The translations under genes and the position numbers were made by a program. Shown here in pieces: positions 1 to 50,487 of a DNA stretch of 50,487 nt. Under the pieces are notes generated by a model. The model saw only the letters and a list, made by a program, of their open reading frames with translations, had not been told where the DNA came from and searched no databases. Source of the stretch: a virus; IMG/VR virus record IMGVR_UViG_3300037485_002317, positions 1 to 50,487 of that record; one strand, given 5' to 3'. Position 1 is the stretch's first letter. Every line of letters begins with the position of its first letter.

Positions 1-1290
1 GCAATAAACAGTATCAGAGTCCGATAAATCCAAAAAACAATTATTCTGTCTTAACCTTGATTGAATCTCGCTCCGGGGTATCCTTCCTTCCTCTGGACTC
101 ACATCATTTGGGACTGGTATTTCCCCTTCCATTCCTGATAACATCCCCCCGGCTTCACCGCAAAGCCACGTTAAAGTCCTCGATTCAGCTAATGTGGTTT
201 TGGGTTGTGATGGGCTGTTAGTTAAGCATTCAGGGTCAACACCTGGACTGTTTGATGAATAGTGATAAGAAATACTCCAATCCCCAGAATAGAGAATAGG
301 TGATAGTCTATCCAGAGGATCATTGTCATTGTACTCTCTGGGAACCAAAGGAACCTCTGTATCAAGCCACCAATGGGGATCGGTCAGAGAAATTGAAACC
401 TCTATTTTTGGATGAGATAATTCCGATCTCATCTTTTCATTAATCTGTAGCCCATCCACTCGCCACCCAATCCCGAATGCCTCAAATTTTGCCCCCCGAC
501 ATAAATGTTTCAAAACTAAACTCTTATAACTAAACCAAGTCTCGAACCGCATCTCTCCGTTTTGAGATTGTTCTAAGGATGTGGAGTAGCTGAACTGACC
601 CAATAAAGGCAACCATTGTAAAACCGTTGGCAACTTATCTATATAGTCGGTGTCGTAATCAATATTAGATGTATTGTTAACAACCGATACCTTAATGGGG
701 GTGGTATTTGCTGTTACCTTAACTCCCGATACCTGTACAGCTAAATTTTGCGGGGCTGTGGCAATGGTTTTAGCTAAAGACTGAACAGGAATAAAGGTTA
801 ATTCTTGGGATGTAGAATTGTAAACCGCTTGACCCTGCAATAAATCCCCTGCAAGTGTTCCGGGCGGTTTGACCGTGTAGCTAGTCCCACCAATATAAAC
901 ACTCGTAGCACTGCTATAGTTTGGGACTGATACCGTTACGGGGTTGGTAGGGGATGTGACTTGAATATATTTTGGTTCTGAGTATTGAGCGATCGCCACC
1001 TGTTGAGAATAAGGATTATAAATAAATTCATCCGGTGCGAGTTGTGCCGTGTCTACTGATTCCGATAATTGGTAAACCTTATTATTGACAACAACTGAGA
1101 CAATCTTCTGACTTTGAGGTGTGGAGATAATCAAAACGGGGTTAACGGTAGGAGTTACTGCTACAATAGAAACACCCTCTTTAACTAATATTTCCTTGCT
1201 TAACCCGTCGGGAACTCCTAGCGACAAACCAAAAGCACCGGACTGTTTAGTATTTAGATTTAATTGCGGGGTGTTTAATTTTAAGTACAT
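1..1290 (-). CDS. Partial virion-type protein, N-terminal 430 residues
   Basis: On the minus strand an ATG at 1290 opens a frame that stays open for 430 codons to base 1, so the gene leaves the window. It starts MYLKLNTPQLNLNTKQSG. The first ~200 residues are Ser/Thr/Val-rich with short beta-type stretches (for example TSPTNPVTVSVPNYSS), as in phage tail or fibre proteins; the rest is more globular (ETWFSYKSLVLKHLCRGAKF). No signal peptide or membrane segment is seen. It diverges from the small rightward gene at 1330 with 39 bp between them. A tail or virion role is inferred from composition only. If the molecule is circular, the frame would continue into 50487 and stop at 50419 (see findings). 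Confidence 0.75.
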   Translation of the reverse strand, partial: MYLKLNTPQLNLNTKQSGAFGLSLGVPDGLSKEILVKEGVSIVAVTPTVNPVLIISTPQSQKIVSVVVNNKVYQLSESVDTAQLAPDEFIYNPYSQQVAIAQYSEPKYIQVTSPTNPVTVSVPNYSSATSVYIGGTSYTVKPPGTLAGDLLQGQAVYNSTSQELTFIPVQSLAKTIATAPQNLAVQVSGVKVTANTTPIKVSVVNNTSNIDYDTDYIDKLPTVLQWLPLLGQFSYSTSLEQSQNGEMRFETWFSYKSLVLKHLCRGAKFEAFGIGWRVDGLQINEKMRSELSHPKIEVSISLTDPHWWLDTEVPLVPREYNDNDPLDRLSPILYSGDWSISYHYSSNSPGVDPECLTNSPSQPKTTLAESRTLTWLCGEAGGMLSGMEGEIPVPNDVSPEEGRIPRSEIQSRLRQNNCFLDLSDSDTVYC

Positions 1291-1329
1291 AATATTATTA
1301 TAAATTCATAAGTCTATTCTAATTATAAT

Positions 1330-1911
1330 ATGGCTGTAATTATTGGTAAGTTAATTTTTGAAACTCCATCCTCAATCAAAGATAAATACTACGAAGCCCT
1401 AACCTGGAGGGATGGAGACGATGCAATCCGTAAATCGTACTTTAACGATGCGGGCAACCTAGAATTAATGATTCCAGGTGATAAATATCAAGAGAACCCC
1501 AACCCGTCCCCCGGCTCCGTGTCTAATCGTTTTGGCGGTGATTGGGTACAAGTTAGTAATATCCGGTTTGGATTCTCAATTGACGTCATTGAAGAAATGG
1601 CGGAATTGCGGTTTGTGTTCCAGGAATTGAGGCGGTATCAGGGAGCAACCATTCAAGATAACAAATCGTTTAGAGCTTTAAGGGTTTGGGATTATGTAGG
1701 GTTTGATATTGCTGATTATGCGGCGGGTGTCACGGAGCGTCATGTTAAAATATTAGGGATAGAACCTCATGGCGGATCGGGCGTGATGCAAAAAGGATCT
1801 CAACAGTGTGTTAGTGGTAGTGTAACCAATACTCCCGACAATCCCAGACGGTTTTTGGGGCAGTCATTTAAAGTCACATTTGAGGAGTTTGGACATCGTG
1901 AAACCTATTGA
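1330..1911 (+). CDS. Hypothetical phage protein, possibly structural
   Basis: 193 residues starting MAVIIGKLIFETPSS. I do not recognise the family. It is soluble-looking, with alternating beta-type segments (WVQVSNIRFGFSIDV, AELRFVFQELRRYQGA) and a Gly-rich stretch near residue 150. It heads a rightward run of four small genes and diverges from the virion-type gene at the left edge. No clear Shine-Dalgarno precedes the ATG, common in cyanobacteria. Its last 14 bases overlap the likely GTG start of the next gene, which suggests translational coupling. Confidence 0.7.
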   Translation: MAVIIGKLIFETPSSIKDKYYEALTWRDGDDAIRKSYFNDAGNLELMIPGDKYQENPNPSPGSVSNRFGGDWVQVSNIRFGFSIDVIEEMAELRFVFQELRRYQGATIQDNKSFRALRVWDYVGFDIADYAAGVTERHVKILGIEPHGGSGVMQKGSQQCVSGSVTNTPDNPRRFLGQSFKVTFEEFGHRETY

Positions 1912-2131
1912 TAAACCAGAGAAAAAGCCCATGTCTAGGAATGCCAAAATTGTTTTTGGCATAATTATTTTAGTGTTAGGTTACAATCTATTTAGTGATT
2001 GGTACAAGAAAGCTCAGGATGAAGCAAACTGGGATCGGCATCAAGACAAATTATGTCGAGATTTAAGAAGTGTAGATCCTAATTTTGGTGGGACTGAGAG
2101 CTTAAAAAAAAGTTGCGAAAATCATTATTAA
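1898..2131 (+). CDS. Small single-pass membrane protein
   Basis: About 77 residues from a GTG at 1898, preceded by GAGGAG at 1882-1887. The frame is open from a TTG at 1880, and an ATG at 1931 is an alternative start. One strong hydrophobic segment (KIVFGIIILVLGYNLF) follows a Lys-rich N-terminus, and the remaining ~45 residues are charged with two cysteines. Predicted topology is a single N-terminal helix with the polar part on one face of the membrane. Size and position would suit a spanin- or holin-associated protein, but there is no lipobox or other diagnostic feature. Function unknown. Confidence 0.6.
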   Translation: MKPIDKPEKKPMSRNAKIVFGIIILVLGYNLFSDWYKKAQDEANWDRHQDKLCRDLRSVDPNFGGTESLKKSCENHY

Positions 2132-2135
2132 TACC

Positions 2136-2363
2136 ATGACAGAAACAAAAGGAAAGTATCAAGTCTCATTGTGTAGAGGTAAAAGTTGTTGCCCTCAGTT
2201 AATTATAGAAAAAGGTAAATATATTATTACGGATGATTCCGGTGGGCGAGTTGTATTGGAACAGCATAATATTAAGATATTAGTAGAAGAATATCAAGAA
2301 TACGCGGAACAATTAGAAGCACTGGAAACATGGGCTTCTGGAAATGATTATGATGCTATCTGA
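2136..2363 (+). CDS. Small conserved-looking phage protein with clustered cysteines
   Basis: 75 residues. The N-terminus carries the cluster CRGKSCCP near residues 13-20, followed by a beta-hairpin-like stretch (IIEKGKYIITDDSGGRVVL) and an acidic helix. Short proteins with this layout, a Cys motif then a strand with DDxGG, are common in phage genomes; the cysteines could bind a metal. It starts 5 bp after the preceding stop, and the next gene begins inside its last codons, so these genes are probably co-translated. No specific function is assigned. Confidence 0.65.
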   Translation: MTETKGKYQVSLCRGKSCCPQLIIEKGKYIITDDSGGRVVLEQHNIKILVEEYQEYAEQLEALETWASGNDYDAI

Positions 2364-2667
2364 TTTAATTGTATTCCTATTATTATCTCTAGGTTTGCGG
2401 TGGTTTATTTTTAAGCATTCCCTCCTGTATCCCGTTCGGATGTGGCTTGAAAATTCCAAAGCTAAACCATTCTTTTCTAAATTGTTCTCATGCCCATTCT
2501 GTCAAACGTTTGAGGCTTCTGTTATTGTGTATCTGGTACTCATGCCCTTTAATGTTTATATCGGGTTTCTGGCGGGGTTGTTTAATGGGTATGTTGCGAT
2601 CGCGATTGAGAACTTAATTGAATCCCAGATTGATAAATTTGAGGCGAGAAATGAAAAAACGGAGTAG
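2344..2667 (+). CDS. Membrane protein with CPFC motif (possible holin-like protein)
   Basis: 107 residues with an N-terminal hydrophobic helix (LSDLIVFLLLSLGLRWFIF) and a second long hydrophobic stretch (SVIVYLVLMPFNVYIGFLA). Between them lies CPFCQTF near residue 51, a Cys-x-x-Cys pair at a membrane boundary as in small DUF1360-like phage and bacterial membrane proteins. ATGs at 2350 and 2353 are better spaced from GGAA at 2340 than the first ATG. A holin role is possible from size and topology but unproven. A strong bidirectional terminator follows. Confidence 0.65.
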   Translation: MIMMLSDLIVFLLLSLGLRWFIFKHSLLYPVRMWLENSKAKPFFSKLFSCPFCQTFEASVIVYLVLMPFNVYIGFLAGLFNGYVAIAIENLIESQIDKFEARNEKTE

Positions 2668-2722
2668 GGTTTTAAATTTAAGTGATATCAAATTGTAAGT
2701 TTATTTAATATTATATCCATTG

Positions 2723-2753
2723 AATAGCTCCTAGAATTTAGGAGCTATTTTAT
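2723..2753. terminator. Bidirectional terminator between convergent genes
   Basis: An 11-bp perfect stem (AATAGCTCCTA with TAGGAGCTATT, 5-base loop) is followed by TTTATTAATT on the plus strand and preceded by AT-rich sequence on the other side. It sits between the rightward small-gene cluster and the leftward antirepressor gene, so it can end transcription from both sides. Confidence 0.85.
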
Positions 2754-2756
2754 TAA

Positions 2757-3590
2757 TTACTCACCGATAATCATTTGGCGATCGCCTTTTTGATTTGCCC
2801 ACAATTCCCGAACCTCGTCAACCAACTCCGCAGGGATGTAGTCGGTTTGGACTGGACGCATTGCTTTAGAAATCAGGTGATCTTTACCGCAGGATTCTAA
2901 CCACTTCTGAAATTCCTTTCCAGTTTTAAACTTTAATTCTTTGCCAAATTGAGCCAATGACTTCCCACGAAATACAGCTAACTGTTTTCCGTCTTCATTC
3001 ATAACAACCGATTCAAACTGGGTTTCAGTTTCTCTCACCACCGCATCGGGGCGACCTTGAATCAGTGCTAACATTCCTGCACCGTGAATGGTGACGATAG
3101 AGGTACTGGATTCTAAAACAAATCGCTGATCTTTCATGGAACTGGCTTGGGCTTCGGCAATTCGGACTTGCAGCCGGAGTGCTTCTAATTCATCGCGTTG
3201 CTGAGGGATGACGGTTTCAGCTTCACGGGTTTTAATAACGAAGTAAGATTGAGCTTGAGCGATTTCCGGTTTGCGGACATCACCATTCATCGCCGCGAGA
3301 TAAGCACCGAGGCGAGATAATTTGTAATCTTCTTTTGGGCGACCACCACTTTTCAGGATTGACACTGAAAAGTGCTTGCCAACTTCGTTTGAACCTTGTT
3401 GTGCCTCACAGGAAACCATCGCTCGTTCAATGGCTACTTTAAATTCATTCCATCGGGGATACCCCAACAAACCCATCAACTCCCGTGCTAACCAATACTC
3501 GCAGCCTTCACGGTCAACGCGCTTAATAGAGTCAAATGGAGATTTAGACTGCTTGTGATCTTGATTGCCAGATAATGCTATATTAGACAT
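2757..3590 (-). CDS. DinD/BRO-type antirepressor-like protein
   Basis: 277 residues. The N-terminal ~130 residues match the layout of DinD and BRO-N proteins: FDSIKRVDREGCEYWLAREL, then LLGYPRWNEFKVAIERA, a GGRPKEDYKLSRLGAYL segment and an AQSYFVIKTREAE segment. In DinD the same order is seen (an FExIKHxDExGxEYW-type start and a DYxLSRxACYL-type core). The middle is a short coiled coil; the C-terminal ~100 residues may be a second DNA-binding module. BRO/ANT-type phage proteins usually act as antirepressors or DNA-binding regulators. It is monocistronic, with a leader that can form a 15-bp stem-loop, so expression may be attenuated. Family confidence is good; the target is unknown. Confidence 0.85.
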   Translation of the reverse strand: MSNIALSGNQDHKQSKSPFDSIKRVDREGCEYWLARELMGLLGYPRWNEFKVAIERAMVSCEAQQGSNEVGKHFSVSILKSGGRPKEDYKLSRLGAYLAAMNGDVRKPEIAQAQSYFVIKTREAETVIPQQRDELEALRLQVRIAEAQASSMKDQRFVLESSTSIVTIHGAGMLALIQGRPDAVVRETETQFESVVMNEDGKQLAVFRGKSLAQFGKELKFKTGKEFQKWLESCGKDHLISKAMRPVQTDYIPAELVDEVRELWANQKGDRQMIIGE

Positions 3591-3621
3591 AAGAACTTCT
3601 CAGTGATTTGTAATGTTTTTT

Positions 3622-3660
3622 GAGAAAAGCCGGAAAAGATAGAACTTTCCGGCTTTTCTC
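3622..3660 (-). promoter_or_regulatory. Long leader stem-loop upstream of the antirepressor gene
   Basis: A perfect 15-bp inverted repeat (GAGAAAAGCCGGAAA paired with TTTCCGGCTTTTCTC, 9-base loop) lies 32-70 bp upstream of the antirepressor start. A TATAAT-type -10 box on the minus strand at 3667-3672 would place the transcription start just before the hairpin. On the plus strand the stem is followed by TTTTCTATTAT, so it could also be a plus-strand terminator, although no plus-strand gene ends here. Confidence 0.55.
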
Positions 3661-3666
3661 TTTTCT

Positions 3667-3672
3667 ATTATA
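3667..3672 (-). promoter_or_regulatory. Candidate -10 box for the antirepressor gene
   Basis: TATAAT on the minus strand with no good -35 at 16-18 bp, which is not unusual in cyanobacteria. The start would be near 3660, giving a ~70-base leader that contains the 15-bp stem-loop. Confidence 0.35.
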
Positions 3673-3807
3673 CAGCATTGCCATTCAAGTTATTAACAGT
3701 ATTGTGATAGGATTAAGTTAATTTTATCCCTATAAACAATGAGATATTACTTCGATCTATTTGTGGTTAAGAGATTATCAAATCAATGGAGTTCGATGAT
3801 AATTCCA

Positions 3808-6800
3808 TTAACTCCCGGCTCTCAACTTCCCTAATTCTCCTCTCTGATTGTTCAACACCCCAACAACCTTAAACAAATCTTGATTCTTGCGGGTGATACT
3901 ACTCTCCAAAGCATTAAGTCTATTCTGACGTTTAATACCCGATGCCGACCCGTCTAACGGCTGTTCCTTGAGTGCCGTTATCTCCCGTCGCAGTGTTGCC
4001 ATTTCAGATTGAATACCCGTTAATTGTTTCTGGGTTTCTCCTATCTGACCCTTGAGGGTTTGGATTTGTTCGTTTTGTAATGGCGGTAATCTCAAGTCTC
4101 TAACATCTTGAATAACCTCACCTAACTGCTGTTGCTTAATCTGTTTTTCTAACTGTAATTTATTCAGTTGAGCTTCTAACTTTTTAGTTCCTTTTCCAAC
4201 CGTAGCAAGCTGTTGAATCTGTTGTTGAATTTCAGTTATCTTAGGCTCTAATTCAGTCAAGGCTTGATTAAGGATATTCCGATCTCTAATCATTGCCGAG
4301 GCTTTATCAGCTTGATAAGTTAACGGTTCTATCTTGATTTCTCTCATACTTAGAGATTGTTTTAATTTATTCTCAATCTCATCTAATTGTTTAAATAGTT
4401 CCCCCCTCTCAATGGCTTTTCCTTTCACGTCAAAGAATACGGGTTTACCAGCATCTTGTCTGACCTTCTCCCATATTTGCATGGTGTTATCTGCGTTATC
4501 TCTAATTAGATTTGAGCTATCAAGATTGTATCTATCAAGTTGTTCTAATAGAATATTTTGCTCATTTAGTAATTTCTTTTGAGCATCATTTAAGGATCTA
4601 ATTCCATTCCCTGTTACATCTCCCTGTTCCTTGAGTACCGTATATTTACGTTGCCAGTCTTGATATTTGCCTACGGTTTTCCGTAGTTGACCTTGTACAT
4701 CATCGGGCTTGATTGATTCCCTGACTTTGACATCAGACGCTTTTTTACCATCCAAAGATTTCCAGAGTTTGTCAACTCGCTCGTAACTTGACCCCTGCCA
4801 GTTGTCAGATGTTGATGATTTGATTTGGTTTTGCCAGTATGCGGCTTGATCTTCTGCCCATTTTAAAAACTTGTCTTCCTCAATTAATCCATTCTCAGTA
4901 AATACTTTAAACTGGGTATCTTTTTTGAGTGTTCTAATGTTGGACTGGACAATATTGTATTGTCTTAAGGTTTCGTCTGCCAACTCTCGAATTGCTTCCA
5001 AACCAACCTTCTTCCCACCCATAGGGGATAGAGCCAAATCTTCAGGGGATAAGCCATTGTCATTGAGCCAACGCCGTACCCTTAGAGTTTTTCCAGTGGC
5101 ATCAACCCCAACGTCAATCTTTTGAGCAAGATCAACTAAAAAGCCAATATTCCAATTCTCCCCAATGGCTTCTAATTTGTTTACGGCATCCTCAACTTGA
5201 GTGATTCTTGATTCAACCATTGGGGATAGATTCTTTTCCCATGATGGAGTTTGCTCATCCCCAAACCGTTGTTTTTCGTATTGCTGATAGGTTTTATTTT
5301 GTGACTTTAAAGATTCATCAAGGTTAACTCGGCTCGCACCAGCTAACGCTTTTAATCGTTTAGTTTCTTCTGTAATCTCACGGGATATTTTTCTAAGCTC
5401 TACCGCCGCGTTATACGTCCCCATGTCAGAGTTAGGGATTTGAGTTTTGGCTATAGGAAGTTTAGAGGTATCAGCTAGAATGCTATCAACTTCTTTCTGT
5501 AATTGTTCAAGTTTTTTAGTCTGTATAGCGATATCAGAAATAGTGGACTTGGCATTATCTAATCCAGGTCTAAATCTACTCTCTAACTCCTTTTTGAACT
5601 TAGGGATTTGAGTTTTAATATCCGTAGCATCTTGAATTAATTTATCTAGTGGTTGCTGTCTCTCTATTTGACTAAATGGCTCGTAGGTTTGCTCGTAGTT
5701 TTTAGTTTTCTTAACTCTATTTTCCCAATCTAATATCTGAGATTCAAGTTCTTTAGCTTGTTTTTCTAGTTGCGCTCCGGTTTTTAGATAACCCATTTTT
5801 CCTAAGATTGATTCAGTTTGATTAGTTGTAGCTGTGAGCGTTTGATCGGTTCTTTTCAGTAGTCTAACAGCATCATCAATCTCGGTCTTAACTCTTTTTA
5901 ATTCGGCACGAAGTGATGTCAATTCATTCTGAATATCACGCCCAAAAAAGTTCTCAGGGTAAAGAGGATCTAATAGGTTTTGATAGTGGGATTGGAGTGC
6001 AGTTAATTTAGATTGCAACCCTTCTAAGTTTGTTTTTTCAATCAGATTAGACACGGGTTCTATAATTAATTTAGCCCGGTTATTTGCTTGTTCTAGCCCC
6101 GCTATTTTCTTGTTAGGAGGGATGAAACCTTTAGACATTTGGCTATCTATCTCATTAGATATTTGAGCCTTTAAGCTATTGGTAGCATCGGACAAACTAG
6201 ATCCTTCATTCCCTAAGTTTTGGACGGCTTGGTTCCGTAGTTTGGCTACGGGGGTGAGATTGGGGATATCTAATTGATTAAGTGCCAGATTAGCTTTTTC
6301 AAGTTGTAATCCGATGGCGTTGGCTTTCTTTTGAGCTTGTTCTATTTTTGCCTGAACCCTAGCGTATCTAACTTCTCTAATTCTAATTTCTTCAGGTGAG
6401 ACGAACTCCTTGGGATTCCGTTTATTCATGCGACGAAGACGGACATTAAATCTGCTCTCATCGGATCTAATTTTAGCTAATTCAATTCCTAGATCCTTAA
6501 TTTCTTGTAAGGCTTCGCGTCGTTGTTGTAACCCGATCTCCCTCTGTTTAATAATTTTACCAACTGCAATCTCTGGAGAATCTAGGGTCACATCATCGGG
6601 AATCATTTGGACGTAATCATCCAATCCCACAACTTGACGTTTCTCTTGTGCCTCGATTGATTTGAGTTTGTCTATAGCTCTCTGTATCCGGTCACCGGAA
6701 ATACCACGCTTTTTAAGTCGGCGTTTAAGATCACTCCACGACTCAGAAGGTTTATTTTTTAATTCATCAAAAATTGCTTTGGATTCCGAACGGGAAAACC

Positions 6801-8238
6801 CTAAATTTTTTAACCACAATTCCGAGGGACTGGTTAGCTTTTCTAATTCAATCCTGAGTTTATCTTTATCAGCTAAACCCTGCAATATTTTAAACGCTTT
6901 ACTTTTCCGAGATATACCTTTAACCTCTAACAAATCATCAATAGAACTAATTTTGTTTTCTTGTAAATAATTAATTAAATCATCTAATTGTTTTGTAGGT
7001 AAAAATTCTTTTAATCCCTCTCTAATTTCTTCAGGTGTGGCACTATTTAACTCAACCCCATTCAAAACTAATCGGGGTTGAATCTCAATCACACCTTGAC
7101 CCGGCAATGATTCAGTCTGATTCTTGCGACGTTGACGGATCTGTTCTGCCGTTTGGACTTCACCCGTTGCCTTGGCTATCTTCTGAATCTGTGCAGCTAA
7201 AGCAACATCAACCAAACCCCGTTCAACAACCTCCCTAACTGGAGATGGGATCGAAATTCCTGGTGAAGCGACACCCGACCCCGGAACCCGTACTTTTTTC
7301 TGTGACAATAGAATCGCTGCTAAGATACCCGCAGCCAACCATTTAGGAGGAGCTTCAAATAATCGACGTTTTTTGGAATCTTGGGTTTGATCGTCTAGCT
7401 CCTGTTGATTGTCAGGAGTTGCCAGTCTCGGACTCAATACACAGCGACAATTGACGTGCATCGGCGGTGTATTCGCTGAAACAGTCTCTATATCGTTTAG
7501 GTCAATCATCATCCCGTGACGACTTTCACAGACCTGACAACGGCGATCATCTATGATTGACAAGAATACAACATGAGACACTAAACCCGAATCCCTGTAA
7601 GTCTGCAACCTTCCGGCGTTATAGGCAAAAGTCAGTTCAGTGCGAGCTATCTTTTCAGCGCGATTTTTAAACCCTCTATCACCTAACTCCGAATTGATCC
7701 GCTTGAGAAGTTCCGATCTGTTTATCGGTTCCCCTGTTTCGGATTGGGGTTGAATTGCTGCAAATAGATGGCTTTTAATTTTCCCCCATTGAGTTGAGGA
7801 AATATCAGATGCCAGGGTTTTTGAACGATTAGCGATCGCAGTCTGAGCTTGAACATTTTCTATAGATGCCAGTTCTGCGTCTAATAGATCCTCATCAAAA
7901 TTAGCTATTCCTTTCTTCTGTTGGGATTTAATTTCATTGTTTCCATGTTTGCGACCTAAGTTCCAACCCCCTAACCACATTCCATAAATTGATTTAGTCA
8001 ACTCAGGAATTAAGACGGCTTGATAGTTTTCAATTGCCTTTAAGTCCTTAGTTCTAATCGCTCCGTCTAAGTCTTTTAATGCTTTGGAAACCACACGGCT
8101 AAAAGCATCAGTTAAAGTATTAGCTCCGCCATTCTCTAATCTATCCAGATTAATTTTTATCGACTTGGGCTTAACGTAGTCGGGGGTTTTGGCTCGGAAT
8201 ATTGCGGAAGTATTTGGAGAGAAAACGGAGTCAAACAT
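3808..8238 (-). CDS. Mu gpF/SPP1 gp7-type head morphogenesis protein fused to a very long coiled coil
   Basis: 1476 residues, several times longer than usual gpF-type proteins (~300-450). Residues ~190-270 carry the head-morphogenesis signature: RAEKIARTELTFAYNAGRL, then DDRRCQVCESRHG (Cys pair at 234/237) and PPMHVNCRC (261-266). A hydrophobic segment (WLAAGILAAILL) follows near residue 300. Next come two helix-hairpin-helix-like regions (SSIDDLLEVKGISRKSKAF, ~430; ISGDRIQRAIDKL, ~525). The remaining ~900 residues are almost continuous heptad-rich coiled coil with many Gln, Lys and Glu. It lies directly downstream of terL, a normal site for head genes. gpF-type proteins are minor capsid proteins. 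The long tail might be an internal scaffold, a tape-measure-like element or an ejected protein; that part is inference. The frame is uninterrupted. Confidence 0.85.
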   Translation of the reverse strand: MFDSVFSPNTSAIFRAKTPDYVKPKSIKINLDRLENGGANTLTDAFSRVVSKALKDLDGAIRTKDLKAIENYQAVLIPELTKSIYGMWLGGWNLGRKHGNNEIKSQQKKGIANFDEDLLDAELASIENVQAQTAIANRSKTLASDISSTQWGKIKSHLFAAIQPQSETGEPINRSELLKRINSELGDRGFKNRAEKIARTELTFAYNAGRLQTYRDSGLVSHVVFLSIIDDRRCQVCESRHGMMIDLNDIETVSANTPPMHVNCRCVLSPRLATPDNQQELDDQTQDSKKRRLFEAPPKWLAAGILAAILLSQKKVRVPGSGVASPGISIPSPVREVVERGLVDVALAAQIQKIAKATGEVQTAEQIRQRRKNQTESLPGQGVIEIQPRLVLNGVELNSATPEEIREGLKEFLPTKQLDDLINYLQENKISSIDDLLEVKGISRKSKAFKILQGLADKDKLRIELEKLTSPSELWLKNLGFSRSESKAIFDELKNKPSESWSDLKRRLKKRGISGDRIQRAIDKLKSIEAQEKRQVVGLDDYVQMIPDDVTLDSPEIAVGKIIKQREIGLQQRREALQEIKDLGIELAKIRSDESRFNVRLRRMNKRNPKEFVSPEEIRIREVRYARVQAKIEQAQKKANAIGLQLEKANLALNQLDIPNLTPVAKLRNQAVQNLGNEGSSLSDATNSLKAQISNEIDSQMSKGFIPPNKKIAGLEQANNRAKLIIEPVSNLIEKTNLEGLQSKLTALQSHYQNLLDPLYPENFFGRDIQNELTSLRAELKRVKTEIDDAVRLLKRTDQTLTATTNQTESILGKMGYLKTGAQLEKQAKELESQILDWENRVKKTKNYEQTYEPFSQIERQQPLDKLIQDATDIKTQIPKFKKELESRFRPGLDNAKSTISDIAIQTKKLEQLQKEVDSILADTSKLPIAKTQIPNSDMGTYNAAVELRKISREITEETKRLKALAGASRVNLDESLKSQNKTYQQYEKQRFGDEQTPSWEKNLSPMVESRITQVEDAVNKLEAIGENWNIGFLVDLAQKIDVGVDATGKTLRVRRWLNDNGLSPEDLALSPMGGKKVGLEAIRELADETLRQYNIVQSNIRTLKKDTQFKVFTENGLIEEDKFLKWAEDQAAYWQNQIKSSTSDNWQGSSYERVDKLWKSLDGKKASDVKVRESIKPDDVQGQLRKTVGKYQDWQRKYTVLKEQGDVTGNGIRSLNDAQKKLLNEQNILLEQLDRYNLDSSNLIRDNADNTMQIWEKVRQDAGKPVFFDVKGKAIERGELFKQLDEIENKLKQSLSMREIKIEPLTYQADKASAMIRDRNILNQALTELEPKITEIQQQIQQLATVGKGTKKLEAQLNKLQLEKQIKQQQLGEVIQDVRDLRLPPLQNEQIQTLKGQIGETQKQLTGIQSEMATLRREITALKEQPLDGSASGIKRQNRLNALESSITRKNQDLFKVVGVLNNQRGELGKLRAGS

Positions 8239-8267
8239 AATCTTTTCGATAATTAAATATTATATCA

Positions 8268-9953
8268 TTAACTAAATAAATCTCTAACCTTCTTAACAGA
8301 GACCTCCTCTGGATTAAATTGCTGTTGTTTAACTTTTTCTTTGAGTACATCCTGTTCTGATACTCCATCGGAAAACGCAGGATTGGGACAGGATGAACCA
8401 ATAATTACGCTATCCCCTGCATCGGGTGAACGTTTCAATCTAGCCCGGACGTGCTTCTTACTCTCACAAGCTATCTGTCTATCTTCCCCACCTTTTCCCG
8501 ATAGTGAGTAACGATGGGATGATAGATCCTCGAATACCTGATCCTCAATATCTCCCAAAGGTGCGATCGCTATTTTCCCCAATCTTAACCCGTCCCTAAG
8601 TTTCCAGAATAGCTCGGTCTTACGGTTTGAAAACTCATGGTTACTTTCGGCTGATTCTCCAAAAGCGCAACCTCTAACCAAGAAACCTTGCTGTTTTAGT
8701 CGTGCTAACGTCCCTGCACCCACGCCCGTTTTATCAACCGCCGCATAGTAAGAACCCCCTAGTTTCCTAATCTTTTCAGCAACAATATCAGCGATTCTAA
8801 TTGTATCAAGCTCATCCCCTTGAGTGGGATATAAGACTACTTCATACAGAACATCACCCCGCCATAATGCAACGGCGTGACTATCCCCTCCATCCCCAAC
8901 ATCAACCCCAAGTCTCCAAGGTGAAATAATAGCCCGTCTATCCCAATACTCAGAATCAAAGTCGTAGCGTTCCCTGGCTGCTTTTAACCAAGTGGAAGGG
9001 ATGATTCCCTCGATGATATCTTCTGGGAAAATACCCTCTACCCGACCTTGCCAGAACACGGAAAACTCGCCTTTGTCCTGTCGAACTTCCTCAATCCATT
9101 TAAGGGATATAGCGCCGGGTATGGTATCACGGGGGTATTCGGGGGGCCATGAATCTTGAGGTTTTACCCGTCCGGTTGCATCTAATAATTGTAGCGATAC
9201 AGAAGGTTTTAACCTGTGAATCAATCGCAGCTTACCTCCTGGATCTAAGGTTTCTTCAAGCTGATATGCCCAAGCCACATTGGGATGATTCCATGCAGGG
9301 ATTGTAATATTAGTGCGATCGCAAGCCTTAGAGAATGGGGATTGTTTATTCAGAGGGTTGCCAATTCTTAACCCTCTGTTTGACGATCCGGTTAGGCATG
9401 ACTGAAAACCATCGTCAATAATTTCTGAGATGCCATCCGCTTCATCCGCTATGAGTAACAACCTATCCGCGTGTTTACCTTGGAATGAGTTGGTGTCATA
9501 GTTGCGGGCGGTGAAGCCATAAGCCCGTGCCGTCTCGGATTTCCTGACAAATAGTTCCCCCCTAGTTCCCCCTAATTTTTCTTTGTTGCGGTCATAGATT
9601 TTCCGTATCTCAGACCAAAGGATTTGCTTAACCTGATCCTCTGTTGGGGCTGTAGTGATTGCCAGACCGTTAACGGCAAAAACCCACCACAAAACACATA
9701 CAGCCGAACCAATAGACTTTCCCACCCCGTGCGCTGCCTTAACGTTTGTTTCTGGGTTATCTCGGACACTCTCAAGGAATCGCTGTTGATCTAAAGTTGG
9801 CTCGATTCCTACGAAACGACTGAACCCTATGGGATCATTTTTGAATCGGGTTAGGGAATCAATACCTTTTTTTCTCTGTTTTTGTTTCCGACGTTTCCTC
9901 GCTTCCTGTAGCTCTTTCTTGAGGCGCTCCCCTTTTTGGATAGCTCGAAGCAT
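8268..9953 (-). CDS. terL: Terminase large subunit
   Basis: 561 residues, normal for TerL. It is the packaging motor that translocates phage DNA into the prohead and cuts the concatemer. The ATPase half has Walker A AAHGVGKS (residues 73-80) and Walker B LLLIADEADG (165-174). The RNase H-like nuclease half starts with GVDVGDGGDSHAV (~350), followed by AAVDKTGVGAGTLARL (~410), both positions of acidic catalytic residues in TerL nucleases. The N-terminus is very basic. terS ends 5 bp upstream and the gpF-type head gene starts 29 bp downstream, so the three probably form one leftward packaging/head operon. All expected catalytic motifs are visible. Confidence 0.95.
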   Translation of the reverse strand: MLRAIQKGERLKKELQEARKRRKQKQRKKGIDSLTRFKNDPIGFSRFVGIEPTLDQQRFLESVRDNPETNVKAAHGVGKSIGSAVCVLWWVFAVNGLAITTAPTEDQVKQILWSEIRKIYDRNKEKLGGTRGELFVRKSETARAYGFTARNYDTNSFQGKHADRLLLIADEADGISEIIDDGFQSCLTGSSNRGLRIGNPLNKQSPFSKACDRTNITIPAWNHPNVAWAYQLEETLDPGGKLRLIHRLKPSVSLQLLDATGRVKPQDSWPPEYPRDTIPGAISLKWIEEVRQDKGEFSVFWQGRVEGIFPEDIIEGIIPSTWLKAARERYDFDSEYWDRRAIISPWRLGVDVGDGGDSHAVALWRGDVLYEVVLYPTQGDELDTIRIADIVAEKIRKLGGSYYAAVDKTGVGAGTLARLKQQGFLVRGCAFGESAESNHEFSNRKTELFWKLRDGLRLGKIAIAPLGDIEDQVFEDLSSHRYSLSGKGGEDRQIACESKKHVRARLKRSPDAGDSVIIGSSCPNPAFSDGVSEQDVLKEKVKQQQFNPEEVSVKKVRDLFS

Positions 9954-9958
9954 GATAT

Positions 9959-10426
9959 CTAATCCTCACTATCATCTTCAGAGTCATCGAAGTTTTCAAT
10001 AATAATACTGAGTTGATAACTATGTTCGTCTATCAACATAATTGTTTTTAATCCGTCCATTGCATTTTTAGATTGGACATGAACCCCTGATTTAGTAGCT
10101 TTAGCGCAAGCCTTAACAGCATCCCGATCCTTGGCAAGATCACGATAGGCTTGATTCGTTACTTTGAAACATTGGGCTGTATTGTCTTTTAGGGCGTTTC
10201 TAAAAATATCTATTTCACGTTGTCGCTCTAAAAGTTTTTCTCTAAGCTCGGTCTTTTCTTGTTCAGACATTACACCTAAAACCTCCGCACGTTTCAATAA
10301 AACTTTAGTTTTAATTTCTTCCCAGATAGGGTGTTTTTTCCAGTGCCTAACGGCTCTTTCAGATACGCCAACTTTCTTGGCTAAATCAACATTATTTACC
10401 CAAGGGTTATCAAGAAAAAACTCCAT
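9959..10426 (-). CDS. terS: Terminase small subunit
   Basis: 155 residues. The N-terminus is a helix-turn-helix (VDLAKKVGVSERAVRHWKKH, residues ~15-34), as expected for the DNA-recognition domain of TerS. A long helical, charged middle follows (oligomerisation region) and then an acidic tail (ENFDDSEDDSED). Position immediately upstream of terL fixes the assignment. In-frame codons continue upstream to a TAA but contain no usual start codon, so ATG at 10426 is chosen. The divergent methyltransferase gene shares the upstream region, which carries a 9-bp inverted repeat. Confidence 0.85.
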   Translation of the reverse strand: MEFFLDNPWVNNVDLAKKVGVSERAVRHWKKHPIWEEIKTKVLLKRAEVLGVMSEQEKTELREKLLERQREIDIFRNALKDNTAQCFKVTNQAYRDLAKDRDAVKACAKATKSGVHVQSKNAMDGLKTIMLIDEHSYQLSIIIENFDDSEDDSED

Positions 10427-10487
10427 AGCTTTTTCAATATTGACTACATTGAATCTACTGATGTCGTTTTAGGTCGATTAACTACTA

Positions 10488-10528
10488 TTTTAAGTTAACA
10501 TAGTTGAAAACATTGCCACAACTTAAAA
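10488..10528. promoter_or_regulatory. Inverted repeat in the divergent terS / methyltransferase region
   Basis: TTTTAAGTT at 10488-10496 and AACTTAAAA at 10520-10528 form a 9-bp inverted repeat with 23 bases between the arms. The right arm ends one base before the methyltransferase ATG. The same AACTTAAAA element occurs at 14844-14852 in another divergent gap, suggesting a shared operator or promoter element. The methyltransferase lacks a visible Shine-Dalgarno here. Confidence 0.4.
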
Positions 10529-10529
10529 T

Positions 10530-11909
10530 ATGACTAAACCTAAAATTACTGAGACAGATATCAGCAAACTAACTCCCGATCCTAACAATGCCCGCAAAAG
10601 AACGCCATTGTCAGCAAGCGTTATCAGGAAATCAATTGAACAATTTGGGATGACTCGGAGTATTGTCCTTGATGAAAATGGGGTGATTTTAGCGGGTAAC
10701 GGGGCGTTTGAGGAGGCGGGTCAATTAGGGATTGAAAGGGTGATCGTCGTCGAGACAACGGGTAATGAGATAGTGGCGGTTAAACGGACTAATCTTACTG
10801 CTGAACAAAAGACTCAATATGCGATCGCTGATAATACGGCTTCTGATTTCTCAACATGGGACTTTGATATTTTGAATGATCTCGCTCAGGAAGTTGATCT
10901 ATCTGAGTTTTTCCCTGATGATAAATTAAATGAATTATTGGAACAATTGGGTAAAGGTGAAAGTTTTGGAGTTACTGAACAAGGGGAAGAAAATGAGGAA
11001 GAAATTGCCGAACTTCTGGATAAGGTAGATGAGATTGAGTCACGGGTTAAGTTGGGTGAAATATGGCAACTGGGAGATCACAAAATTGCTTGCGGTGATT
11101 CTACTATTGAGAAGAATGTTAGGGCTTTGTTAGTGGATGAGAGGATAGAGTTATTGTTTACCAGTCCGCCATATTCTGATATGAGAACCTATAGCGATGG
11201 AACTGATGTTAGTCTGGATAAGATATGTTCTTTCATTCCTGCGTGGTCTGAATATGTTGATTATTTTGCAGTTAATTTAGGGTTAAAATTTCAGGATGGG
11301 GCTGTGGTTCCTTTCTGGCAGAAATATATAGATACAGCTAACGAAAATGGATTAAAACTATTAGCTTGGAATGTTTGGGATAAACAGCAAGCGGGTAGCA
11401 TAGCACAAGCTGCAAATATGTTTCACTTGACGCACGAATGGATATTTGTTTTTGGAGAAAAGAGAAAAGCCCTAATAAGAACCGTTCCGAATCAAATGGA
11501 CAAATACGAAAAAATATACGGTAAAGATTTTCTTGATGTTGGTTTAACAAAATCAGTTAGGCAAAAAAACGGAAGTATGTTAGAAACTACATATAAAGCA
11601 TATACTCATCATCAGCTACATAGTGTTATTAGATGTTTCCCAGAATTGGGAGACGTTAGAAAACTCCATCCTGCTATCTATCCGATAGAACTTCCTACGC
11701 AGTATTTTGAAGCGATGACAGATGAAAATAGTAATATAGCAGACTGTTTTCTCGGTTCCGGTACATCAATAATTGCTGCGCAAAAAATGGAAGGCGATCG
11801 CACAGTTTACGGATTCGAGTTATCACCCGCATATTGTGAAATCATATTACAAAGATTCGAGAAACTAACAGGAATTGAACCTAAATTAATTGGGAAGTTG
11901 CCAGACTAA
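10530..11909 (+). CDS. ParB-like domain fused to DNA methyltransferase
   Basis: 459 residues. Residues ~10-100 are a ParB/Srx-type domain (ISKLTPDPNNARKRT, then EQFGMTRSIVLDENGVILAG). The rest is an amino-methyltransferase. Motif IV is TSPPYSDM (211-218) and motif I is DCFLGSGTS (~408), with ELSPAYCEIILQRF close after it. This order, catalytic motif before SAM motif, is typical of beta-class N6-adenine or N4-cytosine enzymes. ParB-methyltransferase fusions are common in phages and mobile elements next to terminase genes; they probably modify phage DNA, possibly coupled to packaging-site recognition. It diverges from terS. All key residues are present. The target sequence cannot be read from the protein. 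Confidence 0.9.
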   Translation: MTKPKITETDISKLTPDPNNARKRTPLSASVIRKSIEQFGMTRSIVLDENGVILAGNGAFEEAGQLGIERVIVVETTGNEIVAVKRTNLTAEQKTQYAIADNTASDFSTWDFDILNDLAQEVDLSEFFPDDKLNELLEQLGKGESFGVTEQGEENEEEIAELLDKVDEIESRVKLGEIWQLGDHKIACGDSTIEKNVRALLVDERIELLFTSPPYSDMRTYSDGTDVSLDKICSFIPAWSEYVDYFAVNLGLKFQDGAVVPFWQKYIDTANENGLKLLAWNVWDKQQAGSIAQAANMFHLTHEWIFVFGEKRKALIRTVPNQMDKYEKIYGKDFLDVGLTKSVRQKNGSMLETTYKAYTHHQLHSVIRCFPELGDVRKLHPAIYPIELPTQYFEAMTDENSNIADCFLGSGTSIIAAQKMEGDRTVYGFELSPAYCEIILQRFEKLTGIEPKLIGKLPD

Positions 11910-11983
11910 TTAATATTAATTGTGATATAATATGTCGATCCCATTAAAATGGATTACAATATAGGAACGCCCTTCGCGGTACG

Positions 11984-12217
11984 TCAAATACCCTGTAATT
12001 TAGGATCTCCCCCCTTCTTAACCTCGATAATTTCCGAAACCGGTTTTCCCGTATCGGCTGCCATGCTTGAGATGTAGGCTTTTGTCGACTTGAGACGCAG
12101 GAAATCGTTAAACCTGACTCCGTTAGCTTTGCACATCTGAGTCAGGTTAACCCAACCATCAGACTCTCTTCTGGAAATCGCGAAATTATTGTAGCTCGAT
12201 GAGATAAGATCATCCAT
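11984..12217 (-). CDS. Truncated KilA-N domain protein
   Basis: 77 residues with the start of a KilA-N DNA-binding domain: SDGWVNLTQMCKANG, RFNDFLRLKSTKAYI and EIIEVKKGG. Full KilA-N domains continue with a QGTWVHP-type motif; here the reading is LQGI followed by TGA, so the stop falls where a Trp codon (TGG) is expected. Sequence beyond the stop does not continue the family, so the C-terminal half has been lost. It may be a relic, or a short protein still binding DNA. A 7-bp GC-rich stem-loop lies in its leader. Convergent with the ParB-methyltransferase gene. Confidence 0.6.
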   Translation of the reverse strand: MDDLISSSYNNFAISRRESDGWVNLTQMCKANGVRFNDFLRLKSTKAYISSMAADTGKPVSEIIEVKKGGDPKLQGI

Positions 12218-12246
12218 TAGTGAACCTCGGTACTAGGTGAACTCAC

Positions 12247-12275
12247 GTCCCCGAATGCAGAAACATTGCGGGGAC
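12247..12275 (-). promoter_or_regulatory. Stem-loop in the leader of the KilA-N gene
   Basis: GTCCCCG pairs with CGGGGAC. Inside it AATG pairs with CATT around a CAGAAA loop, with one bulged G. It lies 30-58 bp upstream of the KilA-N start on the minus strand and could be a leader structure or an operator. There is no downstream T-run in either direction. Confidence 0.4.
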
Positions 12276-12319
12276 ATTTACTACTATAACAATTTTATTA
12301 ATAGAAATAGTTGATATTA

Positions 12320-12352
12320 AAAACCCCAGGGTGTTGAGTCCTGGGGTTTTGG
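12320..12352 (-). terminator. Rho-independent terminator
   Basis: 11-bp stem AAAACCCCAGG / CCTGGGGTTTT with a 9-base loop. On the minus strand the stem ends in a T-run, ending the leftward cluster whose last gene stops at 12376. The plus strand also carries T-rich sequence after the stem, so it may work both ways. Confidence 0.8.
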
Positions 12353-12375
12353 TTTGTTTTTAGTTTGGCGATCGC

Positions 12376-12606
12376 TTAATTCCTGACGGGAATAACTTCC
12401 TCAACTGTGATATTTTTAGCTCGTTTGGTACTGAGCTTTGCAGCTACAGTTTCAGCACGCCCTCGGCTCGTGTACCGTTTGGCTAAAAACTTTTCTTCAG
12501 TCCAACATTTTTGCTGCGAGTTCCAGTAACACGGCTTGTATCCGGTTTCACGGGTTACTGAATCAATAATCTGGAGAATGTCAGACTTGATAATAAAATA
12601 ATTCAT
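12376..12606 (-). CDS. Small hypothetical protein
   Basis: 76 residues starting MNYFIIKSDILQIIDSV. Family not recognised. Mixed alpha/beta, basic towards the C-terminus (RYTSRGRAETVAAKLSTKRA). Its ATG overlaps by ATGA with a TGA at 12603-12605 that closes one of the two frames through the 80-bp repeat upstream. That suggests translational coupling to a gene which once used that frame. It is the last gene before the 12320-12352 terminator. Confidence 0.55.
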   Translation of the reverse strand: MNYFIIKSDILQIIDSVTRETGYKPCYWNSQQKCWTEEKFLAKRYTSRGRAETVAAKLSTKRAKNITVEEVIPVRN

Positions 12607-12634
12607 TTTTCTTCCTCTGTGTTACTGGGTATTT

Positions 12635-12714
12635 TATAGGTATCAGTTTTTAGCCATTGCCAAACTTTTCCTTGAGTGCCAACATAGTCTTCTTTCTTTG
12701 GTATCTCAGACAGT
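12635..12714. repeat. 80-bp direct repeat, copy 1
   Basis: Nearly identical to 14277-14356: 80 bp with one difference, an A at 12642 against a G at 14284. The repeat covers the 3' end of the leftward gene at 12650. The copies are 1.6 kb apart in the same orientation, so recombination between them would delete the intervening small genes. Confidence 0.9.
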
Positions 12715-12901
12715 AGTTTGGGTCAAGCAATCCCTCGTCCTTGGGCGACAAGATTACCACTGGAAGCATGAACCTATCCTCTATGGATGGAAACCTGGAG
12801 CCGCGCACAATTGGTACGCAGATCGGAGTCAAACTACCGTCTGGGAGTTTGATAGGGGTGTTTTGTCCTGTCTGTCTCTCTCCCGTCGCCTTTCGGCGCA
12901 T
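12650..12901 (-). CDS. Hypothetical protein whose C-terminus is shared with the zinc-ribbon gene
   Basis: 83 residues (NTPIKLPDGSLTPICVPIVR in the first half). The last 20 residues (CLRYQRKKTMLALKEKFGNG) are identical to those of the zinc-ribbon protein at 14292 because both lie in the 80-bp repeat. Its first 73 bases overlap the 3' end of the neighbouring basic protein in another frame. The overlap and the alternative open frame through the repeat leave open that the original gene was frameshifted. Function unknown. Confidence 0.4.
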   Translation of the reverse strand: MRRKATGERQTGQNTPIKLPDGSLTPICVPIVRGSRFPSIEDRFMLPVVILSPKDEGLLDPNYCLRYQRKKTMLALKEKFGNG

Positions 12902-13080
12902 AGTCGCTTCTGTTCCCGCCGACTTTCCCGTTGCTCCGGGGTTAAGTTGGCAAGGTAGCGTTTCCGCCGTTCCCTTGCCTTCTCAGTACCCTCGTATTTC
13001 TCGTTACGAGTTTTAGCCTTCTGGGTTGCCTTGTACCGTTGTTGGGCTTTCCAGAGGGATGGTTTCCAGTCTTCGGTCAT
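12829..13080 (-). CDS. Small very basic protein
   Basis: 83 residues from an ATG at 13080 (MTEDWKPSLWKAQQRYKATQ), which overlaps the TGA of the upstream gene as ATGA. An open frame four codons longer exists, but the overlap decides the start. It is extremely rich in Arg, Lys and Glu (LTPEQRESRREQKR, RRRERDRQDK), probably one long charged helix that could bind nucleic acid. Similar Arg/Glu-rich TPEQR helices occur in small phage proteins. Function unknown. Confidence 0.55.
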   Translation of the reverse strand: MTEDWKPSLWKAQQRYKATQKAKTRNEKYEGTEKARERRKRYLANLTPEQRESRREQKRLCAERRRERDRQDKTPLSNSQTVV

Positions 13081-13355
13081 GTGATAAACCACCAGTATTT
13101 TTTAAGTCCCGTGCTTTTCCCGTTGTTGGGACAATCCCCTTCACCCATAACGAGGTTTCCGTCATCGGTGGGATAACCGTCTTCAGTTTCCCCAACTATT
13201 GACAACATGGCTCTATTTAGCGCGGGGATTGAGCAAATAACGTCCTTTTCCTCTTTGAGTTTTTGGGCTAATTCTTTGGTAGAAACCCCGTCAATCCATC
13301 CGGGGTCGCTGTCAATTATCCCCCTGATTTTTGCTTTTAATTGTTCTGTTTTCAT
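13077..13355 (-). CDS. Small hypothetical protein, helical N-terminus
   Basis: 92 residues. The N-terminal ~60 residues look like a small helical or winged-helix fold (STKELAQKLKEEKDVICSIP then ALNRAMLSIVGE). The C-terminus is Gly/Asp-rich and ends KKYWWFIT. It is the first of a coupled pair with the basic protein gene at 13080 (ATGA overlap). The domain resembles a DNA-binding module in pattern only; no family is claimed. Confidence 0.6.
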   Translation of the reverse strand: MKTEQLKAKIRGIIDSDPGWIDGVSTKELAQKLKEEKDVICSIPALNRAMLSIVGETEDGYPTDDGNLVMGEGDCPNNGKSTGLKKYWWFIT

Positions 13356-13482
13356 TTGTGCGTTTTGGTTTATTGAATCCCTAGCCGTTTGATGTTTGGC
13401 TAGGGTGTGTAAAATTTATTTGTTGTTAATCAAGATACTCTAAACCCGTCAAGCCACATCTGAACGTTACAGAATTGGCAGA

Positions 13483-13656
13483 TCATAATTCTTGCTCAAT
13501 CCTGTCAAAAACTTCTCTGATTATTTTTAAGTTTTTAATAGCTCGGTTTCCCGTGTAGATTTCTGTTTCTCCGTAAACTGTTCTTACTCTTAGGATTGGT
13601 AGCTGTGAGTTTAAGTTACTGATTTGATATTCTTTGATGTCTTCAACTCTGATCAT
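13483..13656 (-). CDS. Very short hypothetical protein
   Basis: 57 residues: MIRVEDIKEYQISNLNSQLP at the start, then RVRTVYGETEIYTG and NLKIIREVFDRIEQEL. The composition is protein-like, with beta strands followed by an amphipathic helix. It lies in the leftward cluster between larger genes; the flanking gaps 13356-13482 and 13657-13735 show no further features to me. Function unknown. Confidence 0.5.
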   Translation of the reverse strand: MIRVEDIKEYQISNLNSQLPILRVRTVYGETEIYTGNRAIKNLKIIREVFDRIEQEL

Positions 13657-13735
13657 TGTTTTAATCCCTAGTTAATTTAATGCGTTGTATTTGTTGCAGT
13701 CACCGAGTCAAATCCGGTGACTCGGTTAAGGCTGT

Positions 13736-14164
13736 TTAATACCGAGGTACATCTTGAAGGTTGGTGATTTTGGCAAAGTCTTTATTAGTTTTAACGATGC
13801 TACCAGATTCGTAAGCTGATTTAAAAACCTTGTGCCATTCAATGCTTACACCGAAACCGAGTTCAATCATATCTTTTGCCCAATCCCCTAGAATTTCTTT
13901 TTGCAGTGCAAGGATTTTAGAATTACTTTCAAGGTTGGGATTGTTAAAGAACTCGGATGTGTAGCTGGTTAAGTTTAGATTTACCCGTGCTTTCCTGGTT
14001 TTACTAGACCGATTGTATTGTTTTGTTTCCATAGCCCAAAACAGGTTTTTTAGTTCTTCAAATCTGGGATGCGCTGCGATTGTATTTGTAAAGTATTCTC
14101 CACAGAAAAACTGAGTTACGGTATTAGATTCTTTCCCTGCTAATATGTTTTTGATGGTATTCAT
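13736..14164 (-). CDS. Hypothetical protein under a consensus promoter
   Basis: 142 residues from the ATG at 14164 (MNTIKNILAGKESNTVTQFF). AAGGAC sits 8 bases upstream, and a consensus promoter lies at 14202-14230, inside the longer open frame that starts at 14230; this excludes the longer start. The protein is mixed alpha/beta and contains KTRKARVNLNLTSYTSEF. No family recognised. With such a promoter it may be expressed early and strongly. Confidence 0.7.
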   Translation of the reverse strand: MNTIKNILAGKESNTVTQFFCGEYFTNTIAAHPRFEELKNLFWAMETKQYNRSSKTRKARVNLNLTSYTSEFFNNPNLESNSKILALQKEILGDWAKDMIELGFGVSIEWHKVFKSAYESGSIVKTNKDFAKITNLQDVPRY

Positions 14165-14201
14165 TGTCTTTGTCCTTGTGCTTGCGTGTTTCAATAATCT
14201 A

Positions 14202-14230
14202 AATATAATAGACTTACGGCTATATGTCAA
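14202..14230 (-). promoter_or_regulatory. Sigma70-type promoter for the 14164 gene
   Basis: On the minus strand TTGACA (14225-14230) is followed after exactly 17 bp by TATATT (14202-14207). The predicted start is near 14195, leaving a ~30-base leader with AAGGAC before the ATG at 14164. Confidence 0.75.
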
Positions 14231-14276
14231 GCGTTTTCAGAAAATATTTTATAAATTAGCTAGAACCCTTACACAG

Positions 14277-14356
14277 TATAGGTGTCAGTTTTTAGCCATT
14301 GCCAAACTTTTCCTTGAGTGCCAACATAGTCTTCTTTCTTTGGTATCTCAGACAGT
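14277..14356. repeat. 80-bp direct repeat, copy 2
   Basis: Matches 12635-12714 with a single mismatch. It contains the last 21 codons of the zinc-ribbon gene plus the stop and ~15 bp beyond it. Confidence 0.9.
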
Positions 14357-14588
14357 TTTCGGCATTGGTCAATTTTCGACCCGGATAGATCGTCGGCCTG
14401 CCTACTCGATTGGGTTCAGATGTCTCTATTTTCTTGGGATGAATTCTCGGTCTTCCCACGGGCTTAGGATCTGAAATTTGGCGCGTTCCGCAGGGGGTAC
14501 AGCGCCACTTTTGCCGACCATCAGAATGCACCCCGTTCTTTTTCATCCTATGCCCACACTTCGGACATGGCGGGTTTTTATCGCTCAT
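14292..14588 (-). CDS. Zinc-ribbon protein with AT-hook-like motifs
   Basis: 98 residues. The N-terminus is a four-Cys zinc ribbon (CPKCGHRMKKNG, then WRCTPCG; C8, C11, C30, C33), of the type found at the N-terminus of IS1-family InsA and in phage DNA-binding proteins. Two GRPRIHP/GRPTIYP motifs follow, resembling AT-hooks that contact the minor groove. The C-terminal 20 residues come from the 80-bp repeat. Its ATG lies 11 bases inside the 3' end of the upstream gene. A DNA-binding regulator is likely; no transposase catalytic domain is present. Confidence 0.7.
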   Translation of the reverse strand: MSDKNPPCPKCGHRMKKNGVHSDGRQKWRCTPCGTRQISDPKPVGRPRIHPKKIETSEPNRVGRPTIYPGRKLTNAENCLRYQRKKTMLALKEKFGNG

Positions 14589-14835
14589 TGATTGATCCTT
14601 GATATTTACTTAATAAAATTGCAGCCGGATAAATTGCCACGTATGGCAATTCTGAAATATTTATTTTTTGCTGTTCAATTAAAGTAAAGATTGCAAACCA
14701 GAAGATTTTTTCAGTTAGCCCTAAATCTTCTTGAGCTTTTAACGGATCAATAAAAAATACCCTTTTCCCAACACATTGAGGGATTAGCCAATTTTCCACA
14801 ATAGCGATCGCATCCTCTAATTCCTGATTGATCAT
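14578..14835 (-). CDS. Small hypothetical protein
   Basis: 85 residues, acidic N-terminal helix (MINQELEDAIAIVENWLIPQ), then IFWFAIFTLIEQQKI and YVAIYPAAILLSKY. It looks like a compact helical domain rather than a membrane protein. It is the first leftward gene after a 64-bp divergent gap and its end overlaps the zinc-ribbon gene. Family not recognised. Confidence 0.6.
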   Translation of the reverse strand: MINQELEDAIAIVENWLIPQCVGKRVFFIDPLKAQEDLGLTEKIFWFAIFTLIEQQKINISELPYVAIYPAAILLSKYQGSINER

Positions 14836-14843
14836 AATTAATT

Positions 14844-14882
14844 AACTTAAAACTATTGTTTTATTATATAATATAAATAGTT
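14844..14882. promoter_or_regulatory. AT-rich divergent promoter region with inverted repeat
   Basis: The gap between leftward and rightward blocks holds AACTTAAAA (14844-14852), also found at 10520-10528 and inverted at 10488-10496. It also holds a 7-bp inverted repeat AACTATT (14851-14857) / AATAGTT (14876-14882) flanking TTATTATATAATATA, which contains several -10-like hexamers. It probably drives the virion block to the right and the small genes to the left. Confidence 0.45.
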
Positions 14883-14899
14883 CTAAACGCTAACAAAAT

Positions 14900-15118
14900 A
14901 TGGCAATTGCAACGACTGTAAAGATAGAACTTCACAAAGATTCAGATATGTCGAGCTATGCTTACAAGGAGATCCAGAAATTGTTAACAACAATGGACTT
15001 GGATGATATTTCCTTGACTGAAAAATTGGAGATCATGTCAAAGATTGTGGCGATAGTTGATAGAGAAGGTTGGACAATTGATGGAATAACTTTAGGTAAG
15101 CTCACAACAGGAGACTAA
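14900..15118 (+). CDS. Small hypothetical protein heading the virion block
   Basis: 72 residues (MAIATTVKIELHKDSDMSSY). Family not recognised. Acidic, helical, soluble. It is first in the rightward block, and its stop is followed immediately by the next ATG (TAAATGG), so the two are co-expressed. Both this protein and the next begin MAIAT, perhaps showing an old duplication of the 5' end. Confidence 0.6.
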   Translation: MAIATTVKIELHKDSDMSSYAYKEIQKLLTTMDLDDISLTEKLEIMSKIVAIVDREGWTIDGITLGKLTTGD

Positions 15119-15475
15119 ATGGCGATCGCAACGAATATAAACCAAAGAATTGAAGGGCAAAAACTTCTATTCACGGCTACCACTGATACCATGATCATCG
15201 GGGGAATAGTTAGCAATCTTTCTGTAACGGATGCCTATTTTAGCTTAAAACCTTTTATGGTTAATGCTAAGATAGATCAAGGCTTTCCATTCCAACTCCA
15301 GACTAAACTGCTGACACCCAAACTAAAAGAGGTTAAGGCTTTTGCTGCTGATGCTCCTATTAATTTATTATGGGACTCTAGCGATGGTTGGAACTCGGAA
15401 GTTATAGAAGATTGGAACGGGGCAATCCCTAACTTTATTCCTGTATTACTGAACTTAACTATAGCGGAGATTTAA
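15119..15475 (+). CDS. Hypothetical virion-block protein
   Basis: 118 residues. Beta-rich (QKLLFTATTDTMIIGGIVSN, FQLQTKLLTPKL), suggesting a small beta-sandwich typical of tail-associated adaptors. It directly follows the 72-residue gene and precedes the tail-fibre-like gene at 15480 by 4 bp. The structural role is inferred from neighbours. Confidence 0.6.
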   Translation: MAIATNINQRIEGQKLLFTATTDTMIIGGIVSNLSVTDAYFSLKPFMVNAKIDQGFPFQLQTKLLTPKLKEVKAFAADAPINLLWDSSDGWNSEVIEDWNGAIPNFIPVLLNLTIAEI

Positions 15476-15479
15476 GATA

Positions 15480-15962
15480 ATGCCTTGGATGGGTTCACGA
15501 GCTAGTATTGCAGCTATAACGGCTTTAGATGTCACTGATTATCAAGACGGCATTCTATTTTTTGCCCTTGCAGAAAAAACCTGGTTAGCGCTAACAAAAA
15601 CTGACACTACCTCAACAGTAAATAGTAAATCATGTTTTACTGCCACAGGGGGCGGTCGTTGGTTTATATCCAGGGACTCCACTGTTGTTGCCACTACCAC
15701 GCCAACGGGGGCGGCTGCGATTGGAACCCGTTGGATATATCAAGAGAATGGGGCGGTCAATACTTACGACTCGGTTTTGAGTTATGTTTATAATGGCACG
15801 GCTTGGGTTGAGACAGATACTAGGATGCGACTCCACACCGGAACCCCCGCAAGTTTATCTAAGACTCCTAACTCGAATCGGGAGTCTTGGAAGGATACGT
15901 CAACGGGAGTTGTGTATGACGCTTTCGATGGCGGTTGGGTAGCAGGAGGTGGCTCTACTTGA
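15480..15962 (+). CDS. Tail-fibre-type domain protein
   Basis: 160 residues. The first ~60 residues have the pattern of a small domain found repeatedly in phage and cyanobacterial tail/fibre proteins: an ALDVTDYQDG start, LFFALAEKTWLALTK, then FTATGGGRWFISRD ending in the GGGRW turn. The C-terminal part (TRWIYQENGAVNTYDSVLSY) is beta-rich with Gly and Trp. GGAG precedes the ATG. Its TGA overlaps the ATG of the glycosidase gene (TGATG), so the two are probably made together. Confidence 0.65.
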   Translation: MPWMGSRASIAAITALDVTDYQDGILFFALAEKTWLALTKTDTTSTVNSKSCFTATGGGRWFISRDSTVVATTTPTGAAAIGTRWIYQENGAVNTYDSVLSYVYNGTAWVETDTRMRLHTGTPASLSKTPNSNRESWKDTSTGVVYDAFDGGWVAGGGST

Positions 15963-16705
15963 TGCAGCAGTTTACCTGTGGAAGTTCTTTGCCATTGGAT
16001 TTGACCCCGTTTGACGGGGTTGTGATCGGCTACCATTGGCAATCTTTCAATCAAGATGGCACAAAAAACCCCCTAAACTTTCCTGATAAAATCATCCGAT
16101 CTCAATTCCTTTATGGTCACAAACATCACAAACCCTGTCCATTTTCGGGTTGTGACTCAATTAAAGAATGGGTTAGTCAACGGGTTGCAAAATTTCCACA
16201 GGTCACTGAGTGGGTGTTAGTAAATGAATGGACGGATGATTGTGGGACTCCGTATCCCAACTATTCCCTCGATAGTTTAAAGCGTTATTATGAAGCTGCC
16301 TATACTGCTAATCCTAGCGCCCGAATAATTTTAGGAGATTTCAGACCACATCTTCTGAATAAGTGGCGTGCGATCGCTAATATCTGCCACGAACTAGCTA
16401 AGGATTTTCCGGTAGAAGTTGGGATTCAAACTCACATCAAGAGTTATAACGCTCCGGTTGTTTTAGCTCGTCTCCCTGAAATAATTGGGATGTTTGGCGA
16501 TATTCCGGTACATTTTATCGAGGCGAGTTTGTGGTATAAGAATGATCTTGATAAACTCGCCTGTGATTTTTTATGGGGGGAGTTGGAAGCGATCGCAAAT
16601 AATCACCAAATCAAATCATTTTGTAATTGGTGGTTGTGTTCTGAGGATGCGGAGGTTGGTCGGCGGATGCCTACTTTTGAGAAGTTAAGTTTATTTGTTG
16701 GTTGA
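15962..16705 (+). CDS. GH10-like glycoside hydrolase, probable tail-associated depolymerase
   Basis: 248 residues from the ATG at 15962, which overlaps the preceding stop. The pattern fits a (beta/alpha)8 glycosidase of the GH10 type: VTEWVLVNEWTDDCG corresponds to the acid/base strand (VNE; Glu ~100), PSARIILGDFRPH to the next strand, VEVGIQTHIKSY to the QxH strand, and VHFIEASLW to the nucleophile strand (Glu ~185). About 250 residues is short for GH10 but the core elements are present. No signal peptide, which suits a virion enzyme. Placed among tail genes, it probably cuts the host sheath or exopolysaccharide during adsorption. Substrate unknown. Confidence 0.7.
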   Translation: MQQFTCGSSLPLDLTPFDGVVIGYHWQSFNQDGTKNPLNFPDKIIRSQFLYGHKHHKPCPFSGCDSIKEWVSQRVAKFPQVTEWVLVNEWTDDCGTPYPNYSLDSLKRYYEAAYTANPSARIILGDFRPHLLNKWRAIANICHELAKDFPVEVGIQTHIKSYNAPVVLARLPEIIGMFGDIPVHFIEASLWYKNDLDKLACDFLWGELEAIANNHQIKSFCNWWLCSEDAEVGRRMPTFEKLSLFVG

Positions 16706-16709
16706 GATT

Positions 16710-17642
16710 ATGACTGAAGAAACCTTGCCACCAGAAGTATTTGGTACAGGAGAAGTAATTTTTTTCTTTCCTACCGTTGAATTTTTAGAGGAACAGGCGA
16801 AATACAATTGGGGAATGTCGGGGGATTATTATGTCTGGATCAGTTCCTATAACGAAGGAAGTTATACTGGTATTAATCCATATTTATATATTGGAACTAT
16901 TGCCGATATTCAGGAAAAAAATAATAAATTTTATAGGTTTTCTTCTGATGATATTGGATACTTTTATAATGAGTCGTCGGCTTTGTTCTCTGTTAGCTTG
17001 CCCGATAAAATTAGTTTTGATAGCAGGAAGTTGTCGTCATCAAAAAAAACGATCTACATCAGCCATGAAACAGTCCCAATAATTGGGGGAAGTTATGCTA
17101 AAACAGACCCTAATTTACTTTTAGTTCCATTCTTTGAAAATGCAACAACAATTCATAGCAACTTTTTAAATACATCGGTTGATAGTTATTTTCTTGGAGT
17201 TGCAAAAGATGTTAATATAGTTAGGCACGAAAACGGAACCAATGTAATTCTATATAATTCTTCTCAAGATTTTATAGAAAAATGTTTAAATCAATTTGAC
17301 AACGGAAAGGCAGGTGCTACTTTTTGCCCACTTAACCCGATACTATCATTAGGAACTGCACAGGGAAGACCTGGTATAGTAACGGATTACAATACAGCCC
17401 CTGTATTGATTGAGTCAAATAAAGGCAATGTGATCTATGACTGTTTATTTTTGTTTAGAGCTTCCGAGCCCGACTATAGTGACGCTCTCGTTTGCTATGC
17501 AGCCCCACTAGAAAAAGACTATTGTATTATTAGTTCCTCTGAGTCTGATACTATCCCTGATCAGGTATCGAAAGGGAATATTCTTGAGATTAGCGAAATA
17601 AGAATTAAAACAGAATTAACCTGGGAGACTATAATTATATGA
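16710..17642 (+). CDS. Hypothetical virion-block protein
   Basis: 310 residues from the ATG at 16710 (MTEETLPPEVFGTGEVIFFF), chosen over an in-frame TTG at 16695 that lies inside the glycosidase gene. Rich in Asn, Ser, Tyr and aromatic residues with beta-type repeats, resembling receptor-binding or baseplate-distal proteins. No domain recognised. The stop overlaps the ATG of the next gene by 4 bp. Lower GC than the head genes. Confidence 0.65.
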   Translation: MTEETLPPEVFGTGEVIFFFPTVEFLEEQAKYNWGMSGDYYVWISSYNEGSYTGINPYLYIGTIADIQEKNNKFYRFSSDDIGYFYNESSALFSVSLPDKISFDSRKLSSSKKTIYISHETVPIIGGSYAKTDPNLLLVPFFENATTIHSNFLNTSVDSYFLGVAKDVNIVRHENGTNVILYNSSQDFIEKCLNQFDNGKAGATFCPLNPILSLGTAQGRPGIVTDYNTAPVLIESNKGNVIYDCLFLFRASEPDYSDALVCYAAPLEKDYCIISSSESDTIPDQVSKGNILEISEIRIKTELTWETIII

Positions 17643-20335
17643 GTAAAAACGACAAAACAAGCCAAGGAAATCACAGGCACGATACGATAGGAGACGCAGT
17701 TACAACAATTCCAATAAAAGCCAATGTTTTCTGGGTTAAATTTGTAAAGAAATCATCGCCCGTAACATTTAAGACTGGACAGTCTTGGCTTTATGATTTT
17801 GGGGCAATGCGACGATATCCTTGTGCTAGTGCATGGCAATTCGAGGATTATACTAAATCCAATAATCTCCCAACCGCAGCAATCGGATCACGAGAGAAAA
17901 TAGGTAGTGGCAAAATGATATTACACAATCCCACAGAAAGGGATATTAGATTAATTCTTAAACGCCCTGATTCACCACATCCTGGTGATGGCTATAGCCC
18001 CGCTACTGTCTCACCTAGAGGGTCGGGTGGAGGTTATGATGTCGGCGGTGCTGGCGGTGAACCTATGGGGAGTCAAGATATTGTTTTAGTTCCTACATAT
18101 ATCGGGAAATATACTGTTGCTGTGACAGTTGAAATAACGGCAAGTTTTGATTCTCAATATGCTCCATTTAACGCGCATCAAAACGTTTATATTCTTTCTG
18201 GCCCCCCAACAGTTCAACCTGGTGGGAACCGTTGTATTTATGGGAAGATTTTGTTTTACGCGACAGGACTTGGTATGGAAGGCTTTAAAAGCGCAAGTAG
18301 TTGTGCTGATAAGATTAGCTATAAACCTGAGATACGGGGTGGTATGTATTTCTTTGGTTTTGATACTCCTTATACACCAGTAGAAGGTGGGGGTGGTTAC
18401 ATTGTGATGACTGCTGTTCACTCTGCGGGTGATGGAATATGGGCTGGAAAAGCCAGAAAATTTGGACATTCTCAATATTTTGAAGGAAAATGGACTGTTT
18501 TTCCCGATGACCCTCCCGTTGCACAGGGGAGTATTTCTGCTGTTTTAAAGAAAGTTGCAGTGTCTCCTGACCCCGGATTTTTACCTTTTGATATTTATTA
18601 TGGCGGTGGCGGTGGCGGTGGCGGTGGCGGTGGCGGTGATCAACCATCTCATAGTCAGGCAGGGGAAAAATTACCTAAGAAAAAATCAGATATTGTTGAC
18701 GCACCAAATTCAAAATACATGGCTGAAATATATTTTAATAACACTAAAATATATGAGACGACGGCTAGTGAACTTTTGTGTACGTTTCCGATTAACTTAA
18801 TAGGAAGCCTGCCAGACAACGACCCAGAAACAAAGGACGATGACGCTATTCCCGATGACTGGATTCACCCTTTAGACGTGATTTTAGATGACTTTACCTG
18901 GTCAGAAAGTATTGGCTCTAACTGGGGTTTATTCCCTGGGAAAATGTCTGAAATTCTGCTCACGAACAGAGAAAACTTTGATTTTGACAAGACTAAAAAT
19001 GTCGATGAAATGTTAGATCCTTTAGTGCCAAACTCGTTAAATTTATATGCAAACACTAAGGTGTATTCTATCTCAAAAACCCGTCATATATTCATGTTAC
19101 TAGAAGGGGCGGAACAGCAGATAAAATTGGAGACTGTTGGTTCAGACCTAGCTATAAAAAGGAATTGTAAAAATAATTATTGCTGCTTTCAGTTTAGAAG
19201 ATTGACTGTTATTGAAGTCAATGGTACATCACCAAGCGTTAAATATTATCCAATTAGAGACGGTAAAATAACGGGTTTACCAGAATGGATAAAAGAGCTT
19301 GATTATGATGGATTTTTGAATCCTTATTTCTTCTTTCCAACATCAGATAATTTATGTAGAGACGGTACTAGCTATAGTCAATCCGCTTACAGATTAAATT
19401 CTCAAGGGTTAAGCACGTCAATAGGTCTCTACTCTTATACTGTTGGTCGTGAGATACCAATGCCCAAAAAAGATACTGATTTCAATTCAGTGTTTTCTGC
19501 CCAAAGGTTTAGTAAATTTTATGTAGGAGCAAATTCTTATAAGCCGGATGGTGTTAAGTTTATTTATGGATTTCCTTTTGGTGTTTACTACAAAGGTTCA
19601 GGCTATGTATTAGGAACTGGATTAGTTACCGATGATATTATTAGATACTACAATAATATAAATTATTCAAACAATGACTTGTATCTTGCCGAAAAAATAA
19701 GTGCAGGAGAAGATGATGCCATTGACAACTTTGCACTAGGTTTGTCGTTTCCCGTTCAAGATACCGTTAGGGTAGGTGAGATGGTTGGCAGTAGGTCATT
19801 TGTTGATTCCCTAAAAAATGGAACAGCAAGAGCGCAATTTAAGATAGCAGAGATCGAGACTGTCAACAACGACGCATCGCATACTATTAAGACTTACAGA
19901 AGCACAGGAACGAGTGTCGTCTATGGATTTTACCCTGGTTATTCTGGAACAAGGACAAACCCCGCATGGATAACCCCCGCAATCCTCAAGGGGGTTTCAG
20001 ATAATTACCCAAGAAGTTTTGATTATCCAACCCAAAAATACTACGGATTTTATGATCTGGTATATTTAAGGGATGATAACCTTGCTGCCAATATTGGAAA
20101 AAGGCAGAAATTCCCTTATATTTCTGACAATGAAAAGATTTTCAATTTTTCTGACAATGCAAAGTTTAGACGTTCATCGCCAGTTAAGTTGCCGAAAATA
20201 AATAATATTGATAACAAAAGTTTGGTTTATTTTGTGACAGCAATCAGGACGGATGACGAGAAAGAGAAAGAGAGGGGGGATTACATTGACCCTTTTACTA
20301 TGACGAGAGAAGACCGTTTAAAATTAAGGGATTAA
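17639..20335 (+). CDS. Large glycine-rich virion/adhesion protein
   Basis: 898 residues, the largest protein of the rightward block. It has a beta-rich N-terminal part, a Gly-rich linker (PRGSGGGYDVGGAGGEPMGS, ~residues 125-145), a run of 12 consecutive glycines near residue 322 encoded by a perfect hexanucleotide repeat, and a long Asn/Tyr/Ser-rich C-terminal half. No enzyme motif, signal peptide or membrane helix is seen. Composition and position suggest a tail fibre or tail-tip protein whose glycine run is a flexible hinge. Starts within the previous stop (ATGA). Confidence 0.7.
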   Translation: MSKNDKTSQGNHRHDTIGDAVTTIPIKANVFWVKFVKKSSPVTFKTGQSWLYDFGAMRRYPCASAWQFEDYTKSNNLPTAAIGSREKIGSGKMILHNPTERDIRLILKRPDSPHPGDGYSPATVSPRGSGGGYDVGGAGGEPMGSQDIVLVPTYIGKYTVAVTVEITASFDSQYAPFNAHQNVYILSGPPTVQPGGNRCIYGKILFYATGLGMEGFKSASSCADKISYKPEIRGGMYFFGFDTPYTPVEGGGGYIVMTAVHSAGDGIWAGKARKFGHSQYFEGKWTVFPDDPPVAQGSISAVLKKVAVSPDPGFLPFDIYYGGGGGGGGGGGGDQPSHSQAGEKLPKKKSDIVDAPNSKYMAEIYFNNTKIYETTASELLCTFPINLIGSLPDNDPETKDDDAIPDDWIHPLDVILDDFTWSESIGSNWGLFPGKMSEILLTNRENFDFDKTKNVDEMLDPLVPNSLNLYANTKVYSISKTRHIFMLLEGAEQQIKLETVGSDLAIKRNCKNNYCCFQFRRLTVIEVNGTSPSVKYYPIRDGKITGLPEWIKELDYDGFLNPYFFFPTSDNLCRDGTSYSQSAYRLNSQGLSTSIGLYSYTVGREIPMPKKDTDFNSVFSAQRFSKFYVGANSYKPDGVKFIYGFPFGVYYKGSGYVLGTGLVTDDIIRYYNNINYSNNDLYLAEKISAGEDDAIDNFALGLSFPVQDTVRVGEMVGSRSFVDSLKNGTARAQFKIAEIETVNNDASHTIKTYRSTGTSVVYGFYPGYSGTRTNPAWITPAILKGVSDNYPRSFDYPTQKYYGFYDLVYLRDDNLAANIGKRQKFPYISDNEKIFNFSDNAKFRRSSPVKLPKINNIDNKSLVYFVTAIRTDDEKEKERGDYIDPFTMTREDRLKLRD
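18602..18637 (+). repeat. (GGCGGT)6 microsatellite encoding a 12-Gly run
   Basis: Six perfect copies of GGCGGT in frame within the 898-residue protein. Slippage by whole units would change the glycine hinge length without shifting the frame. Confidence 0.95.
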
Positions 20336-20339
20336 TCTT

Positions 20340-21053
20340 ATGCCTAATTACAAATCAAGTGCTTTTTGGGTGGCAAATACTCAAGAGTTAACTAATAATT
20401 TTACCTTTGACAGTACCGATGAAGACGGTTTATTTATGTTTGTTGGCATGGGTGCTGACCAAGCTATTTATGTTTGGCGTAAAGCCGGAGTTGCTGAAAT
20501 ACCACAAGATATTCCTGCTACTCTCGGATGTTGGAAGTTTTTTAGTTCAACTCAAAAAAGTGATAGTTTTGAATTAGCAAACTGGACTCTGGCAAAAGCA
20601 TTGATAACTAATGGAATATCTCAAAATAGAGTCGATTTAAAATCTTATGTTTTAGTTTCATGGGATGATATTGTACCTAGACTGATTCCCGTTATCAATG
20701 CCAATGAAATCGCCGAAGAAAGTTATAATTTTGAAGTTGGCAATAGTGAGTTACTAACAAATTTTTCTTATATAAGTAGTCAATACTTTAAAGCAAGTTT
20801 AGAAAATCAGAAATTAGCACCCGATGATGAAAACACATCACTAACCGATTTCAGTTTTATCAACAAACAATATTATTTTCAGACCATAGAAAATAAGAGA
20901 GGTTATCTTGATAATGATGTAAACACCTTGACTAATTATGACAGTATTAGAATAGGATTAGAAAGAGCGATAGCAGAAAATAATAAAATAGATTATATTA
21001 GTAATAATTCATTGTTAACTGATTGGGGGTATATATGCCTTTTACGTTTGTAG
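20340..21053 (+). CDS. Hypothetical virion-block protein with internal repeats
   Basis: 237 residues. The C-terminal half has three or four degenerate ~35-residue repeats: LLTNFSYISSQYFKASLENQ, then SLTDFSFINKQYYFQTIENK, then TLTNYDSIRIGLERAIAENN and LLTDWGYICLL. Such L-T-D/N-aromatic repeats often form fibre or helical-repeat structures. It starts 4 bp after the 898-residue gene and overlaps the next gene by 19 bases. Probably a fibre or adaptor for the propeller proteins that follow. Confidence 0.65.
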   Translation: MPNYKSSAFWVANTQELTNNFTFDSTDEDGLFMFVGMGADQAIYVWRKAGVAEIPQDIPATLGCWKFFSSTQKSDSFELANWTLAKALITNGISQNRVDLKSYVLVSWDDIVPRLIPVINANEIAEESYNFEVGNSELLTNFSYISSQYFKASLENQKLAPDDENTSLTDFSFINKQYYFQTIENKRGYLDNDVNTLTNYDSIRIGLERAIAENNKIDYISNNSLLTDWGYICLLRL

Positions 21054-22024
21054 GAACCGGAGCTATAGCAGATAAACCATTGGGTGCTGTTTTGCACTTT
21101 AACGGTAAAGTTTATTGTGGAAATGAAAATGGTGGTTCATCAAAGGGCTATATTTTCAACCCTGCTGATAACACATTTACAACTTTTACATTACCAGCAT
21201 CAGCTTATTACCCAAGGGTTTTATTGTTAGATGGAAGAATTTTATTTTGCCCCATTCAATATTGTGATAAAAGTTGGTTGTTAGTAAATGAAGATGGGAC
21301 GTATCAAACATTAAACGACTGGACTTTTGGTGTCAATGGTGCATCATTAATGCGTGATGGAAAAGTTGCTATTTGTAACGCAACTGCCTACAGATTTGGA
21401 TTTTTTAATCCAAAAACAACTTATTTTGAGTATTTTCCTAATACTCCATCAGCTATTCTTTCAGGCGTTACACCAGCTTCAACAACATTATTACCTGATG
21501 GAAAGTTGTTGTTGATTAATGATCATCCCACATACCTTGCATATATTTATAACCCTTTTAATAATGTTTGGGAACAAATATCTTTAAATGGATTTACAGG
21601 TGCATTAAGTAACAAAGGTGTAATGCTTTATGATGGAGGATTAGCTGTTTTTGGTAATTATTATGGATTAAATTTAGTTGATATTTATTCCAAAAAAATA
21701 ATAGATATTGAAGCTATGTATATGGGGGCTATTGGAGATACAACTATCAATATCCTGATTTGCCCTGACGGTGATATCTTTGTAGCCAATTTGTTGTATA
21801 TAAATAAATACAACATTACAAATAACACCCTAACTAATGTTGGTTATACCACAATGCCGACATTACAACGATACCCTAAAGGTATGGTCATGCTACCATC
21901 AGGAAAAATGTTTTATTGTACAAATGGTGCAGATTTAGATAATAATGGTTTTACAATTTGGGATTCATCTTTGGGAACTTTACCCAAAGAGGTTTGTTTG
22001 AGTGCTTTTTATAATAGAGGGTAA
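21035..22024 (+). CDS. Kelch/galactose-oxidase-like beta-propeller protein, copy 1
   Basis: 329 residues from the ATG at 21035, preceded by GGGGG, chosen over an in-frame TTG at 21023. Repeated blade motifs are visible: LLDGRILFCP, LMRDGKVAICN, LLPDGKLLLIND, MLYDGGLAVFG, LICPDGDIFVAN and MLPSGKMFYC, each a hydrophobic strand with a D-G turn as in kelch or galactose-oxidase propellers. It ends CLSAFYNRG, nearly the same as the end of its downstream paralogue (YLSPFYNRS). Most likely receptor or glycan binding at the virion tip. No copper-binding catalytic site is evident. Confidence 0.7.
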   Translation: MPFTFVGTGAIADKPLGAVLHFNGKVYCGNENGGSSKGYIFNPADNTFTTFTLPASAYYPRVLLLDGRILFCPIQYCDKSWLLVNEDGTYQTLNDWTFGVNGASLMRDGKVAICNATAYRFGFFNPKTTYFEYFPNTPSAILSGVTPASTTLLPDGKLLLINDHPTYLAYIYNPFNNVWEQISLNGFTGALSNKGVMLYDGGLAVFGNYYGLNLVDIYSKKIIDIEAMYMGAIGDTTINILICPDGDIFVANLLYINKYNITNNTLTNVGYTTMPTLQRYPKGMVMLPSGKMFYCTNGADLDNNGFTIWDSSLGTLPKEVCLSAFYNRG

Positions 22025-22028
22025 ATTT

Positions 22029-23051
22029 ATGTTATTTGTTGCTGATTCAGGTGCTTTTTTAAAAAGAATTGATAATATGGTTTTGTTACCTGATGGTAAC
22101 GTTTTTTGTAAGTTTACCGAAAAAACATGGGGTTATGCAATTTATAATCCCTTGACAAATTCAAGGGGTCAAGACTTTGCTAACCATGAATATGCAACAA
22201 ACTCACCTAGTTACGGTAAAGGTGTTTTATGTGCCGATAAAAAAACTATTGTTTTCCCTCCTAGGAATTGGAAGCAGCCTTTAATTTATAATAGTCAAGC
22301 AAACACATTTAACATCACCTCAACATGGGAAGAAGAAATAGTCACAGTCACAACCAATAGATATTTAGGGGGGACGTTACTACCTGATGGTAGGGTGTTT
22401 TTCCCCCCTTATTATGCTAAATATGCAGCGATATATAATCCTTTGGATGATAGTGTTCAAAAAATTACAACTGTGTTCTCATGGGGGTCAACACCCGCTT
22501 ATAATGGGGCTTATTTATTACCCAATGGTAAGATATTTTTGATAGCAAGCACTAAAGCGTTTGCGTTATTAGATTTAGGTAATTTAGTTTTAACTGAAAT
22601 TTCTGAATTAACAAATTATAAACGATATATTCATGCTGTGATGACTGTTGATGAATTATTGGTTTTGTTTCCTGAACCTGGATATAATAATAAATGTTTA
22701 GTTTATGATTACGCTTCAAATAGTTTAGTTAATTCAAACAGTATTGACCCATCGGATGCAACCTGTAAAGGTGTTTCTCTGTTGGGTAATGGCAGTATTT
22801 TAGCTTTATATCCCACGGGATTGTGGAGTATTAAAATCAAAAATAATGGTAGTTTATTTGAAAAAACTAAACTCCACTTAAACACCGAATTAGATATTAA
22901 TTCTAAAATGATTGGGTTATTAAATGGCAATAGCTTGATAGTTCCTGAAGGTACGGGTATAAGCAATATACCTTATATTTTTAAGCCTGGGATTGATTTA
23001 GTCCCATTTCATCCCTCTGTTTATCTGTCACCATTTTATAACCGGAGCTAA
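22029..23051 (+). CDS. Kelch/galactose-oxidase-like beta-propeller protein, copy 2
   Basis: 340 residues from the ATG at 22029 (MLFVADSGAFLKRIDNMVLL); an in-frame TTG 27 bases upstream would overlap copy 1. It repeats the blade pattern of the upstream gene: MVLLPDGNVFCK, TLLPDGRVFFPP, YLLPNGKIFLIA, LLGNGSILALY and LLNGNSLIVPE. The shared C-terminal FYNR motif indicates tandem duplication followed by strong divergence, consistent with two host-recognition heads. It is the last gene of the rightward virion block. Confidence 0.7.
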   Translation: MLFVADSGAFLKRIDNMVLLPDGNVFCKFTEKTWGYAIYNPLTNSRGQDFANHEYATNSPSYGKGVLCADKKTIVFPPRNWKQPLIYNSQANTFNITSTWEEEIVTVTTNRYLGGTLLPDGRVFFPPYYAKYAAIYNPLDDSVQKITTVFSWGSTPAYNGAYLLPNGKIFLIASTKAFALLDLGNLVLTEISELTNYKRYIHAVMTVDELLVLFPEPGYNNKCLVYDYASNSLVNSNSIDPSDATCKGVSLLGNGSILALYPTGLWSIKIKNNGSLFEKTKLHLNTELDINSKMIGLLNGNSLIVPEGTGISNIPYIFKPGIDLVPFHPSVYLSPFYNRS

Positions 23052-23221
23052 CATAATCAGTTATCGTTGGCATTTCTCCCTCTGATCTCTCCAATAATAT
23101 TCTAACACCCAAACCCATAAAACAAAAAGCCACCAAGCGAGAGCTAGGTAACTTTAAGGGAGAATCTTTCCACTAATATTATTATAACACGAAAACATTA
23201 ACATAATCAGTCGTTGTTGGC
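23049..23221. repeat. Short direct repeat pair after the propeller genes
   Basis: TAACATAATCAGT followed by a diverged GTTGGC occurs at 23049-23071 and 23199-23221, flanking ~128 bp without a gene. The enclosed sequence also has TTCTCCCT and AGGGAGAA as distant complementary arms. No other feature is seen in this gap. Confidence 0.6.
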
Positions 23222-23237
23222 GTTGCGATCGCACTCC

Positions 23238-23513
23238 CTAATTTCTTTTCCACGCTTTTTTGCAATCTTCAGAAGTAAACTTATATAGCGTTCCTTTGTT
23301 GTGAGATGCCTCCCCTCCTTTCTGACCTATTTCAGTTATATGGTCTTTGTTCTGAGATGTTTTTGTTCCGCCTTCGCTGCAATCCTCAGAACTGAACTTA
23401 TACAGCGTCCCATTGTCACGAGATGCCTTCCCGCCTTTGCTAGAAATCTCTCGGCGTTTTTCTGGACTCATAGCAGCAAATCCATATTTCTTTTTCTTAT
23501 TTTCTGGTTCCAT
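23238..23513 (-). CDS. KGG-repeat (GsiB-like) small hydrophilic protein
   Basis: 91 residues. After a lysine-rich start (MEPENKKKKYGFAAMSPEKR) it has glycine-rich KGG motifs: SSKGGKASRDNGTLYKFSS and QKGGEASHNKGTLYKFTS. These are two ~46-residue repeats each ending SEDC. KGG motifs define the general-stress GsiB-type family of hydrophilic proteins and are also seen in phage-encoded small proteins. The Cys at the end of each repeat is unusual. The role in the phage is unknown. It stands alone, convergent with the propeller genes. Confidence 0.65.
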   Translation of the reverse strand: MEPENKKKKYGFAAMSPEKRREISSKGGKASRDNGTLYKFSSEDCSEGGTKTSQNKDHITEIGQKGGEASHNKGTLYKFTSEDCKKAWKRN

Positions 23514-23564
23514 AATTAATAAATTTAAATTAACATTATTTTAACACAAATGTTTTATTATAAA

Positions 23565-23602
23565 AAAAGTACCTGAGTTTGTAGAGCATCTCAGATACTT
23601 TT
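23565..23602 (-). terminator. Stem-loop with minus-strand T-run
   Basis: AAAAGTACCTGAG pairs with CTCAGATACTTTT with one mismatch. Read on the minus strand it is followed by a run of T. It lies in the leader of the Dam-type gene on the plus strand, so it may stop antisense transcription or act as a leader structure for that gene. Confidence 0.5.
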
Positions 23603-23633
23603 AAACAACCACACGCAAAAGGAGTAGACAACA

Positions 23634-24185
23634 ATGATTATACAACAACTTTGTCTGTTTGAAACACAAGTATCATTAATTGATTCAAACGAAAATTATA
23701 CCCCATCTGATTTGATTGATTTAGTTCATAAGTTTTATGGATTTCCTGAATTAGACCCTTTTAGCTGTGAACTTGCTAATCAAATTATTAAAGCTCAAAA
23801 GATATTTACAATTCAAGATGATGGATTCAAACAGAACTGGAGACGGGCTAAAACACTCTGGTTAAATCCTCCCTACAGCGTGGGGTTTGTTGAGAAAGTT
23901 GTTGATAAATTAATCGCAACATTGAACGAGACTGAAGCAGAAGCCTTCTTATTGACCAATACCGACAACAGCACAGTTTGGTACGAGAAAGCATTGGGAC
24001 GGTGCGATCGCTTCATACTCCCACATACTCGTCTAACCTTCTACTCCCCTAAACGGGCGGCGGATGGGAAGAAGCAGAATCAAAACCGAGTCTCCCAGAC
24101 CTTGTTTTATTTCGGGTTGCAGCCTCAGAAGGTTGAGGCAGTTTTTCGGCATTGGGGAACTGTTTGTCAGACTTCCAAATGGTAA
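23634..24185 (+). CDS. Phage DNA N6-adenine methyltransferase (Dam-like)
   Basis: 183 residues. The pattern fits the phage N-6-adenine-methyltransferase family: TPSDLIDLVHKFYGFPELDP near the start, then the catalytic motif LWLNPPYS (NPPY, ~residue 82), followed by LLTNTDNSTVWYEKAL and RLTFYSPKRAADGK. This family methylates adenine in phage DNA to evade host restriction or mark the genome. AAAGGAG precedes the ATG. It has its own gap upstream and a strong bidirectional terminator downstream, so it is a single-gene unit. It is a different type from the ParB fusion and the C5 enzyme in this window. Confidence 0.85.
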   Translation: MIIQQLCLFETQVSLIDSNENYTPSDLIDLVHKFYGFPELDPFSCELANQIIKAQKIFTIQDDGFKQNWRRAKTLWLNPPYSVGFVEKVVDKLIATLNETEAEAFLLTNTDNSTVWYEKALGRCDRFILPHTRLTFYSPKRAADGKKQNQNRVSQTLFYFGLQPQKVEAVFRHWGTVCQTSKW

Positions 24186-24219
24186 TTATAATTAAATAGT
24201 AAACATGGATTGACACTCT

Positions 24220-24253
24220 AAAAAGCACCTCTAAATTAATAGAGGTGCTTTTT
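24220..24253. terminator. Strong bidirectional terminator
   Basis: A perfect 14-bp stem (AAAAAGCACCTCTA / TAGAGGTGCTTTTT, 6-base loop) between the convergent Dam-type and RuvC-like genes. A- and T-runs at both ends allow termination in both directions. It closes the long leftward operon. Confidence 0.9.
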
Positions 24254-24274
24254 ATTGGTTAAAGATTAGAAACC

Positions 24275-24769
24275 CTATAACCTACGTCTCAAGTATTCTG
24301 CTAATAACAAAGCATCCGCCCGCCCGTGATGCTTCTTTAGTTTCAGTTCTTGAGACTGACTAGGGAACAATTGCAGAGCCTTCTCCCTGGATGCGTCCTT
24401 ATTTGTGCCAATCAATCCGAAGTATTTTTTCCACGCTTGCGGTGTGATAAGTTCTACTGGAATATTTAACGCGGCAATGATTCCTAGCCAGATGCCGTAA
24501 CCCATTCCAAAGTTAAACATCGACGTTACCCCTTGACCCGGCATGGCGTGTATATTTTCGATAATGATTATTGAGTTAGGGTTAACCAGTTGACTCAACT
24601 CAGTCGCCATTAATGTAGGGTTTAGCTTGGCTTTAGACTTGGATTTTCCTGCTGCTTTGGAGGTTGTTGTAGTCGTTGGGCAATCAATAAACTTAATCGT
24701 GCCATCTAAAGAGATGGATGCGATCGCTCCGGTTATCCCTGGATCAATTCCAATAAAAGTGTTGGTCAT
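24275..24769 (-). CDS. RuvC-like Holliday junction resolvase
   Basis: 164 residues from the ATG at 24769, which overlaps the upstream stop as TAATG. It has the RNase H-fold RuvC pattern: FIGIDPGITGAIASI carries the first catalytic Asp, IIIIENIHAMPGQG carries a catalytic Glu on the second strand, and HHGRADALLLAEYL the C-terminal Asp. The length fits RuvC. It would cut branched DNA before packaging. As the last gene of a leftward string it is probably co-transcribed with the unknown genes upstream. Confidence 0.85.
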   Translation of the reverse strand: MTNTFIGIDPGITGAIASISLDGTIKFIDCPTTTTTSKAAGKSKSKAKLNPTLMATELSQLVNPNSIIIIENIHAMPGQGVTSMFNFGMGYGIWLGIIAALNIPVELITPQAWKKYFGLIGTNKDASREKALQLFPSQSQELKLKKHHGRADALLLAEYLRRRL

Positions 24770-25035
24770 TATTTCCATCCCTTTTTGATACTGTTTTGTT
24801 CAGCAGTCCTGACATGATCTCGCGTTACTTGCCACTCGTAACGAGGTCTTAGTCCCTCTCCAATTCTGACGCAATCCGAGTCTGTATCAGTCAGAGGAGT
24901 CACACCATTCTGATATTTGAACAGGGTCTTAGTCACCCAGTTAATATCTGTTAGTTGTTGATTTCCCCCGCGCTTTTTTGCTGTCTCAACAACTAATTCT
25001 GCTATTTGTGGATAGGGTGATTTTGCTTTTGTCAT
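24769..25035 (-). CDS. Small hypothetical protein upstream of the resolvase
   Basis: 88 residues, basic (MTKAKSPYPQIAELVVETAK, C-terminal EQNSIKKGWK). Mostly helical, soluble. Coupled by overlapping start/stop codons to both neighbours (TAATG with the resolvase; shares base 25035 with the gene upstream). It may be a nucleic-acid-binding helper, but there is no recognisable domain. Confidence 0.6.
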   Translation of the reverse strand: MTKAKSPYPQIAELVVETAKKRGGNQQLTDINWVTKTLFKYQNGVTPLTDTDSDCVRIGEGLRPRYEWQVTRDHVRTAEQNSIKKGWK

Positions 25036-25364
25036 TAAAACTCCTGATCGTTATCTATGGTTTTCTTCATCCCTGAGTTAACAGGTGTTAGTCCATCTTG
25101 CCACGCCAACCATCGGGTTTGTTGGTTTAATTTGGCGGTGTTGTAGTCTTCTAAACTGATATCCCAATCCTCAACGAAGGCAAACTCTAAACCGAATTCT
25201 AAAATGCTTTTGATCACCCCATCAGATGGGTATTTAGCATAAGGGTTTACCGTTCTGTGATATAAGACCATTAGAATCCAGTCTTTGTTTTTGGGGATGG
25301 GATTGGGTTCTGGGATGGACAGGATTTGACTGTAGACTGATTCAACTACTTCTGGGTATTGCAT
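25035..25364 (-). CDS. Small hypothetical protein
   Basis: 109 residues starting MQYPEVVESVYSQILSIPEP. Aromatic-rich and soluble, no recognised motif. It follows the 587-residue gene by 9 bp and overlaps the next start, so it belongs to the same transcript. Confidence 0.6.
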   Translation of the reverse strand: MQYPEVVESVYSQILSIPEPNPIPKNKDWILMVLYHRTVNPYAKYPSDGVIKSILEFGLEFAFVEDWDISLEDYNTAKLNQQTRWLAWQDGLTPVNSGMKKTIDNDQEF

Positions 25365-25373
25365 GAGCTTTAA

Positions 25374-27137
25374 TTAGGCTTCTGTTGTGGTTTGATTGTC
25401 CTTATCATCTCCCCCTAGTACGAAGTAAGGGGCGACTTTAATTAGTTTTCGTTCCCATTGTTCTCTAGGAACTCCTTTCATTTTCCCGACTGGTTTATTG
25501 ACTTCGTAGCCCAATCTCCAGTGGGGAGATTTGGGGGAATGATTGCCTTGTCTTTGGATTCTGTTGTCATCAGATCGGATCTTTTTCTCGGCATAACTTA
25601 GGTTTAGAACTCTAGGATATAAAACCTTTTCTGTCTTAACAGTACCAAAACCTTTATTATTCAGCAGAAATCTTTTTGAAGTGTATCCATTTTTCTGTTC
25701 CTCAATCGCTAGGTCTGGCTTTGAAACAATCAACAGCAAACACTGGGTTATTAATTTTGTAATAGCAAAAGTCTTAAACCTTTCAGTATTGCTTATGATA
25801 TTGTTTTTTACCATACTGTTTTCAAGTATCAATATAGTATTGTTTAACGGCTGCCCGTTGGACGACACTGTTGAAAGAGAAAGACTATCTACTTTGTAGT
25901 CACTATCTTCAATATAATTATCGCTATTAACTACAAGATTTTTTTTCTCCAAGCCTTCTAAAAAAGATTCTGTGTTTTTGAAAGAATCTTTTTGCAACAA
26001 GGTATCCCGACGAGAAAGAAAACAGTGATCTATATAGCCAAGTGCTTTGTTGTTTTCAATGTCAACTGGATTGTTCTCTACATAAAAATAAACTGTATTT
26101 TTAGGAAAAAGAAACAATATATTGTCAAATATGCAATCAATACTTGAGAGTAAGACATTAAAATAAGATTCACTAAAATTAGTGTCAACACTTAACAGCA
26201 TATCGATCAATTCTTTTGTTACGACAAATACAGGCGACTGAGTAGACATCCATTGCTGCACAGATGAAACATAGGTAGCTTCTTTTGCTATTCCGACATC
26301 AGAAACAATTTCTTTAATATCAAAAGACTGACATAGATGACTGTTTTTTATGAGTGAGTACAAAAAAATATTAATCATGTCATGCCAGTCTATATAGTTT
26401 TCAGGTATTTTGTAGGGATATTTTTTTAATATGGACAGCCTTAGAGACTCAATTTCAATTATTCCATCATCGGTATGGATTGAGGTAGACTTAATACTGT
26501 CTTTTACTAAACCATCTCTACTTTTGTTCTTACCCTGTGTTTTATTATTCGTGATCTTATTTTGTGATACTTCCTCAAAAAAATCCTTGTCATTAATTGA
26601 AAATTTAGTAGACAAGCCATTGTTAACAACCTCGTATTCATCAAAATCATCAATTTGATATTCATCACGTTCATCGTATTTAAACTCGTTGCTATCACTA
26701 AAATAATTGAACACCTTATTTTCCCCCACGGTCTCAAACCACATAATTATTTTTACATGGTCATTGTCACTAACATCAAACCTACACCAAGACAAATCAA
26801 CATAAAAGAAGTATAAAACAATTTGTTTTACTCTTATTAGAACAATGAAAATTTTCTTTATGACATCATCGGAATTTTTGAAACCACTGTCTATTATAAT
26901 CTCACCATTTCCACAGCTATAGTAAGCAGTATGAAGTTCTAGCTGATTGACAACAGGATTAAGCAAAGGAAGAATTACATCTCTTAAAGCATTGTGTTTT
27001 AAGTGATCACCTTTACGCTTAACTTTTGAGTATTTAATATCTTCTAATTTTTCTTCGTCAAGACATTTGTACAATTCCTGTTTTCTTTTCTGAAATCTGC
27101 TTACTTCAAAATCCGAAGCTCTATCATCATGACTCAT
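25374..27137 (-). CDS. Large unknown protein with a C-terminal HWR-type motif
   Basis: 587 residues, distinctly AT-rich, with many Asn, Asp, Ser and Lys. The bulk is unrecognised mixed alpha/beta. The C-terminus is distinctive: HSPKSPHWRLGYEVNKP, then REQWERKLIKVAPYFVLGG. A similar ending (a PHWRRGH-type motif, then a Lys/Arg-Leu-hydrophobic stretch and P-x-hydrophobic) occurs in proteins of plasmids and phages, some of them grouped with the AcrVA2 anti-CRISPR family. I recall this pattern and could not check it. The skewed composition relative to its neighbours suggests separate acquisition. It sits between the cell-wall hydrolases and the resolvase. Confidence 0.65.
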   Translation of the reverse strand: MSHDDRASDFEVSRFQKRKQELYKCLDEEKLEDIKYSKVKRKGDHLKHNALRDVILPLLNPVVNQLELHTAYYSCGNGEIIIDSGFKNSDDVIKKIFIVLIRVKQIVLYFFYVDLSWCRFDVSDNDHVKIIMWFETVGENKVFNYFSDSNEFKYDERDEYQIDDFDEYEVVNNGLSTKFSINDKDFFEEVSQNKITNNKTQGKNKSRDGLVKDSIKSTSIHTDDGIIEIESLRLSILKKYPYKIPENYIDWHDMINIFLYSLIKNSHLCQSFDIKEIVSDVGIAKEATYVSSVQQWMSTQSPVFVVTKELIDMLLSVDTNFSESYFNVLLSSIDCIFDNILFLFPKNTVYFYVENNPVDIENNKALGYIDHCFLSRRDTLLQKDSFKNTESFLEGLEKKNLVVNSDNYIEDSDYKVDSLSLSTVSSNGQPLNNTILILENSMVKNNIISNTERFKTFAITKLITQCLLLIVSKPDLAIEEQKNGYTSKRFLLNNKGFGTVKTEKVLYPRVLNLSYAEKKIRSDDNRIQRQGNHSPKSPHWRLGYEVNKPVGKMKGVPREQWERKLIKVAPYFVLGGDDKDNQTTTEA

Positions 27138-27169
27138 TTTAATATTCTCCTAATATTTACAATCCAAAA

Positions 27170-27781
27170 TTACCAACTCGGATTACCGCCATTAACGGCA
27201 TCCATCATGTATTTAGTTCTCCGATGCCAACCCGACTTAAACGCAGCCTGAGAAGGTCGGGAAGTATAAATTGAGGTGTAATAACTATCTTGAGACTTGA
27301 GGTAGTTTAACGCCTGTTCCTGCGGTGTTGATCCTGAGATGCTCCACTTTTTACCACTATTAACATAAGAGTTCATAATGGCTAAATTAAGCGGTTTTTG
27401 AGCTTTGTCTGCGCCCGAAGCTACCCAGTAGTCGGTGTGATATATCTTTATTGCTTGGGGTAAAGTTATTGAAGAAACGTTTAACCCGTGCCGTTTAGCT
27501 ACACTTTCAATAATCCCATACTTAGTCTTGCCACCGCCATCGGCAGGGTGATCCGACCAACCGCCTTCTACTTTTAGAATATGCGCGATCGCCCAAGCAA
27601 AACTAGGATCACTTATCCCTGCTTCACTAACTGCTTTCTTAATATCTTCTGGGGCTTCTGCTTTGGAGATATCACCTGATACTTGAGTTGTACCAGCTAC
27701 CGATTGGATAGCGGGTGATTGCAATAATCCGATGATTGTAAACCCCGTCACTCCTAACATCATTAAGTTATTGAAAATCAT
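27170..27781 (-). CDS. Membrane-anchored GH108-type muramidase
   Basis: 203 residues. An N-terminal hydrophobic segment (MLGVTGFTIIGLLQSPAI) is followed by a GH108 (DUF847-type) lysozyme domain: FAWAIAHILKVEGGWSDHP with the catalytic Glu at ~72, then DGGGKTKYGI and the typical KIYHTDYWVASGADK. This family cleaves peptidoglycan; anchored members act in phage lysis or in opening the wall for secretion systems. Its ATG overlaps the end of the M23 gene. The N-terminal anchor and the association with an ATPase cluster make a local wall-opening role as plausible as lysis. Confidence 0.85.
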   Translation of the reverse strand: MIFNNLMMLGVTGFTIIGLLQSPAIQSVAGTTQVSGDISKAEAPEDIKKAVSEAGISDPSFAWAIAHILKVEGGWSDHPADGGGKTKYGIIESVAKRHGLNVSSITLPQAIKIYHTDYWVASGADKAQKPLNLAIMNSYVNSGKKWSISGSTPQEQALNYLKSQDSYYTSIYTSRPSQAAFKSGWHRRTKYMMDAVNGGNPSW

Positions 27782-28374
27782 TTTTTTACTTCCATTATGG
27801 GGATAATTTTTTTGGGGTCAATATACTGACCGTTGAGTTTTATTCCTAAGTGGAGATGGTTTCCTGTTGAGGTTCCCGTCGTACCTACTAAGGCAATAGG
27901 AGTACCCGCTTTGACTGATTGGCCCTTCTGAACTAAAACTTTTAAGGCGTGGCAATATTTGGACAGGTAGCCCCCTGAATGATTGATCTCGACTGCGTTA
28001 CCGCATCCCCCCATATCTCCCGCAAACGAGACTTGTCCATCGGCAACAGCCAGAATATTTGCACCCGATGGGGCTGAAAAATCAATCCCGTTGTGCATTT
28101 TTTGTCCTCCCGTTACAGGATGTTCTCTCATGCCAAACCCGGAGGATATTGGGTATGGGGTTGAGTGGGGATAGATAAATTTGGGCGCGTCCTTTCCTAG
28201 CGTGACTGTTTCTGATGATGTTGCTGTTGAGGATTGAGGAACCTGGGGAGAGGGTATTCCGAATTTAAAAACTGTAAAGCCCAAGAGCAAAGCAACAACG
28301 AAAAGCCAGAAATAAGCGTCATCCAACTGTTCCTCAAAATCCTTTATCCTCTCCTCCAGTTTCTGATTAAACAT
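27778..28374 (-). CDS. Membrane-anchored M23 peptidase (LytM-type)
   Basis: 198 residues with an N-terminal charged helix, one membrane segment (YFWLFVVALLLGFTVFKFGI, ~21-40) and an M23 endopeptidase domain. The zinc ligands are visible: H94 and D98 in KMHNGIDFSAP, H142 in KYCHALKV, and H173/H175 in GNHLHLG. This family cuts peptide cross-links in peptidoglycan. It overlaps the GH108 gene by 4 bp, so two complementary wall hydrolases are produced as a pair, both tethered to the membrane. All active-site residues are intact. Confidence 0.9.
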   Translation of the reverse strand: MFNQKLEERIKDFEEQLDDAYFWLFVVALLLGFTVFKFGIPSPQVPQSSTATSSETVTLGKDAPKFIYPHSTPYPISSGFGMREHPVTGGQKMHNGIDFSAPSGANILAVADGQVSFAGDMGGCGNAVEINHSGGYLSKYCHALKVLVQKGQSVKAGTPIALVGTTGTSTGNHLHLGIKLNGQYIDPKKIIPIMEVKK

Positions 28375-28376
28375 TG

Positions 28377-28703
28377 CTATTTGACTCCCATGTCCTGTTT
28401 CCCTGTCTGTTCGGATTTATCGTTTTGGGGAACGTCGAGGTTATAGCGCGATCGCAAGCCACCTAATTTAAACTCACCACTGAACAGACTTTTAGCAGTC
28501 TCTTTTTTTTCGGGTTTCTTGTCTTCAGGTTTTGATTCGGTAGGCTTTGCCCAATCTTCTTTAGGGATTTGTCGGGTAATTTCTGGGATGGTTTTGCTTA
28601 CATCCCCAACACCTTTTCTAAACCAATCTGGGAACCCTTGCCAACCGTAATAGATAAAAAATACCCAACCCAGGACAGATCCAAGGTAAAAAATAACTCT
28701 CAT
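28377..28703 (-). CDS. Small membrane-anchored protein
   Basis: 108 residues with one N-terminal hydrophobic helix (IFYLGSVLGWVFFIYYGW) and a Lys/Glu/Pro-rich tail (KPEDKKPEKKETAKSLFSGE), probably outside the membrane. It ends 2 bp before the M23 gene and overlaps the gene upstream by 4 bp. Unrecognised. Size and topology resemble small inner-membrane components of secretion or DNA-transfer machines. Confidence 0.65.
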   Translation of the reverse strand: MRVIFYLGSVLGWVFFIYYGWQGFPDWFRKGVGDVSKTIPEITRQIPKEDWAKPTESKPEDKKPEKKETAKSLFSGEFKLGGLRSRYNLDVPQNDKSEQTGKQDMGVK

Positions 28704-28936
28704 TTGATATCCTCCAATGATTCAATTGGGGTAATGATTGAATCAGAGTCGTCACCTTGACCGGGGGGAAGTTGACGATTGTTTGTGGAATTCATAGACC
28801 CGCCGAACCAATAGGATAAAGTTCCTATAGTTTTTTCAAATCCCGTCTTGATAGCGGTTTCTACCGTCATTCCTCGGATGCCAAAAAAGATAAGTAGTGT
28901 TAGGGCAGAAACGAAAACAATTCTTGATGGTTTCAT
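28700..28936 (-). CDS. Small membrane protein
   Basis: 78 residues. An N-terminal hydrophobic segment (IVFVSALTLLIFFGIRGM) could be an anchor or an uncleaved signal; the rest is short and polar (NRQLPPGQGDDSDSI). It overlaps the next gene by ATGA and follows the ATPase gene by 12 bp. Unrecognised, but part of the membrane cluster. Confidence 0.65.
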   Translation of the reverse strand: MKPSRIVFVSALTLLIFFGIRGMTVETAIKTGFEKTIGTLSYWFGGSMNSTNNRQLPPGQGDDSDSIITPIESLEDIK

Positions 28937-28948
28937 AAGTAAAGGCTC

Positions 28949-30373
28949 CTATTTAGTGGTTAAAGTTTTGGCTTGAGCTAACTGATTTTCCCATGCGGGT
29001 TTGAGATAATTTGTGTATCGTTTATTTGTTGAACGTGGCTCTATTCCCAATTCTGAACAAATCTGTTTTAGCGGTGATGGAATTAAGTTTTGAGAATACT
29101 TTAATGCTCTTAATTCCAAAGCTAATTTAAAGGATTCATGATTAACTATTACCCACCAATCATCATCGGGGTCTGTTGTGGTGGTATTAGTAAAAGTAAC
29201 GTTAAACCCTGAGAGGTCAGGAATTACCACGACACGGCTTTGTCCTTTGATTGTGCAGATAGCTGGGCGTTTACCCTCTTTGAGCAACTTTTCAGCTATC
29301 TCAATCAATTCTGTTTTCTCCCCGCCCAGATAGCGCAACTGTGACTCGGGGATTGAGGGATAACAAATAATTAGCTGTGCAATATTCTCAAGGGTTGCCA
29401 GAGTAAAACCGCCCTCGCCAACGCTTGCAGATTGACCAACGGGGATTAATTTGATTTTGTACCCCCTCCCTTGCTTGATAATCTCAATCAGCTTTTCAAA
29501 TCGGTCGGACTTATCTTTTTTATAGCGTTCAACTATGCTGTCAAATTCCTCACAAATTAGACAAATCGGAGTCATGTCAATCTGAATTTCTGACAGCTTG
29601 GTAAACCCATTTTTTACCCCGTCAACACAAGCCTTGATCCGCTCATCTAATTGGGTATGAACATAATCAATTAATGCGTCAATCTCATCATCGGGTTGCT
29701 TAATCCATTTCTGGTCAAGTCCAAACCAATTGTTAAGGAAACCGTCGTTATCGGGCTTTGCTAGGTTTGGGTCAGCTATAAAAAGTTGACCGTCTGGGTT
29801 GCGTTCAAGCCATTGTGAAATAACCAAGCCCAATAACTTAGACTTACCCGACCCCGTGCCACCCGTTAACCGTTGGTGAGGTAGAGATAAAAATTCAGAT
29901 ACCCAACCCGAATCATCCTTGATTAATTGAAACTTCGACTTGATTTCCGGTGGGATAGCTCGGATCAACAGTTGAGATGATTTGGTATAGCCTTTTTCCC
30001 CGTAGTCTCCTAATCTGTCTAGGGTTTGACCAACTCCCCAAACTGTCCAACTAACTGATTTAGCTAAGGTATCGGGGACGGTGCGGGGTAGATCCTCAAG
30101 TTTGACCATAGACTCATCCCCTAGTATCAACCCCGCTAAAGTACCGAGACAACCAACACCCGCTAGATATAAAAGGATTGAATTGCTGACGGGTTTACGC
30201 TCCACTACCAAGACGTGACCCCATTCTCCCTTCTGTGATTGATAAGGGGATATTCCTTTCAATGATTCGATTTGAGTGGACGCGGCACCGAATAAACCAA
30301 TACTTGATAATCCCAAAGTAGTGGCGATCGCAACACCCCAATTATCTTTAGTAAAACTATTTGGTTTTGGCAT
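28949..30373 (-). CDS. Membrane-anchored FtsK/HerA-type DNA-pumping ATPase
   Basis: 474 residues. Two hydrophobic segments (~12-32 and ~64-84) precede a cytoplasmic P-loop ATPase: Walker A GGTGSGKS (171-178), a FIADPN strand, Walker B CLICEEFDSI (~271-280) and a sensor-type Gln in IPVGQSASVGEGGF. The architecture, N-terminal membrane helices then a HerA/FtsK-like motor, is that of VirD4/TraD coupling proteins, FtsK, and packaging ATPases of membrane-containing phages. Because a separate terminase is present, a second DNA translocase is unexpected. A C-terminal domain (~380-474) may be a winged helix. It overlaps the upstream membrane protein by 17 bases. Strong ATPase call; the substrate (DNA) is inferred. 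Confidence 0.8.
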   Translation of the reverse strand: MPKPNSFTKDNWGVAIATTLGLSSIGLFGAASTQIESLKGISPYQSQKGEWGHVLVVERKPVSNSILLYLAGVGCLGTLAGLILGDESMVKLEDLPRTVPDTLAKSVSWTVWGVGQTLDRLGDYGEKGYTKSSQLLIRAIPPEIKSKFQLIKDDSGWVSEFLSLPHQRLTGGTGSGKSKLLGLVISQWLERNPDGQLFIADPNLAKPDNDGFLNNWFGLDQKWIKQPDDEIDALIDYVHTQLDERIKACVDGVKNGFTKLSEIQIDMTPICLICEEFDSIVERYKKDKSDRFEKLIEIIKQGRGYKIKLIPVGQSASVGEGGFTLATLENIAQLIICYPSIPESQLRYLGGEKTELIEIAEKLLKEGKRPAICTIKGQSRVVVIPDLSGFNVTFTNTTTTDPDDDWWVIVNHESFKLALELRALKYSQNLIPSPLKQICSELGIEPRSTNKRYTNYLKPAWENQLAQAKTLTTK

Positions 30374-31154
30374 CTTTAGCCTCCTTTTCAGCCAATTTTT
30401 GAGCTTCTAACTCAAGTTGTTTTTGGAGTGCCTCTGTCCTTTTCTGTTGCTCGTATGTGAGTGCTCTTAACTTCATTGCAACTTCACTAAATTGACGCAC
30501 ATCTGAAGCTAGGACACTAACATTAACAGAGGTAAATTTAATCTGAACTTGATCGGCGGCTGTGGTTTCCCAGTGGCGTTTTAATGCTAACAAATTACCC
30601 CAAACCTCGAATAACAGATCGGCGGCTACTTTACGTTCTTTGGGGCTACCGTTAAACTCACCCGCTAGAGTTGCTTTATCAAGTTTGTTGGCTAAGAAGT
30701 TAATTTTCTTAATCAGAAATAACTCGATAGAAATTGGTTGTTTTTCGATTGCACTTCTGGCCTGGAGGAGGAAGGTTTCTGCCACAGCCTCCGACAAATT
30801 ATTAACTTGAAACCCGACTTCATTAAGCGATTTTTCTAACAGTTCATCACGGGTTATCTCAAGGTCGGGAGAGGGTTGGAACTCACCTTCTGTTTCTGTA
30901 GTTGCTACACCCGTTGGCTCGGCTGCCATTGGGGCTATTTCTGTACTTTCAGCAACAGGAACGTTAGGGGCAAATTTCTTAGTTATGCCTGTTTTGTTTC
31001 CGATTAAACTAATAGCCCCACAGACGGCAATTACTATTAAAAAAATTACAACCCGTTTCTGTGTTTTATTAGGCTTTCTGGGTTCCCTCCGAGGGATGTC
31101 TGATTCCACACCAAGGGGCGGGTAATCTTCACTAAGTGGTAATCCATCCATCAT
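30357..31154 (-). CDS. Single-pass membrane protein with large soluble helical domain
   Basis: 265 residues. The N-terminal ~30 residues are basic (RREPRKPNKTQKRVV), followed by one membrane helix (VVIFLIVIAVCGAISLIG), a low-complexity Glu/Thr linker and a ~160-residue helical domain ending in a charged coiled coil (ALQKQLELEAQKLAEKEA). The layout is like bitopic scaffolds such as VirB8- or VirB10-like or spanning proteins, without clear sequence similarity. The stop lies inside the ATPase gene (17-base overlap), suggesting a physical partner. Confidence 0.65.
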   Translation of the reverse strand: MMDGLPLSEDYPPLGVESDIPRREPRKPNKTQKRVVIFLIVIAVCGAISLIGNKTGITKKFAPNVPVAESTEIAPMAAEPTGVATTETEGEFQPSPDLEITRDELLEKSLNEVGFQVNNLSEAVAETFLLQARSAIEKQPISIELFLIKKINFLANKLDKATLAGEFNGSPKERKVAADLLFEVWGNLLALKRHWETTAADQVQIKFTSVNVSVLASDVRQFSEVAMKLRALTYEQQKRTEALQKQLELEAQKLAEKEAKDAKTK

Positions 31155-31159
31155 CTGTA

Positions 31160-31591
31160 CTAATCTCCATCATTACGGTGTAGGGTTTTGGTTTTTTGGG
31201 TGTTGGTGTTTGGAGTGTCGTTTTCGCCCGATAACGTCTTCCAGTACATGTCAAGGGCTGTATAATATTCAGGACTCCCAGGCAGTAAGGCGTTAAGGTG
31301 ATTTTCTGCTGACCTTTGGATCAGTTCACCCAATACAAGGCTAAAGTCTGGTTTTAGCTCCGGTTTGTTGGGTGTATAATCGGTTTTTGATTGGTCTTTA
31401 TTGGTGCCAGAACCCGAAATTAGCGAGGTAGTAGAAGCAGAAGCTATTAATCCGATAAAAGCCCCATATTGACCCATCCTGACCTCGCTAATTTCCGGTT
31501 CCAATGTTAGGGATAAAAGGACTGAACTAACGCCACCAATCACGGAACCCAATAGAATTGCTTTCAATGTTTGTGGGATTTTCAATCGCAT
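31160..31591 (-). CDS. Membrane protein, two hydrophobic segments
   Basis: 143 residues. Segments ILLGSVIGGVSSVLLSLTL (~12-30) and QYGAFIGLIASASTTSLIS (~41-59) are followed by a polar tail rich in Thr, Asn and Lys. This resembles a small two-helix membrane protein with a cytoplasmic C-terminus. It starts 27 bp after the secreted-type protein gene and 5 bp before the bitopic protein gene. Family not recognised. Confidence 0.6.
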   Translation of the reverse strand: MRLKIPQTLKAILLGSVIGGVSSVLLSLTLEPEISEVRMGQYGAFIGLIASASTTSLISGSGTNKDQSKTDYTPNKPELKPDFSLVLGELIQRSAENHLNALLPGSPEYYTALDMYWKTLSGENDTPNTNTQKTKTLHRNDGD

Positions 31592-31618
31592 AAATTTTTA
31601 CCATTTTTAGATTCCTAT

Positions 31619-31966
31619 TTAATAAGGATTGATTTCTACATTGATATTTTCATTAGAACCTTTTGCTCCCTCCGTGTTGATAATCATCGGAGTAGAACTA
31701 TTCGGAGGAAATAAAATATGTGATGATTCGCCTGAATCATATTGATTGCCACCAATCCGATAACTCCCATTGTCAACATTCACCCGAACCCGAACAGGTT
31801 TATCGTAAGGATTCCTGATAGTCCATTCACTTTTATCCCCATATTCCTCTTGTGGTGAAAAGGAAAATCCCCAATCTCGTCCAGGATAAGGATTTGGATT
31901 TTGAGCTAAAGCAGGAGTGATAGCGGTCAAGAAAATAGTTGCTGTCGTCATTAATGTTTTTAGCAT
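31619..31966 (-). CDS. Predicted exported protein with Sec signal peptide
   Basis: 115 residues. The N-terminus MLKTLMTTATIFLTAITPAL followed by AQNPNP has a positive residue, hydrophobic core and an ALA-type cleavage site. The mature part (~93 residues) is Asn/Gly/Ser-rich and beta-type (WTIRNPYDKPVRVRVNVDNG), suggesting a periplasmic or surface beta-domain. AGGAG precedes the ATG. Secretion of one member of this operon supports a complex that crosses the envelope. Confidence 0.65.
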   Translation of the reverse strand: MLKTLMTTATIFLTAITPALAQNPNPYPGRDWGFSFSPQEEYGDKSEWTIRNPYDKPVRVRVNVDNGSYRIGGNQYDSGESSHILFPPNSSTPMIINTEGAKGSNENINVEINPY

Positions 31967-31975
31967 TTTATTCTC

Positions 31976-32104
31976 CTAATTTCTATTGGTAAGTTGATTG
32001 CCTTGATGATTAGCTGATTGTTCCCTGATTCGACTGTAGACAATTTGATTGCTAAAGATTGCGACACCAAGAAAGAAAGCGATTAAGTAACGGATAAAAT
32101 TCAT
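31976..32104 (-). CDS. 42-residue membrane peptide
   Basis: MNFIRYLIAFFLGVAIFSNQ, then a short polar tail. It is a single membrane helix. The ATG overlaps the TAA of the upstream mini-gene (TAATG) and a GGGGGG tract acts as its ribosome site. Its stop overlaps the Shine-Dalgarno of the exported protein gene. The tight coupling on both sides argues that it is real. Confidence 0.5.
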   Translation of the reverse strand: MNFIRYLIAFFLGVAIFSNQIVYSRIREQSANHQGNQLTNRN

Positions 32105-32187
32105 TAAAAACCCCCCATTAAAAACGGCATAACATTATAGGAACAGTAGACCCCGAAAATATTAACTAAATCAATGATAATTCCCAT
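32104..32187 (-). CDS. 27-residue hydrophobic mini-protein
   Basis: MGIIIDLVNIFGVYCSYNVM then PFLMGGF. GGGAGG sits just upstream, and the stop is coupled to the next mini-gene (TAATG). Membrane-inserting by composition. It could be a real micro-protein or only a coupling ORF. Confidence 0.35.
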   Translation of the reverse strand: MGIIIDLVNIFGVYCSYNVMPFLMGGF

Positions 32188-32288
32188 TCAAAATCCTCCC
32201 ATTAACAATTCTAACTGTTGACTAACTTCACTGGGTTGAGGGATTTTAAGTATTTTTTCAATCCTCTCAACCCGTGTTTCTAAACCTT

Positions 32289-32792
32289 CTATCCGCCGAA
32301 GAAGTTCAAGACTCCCTGGGATTTTCTTAACTTTCCCACCGACTCGTTTAATTGATTTTTAAGGATTTCAATTGATAAGTCTTCGTCAAAGTCTAAGAGG
32401 TTTTCAATCTCATTTCCCGACGCTTCATTAACAGATTGACGGTACTCAGGAATGCCAACTAATAGGGCTTTTGCGCTTTGAATTTCGGCATCTGCCAACT
32501 GATTTAAGAAAGCTAATTGTTCGGCTTGTGCAAAGAGATCGGCTTTTTGTTTACCGCTATTTTGACCCGCAGCAATCACCGCTTTAGTGTTGGTAATTGC
32601 ATTAGATTTTGCCTTAACTTGAGTCTTGGAAACCGCTTCGTTTAACTGCTCAGTAGCAGATCCTTTGGTGATAGCTGATTTAGTCTGCTGTTTCGGCTCC
32701 GTCTGGGCTTGGGGCTTCCGAGGGTTTTGGTATAACTCGGTAAGTTCCTGTTCCGTTGTGTTGTCTGTAGGTTGTGATTCGTTGAATGACAT
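32289..32792 (-). CDS. Gln/Lys-rich helical protein
   Basis: 167 residues. A hydrophilic, low-complexity N-terminus (ELTELYQNPRKPQAQTEPKQ) is followed by an alpha-helical region (ADLFAQAEQLAFLNQLADAE). It overlaps the upstream gene by 113 bases in another frame, which is large for a phage. AAGGA lies ~11 bases before the ATG. Downstream, a -1 frame with heptads (GLETRVERIEKIL) remains open to a TGA at 32188. Probably an accessory component of the membrane cluster. Confidence 0.6.
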   Translation of the reverse strand: MSFNESQPTDNTTEQELTELYQNPRKPQAQTEPKQQTKSAITKGSATEQLNEAVSKTQVKAKSNAITNTKAVIAAGQNSGKQKADLFAQAEQLAFLNQLADAEIQSAKALLVGIPEYRQSVNEASGNEIENLLDFDEDLSIEILKNQLNESVGKLRKSQGVLNFFGG

Positions 32793-33150
32793 CGGTTTTA
32801 AATTCCTTAAATAGTTGGTTTGTATTCAGCATTAACATCTTTTGAAACACCTCTATCTCAAGGGATAATCCATTGTTTAAACAATGGTGATAGAGGCTTT
32901 GGAATTGGTAGTAGGTATGATGTTGATATTTGGAACTAACAAAGATATGCAGGAGGTATAAAACGTTTAATTCTGCCCATCCTACGGGTTTTCTTTTAAT
33001 CCCTAATATCCCTTTGCGTTCGGCGATTGTCTGATGAGAAACTTTAAAGATTAACTGGATTTCCTCAGAGGAAAAAGGCTGTAAAGCGTCTTCGTCTTTG
33101 AGGTGTATTATCTTTCGGGTTCCCCCTTTCCTTGTCTCAAAATTAGCCAT
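32680..33150 (-). CDS. Putative DNA-binding or regulatory protein heading the membrane-complex operon
   Basis: 156 residues. The N-terminus is basic (NFETRKGGTRKIIHL), and FSSEEIQLIFKVSHQTIAER (~residues 26-45) has the outline of a helix-turn-helix. A helical middle follows with many His and Tyr, and a low-complexity tail that overlaps the next gene. First gene of the leftward string after the regulator's terminator, so it may control or start that operon. The HTH call is tentative. Confidence 0.6.
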   Translation of the reverse strand: MANFETRKGGTRKIIHLKDEDALQPFSSEEIQLIFKVSHQTIAERKGILGIKRKPVGWAELNVLYLLHIFVSSKYQHHTYYQFQSLYHHCLNNGLSLEIEVFQKMLMLNTNQLFKEFKTDVIQRITTYRQHNGTGTYRVIPKPSEAPSPDGAETAD

Positions 33151-33282
33151 TCATGGTTGAGTACGTCTCTCCTTCTTAGATTGACTCAGGCTTGAATTAA
33201 CCTGATGTACTAAAGATAATCCGAGAATAATCTGCCGACAATTCACAAGTGCAATCACAAGTGAATAAGATTGATAGACACT

Positions 33283-33318
33283 AAAAAACCCTCCACAGCA
33301 AGGTACTGGGGAGGGTTT
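33283..33318 (-). terminator. Terminator downstream of the Xre-type regulator
   Basis: AAACCCTCC pairs with GGAGGGTTT around a ~15-base loop. On the minus strand the stem is followed by TTTTTT. It separates the regulator (ends 33333) from the membrane-complex operon, which must then have its own promoter in 33151-33280; I see no clear consensus there. Confidence 0.75.
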
Positions 33319-33332
33319 GTTTTTTGAGCTTT

Positions 33333-33527
33333 TCAATTTGTTATATAGTTGGCTAATACTTTTTGAGCTTCTTTCATGGCTCTCGGTGACGGGTTGCGAT
33401 CGCCTGAACTCCACTTACTTACTGCCGAAACAGAATAATCCATTTCTTCAGCTATTTTCTCGATAGTCCAACCTAATCTGGATTGGAGTAAATGAACGGG
33501 GTTAATGCGGTTGTTTTGGCTTAACAT
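33333..33527 (-). CDS. Xre/Cro-type helix-turn-helix regulator
   Basis: 64 residues, essentially one HTH domain: LLQSRLGWTIEKIAEEMDYS followed by VSAVSKWSSGDRNPSP, the recognition helix and turn of Xre proteins. The size is normal for a Cro/CI-like phage repressor. It is divergent from the 81-residue gene at 33649, with a 9-bp stem-loop in the shared region. Probably controls that divergent pair and perhaps the operon to its left. Confidence 0.8.
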   Translation of the reverse strand: MLSQNNRINPVHLLQSRLGWTIEKIAEEMDYSVSAVSKWSSGDRNPSPRAMKEAQKVLANYITN

Positions 33528-33564
33528 GGTATTGTCTCAACTTGTTTTAAGGTGGGTTGGGATT

Positions 33565-33595
33565 GAGGTGAGAGGGGTTAGAGCCTTCTCACCTC
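33565..33595. promoter_or_regulatory. Stem-loop in divergent regulator region
   Basis: GAGGTGAGA / TCTCACCTC, a 9-bp stem followed by TTTTA on the plus strand. It lies in the leader of the HTH regulator and upstream of a TATACT box at 33619-33624 for the plus-strand gene. It could be a regulator binding site or a leader hairpin. Confidence 0.45.
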
Positions 33596-33648
33596 TTTTA
33601 GCGTGACTAAATTTATTATATACTCAAGGGTAACAATAGAGTAGCAAC

Positions 33649-33894
33649 ATGGCAACTGATGAAAAAAGTAGGTTAGGACTGACAACCTCAGCATTCTACC
33701 GAAAGTGGCTTAGGATATGGGCTTTCCTGAAAGGAACAACCCCGACCGCATTAGCTGGCAACATTCTTCAGGCTAGGATAGAAGCTAATTTGGACTTGAT
33801 TAGTCGGATGTTAATGGAAAGGTCTGAAGATTTGGGGATATCTTCAGACGAATTGATTAATCGGATTCTTGATGACTCCGAGAGTGAGGATTAG
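33649..33894 (+). CDS. Small helical protein divergent to the regulator
   Basis: 81 residues (LTTSAFYRKWLRIWAFLKGT, then QARIEANLDLISRMLMERSE and ISSDELINRILDD). All helical; the C-terminal third resembles small RHH or oligomerisation helices. Paired with the divergent Xre protein it may be a Cro-like partner. A TATACT -10 box lies at 33619-33624. Its 3' end overlaps the 3' end of the opposite-strand gene by 38 bases. Confidence 0.55.
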   Translation: MATDEKSRLGLTTSAFYRKWLRIWAFLKGTTPTALAGNILQARIEANLDLISRMLMERSEDLGISSDELINRILDDSESED

Positions 33895-34042
33895 GAATAT
33901 TTGCGGTTAATCGGATAATTGGCATATCCCATCCAAAATTCACTTGAAATCTTCCCCTTGCCCTTTCTTCGTCAAAGGCTTCAATAAAAGCTGTTCTTTC
34001 TTCTCCAGATATGTGAATAAAAGTAATTGCAAAAGTCTTCAT
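33857..34042 (-). CDS. Very small hypothetical protein
   Basis: 61 residues (MKTFAITFIHISGEERTAFI, then EERARGRFQVNFGWDMPIIR). AAAGGAG sits correctly upstream of the ATG. Compact alpha/beta appearance. Last gene of the leftward early-type cluster; family unknown. Confidence 0.55.
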   Translation of the reverse strand: MKTFAITFIHISGEERTAFIEAFDEERARGRFQVNFGWDMPIIRLTANIPNPHSRSHQESD

Positions 34043-34066
34043 TTGAACTAACTCCTTTGGTGATTA

Positions 34067-34399
34067 CTAAAACAAACTTAATTGACATTCACTGACTACC
34101 GTTTTACTTTTGGGATTGTTCCACGATTCCCCCCGACTGTTGACACGGTTTCGCCAGTGGGGGTAGGTTCTGAATGGTTGTTTCAGTGCCACAAATTTAG
34201 GAATCAGTTTCAATTCCTCAAGCCAGATTTTGTAAGGACTGCATTCCCTGGCTCCGAATGGGTAGCGGTCGTTGCAATACTTCCGGGCATCCTTAGAGTT
34301 GATCTCTTCGCCCAGACAAGCGCATTGCATCTCATATTCCATGAGGGAGTCTGCAATCTTTGAGATTGTATGATCCCGCCAAGACATTGATTTTTTCAT
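34067..34399 (-). CDS. Hypothetical protein with several cysteines
   Basis: 110 residues. Four cysteines (YEMQCACLGE, YCNDRYPFG, ECSPY) could bind a metal, and the protein is basic with an FRTYPHWRNR segment. It ends with QLSLF, a clamp-binding-like C-terminal motif of the QLxLF type. The ATG overlaps the upstream stop (TAATG); an internal ATG at 34387 is an alternative. Possible link to the replication clamp is inference. Confidence 0.55.
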   Translation of the reverse strand: MKKSMSWRDHTISKIADSLMEYEMQCACLGEEINSKDARKYCNDRYPFGARECSPYKIWLEELKLIPKFVALKQPFRTYPHWRNRVNSRGESWNNPKSKTVVSECQLSLF

Positions 34400-34692
34400 T
34401 ATTTGATAAGTGCAGGACTAAAATCAACCTCACAATCTAAACTCCATCTCGAATTGGCGGAGGTTCGGTACAAGGAAAAAACGCGATCGCTCTCGATATC
34501 AATTAAGTAGCATTCTTGTCTTTTATCCTCTTGGTTCCAATGTTCGCCCGTTGATTGGCAGTCATTGGGGTCGATTAATTGGCTTTCTAGTTTGCGGTAA
34601 TCTTCAATCTTTAAATATGAAGCATCAAACCCTCGTTTTTCAACGGATTGCAGCCAGTTGTATAATCGTTGAGATCCTGTAATTTTAATCAT
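34399..34692 (-). CDS. Small hypothetical protein
   Basis: 97 residues (QRLYNWLQSVEKRGFDASYL, then CYLIDIESDRVFSLYRTSAN). Alpha/beta, soluble. Starts one base after the TAA of the 47-residue gene upstream and ends overlapping the next ATG. Probably an early host-interaction protein by location; nothing recognised. Confidence 0.55.
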   Translation of the reverse strand: MIKITGSQRLYNWLQSVEKRGFDASYLKIEDYRKLESQLIDPNDCQSTGEHWNQEDKRQECYLIDIESDRVFSLYRTSANSRWSLDCEVDFSPALIK

Positions 34693-34693
34693 T

Positions 34694-34837
34694 TTAGTTG
34701 CCCTCTGATGATGGATATGATAGCCAATACCAAAACGTTGTCAGTTGCCACTCGTGGGGTTTTTTACGACTGACAATATTGCGCCATAGTCTGAAGTTGG
34801 TTTTGTAGTCATGAAACCCGTCGCGCATCAAATTCAT
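34694..34837 (-). CDS. 47-residue Trp-rich protein
   Basis: MNLMRDGFHDYKTNFRLWRN, then RKKPHEWQLTTFWYWLSYPS. AGAGGA precedes the ATG, and its TAA is followed after one base by the next ATG, a typical operon join. Four Trp and several Tyr in 47 residues make it unusual. Function unknown. Confidence 0.5.
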   Translation of the reverse strand: MNLMRDGFHDYKTNFRLWRNIVSRKKPHEWQLTTFWYWLSYPSSEGN

Positions 34838-34861
34838 TGTTTTAATCCTCTGCTGTGGCAA

Positions 34862-35251
34862 TCATAAACCTTGAATCCTTAACTGAATAGGAACCTCGTT
34901 AATCTCCAACAATCCTTTTTTAGAAAGTTTTGCCAATTCAACCTGAACATCTTGCACATCGAATTTAATTTCTTTCTCCTTCCCCAATGGAGTTACGCCA
35001 GAACAGTCAAGTATTGTGATTAGATTTTCTGGTGTAACTTCTAAATCTTTATTGCAGCCATAAAGAAGACGAAGCATATAGAGAATGTAGACAGATTTGT
35101 TTATTCCCCCTGCTATTAAATCCGATTGCAAATCATAAACAGATTGGACTAATTTACCCTGTTTATTCATCACTGTCCCCATATTTTTCTCTGGGGCTTT
35201 TAATTGAATGACGTTATCAACAGTTTCAGATCCAGTCGACTCAACTAACAT
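34862..35251 (-). CDS. Hypothetical protein
   Basis: 129 residues. The middle is helical (VYDLQSDLIAGGINKSVYIL) and the end resembles a small winged-helix (DVQVELAKLSKKGLLEINEV). AGGAG precedes the ATG. A regulatory or replication accessory role is possible from the C-terminal pattern only. Confidence 0.55.
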   Translation of the reverse strand: MLVESTGSETVDNVIQLKAPEKNMGTVMNKQGKLVQSVYDLQSDLIAGGINKSVYILYMLRLLYGCNKDLEVTPENLITILDCSGVTPLGKEKEIKFDVQDVQVELAKLSKKGLLEINEVPIQLRIQGL

Positions 35252-35260
35252 GATTTTCTC

Positions 35261-35551
35261 CTATCTAATAAATGGAATTGCATTGTCTTTTAAAGCCTCA
35301 AACCACTGCGCCTCTGTTGGCATCAGGTGTTCGTTGTTTTTAAATGGATAGGGGAACATCCTCCGAGCTAGTTTAGACGCTGCGATCGCATCTTTTTTAG
35401 TGGCAAACCAACCCGGAAAACGCAACCCATAAGCAACATAAGTCACACCCCAATAATCGTCATCAAGTCGGTTAACGGCTAACCATTTACGGACTGTTGC
35501 AAGAGCTTTCGCGGTTCCGTAAATTGTGCTTGCTGTAATTGTTTTCCTCAT
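35261..35551 (-). CDS. Hypothetical protein
   Basis: 96 residues, basic and aromatic-rich (TAKALATVRKWLAVNRLDDD, then LRFPGWFATKKDAIAASKLA). It overlaps the upstream gene by 4 bp (ATGA). No recognised family. Confidence 0.55.
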   Translation of the reverse strand: MRKTITASTIYGTAKALATVRKWLAVNRLDDDYWGVTYVAYGLRFPGWFATKKDAIAASKLARRMFPYPFKNNEHLMPTEAQWFEALKDNAIPFIR

Positions 35552-35739
35552 GACTCAACCCTTGTTCTTGTGATAGTGCTTAACGGAATTCCGTCCCAAT
35601 CTTCCTGAATGTAATATCTGCCAGTGCCACTAGCGTTCATTTGTTCGCACTTTATCCGAGCTTCATTAAATCTCGGATAAGACGCGATAATAACGCCTTT
35701 TCCTCGCTCCCAAATCGCGTAGCCTTTCTGTTTGCTCAT
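35548..35739 (-). CDS. Small hypothetical protein
   Basis: 63 residues (MSKQKGYAIWERGKGVIIAS, then EARIKCEQMNASGTGRYYIQ). A compact beta-alpha-beta module, the kind found in short phage accessory proteins. Coupled by 4-bp overlaps with both neighbours. Confidence 0.55.
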   Translation of the reverse strand: MSKQKGYAIWERGKGVIIASYPRFNEARIKCEQMNASGTGRYYIQEDWDGIPLSTITRTRVES

Positions 35740-36074
35740 CTTTCTGTTGTTATTCGTCTTAGTGTTAATTTGGCATATTCAATGGCAAAAAATATGCCCC
35801 CTTCATACTGTTGTATGAGATGTTCTGCAAACTCCTGATTTAGAGTTGGCAATTTGCAAAACAATTGTTGATAGATTTCCTCCGGTTGTGAGGTTTTTCT
35901 TGTTGACCGGAATGATGGGGCGACCCTACCGTAATCGGCAGGGCGTTCCCCGACTCGCTTCCACTGGGAAAGCGTGGAAATCTTTATCCCAAGATTTCGA
36001 GATATCTCGGTCAGGCTTTTGCCTGACTTAATAGCTTCGTAAGCTATTTTCCGGATTTCTGGCGAATAACGCAT
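35736..36074 (-). CDS. Transposase-type helix-turn-helix protein
   Basis: 112 residues. The N-terminal ~45 residues form an IS3/Tn3-like HTH: SPEIRKIAYEAIKSGKSLTE, then ISRNLGIKISTLSQWKRVGE. The rest has no catalytic DDE signature and ends RRITTER, so it is a stand-alone DNA-binding protein rather than a transposase. It overlaps the ASCH gene upstream by 31 bases and the next gene by 4. Probably an early regulator. Confidence 0.6.
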   Translation of the reverse strand: MRYSPEIRKIAYEAIKSGKSLTEISRNLGIKISTLSQWKRVGERPADYGRVAPSFRSTRKTSQPEEIYQQLFCKLPTLNQEFAEHLIQQYEGGIFFAIEYAKLTLRRITTER

Positions 36075-36346
36075 ACATCCCCAAGTGATAAAACATAAAC
36101 TTCTGTCCCTTGTTCAATTGTTCCTTTGCTCCATTCAGGCTTGGGGATTCCCTTAGAGATTCCCAGCAATTCAACAGTTACCGAGGGGACACTGTTGCCG
36201 TATCCGTTGGTAAAGCGGATATGGGTTAGTGGCTTATGAAATCGGGTTGTATAGTAGGGTTTAATCTCCCGATATTCTTCCTTTTTCTCCCCTGCTTTGA
36301 TTAAATCAAACCATTTCTTTTTGATGGCTAAAGTTAATATTGTCAT
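36044..36346 (-). CDS. ASCH-domain protein
   Basis: 100 residues with the ASCH (PUA-like) pattern: LTLAIKKKWFDLIKAGEKKE, then EYREIKPYYTTRF and HIRFTNGYG. ASCH domains bind RNA or modified nucleotides and are common in phages. The conserved G-E-K-x-x-E-Y-R motif is intact. Its end overlaps the HTH gene by 31 bases. Confidence 0.8.
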   Translation of the reverse strand: MTILTLAIKKKWFDLIKAGEKKEEYREIKPYYTTRFHKPLTHIRFTNGYGNSVPSVTVELLGISKGIPKPEWSKGTIEQGTEVYVLSLGDVCVIRQKSGK

Positions 36347-36389
36347 AGCTGTAGAGTTTTGAATTGGGGGAATTTCACCCCCGGATTAA

Positions 36390-37079
36390 TTAGTAATCAA
36401 CGTTTGCGGACGGCAAGGCTTTGGGGGTATCCCCGGGTAATTGGTTGCTGTGGTCATTGGTGTAAGCCGCCATCAAACAAGCGACTTCGTGGGGCGGTAG
36501 GCTGTCTAAGCAGACCATATTGCGGGTTCCTTCCAAGTCCATCATCCGAGACTGGTTACTTGAGTCGGCTAAAACCGCAGAGGCTTGATCAATCACAGCC
36601 CAGTCGGTGCGCTCTACCCAATCCCATTTCAAACTGTAATAGTTGATAGGTTTCACAACCCCGGATTCATCGGGTTTCTGACCGGAATGCTTAATGAAAT
36701 TCGGGACAAAAATTCCGGTCGCAGGTTCAACACCACGGGCTTGCACAGAGGTAACAAGACGATTGAAGTCGCTCAATCCCCGTGATTTAAGGTAGGTTGC
36801 CATAACCACGCCTTTCGGTAGTTCTCCCGATTCTGCAACGAACCAAATTTGTCCCCAAAGGGTTTGCTCGGTTTGTCCTAAGTTGCCAAAGAATTTAGAG
36901 AATTTGAGGATGGTCATGGAACACTTCGAGCCATAGTCTGTGTCGCCTATAGTCCACTGACCACTCTGGCAGTTGTTACGGACTGCGATGGGCATTTCTG
37001 GGACTAGCAGGGCATCTTTAGGCTTTGCTCCAAAGACAGTAAATGATTTTGCTGTGATTTCCGATGTTTTAGCTACCAT
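36390..37079 (-). CDS. Hypothetical soluble protein of the early block
   Basis: 229 residues, beta-rich first half (WTIGDTDYGSKCSMTILKFS, then QTLWGQIWFVAESGELPKGV) and a helical end. The beta-barrel-like composition and location near replication genes would suit an ssDNA-binding protein, but no signature supports it. It is preceded by a 274-bp gap and has no detectable signal or membrane segment. Confidence 0.6.
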   Translation of the reverse strand: MVAKTSEITAKSFTVFGAKPKDALLVPEMPIAVRNNCQSGQWTIGDTDYGSKCSMTILKFSKFFGNLGQTEQTLWGQIWFVAESGELPKGVVMATYLKSRGLSDFNRLVTSVQARGVEPATGIFVPNFIKHSGQKPDESGVVKPINYYSLKWDWVERTDWAVIDQASAVLADSSNQSRMMDLEGTRNMVCLDSLPPHEVACLMAAYTNDHSNQLPGDTPKALPSANVDY

Positions 37080-37326
37080 ATTTTTAGTTGGTTTTAGTTG
37101 ATTTAGTTTGGTTTTGTTTTAGGCGATCGCACCGCCCCAACGCCTCACAATCGCACTATGAAGCGTAAGGGAATGCGATTAAATACAGCCTTTAAAACCG
37201 TCAGTCCAAGATGGATCAATATTTTCTTCTAGTGGGGGTATTTTATTCTCCTAAAATTACTTGATTAACCGTTAAACTCGGATATTTGTTTCAATTCGCA
37301 ATCCCCATAATGGGAATTGTTATAAA
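37080..37326. other. Gene-poor gap with palindrome and a start-less mini-ORF
   Basis: A 21-bp near-palindrome (CAAT-C-CCCAT-A-ATGGG-A-ATTG) lies at 37299-37319. On the minus strand a perfect TAGGAG is followed by a 20-codon frame, 37179-37241, that begins ATA and not ATG (IPPLEENIDPSWTDGFKGCI); this may be a micro-gene that lost its start. A HIP1 octamer is at 37122-37129. Nothing else is recognised. Confidence 0.45.
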
Positions 37327-37345
37327 GGGGGAATTTAACCCCCCA
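37324..37345 (-). terminator. GC-stem terminator after the SWIM gene
   Basis: GGGGG and CCCCC arms with an AATTTAA loop. On the minus strand the stem is followed by TTTAT. It lies 9 bp after the SWIM-type gene stop at 37354. Confidence 0.65.
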
Positions 37346-37353
37346 TTCCCTTG

Positions 37354-37929
37354 CTAAATCCCTAGAGAAGCGCGCGAGATTGCCAGATATTGTTCCTTTG
37401 TGATGTCGAGGTCGGGAGCGGCTTTAATGCGTCCCACGCTACGAGCCTTACCTGCGTAAGATGGCATCAAGGTAGGGACTGCTACGGGTTGGATTTGGGG
37501 TTGATAACGAAGGCAAACTCTAATGTGTTTGCATTCAAGTTTCCGGTATTGGTGATCGGGACACTCACAGAACGTTTTTCCAGGACGTAAGACGACGTTA
37601 TAAATAGAACCGCTTAACGGGTTGGTTACTTGAAATAATCCGGGAAAGTTACCGTTAACTACGTTCAGGTTAGTTGCTTTAGATTCCCGTTTGGCGGCTT
37701 GAAATTGGGGGGTTAGGGCAACGGCACGACCTAAGTTAATGGCTAGGTTGCGAGTTGAAGGTTTGACCGCTTCATACTCTTTATTAAAGGTTGGGTGATT
37801 AGGGAATGTGACCATACCATCAACGACTGCAAACCGAACCCCGTTCACAAACCCTGTGGTGATGTCGTGCCATACAACTCGGATTTCAAAGCGGGCGATG
37901 CTGTTTTTCGAGAAAATTTGAGCTACCAT
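37354..37929 (-). CDS. SWIM zinc-finger protein
   Basis: 191 residues from the ATG at 37929; the open frame extends 30 codons upstream to 38019, but that part would precede the promoter's transcription start. A SWIM-type CxCxnCxH motif is visible: C121 and C123 in KTFCECPDHQ, C133 and H135 in LECKHIRV. SWIM fingers bind DNA or proteins. The rest is beta-rich with no other known domain. It is divergent from the RHH-like regulator across back-to-back promoters, so the two may be oppositely controlled. Confidence 0.75.
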   Translation of the reverse strand: MVAQIFSKNSIARFEIRVVWHDITTGFVNGVRFAVVDGMVTFPNHPTFNKEYEAVKPSTRNLAINLGRAVALTPQFQAAKRESKATNLNVVNGNFPGLFQVTNPLSGSIYNVVLRPGKTFCECPDHQYRKLECKHIRVCLRYQPQIQPVAVPTLMPSYAGKARSVGRIKAAPDLDITKEQYLAISRASLGI

Positions 37930-38009
37930 TGTTTTAAATCCCTTGTGATTTATAGCGGTTGGCACTGATTTCGTAGTCGAGTGCCGGCCGCTTTTGGCTT
38001 TATATAATA

Positions 38010-38071
38010 AATTTAGCACAAATAAAAATTTATGTCAAGGGGTTGATAAATATTTTTTTATGTGGTATAGT
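38010..38071. promoter_or_regulatory. Back-to-back promoters with a central dyad
   Basis: Minus strand: TTGACA (38033-38038), 17 bp, TAAATT (38010-38015) for the SWIM gene. Plus strand: TTGATA (38043-38048), 17 bp, TATAGT (38066-38071) for the RHH-like gene. The two -35 boxes are only 4 bp apart and lie within a near-palindrome (ATTTATGTCAA / TTGATAAAT), an obvious place for the divergent RHH-like protein to bind. Confidence 0.75.
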
Positions 38072-38097
38072 CAAAATATTGTTAGCCAAGGAAAAAG

Positions 38098-38304
38098 ATG
38101 GTGACTAAAAAGCGAGAGCGCCCTGACGAATGGGTGCATGGGGAAAAGAAAATGATAAGGTCGATAATGCTGACAGACTCAGCAGCAAAGATGTTGGGGC
38201 AAAAAGCCTTAGACCTTGGGATCACAAAGTCTGAGGTACTAGAGCGAGCCATAAGAAGCGGTGGCTTAAATACTGCCGAGCATTATGAATTTGTAAACGA
38301 TTAA
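38098..38304 (+). CDS. Ribbon-helix-helix-like regulator
   Basis: 68 residues: KKMIRSIMLTDSAAKMLGQK followed by ALDLGITKSEVLERAIRSGG. The strand-helix-helix pattern with an ITKSEVLERAI recognition helix is that of RHH/CopG-type repressors. AAGGA precedes the ATG, and a consensus promoter lies at 38043-38071. It heads the rightward replication cassette and probably autoregulates through the central dyad. Confidence 0.7.
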   Translation: MVTKKRERPDEWVHGEKKMIRSIMLTDSAAKMLGQKALDLGITKSEVLERAIRSGGLNTAEHYEFVND

Positions 38305-38319
38305 TCCAATCACTCTCGT

Positions 38320-38520
38320 ATGTTTCAAATCTCAATAACGGTCACAGTCCTGGCTTTAACTATGGTGCTGCCATTGTTGGCTTTGGAGTCAGTCAATAGA
38401 GGTTCAGGAAGGGGAGAAAATAAGACCCCCCCAAAATCTCAGATCCTTGAGTACGGAAAATTTGCAGCGACAACAACAACAGATGAATCCCCCAAACGAG
38501 GGGAAGGAAGACGCGAATGA
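38320..38520 (+). CDS. Small protein with N-terminal hydrophobic segment
   Basis: 66 residues. MFQISITVTVLALTMVLPLL could be a signal or membrane anchor; the rest is polar, Gly/Arg/Lys-rich. It overlaps the next ATG by 4 bp. Codon composition is plausible but no homologue is recognised. Confidence 0.4.
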   Translation: MFQISITVTVLALTMVLPLLALESVNRGSGRGENKTPPKSQILEYGKFAATTTTDESPKRGEGRRE

Positions 38521-38798
38521 ATTTTATTTCAATTCCAGAAGCACTTGACGACGTACCCTTATCCCCCGAAGCGTTCCGAGTCTATTTCAATATTGTTTGC
38601 CACGTCTCATGTCGCAGCTATGTTCCAACTATTGACCAGATAACGGCGAAATGTTTTTCCAGACGACGCGCGGTCGGAAAAACGCAGACAAGACTTGCAT
38701 TACGCGAGCTAATTAAGCTCGGAATGGTTAGCGGTGATTTTGAATTAGAAAACTATACCTTAGTACATCCCAGTAAGTGGGAAGTGGAGGCTGTATGA
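38517..38798 (+). CDS. Winged-helix DNA-binding protein
   Basis: 93 residues with a replication-initiator-type winged helix: LSPEAFRVYFNIVCHVSCRS, TIDQITAKCFSRRRAVGKTQ, TRLALRELIKLGMV. This is the layout of N-terminal domains in plasmid and phage initiators (helix, recognition helix, then a REL-x-K-LG-type wing). It is immediately upstream of a second initiator-like gene (ATGA overlap), so the two probably act together at the origin. Confidence 0.6.
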   Translation: MNFISIPEALDDVPLSPEAFRVYFNIVCHVSCRSYVPTIDQITAKCFSRRRAVGKTQTRLALRELIKLGMVSGDFELENYTLVHPSKWEVEAV

Positions 38799-39910
38799 AA
38801 CGCGATCGCAAGCCAACCGAAAACGGAATTATTTCAATCGAGAAACACGAGAAAAATTACTCGCTTATTGATAACGCCGGACTTCGGGATTCAAATCTGA
38901 GTTATAAAGCCACGGGGCTATGGGCTTTTTTGATCAGCCACCCCCCCGATTGGCAAGTCAACGTGAATCACCTTGTTAGTGCCAAGGCTGACGGGCGAGA
39001 TTCGGTATTGAGCGGATTGTGCGAACTGTATGAAGAGGGTTATCTACTCTACCTGAAATGGCGTTCTACCGATGGGACGTTCAGTTCCCGGTACATCGTT
39101 TTTGAGTCTTCCGATCTCAAGGAAAGGTACCTCAACCAGATAAGTGAAGATGATAGAGCTAAGTTGACATCTCCTTATAATCCCAAATCTCGGACTAAGA
39201 ATAAATCTGAAGCCACAACGGGAAACCCAACGTGGAGCGAAAACGAAAAAACCACAACGGGAAACCCACAAAGGGAAACCCACAAAGGGAAACCCGAACA
39301 GACTAATAACATATATACGAATGACGAATTAATTAAGGACTTATCAAGAAAGATCCCCCCTACCCCCCAAGGGGAATCGGAGTGGGGGGGGATTCAGAAC
39401 GAAGCCATTTTGGTTTCCTGTGAAGACCTGGGAAAAGAGGGTACAGGGGACTTGACTCCTCATCAAAGCCCAGAACAAATCACCGCTACTGAACAAAATC
39501 TTAATCCGGTGATCAAACATCCCGCCGTCGAGTCCGATCCTCGATTTCTGCCAACGGACACAATGGCAGAAACCATGAACACCCACAACGCAATTATCGC
39601 AACCGGAGCCATGCGGGGTGAACGTTCCCCCGACCCTGAGTTTTTAGAATATTACAGGGGGCTATTAAGCAAGTGCACTCATTACAGGGACAAGGACTGT
39701 AATTCAAACCATGCCAAATCATCCCTAGCTCAGAAATGGAAATCCGAGCCACTGAAAATCCTTGCCGATGCCGAGTCGTGGTTGAAATCAAAAGCCAAGT
39801 TTAGCGGTGGCAAATCAACCCAAACCCGCAATATCAGCGAACTTTCCAAGGATGAACGCCTCGCAATCCTGAGATCCAAACGCGAACAAAAATTAGGAGC
39901 CCAACCATGA
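38795..39910 (+). CDS. Replication initiator-like winged-helix protein
   Basis: 371 residues from the ATG at 38795, which overlaps the preceding stop. The N-terminal half is a winged helix (LSYKATGLWAFLISHPPDWQ, DSVLSGLCELYEEGYLLYLK), similar in pattern to phage O-type and DnaD-like initiators. The middle is a low-complexity repeat region (TTGNPTWSENEKTTTGNPQR; TGNP occurs twice and GKPE once) and the end is a basic helix (AILRSKREQKLG). Position two genes before dnaB supports an initiator role. A repeat origin inside the gene, as in lambda O, is possible but not visible. Confidence 0.65.
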   Translation: MKRDRKPTENGIISIEKHEKNYSLIDNAGLRDSNLSYKATGLWAFLISHPPDWQVNVNHLVSAKADGRDSVLSGLCELYEEGYLLYLKWRSTDGTFSSRYIVFESSDLKERYLNQISEDDRAKLTSPYNPKSRTKNKSEATTGNPTWSENEKTTTGNPQRETHKGKPEQTNNIYTNDELIKDLSRKIPPTPQGESEWGGIQNEAILVSCEDLGKEGTGDLTPHQSPEQITATEQNLNPVIKHPAVESDPRFLPTDTMAETMNTHNAIIATGAMRGERSPDPEFLEYYRGLLSKCTHYRDKDCNSNHAKSSLAQKWKSEPLKILADAESWLKSKAKFSGGKSTQTRNISELSKDERLAILRSKREQKLGAQP

Positions 39911-40494
39911 CAGAGCTTAACGATGAAATCTTTGATCAGGGAATTGAAAACCTGAAAGAAAACTTTTCCGACGCGATTTTCACCGAACTCAAATATGAAA
40001 TTTGGTTCGACAAACTCTCTCAGGAGTTATCAGCTGAAGAATTTGAGACTGCAATCCGTGAGGCAATTTTCAACCTTAGCAAGTGTCCCACGGGAAAAGA
40101 GCTTGTAAGCCTCGTTAAAGAATCCGAACGGGAGCTAGTAAGTAATTGTTGGGCGAAGTGCCTAGAATCGCTCGTCAACCGCCTCCCGTTGAATATTCTG
40201 GACGACGCCACCCAGTATGCAATCTTTAAACTCGGAGGTGCGACACACCTTGGATCACTCGAAAGCGGTCAACTGCAATATTTGAGCAACGATTTCAAGG
40301 TTCACTGGCAAGCCTACCGGAAATCCCCGCGAGAATTTGAGCGCCCGATGCAAGTCATCCCCCGTGAGCAAATCGAATTCAAACCCGATGGACTCAAGCC
40401 ACAGATTTCAGAGGAACAGAAGTTAAAAAATCAACAACTTCTGAATGATTTAATCGCCACAAAAATGAGCAAAAACTTAAACGGAGCGAAATAA
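39907..40494 (+). CDS. Hypothetical replication-cassette protein, possible helicase-loader analogue
   Basis: 195 residues. Mostly helical: FTELKYEIWFDKLSQELSAE, FETAIREAIFNLSKCPTGKE. It lies between an initiator-like gene and dnaB with overlapping start/stop codons on both sides, the position of helicase loaders (P/DnaI-type). No Walker motif is present, so it would be a non-ATPase loader or adaptor. Function inferred only from context. Confidence 0.55.
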   Translation: MTELNDEIFDQGIENLKENFSDAIFTELKYEIWFDKLSQELSAEEFETAIREAIFNLSKCPTGKELVSLVKESERELVSNCWAKCLESLVNRLPLNILDDATQYAIFKLGGATHLGSLESGQLQYLSNDFKVHWQAYRKSPREFERPMQVIPREQIEFKPDGLKPQISEEQKLKNQQLLNDLIATKMSKNLNGAK

Positions 40495-41807
40495 TGGAAA
40501 CAATAATCATGCAAAACGTCGAGGCTGAGGAAGCCGTTTTGGGAGCGATTCTCTTAGACCCCGAAGCTATGGGGCGAGTTGCAGAAACATTAGAACCTAA
40601 GTCTTTTAGCTTGCGATCGCATCAAACAATCTACAAAGCAGCTTTAGCATTACATTCCGAGGGAATAACCACGGATTTGATGACCGTCACTACCTGGTTA
40701 TCCGATCAGAAATTACTTGAAAAAGCCGGGGGACAATTAGGATTAACCCAATTATTAGACCGCACGGTTTCTGCCACAAACATCGATCAATACGGGCTGT
40801 TAATTGCCGATAAGCAAGCTCGAAGAAACCTAATTGAATCTGCCCATAAAATCATTGAATTAGCAGAGGATACCAGTCAACCTTTAGAGACTGTAATTCA
40901 AAAATCTGAAGAACAAATTGCCAATATTTCCCAGGGTAAAAGTCAACAGGATTTAGTTTCAATTGGTGAAACCCTGATTGATACGTTTCAAGAAATTGAA
41001 GATCGGAGTGAAAGTAAGATCCCCCCCGGTGTTCCCTGCGGTTTCTATGATTTGGATGCAATGACCGGAGGTTTTCAACGGTCGGACTTAATCATCGTGG
41101 CTGGGCGCCCTTCTATGGGTAAAACAGCACTAGCTGTGCAGTTCGGTTTTAAGATTGCCAAGAAAGGATTGCCCGTTGCGATTTTTAGCTTAGAAATGTC
41201 CAAGGGTCAATTAGTCCAAAGGTTGTTAGCAGGCGAATCAAAAGTCGAAAGTACGCGGCTACGGGCTGGGAATATTCAGCAAGAGGAATGGGAGCCGTTA
41301 ACAGAAGCAATTAGCAAGTTAGCAGAATTACCAATTTTTATTGACGACTCATCAAACCCCACCGTTTCAGAAATTAAGAAAAAAGCTCAAAAATTGCAAG
41401 CCGAAAACGATGGGAAGTTGGGTTTAATTCTAATAGATTATCTGCAATTAATGGACGGGGGAAGCGATAATCGGGTGCAGGAATTATCGAGAATTACGCG
41501 GGGATTAAAAGGAATGGCAAAGGATCTAAACGTTCCTGTAGTTGTCCTGTCTCAGTTAAGTCGAAGTGTCGAGCAGCGCACAAATAAACGCCCAATGCTT
41601 TCAGACTTGAGAGAATCGGGCTCAATTGAACAGGACGCGGATTTAGTAATGATGATCTATCGAGATGACTATTATAATCCCAACACTTCAGACGGGGGAA
41701 TTGCTGAATTAATTTTAGCTAAACATCGCAACGGCCCCACCGGAACCGTAAAACTTTTATTCGATTCTCAGTTTACCCAGTTTAAGAATATGGCTCGATC
41801 TTATTAG
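40494..41807 (+). CDS. dnaB: Replicative DNA helicase DnaB
   Basis: 437 residues, normal DnaB length without an intein. The N-terminal helical domain (VEAEEAVLGAILLDPEAMGR, SHQTIYKAALALHSEGITTD) is followed by the RecA-like motor: Walker A GRPSMGKTALA (~204-214), Walker B LILIDYLQLM (~305-315), then VVVLSQLSRSVEQRTNKRPM with the sensor Gln and DLRESGSIEQDADLV. It unwinds DNA at the phage fork. Its start overlaps the stop of the preceding gene (TAATG). All motifs are intact. Confidence 0.95.
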   Translation: METIIMQNVEAEEAVLGAILLDPEAMGRVAETLEPKSFSLRSHQTIYKAALALHSEGITTDLMTVTTWLSDQKLLEKAGGQLGLTQLLDRTVSATNIDQYGLLIADKQARRNLIESAHKIIELAEDTSQPLETVIQKSEEQIANISQGKSQQDLVSIGETLIDTFQEIEDRSESKIPPGVPCGFYDLDAMTGGFQRSDLIIVAGRPSMGKTALAVQFGFKIAKKGLPVAIFSLEMSKGQLVQRLLAGESKVESTRLRAGNIQQEEWEPLTEAISKLAELPIFIDDSSNPTVSEIKKKAQKLQAENDGKLGLILIDYLQLMDGGSDNRVQELSRITRGLKGMAKDLNVPVVVLSQLSRSVEQRTNKRPMLSDLRESGSIEQDADLVMMIYRDDYYNPNTSDGGIAELILAKHRNGPTGTVKLLFDSQFTQFKNMARSY

Positions 41808-41842
41808 TTAAGATAAAAACCCACTAATTATTAAGGAAGAGA

Positions 41843-42463
41843 ATGCTAGAAAATTACAAGAACACATGGACAGAAGCCGAGATAGAACAACTTCTACTTT
41901 TAAAAGACAGCAAAAAAACCCATGTTCAAATTGCTGAAATTTTAGGGAGAACAAAGGCATCTATTGACGTCAAATATTCAAAGGTTAGAAACGACTTAAA
42001 AGAGGCAAGTCGGATCTGGACACACGAGGAAACCGAAACTTTAATAGCACTAGCAGAAACTTTACCGTTCTCCCAATTGGTTATTCGATATAACCAACTA
42101 GCCATTAAAAAAGGCTATCAAGAGCGAACAATATTATCCGTTCAAAATAAGTTGTTAAATCTCGGGCAAAGCCTAAGACCTAATAGCGGTTGGTACGGAG
42201 CAACGGCAGTTATTATCGGGTTAGGATTCTCAAGGGAAAGAATTCGAGGATGGATAAATAGTGGGCTAAAGCATCACTCTGAAGGCTCAAAACGGTTCTA
42301 CATTCGGAATGATCATTTAGTTGAATATATTTTATCTCATCCCAATTGTTTAGAAGGGATTTCAAACGATGGACTCCGGTGGTTTATCGCTTTATTGAAT
42401 GAAGAAAAAGAGATGAAAAACCACGACGGCAGACCAGAATGCGCCCGGTCATTAACCGCTTAA
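41843..42463 (+). CDS. SANT/Myb-like DNA-binding protein
   Basis: 206 residues. The first 50 residues read as a SANT/Myb-like tri-helix: TWTEAEIEQLLLLKDSKKTH, VQIAEILGRTKASIDVKYSK. A second partial copy follows (RIWTHEETETLIALAETLPF). The C-terminal part has a HTH-like segment (VIIGLGFSRERIRGWINSGL). It probably binds DNA in the replication cassette. GGAAG precedes the ATG. Confidence 0.6.
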   Translation: MLENYKNTWTEAEIEQLLLLKDSKKTHVQIAEILGRTKASIDVKYSKVRNDLKEASRIWTHEETETLIALAETLPFSQLVIRYNQLAIKKGYQERTILSVQNKLLNLGQSLRPNSGWYGATAVIIGLGFSRERIRGWINSGLKHHSEGSKRFYIRNDHLVEYILSHPNCLEGISNDGLRWFIALLNEEKEMKNHDGRPECARSLTA

Positions 42464-42485
42464 ACAATATCAAGAGAAAACAATT

Positions 42486-43058
42486 ATGGCTGCAACAACC
42501 AAGATATTTGAAAGAGTCTTAAAAATTGGTGAGTGGGTAGAGATTGACCCACATAAACACAGACCTTCTTACTTGATAGAAGGTACAGCGTGGCGAGTTG
42601 AATCATTCAATGTATTGAAACAAGCCTGTCAAGTAACCAACGAAAAAACCGGAAGTTGGCACAGATCAGAAACGCTAGACTTTGAGGAGGTTTCCGACTC
42701 AAGCCCCTACACAAAAACCGATATTGTTCAACTAAAAAAGGACGCTCGTTATATCGGGCGAGTCGTTAGTTGCCGGGGGAATAAAATTAAGATTCAATGG
42801 GCAAAAGGATTGGCGGAAACCTTGGACTCGAACAAGATCAATCTATTCATTCAGATGGTCAGGGGCGAGCAAATACTATTAGGTAAGTACGCTTTCCAGA
42901 AAGGCGATCGCGTCCAAACCAATGACAAGAATTTTGGCAATGTAATCCTCACTGTAAAAGAGTGTTTTCCTTCTGGAATGGTTGGCTTGAAATCTTCAAA
43001 CGATCCTGACTTGCTACTCCCTGGGTGTGGCTTAACAATTGTTGAGGAGATAGTATGA
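42486..43058 (+). CDS. SH3/KOW-like repeat protein
   Basis: 190 residues with three beta-barrel-like repeats: VLKIGEWVEIDPHKHRPSYL, IVQLKKDARYIGRVVSCRGN, AFQKGDRVQTNDKNFGNVIL. Each has the strand-GxV-turn layout of small SH3/KOW modules. Such modules often contact nucleic acid or partner proteins. Coupled by 4 bp to the C5-methyltransferase gene, so it may assist that enzyme. No catalytic residues recognised. Confidence 0.55.
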   Translation: MAATTKIFERVLKIGEWVEIDPHKHRPSYLIEGTAWRVESFNVLKQACQVTNEKTGSWHRSETLDFEEVSDSSPYTKTDIVQLKKDARYIGRVVSCRGNKIKIQWAKGLAETLDSNKINLFIQMVRGEQILLGKYAFQKGDRVQTNDKNFGNVILTVKECFPSGMVGLKSSNDPDLLLPGCGLTIVEEIV

Positions 43059-44269
43059 CAGACTTAAAAACACCGGAACCCAAAGACTATAAAACCCTTG
43101 AATTATTCGAGGTTGATTACGACAAATGGGTTAATCAACTATGGGAAAGCGATGATGATATTGGTCAGTGTGAGGAGGGATTTATAAATGCCAAGGAAAT
43201 ATGGGATCAATATCAATTTGAATTACCAAAAACCAAGCCAACGGTTGGAACTTTATTTATGGGCGGTGGCGGTGCAGATTTAGGATTAGAAGCCGCAGGG
43301 TTTAAGTCTCTGTGGGGAATTGAAAGAGATCCTAAAATTGCCAAAGTTGCCCAATTAAATTTTCCCAATACCAAAGTATTCAATCAATGCGTTGGAGAAA
43401 CCCGCATCCATCATTTAGAGCGGGTTAACTTGCTTTGGATGAGTCCCCCATGCCAACAATACAGCAATGCACGTCGGGGTGACATTCCTGACCACAAAGA
43501 TAAAGATGCGGGGCTTTATTGCTGTGATTATATTGCCATATTATCCCCTCGATGGGTGATTCTCGAAAACGTCCCCGGGTATGCAAAATCACCAACCTTT
43601 GAAGCAATATTGCGATCGCTAATTGATTGCGGTTATCGCTATCATTGGTTGATCTTAGACGCGGCGGATCATGGGGTTCCACAGAACCGGAAGCGTTTGA
43701 TTATGTGGGCGGTCAAAAACGATCAACCCATCCCTTATTTTCCCGAATCAAAGCCTAAAAAGGGATGGTATCAAGCTATTGCTGATTTAATCCCAGAAAT
43801 GCAGGATTGTGAGTTTGCAGACTGGCAGATTAAGCGACTGAATGAGTTGGGATATTTGCCAGAAAAAGCCCTGGTTGATATTAGCAAGAATCGACATAAA
43901 CCAGCTACGGTCAGGGATGGGAACGATCCGAGTTTTACTCTATTAACCGATCATGGTGGCTACCATTCGCCCATCCTATTAATCCCCCGCGCGGGTGCTT
44001 CTGTTAACAATATTATTCCAACACCACAAAACCAACCTTCCCCAACAATTCGAGCTATGACGTCGGGGCGGCATACTCACTGGGCGGATATCGTACAGGG
44101 AAGTCAAATTAAACGAATCAGTCAAAAAGCGACGGCACGGCTCCAGACTTTCCCCGACTCCTATCAATTTCCAGAATCCAAATCTTTAAGCCAACAAATA
44201 ATCGGGAATGCCGTCCCCCCGTTATTGGCTAAAGAATTAGGTCTGGCAATCTTAAAATCAATTAATTAA
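43055..44269 (+). CDS. C5-cytosine DNA methyltransferase
   Basis: 404 residues. Motif I TLFMGGGGADLGLEAAGF (~65-82), motif IV WMSPPCQQYSN with the catalytic Cys at ~133, motif VI ENVPGY (~171), motif VIII PQNRKRLIMW and motif X GNAVPPLLAKELG are all present. An N-terminal extension of ~60 residues (ELFEVDYDKWVNQLWESDDD) is unusual. It transfers a methyl group to cytosine C5. No partner restriction enzyme is adjacent, so it is an orphan enzyme protecting phage DNA or regulating it. Third methyltransferase type in this window. Confidence 0.9.
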   Translation: MTDLKTPEPKDYKTLELFEVDYDKWVNQLWESDDDIGQCEEGFINAKEIWDQYQFELPKTKPTVGTLFMGGGGADLGLEAAGFKSLWGIERDPKIAKVAQLNFPNTKVFNQCVGETRIHHLERVNLLWMSPPCQQYSNARRGDIPDHKDKDAGLYCCDYIAILSPRWVILENVPGYAKSPTFEAILRSLIDCGYRYHWLILDAADHGVPQNRKRLIMWAVKNDQPIPYFPESKPKKGWYQAIADLIPEMQDCEFADWQIKRLNELGYLPEKALVDISKNRHKPATVRDGNDPSFTLLTDHGGYHSPILLIPRAGASVNNIIPTPQNQPSPTIRAMTSGRHTHWADIVQGSQIKRISQKATARLQTFPDSYQFPESKSLSQQIIGNAVPPLLAKELGLAILKSIN

Positions 44270-44274
44270 TCATC

Positions 44275-44706
44275 ATGAAAACAGCAACTAAACTCAAAAC
44301 CAAACCCGCTAAAAAAGGATTTCAACCCGCCCCTAAAATTCATGACAATGACTTACATATATTTTCTTGTGAGTGCCTTTGGTATGACTCGGAAACCGAC
44401 GAAGAACTGTTGTCTGAATTATGGACAATCAAACTTGACAAACGGCGATTCAGAACCGATGTGAGACAAGCTATTATTGCAGGACTAATCTATTGCTTCC
44501 TCGAAACACCCGAAGCAACGGAACGGCATGTTAACCGAGTATTTTTTTGGAACAATAAATCAAGGGCTTTCGAGCCATTGGGTGCGGTGTCCGACGCGCC
44601 GATGCACGGATCTAGTCCAATTGATATTGAAGCAGATCCGGTGATGGCCTACGAGCGATTAAAAGTGTTATGTGTTGAGATCCAGGTTGTCAAGATGGAC
44701 GGGTAG
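44275..44706 (+). CDS. Hypothetical protein
   Basis: 143 residues, basic N-terminus (KTATKLKTKPAKKGFQPAPK) then a globular part (HIFSCECLWYDSETDEELLS, FRTDVRQAIIAGLIYCFLET). Soluble. It follows the C5-methyltransferase by 5 bp and is probably co-transcribed. Family not recognised. Confidence 0.6.
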   Translation: MKTATKLKTKPAKKGFQPAPKIHDNDLHIFSCECLWYDSETDEELLSELWTIKLDKRRFRTDVRQAIIAGLIYCFLETPEATERHVNRVFFWNNKSRAFEPLGAVSDAPMHGSSPIDIEADPVMAYERLKVLCVEIQVVKMDG

Positions 44707-44818
44707 GTTTGTAACAAAAAGAGGGAATAGAGTTGAAACTATTTACAATAATTACGCGGGGAGTGTGATTCATAGACCTTCGTTGCCTGAATTATTCCCA
44801 GATAGTGAAGATACTTAA
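44687..44818 (+). CDS. Possible 43-residue micro-protein
   Basis: TTG start with AGG just upstream, overlapping the previous gene by 20 bases. Residues include RFVTKRGNRVETIYNNYAGS and IHRPSLPELFPDSEDT. The sequence looks coding (balanced, hydrophilic, no rare-codon pile-up) but the start is weak, so confidence is low. It is the last reading frame of the rightward cassette. Confidence 0.35.
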   Translation: MSRWTGRFVTKRGNRVETIYNNYAGSVIHRPSLPELFPDSEDT

Positions 44819-44820
44819 AA

Positions 44821-44849
44821 AGACGGGAAGCTATAATAGTCTCCCGTCT
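44821..44849. terminator. Stem-loop after the replication cassette
   Basis: AGACGGGA / TCCCGTCT stem with a 13-base loop. The T-run is on the minus strand side (TTTTTAAGTA), so it best stops leftward transcription; it may also weaken rightward read-through. Confidence 0.5.
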
Positions 44850-44888
44850 AGTGGCTTAAAATATTAAAACTTAGTTACCCCTCTATTA

Positions 44889-44917
44889 TTGCACTTATTG
44901 TTATTATTTTGTATAAT
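44889..44917 (+). promoter_or_regulatory. Consensus promoter for the PP-loop enzyme gene
   Basis: TTGCAC (44889-44894), exactly 17 bp, TATAAT (44912-44917). The predicted start is near 44924, downstream of the open frame's TTG at 44889. This excludes that start and supports ATG at 44955. Confidence 0.75.
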
Positions 44918-44954
44918 TGTTTGTATAGGTATAAAACAACAATCCCTCTCAACA

Positions 44955-45839
44955 ATGTTGCAATTAGATATTTTTGGAAATCATACAAACACTCAGGCTA
45001 AAGATCCTATTTGGATTTTAAAAAATAGACCCGCGCCTGATCCGAATAGTCCGATTATTGTTTCCTATGGTGGGGGAACTAATAGCACTGCCATGTTGAT
45101 TGCCATGGTATTTAAGGGAATTAAACCTGATTTGATATTGTTTGCAGATACCGGGGGGGAACTACCTGAAACATATAAATGGGTAAACACTTTTTCTAAT
45201 TGGTTGGTATCTAATGGGTTTCCAGTAATTGAATGGGTTAAATATGTTCAAATGGGAACTTCTAGGCAAAAATACGAATACTCAACACTAGAAGAAGAAA
45301 GCCTTAAAAAACGCCTTTTACCGGCAAAAGCCTATAGTTCTTCTAATTGTTCAATGAAATGGAAAATACGGCCAGTGCAAAAAGCAACTAAAAAATATTG
45401 CATGGAAAAGAATATCAGCGCAATGCCTAGACAGTTTGTGGGTATTCATGCTGGCGAACTCAGTAGAATTTTAGACAAATCTGGCAAAGTCCGAGAAATG
45501 GTTTGGGAGGGAATTAGGCAGGAATACCCCTTAATTGAATGGGGGTTAAATCAAGAAAACTGTAACTCACTAATAAAATCAACTGGTTTGCCCATCCCAT
45601 CAAAGTCATCTTGTTTTTTCTGTCCTAATCGTAAAATTAGCGAGATTATTGAATTAAAGGAAAAACACCCAGACTTATATCAACGGGCTGTTGATATGGA
45701 ACAAAACGCGGATCTGCACACCCTAAAAGGATTGGGAAGAACTAAGTACGCATGGGCAGACATTGGGGCTTTAACTCCCTTAGAAATGGCATTGATAGAG
45801 GCTGGGGAACGGAATAAAATGTGCGCTTGCGTTGATTAG
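44955..45839 (+). CDS. PAPS-reductase-like PP-loop enzyme
   Basis: 294 residues. The PP-loop reads IIVSYGGGTNSTAMLIAMVF (~35-54), then LILFADTGGELPETYKWV, as in phosphoadenosine phosphosulfate reductase-like nucleotidyl enzymes. Downstream are SSNCSMKWKIRPVQ, and SCFFCPNRK with two closely spaced Cys, then KMCACVD at the very end, which could hold a metal or iron-sulfur centre. Phage members of this family are known but their substrates are not established; related DndC enzymes act in DNA phosphorothioation. No dnd partners are present here. Stand-alone gene under its own promoter. Confidence 0.8.
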   Translation: MLQLDIFGNHTNTQAKDPIWILKNRPAPDPNSPIIVSYGGGTNSTAMLIAMVFKGIKPDLILFADTGGELPETYKWVNTFSNWLVSNGFPVIEWVKYVQMGTSRQKYEYSTLEEESLKKRLLPAKAYSSSNCSMKWKIRPVQKATKKYCMEKNISAMPRQFVGIHAGELSRILDKSGKVREMVWEGIRQEYPLIEWGLNQENCNSLIKSTGLPIPSKSSCFFCPNRKISEIIELKEKHPDLYQRAVDMEQNADLHTLKGLGRTKYAWADIGALTPLEMALIEAGERNKMCACVD

Positions 45840-45861
45840 TCTATGTTGAAAATAACGAACC

Positions 45862-45894
45862 AAAAACCAGGGAATATTAAACCCCTGGTTTTTT
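45862..45894. terminator. Bidirectional terminator
   Basis: AAAAACCAGGG / CCCTGGTTTTT 11-bp stem with T-runs on both strands, between the convergent PP-loop enzyme and thymidylate kinase genes. Confidence 0.9.
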
Positions 45895-45927
45895 CCGTCC
45901 AATTTTAATCAGTACACCCCTATTTTA

Positions 45928-46512
45928 TCACCCAGCTACAGGGGCGGGAATAATCCCCAATAACTCCGTAAATATCTGACACTCCGACCGGGTAGCGTCA
46001 ATCACAACCCAATCATTCTCTCTGGCTAATTCAAGATATCCAAATCTAACGCGATCAAGGAAATGTAAGTCTTGTTCCACTCTGTCCAGAGGTTTACCGA
46101 AATTGCGCTTGATAGCCACGTCAACCGGACAATCAAACAGAATAGTCATATCGGGTTTAATCCCCCCTGTGGCGACCTCGTTTAACTCTCTTAGCACGTC
46201 TAAATCAAGTCCATACCCATAGCCTTGATAGGCAAAGGTTGACCCGGTGAAGCGATCGCACAGCACCAAATCCGCGCTCTCTAATAGATGTTTGGTTAGA
46301 TGGCAGTGCTCACACCTATCTTTAAGGATTAATTCAAGTTGCTGCTTTGGTGAAAGGTTGCCGTTTTTTAATTCAAAACGAACGTTTCTATTGCAAGGTT
46401 CCCTCGTTATATAAAACCCTAATTTTAACGCCGTGAAATGATCATAAAGTTTTTTAACTTGAGTGGTTTTGCCACTGCGATCAATGCCTTCAAATACGAT
46501 TAATTTACTCAT
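45928..46512 (-). CDS. tmk: Thymidylate kinase
   Basis: 194 residues from the ATG at 46512. P-loop FEGIDRSGKTTQ (~7-18), DR-type substrate site LCDRFTGSTFAYQGYGYGLD, and DMTILFDCPVDVAIKRN. It converts dTMP to dTDP, supporting phage DNA synthesis. The ATG overlaps the TGA of the NblA-like gene (ATGA), so it is translationally coupled; this also fixes the start, since an in-frame TTG five codons upstream would lie inside nblA. All core motifs are present. Confidence 0.9.
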   Translation of the reverse strand: MSKLIVFEGIDRSGKTTQVKKLYDHFTALKLGFYITREPCNRNVRFELKNGNLSPKQQLELILKDRCEHCHLTKHLLESADLVLCDRFTGSTFAYQGYGYGLDLDVLRELNEVATGGIKPDMTILFDCPVDVAIKRNFGKPLDRVEQDLHFLDRVRFGYLELARENDWVVIDATRSECQIFTELLGIIPAPVAG

Positions 46513-46673
46513 TTTGCTTTTATCCAATTCTTAATTAAGTCGTCTTTAATCATACTCTGTTTTACTAATTCAATAATATGCTCCTTAGCTTGTTCCAAAG
46601 TTAGATTGTCAACATCTCGCTTGATTATTGCGAGTTTGAATTGTTGCTCTGTTGTTAGCTGTGCGGGTTGCAT
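46509..46673 (-). CDS. nblA: NblA-like phycobilisome-degradation protein
   Basis: 54 residues, normal NblA size. It contains LTTEQQFKLAIIKRDV (the conserved LxxEQQFxLxxF/IxxxV start of NblA), LTLEQAKEHIIELVKQ (matching the SxEQAxxxLVELY-type helix) and a basic C-terminal MIKDDLIKNWIKAK. NblA binds phycobilisomes and directs their proteolysis; freshwater cyanophages such as Ma-LMM01 and PaV-LD carry it. GGAG precedes the ATG by 8 bases. It overlaps tmk. A phage copy would free amino acids and limit light harvesting during infection. Short, but the motif match is strong. Confidence 0.85.
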   Translation of the reverse strand: MQPAQLTTEQQFKLAIIKRDVDNLTLEQAKEHIIELVKQSMIKDDLIKNWIKAK

Positions 46674-46756
46674 TTCCTAGCTCCTTTGATTGGTTGGTTA
46701 TGGACTATATTACCTCTGGACATCGCAATACTATAGAGAGTTGATTCTATATATAG

Positions 46757-46762
46757 ATTATA
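46757..46762 (-). promoter_or_regulatory. Candidate -10 box for nblA-tmk
   Basis: TATAAT on the minus strand, giving a leader of ~75 bases before the nblA ATG. The -35 match is weak (GATACA at 17 bp). Confidence 0.45.
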
Positions 46763-46822
46763 CCCAGAAATAGTTGTTTTGTATCCCCCTGATACAGAAT
46801 TAAAAATAGTTTGTTTTGCCTG

Positions 46823-46851
46823 TTGACACCTGTTGATATTTTGTGTAGTAT
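46823..46851 (+). promoter_or_regulatory. Consensus promoter for the 263-residue protein
   Basis: TTGACA (46823-46828), 17 bp, TAGTAT (46846-46851). Start near 46858; AGAGGA precedes the ATG at 46894. The -35 lies in a repeated TGTTGA (46821 and 46831), which could be a regulator site shared with nblA. Confidence 0.75.
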
Positions 46852-46893
46852 TGGAAAAGTAGACAGCAGCAATCAACGCATAGAGGAAACGCC

Positions 46894-47685
46894 ATGACAA
46901 CCGCAATCACAACTGCAACTAAAACCCTTGAGTGGAAATGGAACAGAAGCATCGGTCGTGATGCCCTAAAACTTCCTACAAAGGGGTATTGCGTTGACGA
47001 CAAAGGAAACGTCTGGAAAGACAATGGTGATTCCATTGGTAACGTCACCCCGTTGCCAAATTCAGTTAAGGTGACACCCCTAGAATGGGTTGTCACCCAC
47101 GAAGAAAAACAGGAAGCCGTTTCCTGCGAAAAACTACACGGTAGCTACAAAAAAACCGCGACTCCCGCCCGCCGCAAAGAATCCCCCGATGGGATGCGGG
47201 GAGGCAATTCTCAATGGGGCGAAGTCTCTGGCCCCAAAGCCCATTTTGTGGCTGATGAGTACGAGGTGACAGTTACCTACACGGCTTTAGTTGCTGTGAA
47301 CCAGTTTGGCGAAATTATTGAAGGGAAACCCAAATTCCCCTGTGCAACTACCCTGGCCTATGAAACGGGCTATGGGAAAGTCACAGAATATTCTGTAACC
47401 GAGTTGGCCGTCTTAGACTTGCCTACCGAAAAAGTGGAGAAGGTCTACACTCCCCAACGGGAGCATTTTTACACAGAAGCAATCAAGGTTATTGAAAAAT
47501 ACCTGGAGGATTTAGATAAACCCGTCGAGGGTTTATTGAAAGTCGGGGACATTATCAATCACCCCGTACATGGGCAGGGAACTGTCACAAAAGCCTTTGG
47601 GACTAAAAACCCCGTTTACCAGTCTGTTTGCGCAGATTTCCCTTGCGGAAACAAGATGATAGGAAAGTGCGATCTTGTTGACTAA
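46894..47685 (+). CDS. Hypothetical protein under a strong promoter
   Basis: 263 residues. An N-terminal segment (LEWKWNRSIGRDALKLPTKG) is followed by beta-rich regions (ADEYEVTVTYTALVAVNQFG), a charged helix (YTEAIKVIEKYLEDL) and a C-terminal KOW-like HPVHGQGTVTKAFG module. No known domain is certain. The perfect promoter and clean ribosome site suggest high expression early in infection. Divergent from nblA-tmk. Confidence 0.65.
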   Translation: MTTAITTATKTLEWKWNRSIGRDALKLPTKGYCVDDKGNVWKDNGDSIGNVTPLPNSVKVTPLEWVVTHEEKQEAVSCEKLHGSYKKTATPARRKESPDGMRGGNSQWGEVSGPKAHFVADEYEVTVTYTALVAVNQFGEIIEGKPKFPCATTLAYETGYGKVTEYSVTELAVLDLPTEKVEKVYTPQREHFYTEAIKVIEKYLEDLDKPVEGLLKVGDIINHPVHGQGTVTKAFGTKNPVYQSVCADFPCGNKMIGKCDLVD

Positions 47686-47689
47686 GACA

Positions 47690-47757
47690 GCGATCGCAGG
47701 TTAGCTCCTAGCACGGTTCGACTCCGTGCGATCGCATTCCCGAAAGGGATTAAATCA
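47690..47757 (+). promoter_or_regulatory. Structured leader with tRNA T-arm-like hairpin
   Basis: GCACGG (47711-47716) / CCGTGC (47724-47729) closes a 7-base loop TTCGACT that matches the TTCRANY pattern of tRNA T-loops. It is flanked by two HIP1 octamers (47690-47697 and 47728-47735) that can pair as a 7-bp acceptor-like stem. A GAAA tetraloop hairpin (TCCC/GGGA) follows at 47738-47749. No D- or anticodon arm, so not a tRNA gene; possibly a leader structure or a tRNA-derived remnant. Confidence 0.4.
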
Positions 47758-47769
47758 ACAAAGGACAAA

Positions 47770-48150
47770 ATGGAAATCATCAACGCCACGCCCCATCAAA
47801 TCACTATTTGCTCAAAAGAAGGGGTAACTCAAAACCCCAAAACTAAACAGTTCACGGCTGAATCCGTGATTGCATTGTTCACACTTCCCCCATCGGGAAT
47901 TATCCCCCGTGTGGCAATGGGGAACACAGAAGCCGAGCCTATTCTCGGTATTCCCGTTCAATCGGTGCAGTACGGGGAAATTGAGGGACTGCCCCCCGAT
48001 TCCCCCGATGTCTTTTATGTAGTGTCGGGACTGGTAGCAGCAGCAGCCGTTAAAGTTGGGCGACTGGATTGTTTAGCCCCTGGCGCGCTAGTCAGAAATG
48101 CTAGTAACCCATCGGAAGTCTTGGGTTGCCTTTTTTTGCAAAAGCCCTGA
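47770..48150 (+). CDS. Conserved-type small phage protein
   Basis: 126 residues (MEIINATPHQITICSKEGVT; LPPSGIIPRVAMGNTE; GEIEGLPPDSPDVFYVVSGL). The layout, a TPH start, P-P-S-G-x-x-x-R-V, then G-x-x-G-L-P-P and Y-V-V-S-x-L-V, is one I associate with a widespread phage hypothetical family. Near its 3' end lies T-TTT-TTG (48132-48138), a slippery heptamer in the zero frame, where a -1 shift would extend the protein into a zinc ribbon. Function unknown. Confidence 0.65.
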   Translation: MEIINATPHQITICSKEGVTQNPKTKQFTAESVIALFTLPPSGIIPRVAMGNTEAEPILGIPVQSVQYGEIEGLPPDSPDVFYVVSGLVAAAAVKVGRLDCLAPGALVRNASNPSEVLGCLFLQKP

Positions 48151-48260
48151 TTGTTGGCGACGGTTGCCCCCGGTGTGGTAGCCACAGGATCGTTAAATAT
48201 GGATACACCGAACACCACCGCCGACGAATGAAATGCAAGGATTGTGGAAAAACGTTTTAA
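48138..48260 (+). CDS. Zinc-ribbon frame reached by candidate -1 frameshift
   Basis: In the -1 frame after the slippery heptamer, 40 codons run to TAA at 48258: GDGCPRCGSHRIVKYGYTEH, then MKCKDCGKTF. This is a complete four-Cys zinc ribbon of the InsA/phage type, but the frame has no ATG, GTG or TTG start of its own. Either it is made as a fusion of about 160 residues, or a one-base change in the T-run has split one gene in two. Related in type to the zinc ribbon at 14292. Confidence 0.5.
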   Translation, partial: AKALIVGDGCPRCGSHRIVKYGYTEHHRRRMKCKDCGKTF

Positions 48261-48265
48261 AATCA

Positions 48266-48296
48266 AACCCTCTAAATATTTAGAGGGTTATTTTTA
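48266..48296 (+). terminator. Palindromic terminator, copy 1
   Basis: A perfect 24-base palindrome (AACCCTCTAAAT / ATTTAGAGGGTT) followed by ATTTTTATT. It ends the rightward pair and also borders the leftward orphan gene. A near-identical copy lies at 48771. Confidence 0.85.
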
Positions 48297-48740
48297 TTTA
48301 GTTGGTTTGGGATTGGTAAGAATACCTCCTTTTGGTGAACTCTTAAAATACTCGCTTTCCAGTAAGTCAAAAATACTTACTTGCCCATTTTTATCTCTTG
48401 GCAATTCTTTTGGCGGTGGTTTTATAATGTCGTCGTCACAAATAAAAACAAGGTTAATTTTCTCGCCACCATAATAAGACTTAAACGCTTCAGTCAATGC
48501 GTTTGAATGGCGATGAGTAGATGCTAGTTTCTTTATAGTAGAGCTACTGATCTTTATAATGGCAATCCCTTCTACAACAGCTATTAAACGAGTTTGCTGT
48601 CTAAAAAGGGCTTTTGTACCCTGTGGCTGCACGTTATCTAGTATTGCCTGGTAATCAGGAAAGTGATAGGCTGTTTGACCCACAAGGAGTGAGAGTTCTT
48701 TTAGTGCGGATGCGTATCCATCCTTTATTGGTGAATTCAT
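48294..48740 (-). CDS. Orphan gene flanked by duplicated terminators
   Basis: 148 residues (DGYASALKELSLLVGQTAYH; LFRQQTRLIAVVEGIAIIKI; KINLVFICDDDIIKPPPKEL). Soluble, alpha/beta. No family recognised. It is a single gene bracketed by two ~36-bp terminator copies, the classic layout of a phage moron gained by insertion. There is no Shine-Dalgarno. Confidence 0.65.
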   Translation of the reverse strand: MNSPIKDGYASALKELSLLVGQTAYHFPDYQAILDNVQPQGTKALFRQQTRLIAVVEGIAIIKISSSTIKKLASTHRHSNALTEAFKSYYGGEKINLVFICDDDIIKPPPKELPRDKNGQVSIFDLLESEYFKSSPKGGILTNPKPTK

Positions 48741-48770
48741 TTTTTATTAATGTTTACTCATGGGATTAAA

Positions 48771-48798
48771 CCCTCTAAATATTTAGAGGGGTTATTTT
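48771..48798. terminator. Palindromic terminator, copy 2
   Basis: A perfect 20-base palindrome CCCTCTAAAT / ATTTAGAGGG followed by GTTATTTTTT. The flanks match copy 1 (AAACCC before, GTTATTTTT after). On the plus strand no gene needs it here, so duplication is the simplest explanation. Confidence 0.8.
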
Positions 48799-48802
48799 TT
48801 GA

Positions 48803-49168
48803 TTAGCTCATACTCAATATAAACGCCTCTTGTTCCTCAATGACTCGCCATTCCTGTCTATCTTCTTCGAGCCAATTGATATTTTTAGACAATTCGGCAC
48901 AGTACATCGCCCGTTTTTGTTCAACAGTCCACCTAGGGAGCGCGAAGGCATCCGTAAACAGATCCGCGTCGGATGATAAGGACTGATAAGCCAATAACGC
49001 CACAGCTTTCATTTTGCCCTGTTGCGCGGCGTAAATTTTGAGCCGTTGCCAGTCCGAGAGGGAGATCGTTGTTGCCTTTGTGCCACCGCCGTTGATGGAA
49101 TCTAGTTCTGCCTCAACCGGTAAGCCGGTATAACCTATACCCTGAAGGGCTTTGAGTGGTAGAAACCT
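48803..49168 (-). pseudogene. N-terminally truncated copy of the neighbouring DNA-binding family
   Basis: A frame of 121 codons without an ATG start until residue 53 (ATG at 49012). Its upstream part (LKALQGIGYTGLPVEAELDS, INGGGTKATTISLSDWQRLK) aligns in pattern with ERMGYTGEFIPVVCESINGG and the QTLSQSDFDVL region of the next gene, and continues with MKAVALLAYQSLSSDADLFT. It is in the same frame as, and begins right after, the stop of that gene, so it is the decayed remains of a tandem copy. A short protein from 49012 could still be made. Confidence 0.65.
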
Positions 49169-49861
49169 TTATTCCGGTTCGTAGGTTAAAACAATACCCA
49201 TATCTTGACAATGAGACTCTACCAATAAAATAAAATCTGGACTCGCGCATCCAAAGAAGTGAATCCGTTTTTCATGCTCTGGATAATACTTTCCATAACA
49301 GAAAACCTGTCCTATAGCTTCTTTCCATCGTTTCCAATCTTTGATCTCGATTAATTGAGTGTCGGTTAAAATGTCGATTCTCCCAGCTAATGTTGAGACT
49401 TCGAGCTTTGCATTGAGTAAAGTTTTTGCCAGTTTCTTCTGTATGATCTTCTCGACTTGATTAGGGTTTAATGTCTTTTTAATTCGAGGCTCTAACGATG
49501 TTGCACGTTCTATCTTTGAGTTTTTTGTTAGTAATCTCATGGCGTCTCTTTTTCCCTCAGATGCAGCAAAAGATATTAAGACATCAAAATCTGACTGTGA
49601 AAGCGTCTGAGCGCACCGACCACCGCCATTAATACTTTCACATACTACAGGAATAAACTCGCCCGTATAACCCATTCTTTCTAATGTCTTCGAGGCTTTG
49701 CCAACCCTGCTAGTGATCTGAGTCAACCAGTTTTCCGCATACCCTAAAGCCAAACTCGCCCCAACCATCCCAACTCGGAACTCGCCATTGGGCATCATGT
49801 ACCCATCAACAGAAATTCCTTCTACATATTCGATAGTCGCCCGTTGTGATTTAATTGTCAT
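49169..49861 (-). CDS. BRO/KilA-type recognition domain fused to PD-(D/E)XK nuclease-like domain
   Basis: 230 residues. The N-terminal ~110 residues belong to a family common in cyanobacteria and their phages (VDGYMMPNGEFRVGMVGASL, then ERMGYTGEFIPVV and an SINGGGR turn), thought to bind DNA. The C-terminal part has GRIDILTDTQLIEIKDWKRW (D163, E172, K174), the D-x(n)-E-x-K pattern of PD-(D/E)XK nucleases, followed by AIGQVFCYGKYYPEH. It is probably an endonuclease or an endonuclease-derived regulator. AAGGAAA precedes the ATG. Confidence 0.65.
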   Translation of the reverse strand: MTIKSQRATIEYVEGISVDGYMMPNGEFRVGMVGASLALGYAENWLTQITSRVGKASKTLERMGYTGEFIPVVCESINGGGRCAQTLSQSDFDVLISFAASEGKRDAMRLLTKNSKIERATSLEPRIKKTLNPNQVEKIIQKKLAKTLLNAKLEVSTLAGRIDILTDTQLIEIKDWKRWKEAIGQVFCYGKYYPEHEKRIHFFGCASPDFILLVESHCQDMGIVLTYEPE

Positions 49862-49890
49862 TGTGACTATTTCCTTAATTAATGGTTACG

Positions 49891-49921
49891 GCTCCTGGGT
49901 GCGACTAACACCGCGAGGAGC
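49891..49921 (-). promoter_or_regulatory. Leader stem-loop of the nuclease-like gene
   Basis: GCTCCT / AGGAGC outer stem with an inner GGTG / CACC stem around CGACTAA. It lies 30-60 bp upstream of the ATG on the minus strand. Confidence 0.5.
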
Positions 49922-50082
49922 ATTTCTATTATTAATTATATCAATATTTTATTGGTTTGTCTGTTAATTAAGCCACGTCAAACAAACTTAATTGCTTAAA
50001 TTCCGGTTGCTTTAGCTCCATAGTTTCTAACTCTGTTTCTGAATATTCTCTAGGCTGAGAGATGCGATCGCAAGCTACACCA

Positions 50083-50120
50083 ATAAAAATAACCCAATAA
50101 TCAATAAGATTCCTGGGTTA
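50083..50120 (-). terminator. Terminator after the small gene at the right edge
   Basis: TAACCCA / TGGGTTA stem with an inner AATC/GATT pairing. On the minus strand it is followed by TTTTTATT. It ends transcription from the 85-residue gene. The region 49922-50082 holds no convincing gene; only a 17-codon frame ending QLSLFDVA is visible. Confidence 0.7.
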
Positions 50121-50161
50121 GTATAGTCCAATTTCAATCAGTGTGCATCATTATTATAACA

Positions 50162-50419
50162 TCATATTTCATCATTAACTATTGCCGAAACCAAAGGTTT
50201 TCTTTTTGGAAATAAATCTTTAATTGACCTGACAGCATCAACATAACACTGACCGAGATATGTCCCATTATCCGTAAAACTAGCGCGGGTCTCGGCAACA
50301 GCCCACCATCCAGACCGACTCCTGAACTCAATATACCAATAACCATAGTCGGTATTTTCTCCCGTTGTTTGGGATATTAAATTATTTAATTGTTCTGTTT
50401 TTGTTTGCATTCGCAACAT
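50162..50419 (-). CDS. Small hypothetical protein at the right edge
   Basis: 85 residues from the second ATG (50419), best spaced from GGAGG; the first ATG is at 50422. The first half contains QTTGENTDYGYWYIEFRSRS and a WWAVAETRASF stretch. An inverted repeat whose other arm ends at base 50487 overlaps codons for ENTDYGYW, so the opposite strand beyond the window may carry a related frame. Family not recognised. Confidence 0.6.
   Translation of the reverse strand: MLRMQTKTEQLNNLISQTTGENTDYGYWYIEFRSRSGWWAVAETRASFTDNGTYLGQCYVDAVRSIKDLFPKRKPLVSAIVNDEI
50335..50373 (+). repeat. Left arm of a 39-bp inverted repeat
   Basis: Matches the reverse complement of 50449-50487 at 38 of 39 positions (a single T/A difference). 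The arms are separated by 75 bases. Confidence 0.95.
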
Positions 50420-50448
50420 CATTTCCTCCCTAATTTTCCCTTGAAGTT

Positions 50449-50487
50449 CCCAAACATCGGGAGAAAATACCGACTATGGTTATTGGT
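50449..50487 (-). repeat. Right arm of a 39-bp inverted repeat, at the window edge
   Basis: Reverse complement of 50335-50373 with one mismatch; it runs to the final base, so it may continue outside. In plus orientation it encodes GENTDYGYW, the same as the coding sequence of the neighbouring gene. Confidence 0.95.

Follow-up and report, generated by a model that had tools for sequence, protein, structure and literature searches.

In a virus record of IMG/VR, a short gene resembling nblA runs into the start codon of a thymidylate kinase gene, tmk. The question raised by this locus is whether the two genes form a functioning unit, and whether their overlap reflects a selected coordination of pigment breakdown with nucleotide supply or the ordinary packing of phage genes. 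The whole stretch of 50,487 nt, here called the window, was analyzed. The locus is, with high probability, the nblA-tmk operon of a PaV-LD-type phage of a phycobilisome-bearing filamentous cyanobacterium, with the mechanism proposed below. The coordination is a separate matter.

Identity and conservation of the nblA gene

The nblA gene is located on the minus strand (46509 to 46673) and comprises 54 codons and a TGA, with the ATG at 46673-46671 and the TGA at 46511-46509. The initial annotation had described an NblA-type frame, without its strand, and had proposed a search against the Pfam family NblA (PF04485) and a structure prediction. Both bore it out. Using hmmscan, the 54 aa product, MQPAQLTTEQQFKLAIIKRDVDNLTLEQAKEHIIELVKQSMIKDDLIKNWIKAK, matched profile positions 1-49 of 50 with an E-value of 3.2e-14 and 53.6 bits, compared to a curated cut-off of 25 bits and to 46.8 bits for the NblA of PaV-LD. 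A phmmer search of the PDB retrieved four solved NblA sequences (1ojh, 2qdo, 2q8v, and 3cs5) and nothing else. Family members are recognized by an N-terminal L-x-x-EQ-(Q/E)-F motif and a length of roughly 54-65 residues; the window protein has 54 residues and the motif in the form LTTEQQF, and L6, E9, Q10, and F12 were invariant in an alignment across 27 relatives. With the NCBIfam equivalog NF045916 the score was only 24.5 bits, below the cut-off of 100. We rejected this shortfall as an argument against membership, and family membership cannot be read from this cut-off, because the controls missed it as well, solved NblAs among them: Anabaena (24.3 bits) and S. elongatus (23.8 bits), both represented by NblA fragments, PaV-LD (21.5 bits), and Arthrospira (44 bits).

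Between the window and PaV-LD, the nblA genes differ at 10, 8, and 26 first, second, and third codon positions, respectively, and comparison with the relative L021 yielded a dN of 0.05 and a dS of 0.42. This pattern indicates that nblA is under purifying selection and that its frame is maintained as a protein. Judged by the Pfam match, the conservation in PaV-LD (72% identity), and the identical ATGA junction in 34 IMG/VR contigs, the frame is not a product of chance. The AlphaFold2 model of the monomer (mean pLDDT 80) contains helices at residues 8-22 and 26-53, and the predicted fold is thus the two-helix hairpin (helix-loop-helix) expected for NblA. A Foldseek search with this model found no significant match in the PDB or BFVD, which says little for a hairpin of 54 residues.

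The tmk gene and the four nucleotide overlap

The tmk gene (45928 to 46512, minus strand) encodes a dTMP kinase of 194 codons followed by a TGA. Its assignment as thymidylate kinase stands, with scores over the cut-offs of both Pfam PF02223 (E = 9.3e-37, 126.9 bits versus 27) and NCBIfam TIGR00041 (128.1 bits versus 83.25) and a match to PDB entry 2pbr (E = 1.5e-36). The P-loop and the DR(F/Y) motif of dTMP kinases were both found in the product (FEGIDRSGKTTQ and CDRFTGSTFAYQGYG).

The tmk start lies inside the overlap: its ATG (46512-46510) shares two nucleotides with the nblA TGA (46511-46509), which results in the four nucleotide ATGA at 46509-46512 on the minus strand that had been noted before. 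No clear Shine-Dalgarno sequence precedes the tmk start in the window, as would fit a restart by terminating ribosomes. The predicted RNA structure across the nblA start and the junction was about as stable as that of shuffled sequences (z = 0.11). Taken alone, the overlap suggests co-transcription and possibly translational coupling, not coordinated physiology.

Organization of the two-gene island

The gene pair forms a minus-strand island with a plus-strand gene on each side. The GGAG that the initial annotation had placed before the nblA ATG is present as a Shine-Dalgarno-like sequence at 46684-46681 (minus strand), 7 nt upstream; GGAG also occurs in L022 and AGGA in L025, and PaV-LD has no GGAG. 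Further upstream, a TATAAT at 46757-46762 (minus strand) is a candidate -10 box for the gene pair; all 12 upstream regions compared have a TATAAT-type box at the equivalent position. A promoter scan detected no two-hexamer promoter for nblA and no good -35 box.

The palindrome TTGTATC-N5-GATACAG (46779-46797, no strand assigned) is positioned 16 nt before the TATAAT box and is the best match in the window to the palindrome pattern, with one mismatch. Its exact core, GTATC-N5-GATAC, was found 106-122 nt before nblA in those window-type and L025-type loci that have enough upstream sequence, and it is degenerate in PaV-LD-type loci. It is a candidate phage operator. In the window and L025, the 5-nt spacer reads in one orientation, and in L024 and L034 it reads in the other. 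An NtcA box (GTAN8TAC-N22-TAN3T) was also considered as nblA promoter and was rejected: control by NtcA as in cellular nblA genes is not supported, because the window contains 0 matches and the GTA-TAC gap of the palindrome is 9 nt.

Behind tmk, a hairpin with a 12-pair stem, an 8-nt loop, and a U-run (45862-45893, minus strand) is a candidate terminator. About 0.9 such sites would be expected by chance in the region, and the z-score of the fold is -2.4; inverted repeats were identified by eye at this position in the 12 loci compared. Convergent to tmk, a protein with a PAPS-reductase domain is encoded at 44952-45839 (PF01507, E = 1.2e-5), with its PaV-LD counterpart, ORF020R, at the same place. 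On the other side of the island, a gene at 47770-48150 is shared with the phage contig L056 (5633-6154). At about 3992-4165, this contig has an nblA of another kind, with 52% identity and without a tmk, which falls among cellular NblAs in the tree. The end of the window gene is overlapped by a 44-aa frame (48126-48260) whose zinc ribbon resembles that of IS1595 transposases, at a score slightly under the cut-off (E = 3.3e-5), possibly a transposase remnant.

Conservation of the gene pair in related viruses

Two scans of IMG/VR yielded 42 contigs, 34 of the PaV-LD type and 8 with a more distant nblA. The ATGA junction is kept in all 34 PaV-LD-type contigs, including L050, which ends soon after it, as well as in PaV-LD itself. 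A scan seeded with tmk only retrieved 18 contigs, and 18 out of 18 belonged to the nblA set. No tmk follows any of the eight more distant nblA genes, the contigs of which are classified as viral: those of L055/L056 come after a DNA methyltransferase gene, and those of L057, L058, and L061 are located near tail or anti-repressor-like genes. Thus, a whole group of PaV-LD-related freshwater phages carries an intact, selected nblA that is fixed before tmk.

Two forms of tmk, only about 46% identical, occur behind NblAs that are 78-80% identical. In the tmk tree, both fall on the side of the viruses, separate from 16 host tmk genes (support 100/100). Either a distant phage version took the place of tmk at the junction, or the divergence of tmk was much faster than that of nblA. 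That the overlap was kept in spite of this mildly favors selection for linkage, and the linkage of nblA and tmk may have been selected, with the caveat that an ATGA overlap is hard to lose without harm to one of the two genes.

The strongest alternative retains the gene identities and the operon and denies only a selected coordination. Overlaps of the four nucleotide ATGA type are very common in phage operons, and the two genes might simply be packed behind a shared early promoter, with no coordination beyond earliness. We give this reading an even chance. It is in line with the commonness of such overlaps, with the phage nblA genes described above that lack a tmk, and with Ma-LMM01, in which nblA overlaps nrdA instead (PMC4103541). 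Against it stands the retention of the pair in PaV-LD and every PaV-LD-type contig despite mosaic surroundings, and with two so dissimilar tmk forms. It is plausible that a coupling of nblA and tmk would time the breakdown of pigment with the supply of dTTP, and ordinary operon packing explains the arrangement equally well. A broader proposal, that joint expression of nblA with a dNTP-supply gene has been selected, with tmk in the PaV-LD group and independently with nrdA in the Ma-LMM01 group, seems unlikely to us; if true, phycobilisome salvage and nucleotide supply would constitute a single module, controlled by the phage and with an operator of its own. Because the overlap is invariant although tmk has two so different forms, it offers a testable case for whether phages are selected to control pigment salvage and nucleotide supply together.

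Origin of nblA and the presumed host

The NblAs of the virus group cluster together in the NblA tree (100/100), inside a larger group with the proteins of Arthrospira PCC 9108, Oscillatoriales USR001, and relatives (98/85); the tree is based on only 56 columns, too few to fix the exact sister of the virus group. The viral nblA is of host origin and, given the different nblA of L056, was probably acquired by phages more than once. The host was probably a phycobilisome-containing, Planktothrix-like cyanobacterium (Oscillatoriales), because parts of the window align with PaV-LD at the nucleotide level (85-88% identity) and its NblA is nested among NblAs of cells, of the Arthrospira/Oscillatoriales type. 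The phycobilisome-containing host put forward by the initial annotation is thereby well supported.

Across 62 Arthrospira-family genomes, the window terminase had a single match, of 39%, and thus no host provirus of a PaV-LD-type phage was found in these genomes. A search for PaV-LD-type nblA in named species genomes gave nothing with virus-only patterns, and broader patterns gave only other NblAs. Among these was a chromosomal nblA copy of Leptolyngbya PCC 7375 (L063), identical to the IMG/VR entry L057. In Leptolyngbya sp. PCC 7375 (L063, G003), six copies of NblA exceed the Pfam cut-off, one of them in the L057 region, listed as viral by IMG/VR. A genome of the Arthrospira family (L140) has its own nblA at 7461-7694 on the minus strand (Pfam NblA, E = 2.9e-21), about 5 kb from a terminase gene (12892-14487) and with no tmk seen beside it; it is situated in an apparent prophage with integrase-like, anti-repressor-like, C5-methyltransferase-like, terminase-like, and tail-like ORFs.

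Proposed function of the gene pair

Family identity, overlap, conservation, selection, and synteny are directly established and are the basis for the following proposal. NblA is an adaptor of ClpC that delivers phycobiliproteins to proteolysis (PMC7966870). By homology, the window NblA would bind phycobiliproteins and the ClpC chaperone and would hand phycobilisome proteins to the host Clp protease. As a result, the antenna would be bleached, amino acids would be freed, and light damage would be reduced, while the thymidylate kinase would raise the dTDP and dTTP supply for phage DNA. Both genes are probably carried by a single transcript, on which the ATGA overlap would probably enable terminating ribosomes to restart on tmk. 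Expression of the PaV-LD nblA in Synechocystis PCC 6803 led to phycobilisome degradation, as reported in a passage of PMC4103541 that cites the PaV-LD study. By homology, the window NblA probably acts in the same way, and the published PaV-LD result, that a phage gene causes breakdown of the antenna, probably holds for the whole group.

Alternatively, NblA could be of use mainly because it protects a surface-bloom host from light in the course of a long infection, rather than because it supplies building blocks, a reading that we rate at somewhat less than even. It was argued for Ma-LMM01 and PaV-LD, the hosts of which both form surface blooms, in PMC4103541; however, amino acid supply is offered as an alternative in the same article, and the sequence does not decide between the two. 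The linkage to a dNTP gene mildly favors a role in supply.

With regard to its C-terminus, the window NblA lacks the tail of Anabaena-type NblA. In the phmmer alignment with the PDB sequences, W50 takes the place of Anabaena L51 and K52 matches K53; position 52 is K or R in the other PaV-LD-type NblAs. Anabaena L51 and K53, near the C-terminus, were reported by Bienert et al. in 2006 to be phycobilisome-binding residues. It is highly improbable that this short form with W50 is a weakened or interfering NblA that blocks the host NblA and keeps the phycobilisomes intact, as cellular short-type NblAs with the same KNW end exist (Arthrospira, L085; Oscillatoriales USR001, L084), and the 72% identical PaV-LD protein is the one reported, in the passage of PMC4103541, to cause degradation.

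Comparison with known systems

The closest known system is PaV-LD (NC_016564), in which ORF022L (nblA) and ORF021L (thymidylate kinase) share the genes, their order, the strand relation, and the ATGA overlap with the window; the protein identities are 72% for NblA and 76% for thymidylate kinase, and a convergent PAPS-reductase gene is located behind tmk in both viruses. The upstream regions differ: PaV-LD has a degenerate palindrome, lacks about 50 nt of the leader, and has no GGAG. On the far side of the PAPS-reductase gene, a small ORF and an integrase gene follow in PaV-LD, whereas this place is taken in the window by a 143-aa ORF that has no Pfam family and by a C5-methyltransferase gene. 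Using megablast, 18% of window positions 1-25000 aligned to PaV-LD at 87.5% identity and 29% of positions 26001-50487 at 85.5%, and no phage record other than PaV-LD aligned to the window. These alignments indicate that the window virus is a mosaic relative of PaV-LD and not the same virus.

The nblA of the Microcystis phages Ma-LMM01 and MaMV-DC belongs to the same family and is likewise tied to a dNTP-supply gene, as it overlaps nrdA and is near nrdB. The nblA-nrdA overlap in Ma-LMM01 and the early transcription of its nblA, like that of nrdA, were noted in PMC4103541. In contrast to the window protein, these NblAs (38-40% identity) have a long, Anabaena-type C-terminus and no adjoining tmk, and they form a separate, though long, branch of the tree. 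The short cellular NblAs of the Arthrospira/Oscillatoriales type (L084, L085, and G047-G056) are more similar, with 48-56% identity and equal length, and the KNW-type C-terminus is common to the window, L084, and L085; they are cellular genes, whereas the virus clade is on its own long, fully supported branch. An NblA of an uncultured marine cyanophage is also phage-encoded and reported to be active (Nadel et al. 2019, as cited in a passage of PMC11598953), and a part of the same open access article mentions thymidylate kinase for a different phage. A full-text literature search, the scope of which did not include the PaV-LD genome paper, yielded no paper on the nblA-tmk overlap itself.

The initial annotation had presented the gene pair as notable. 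The pair is real, but PaV-LD, which was cited there, already has the overlapping genes. The arrangement is therefore already known from PaV-LD, and the window is a well-supported further example, to which the present analysis adds the island layout, the TATAAT box, the candidate terminator, the nesting of the viral NblAs among cellular NblAs, and the two forms of tmk.
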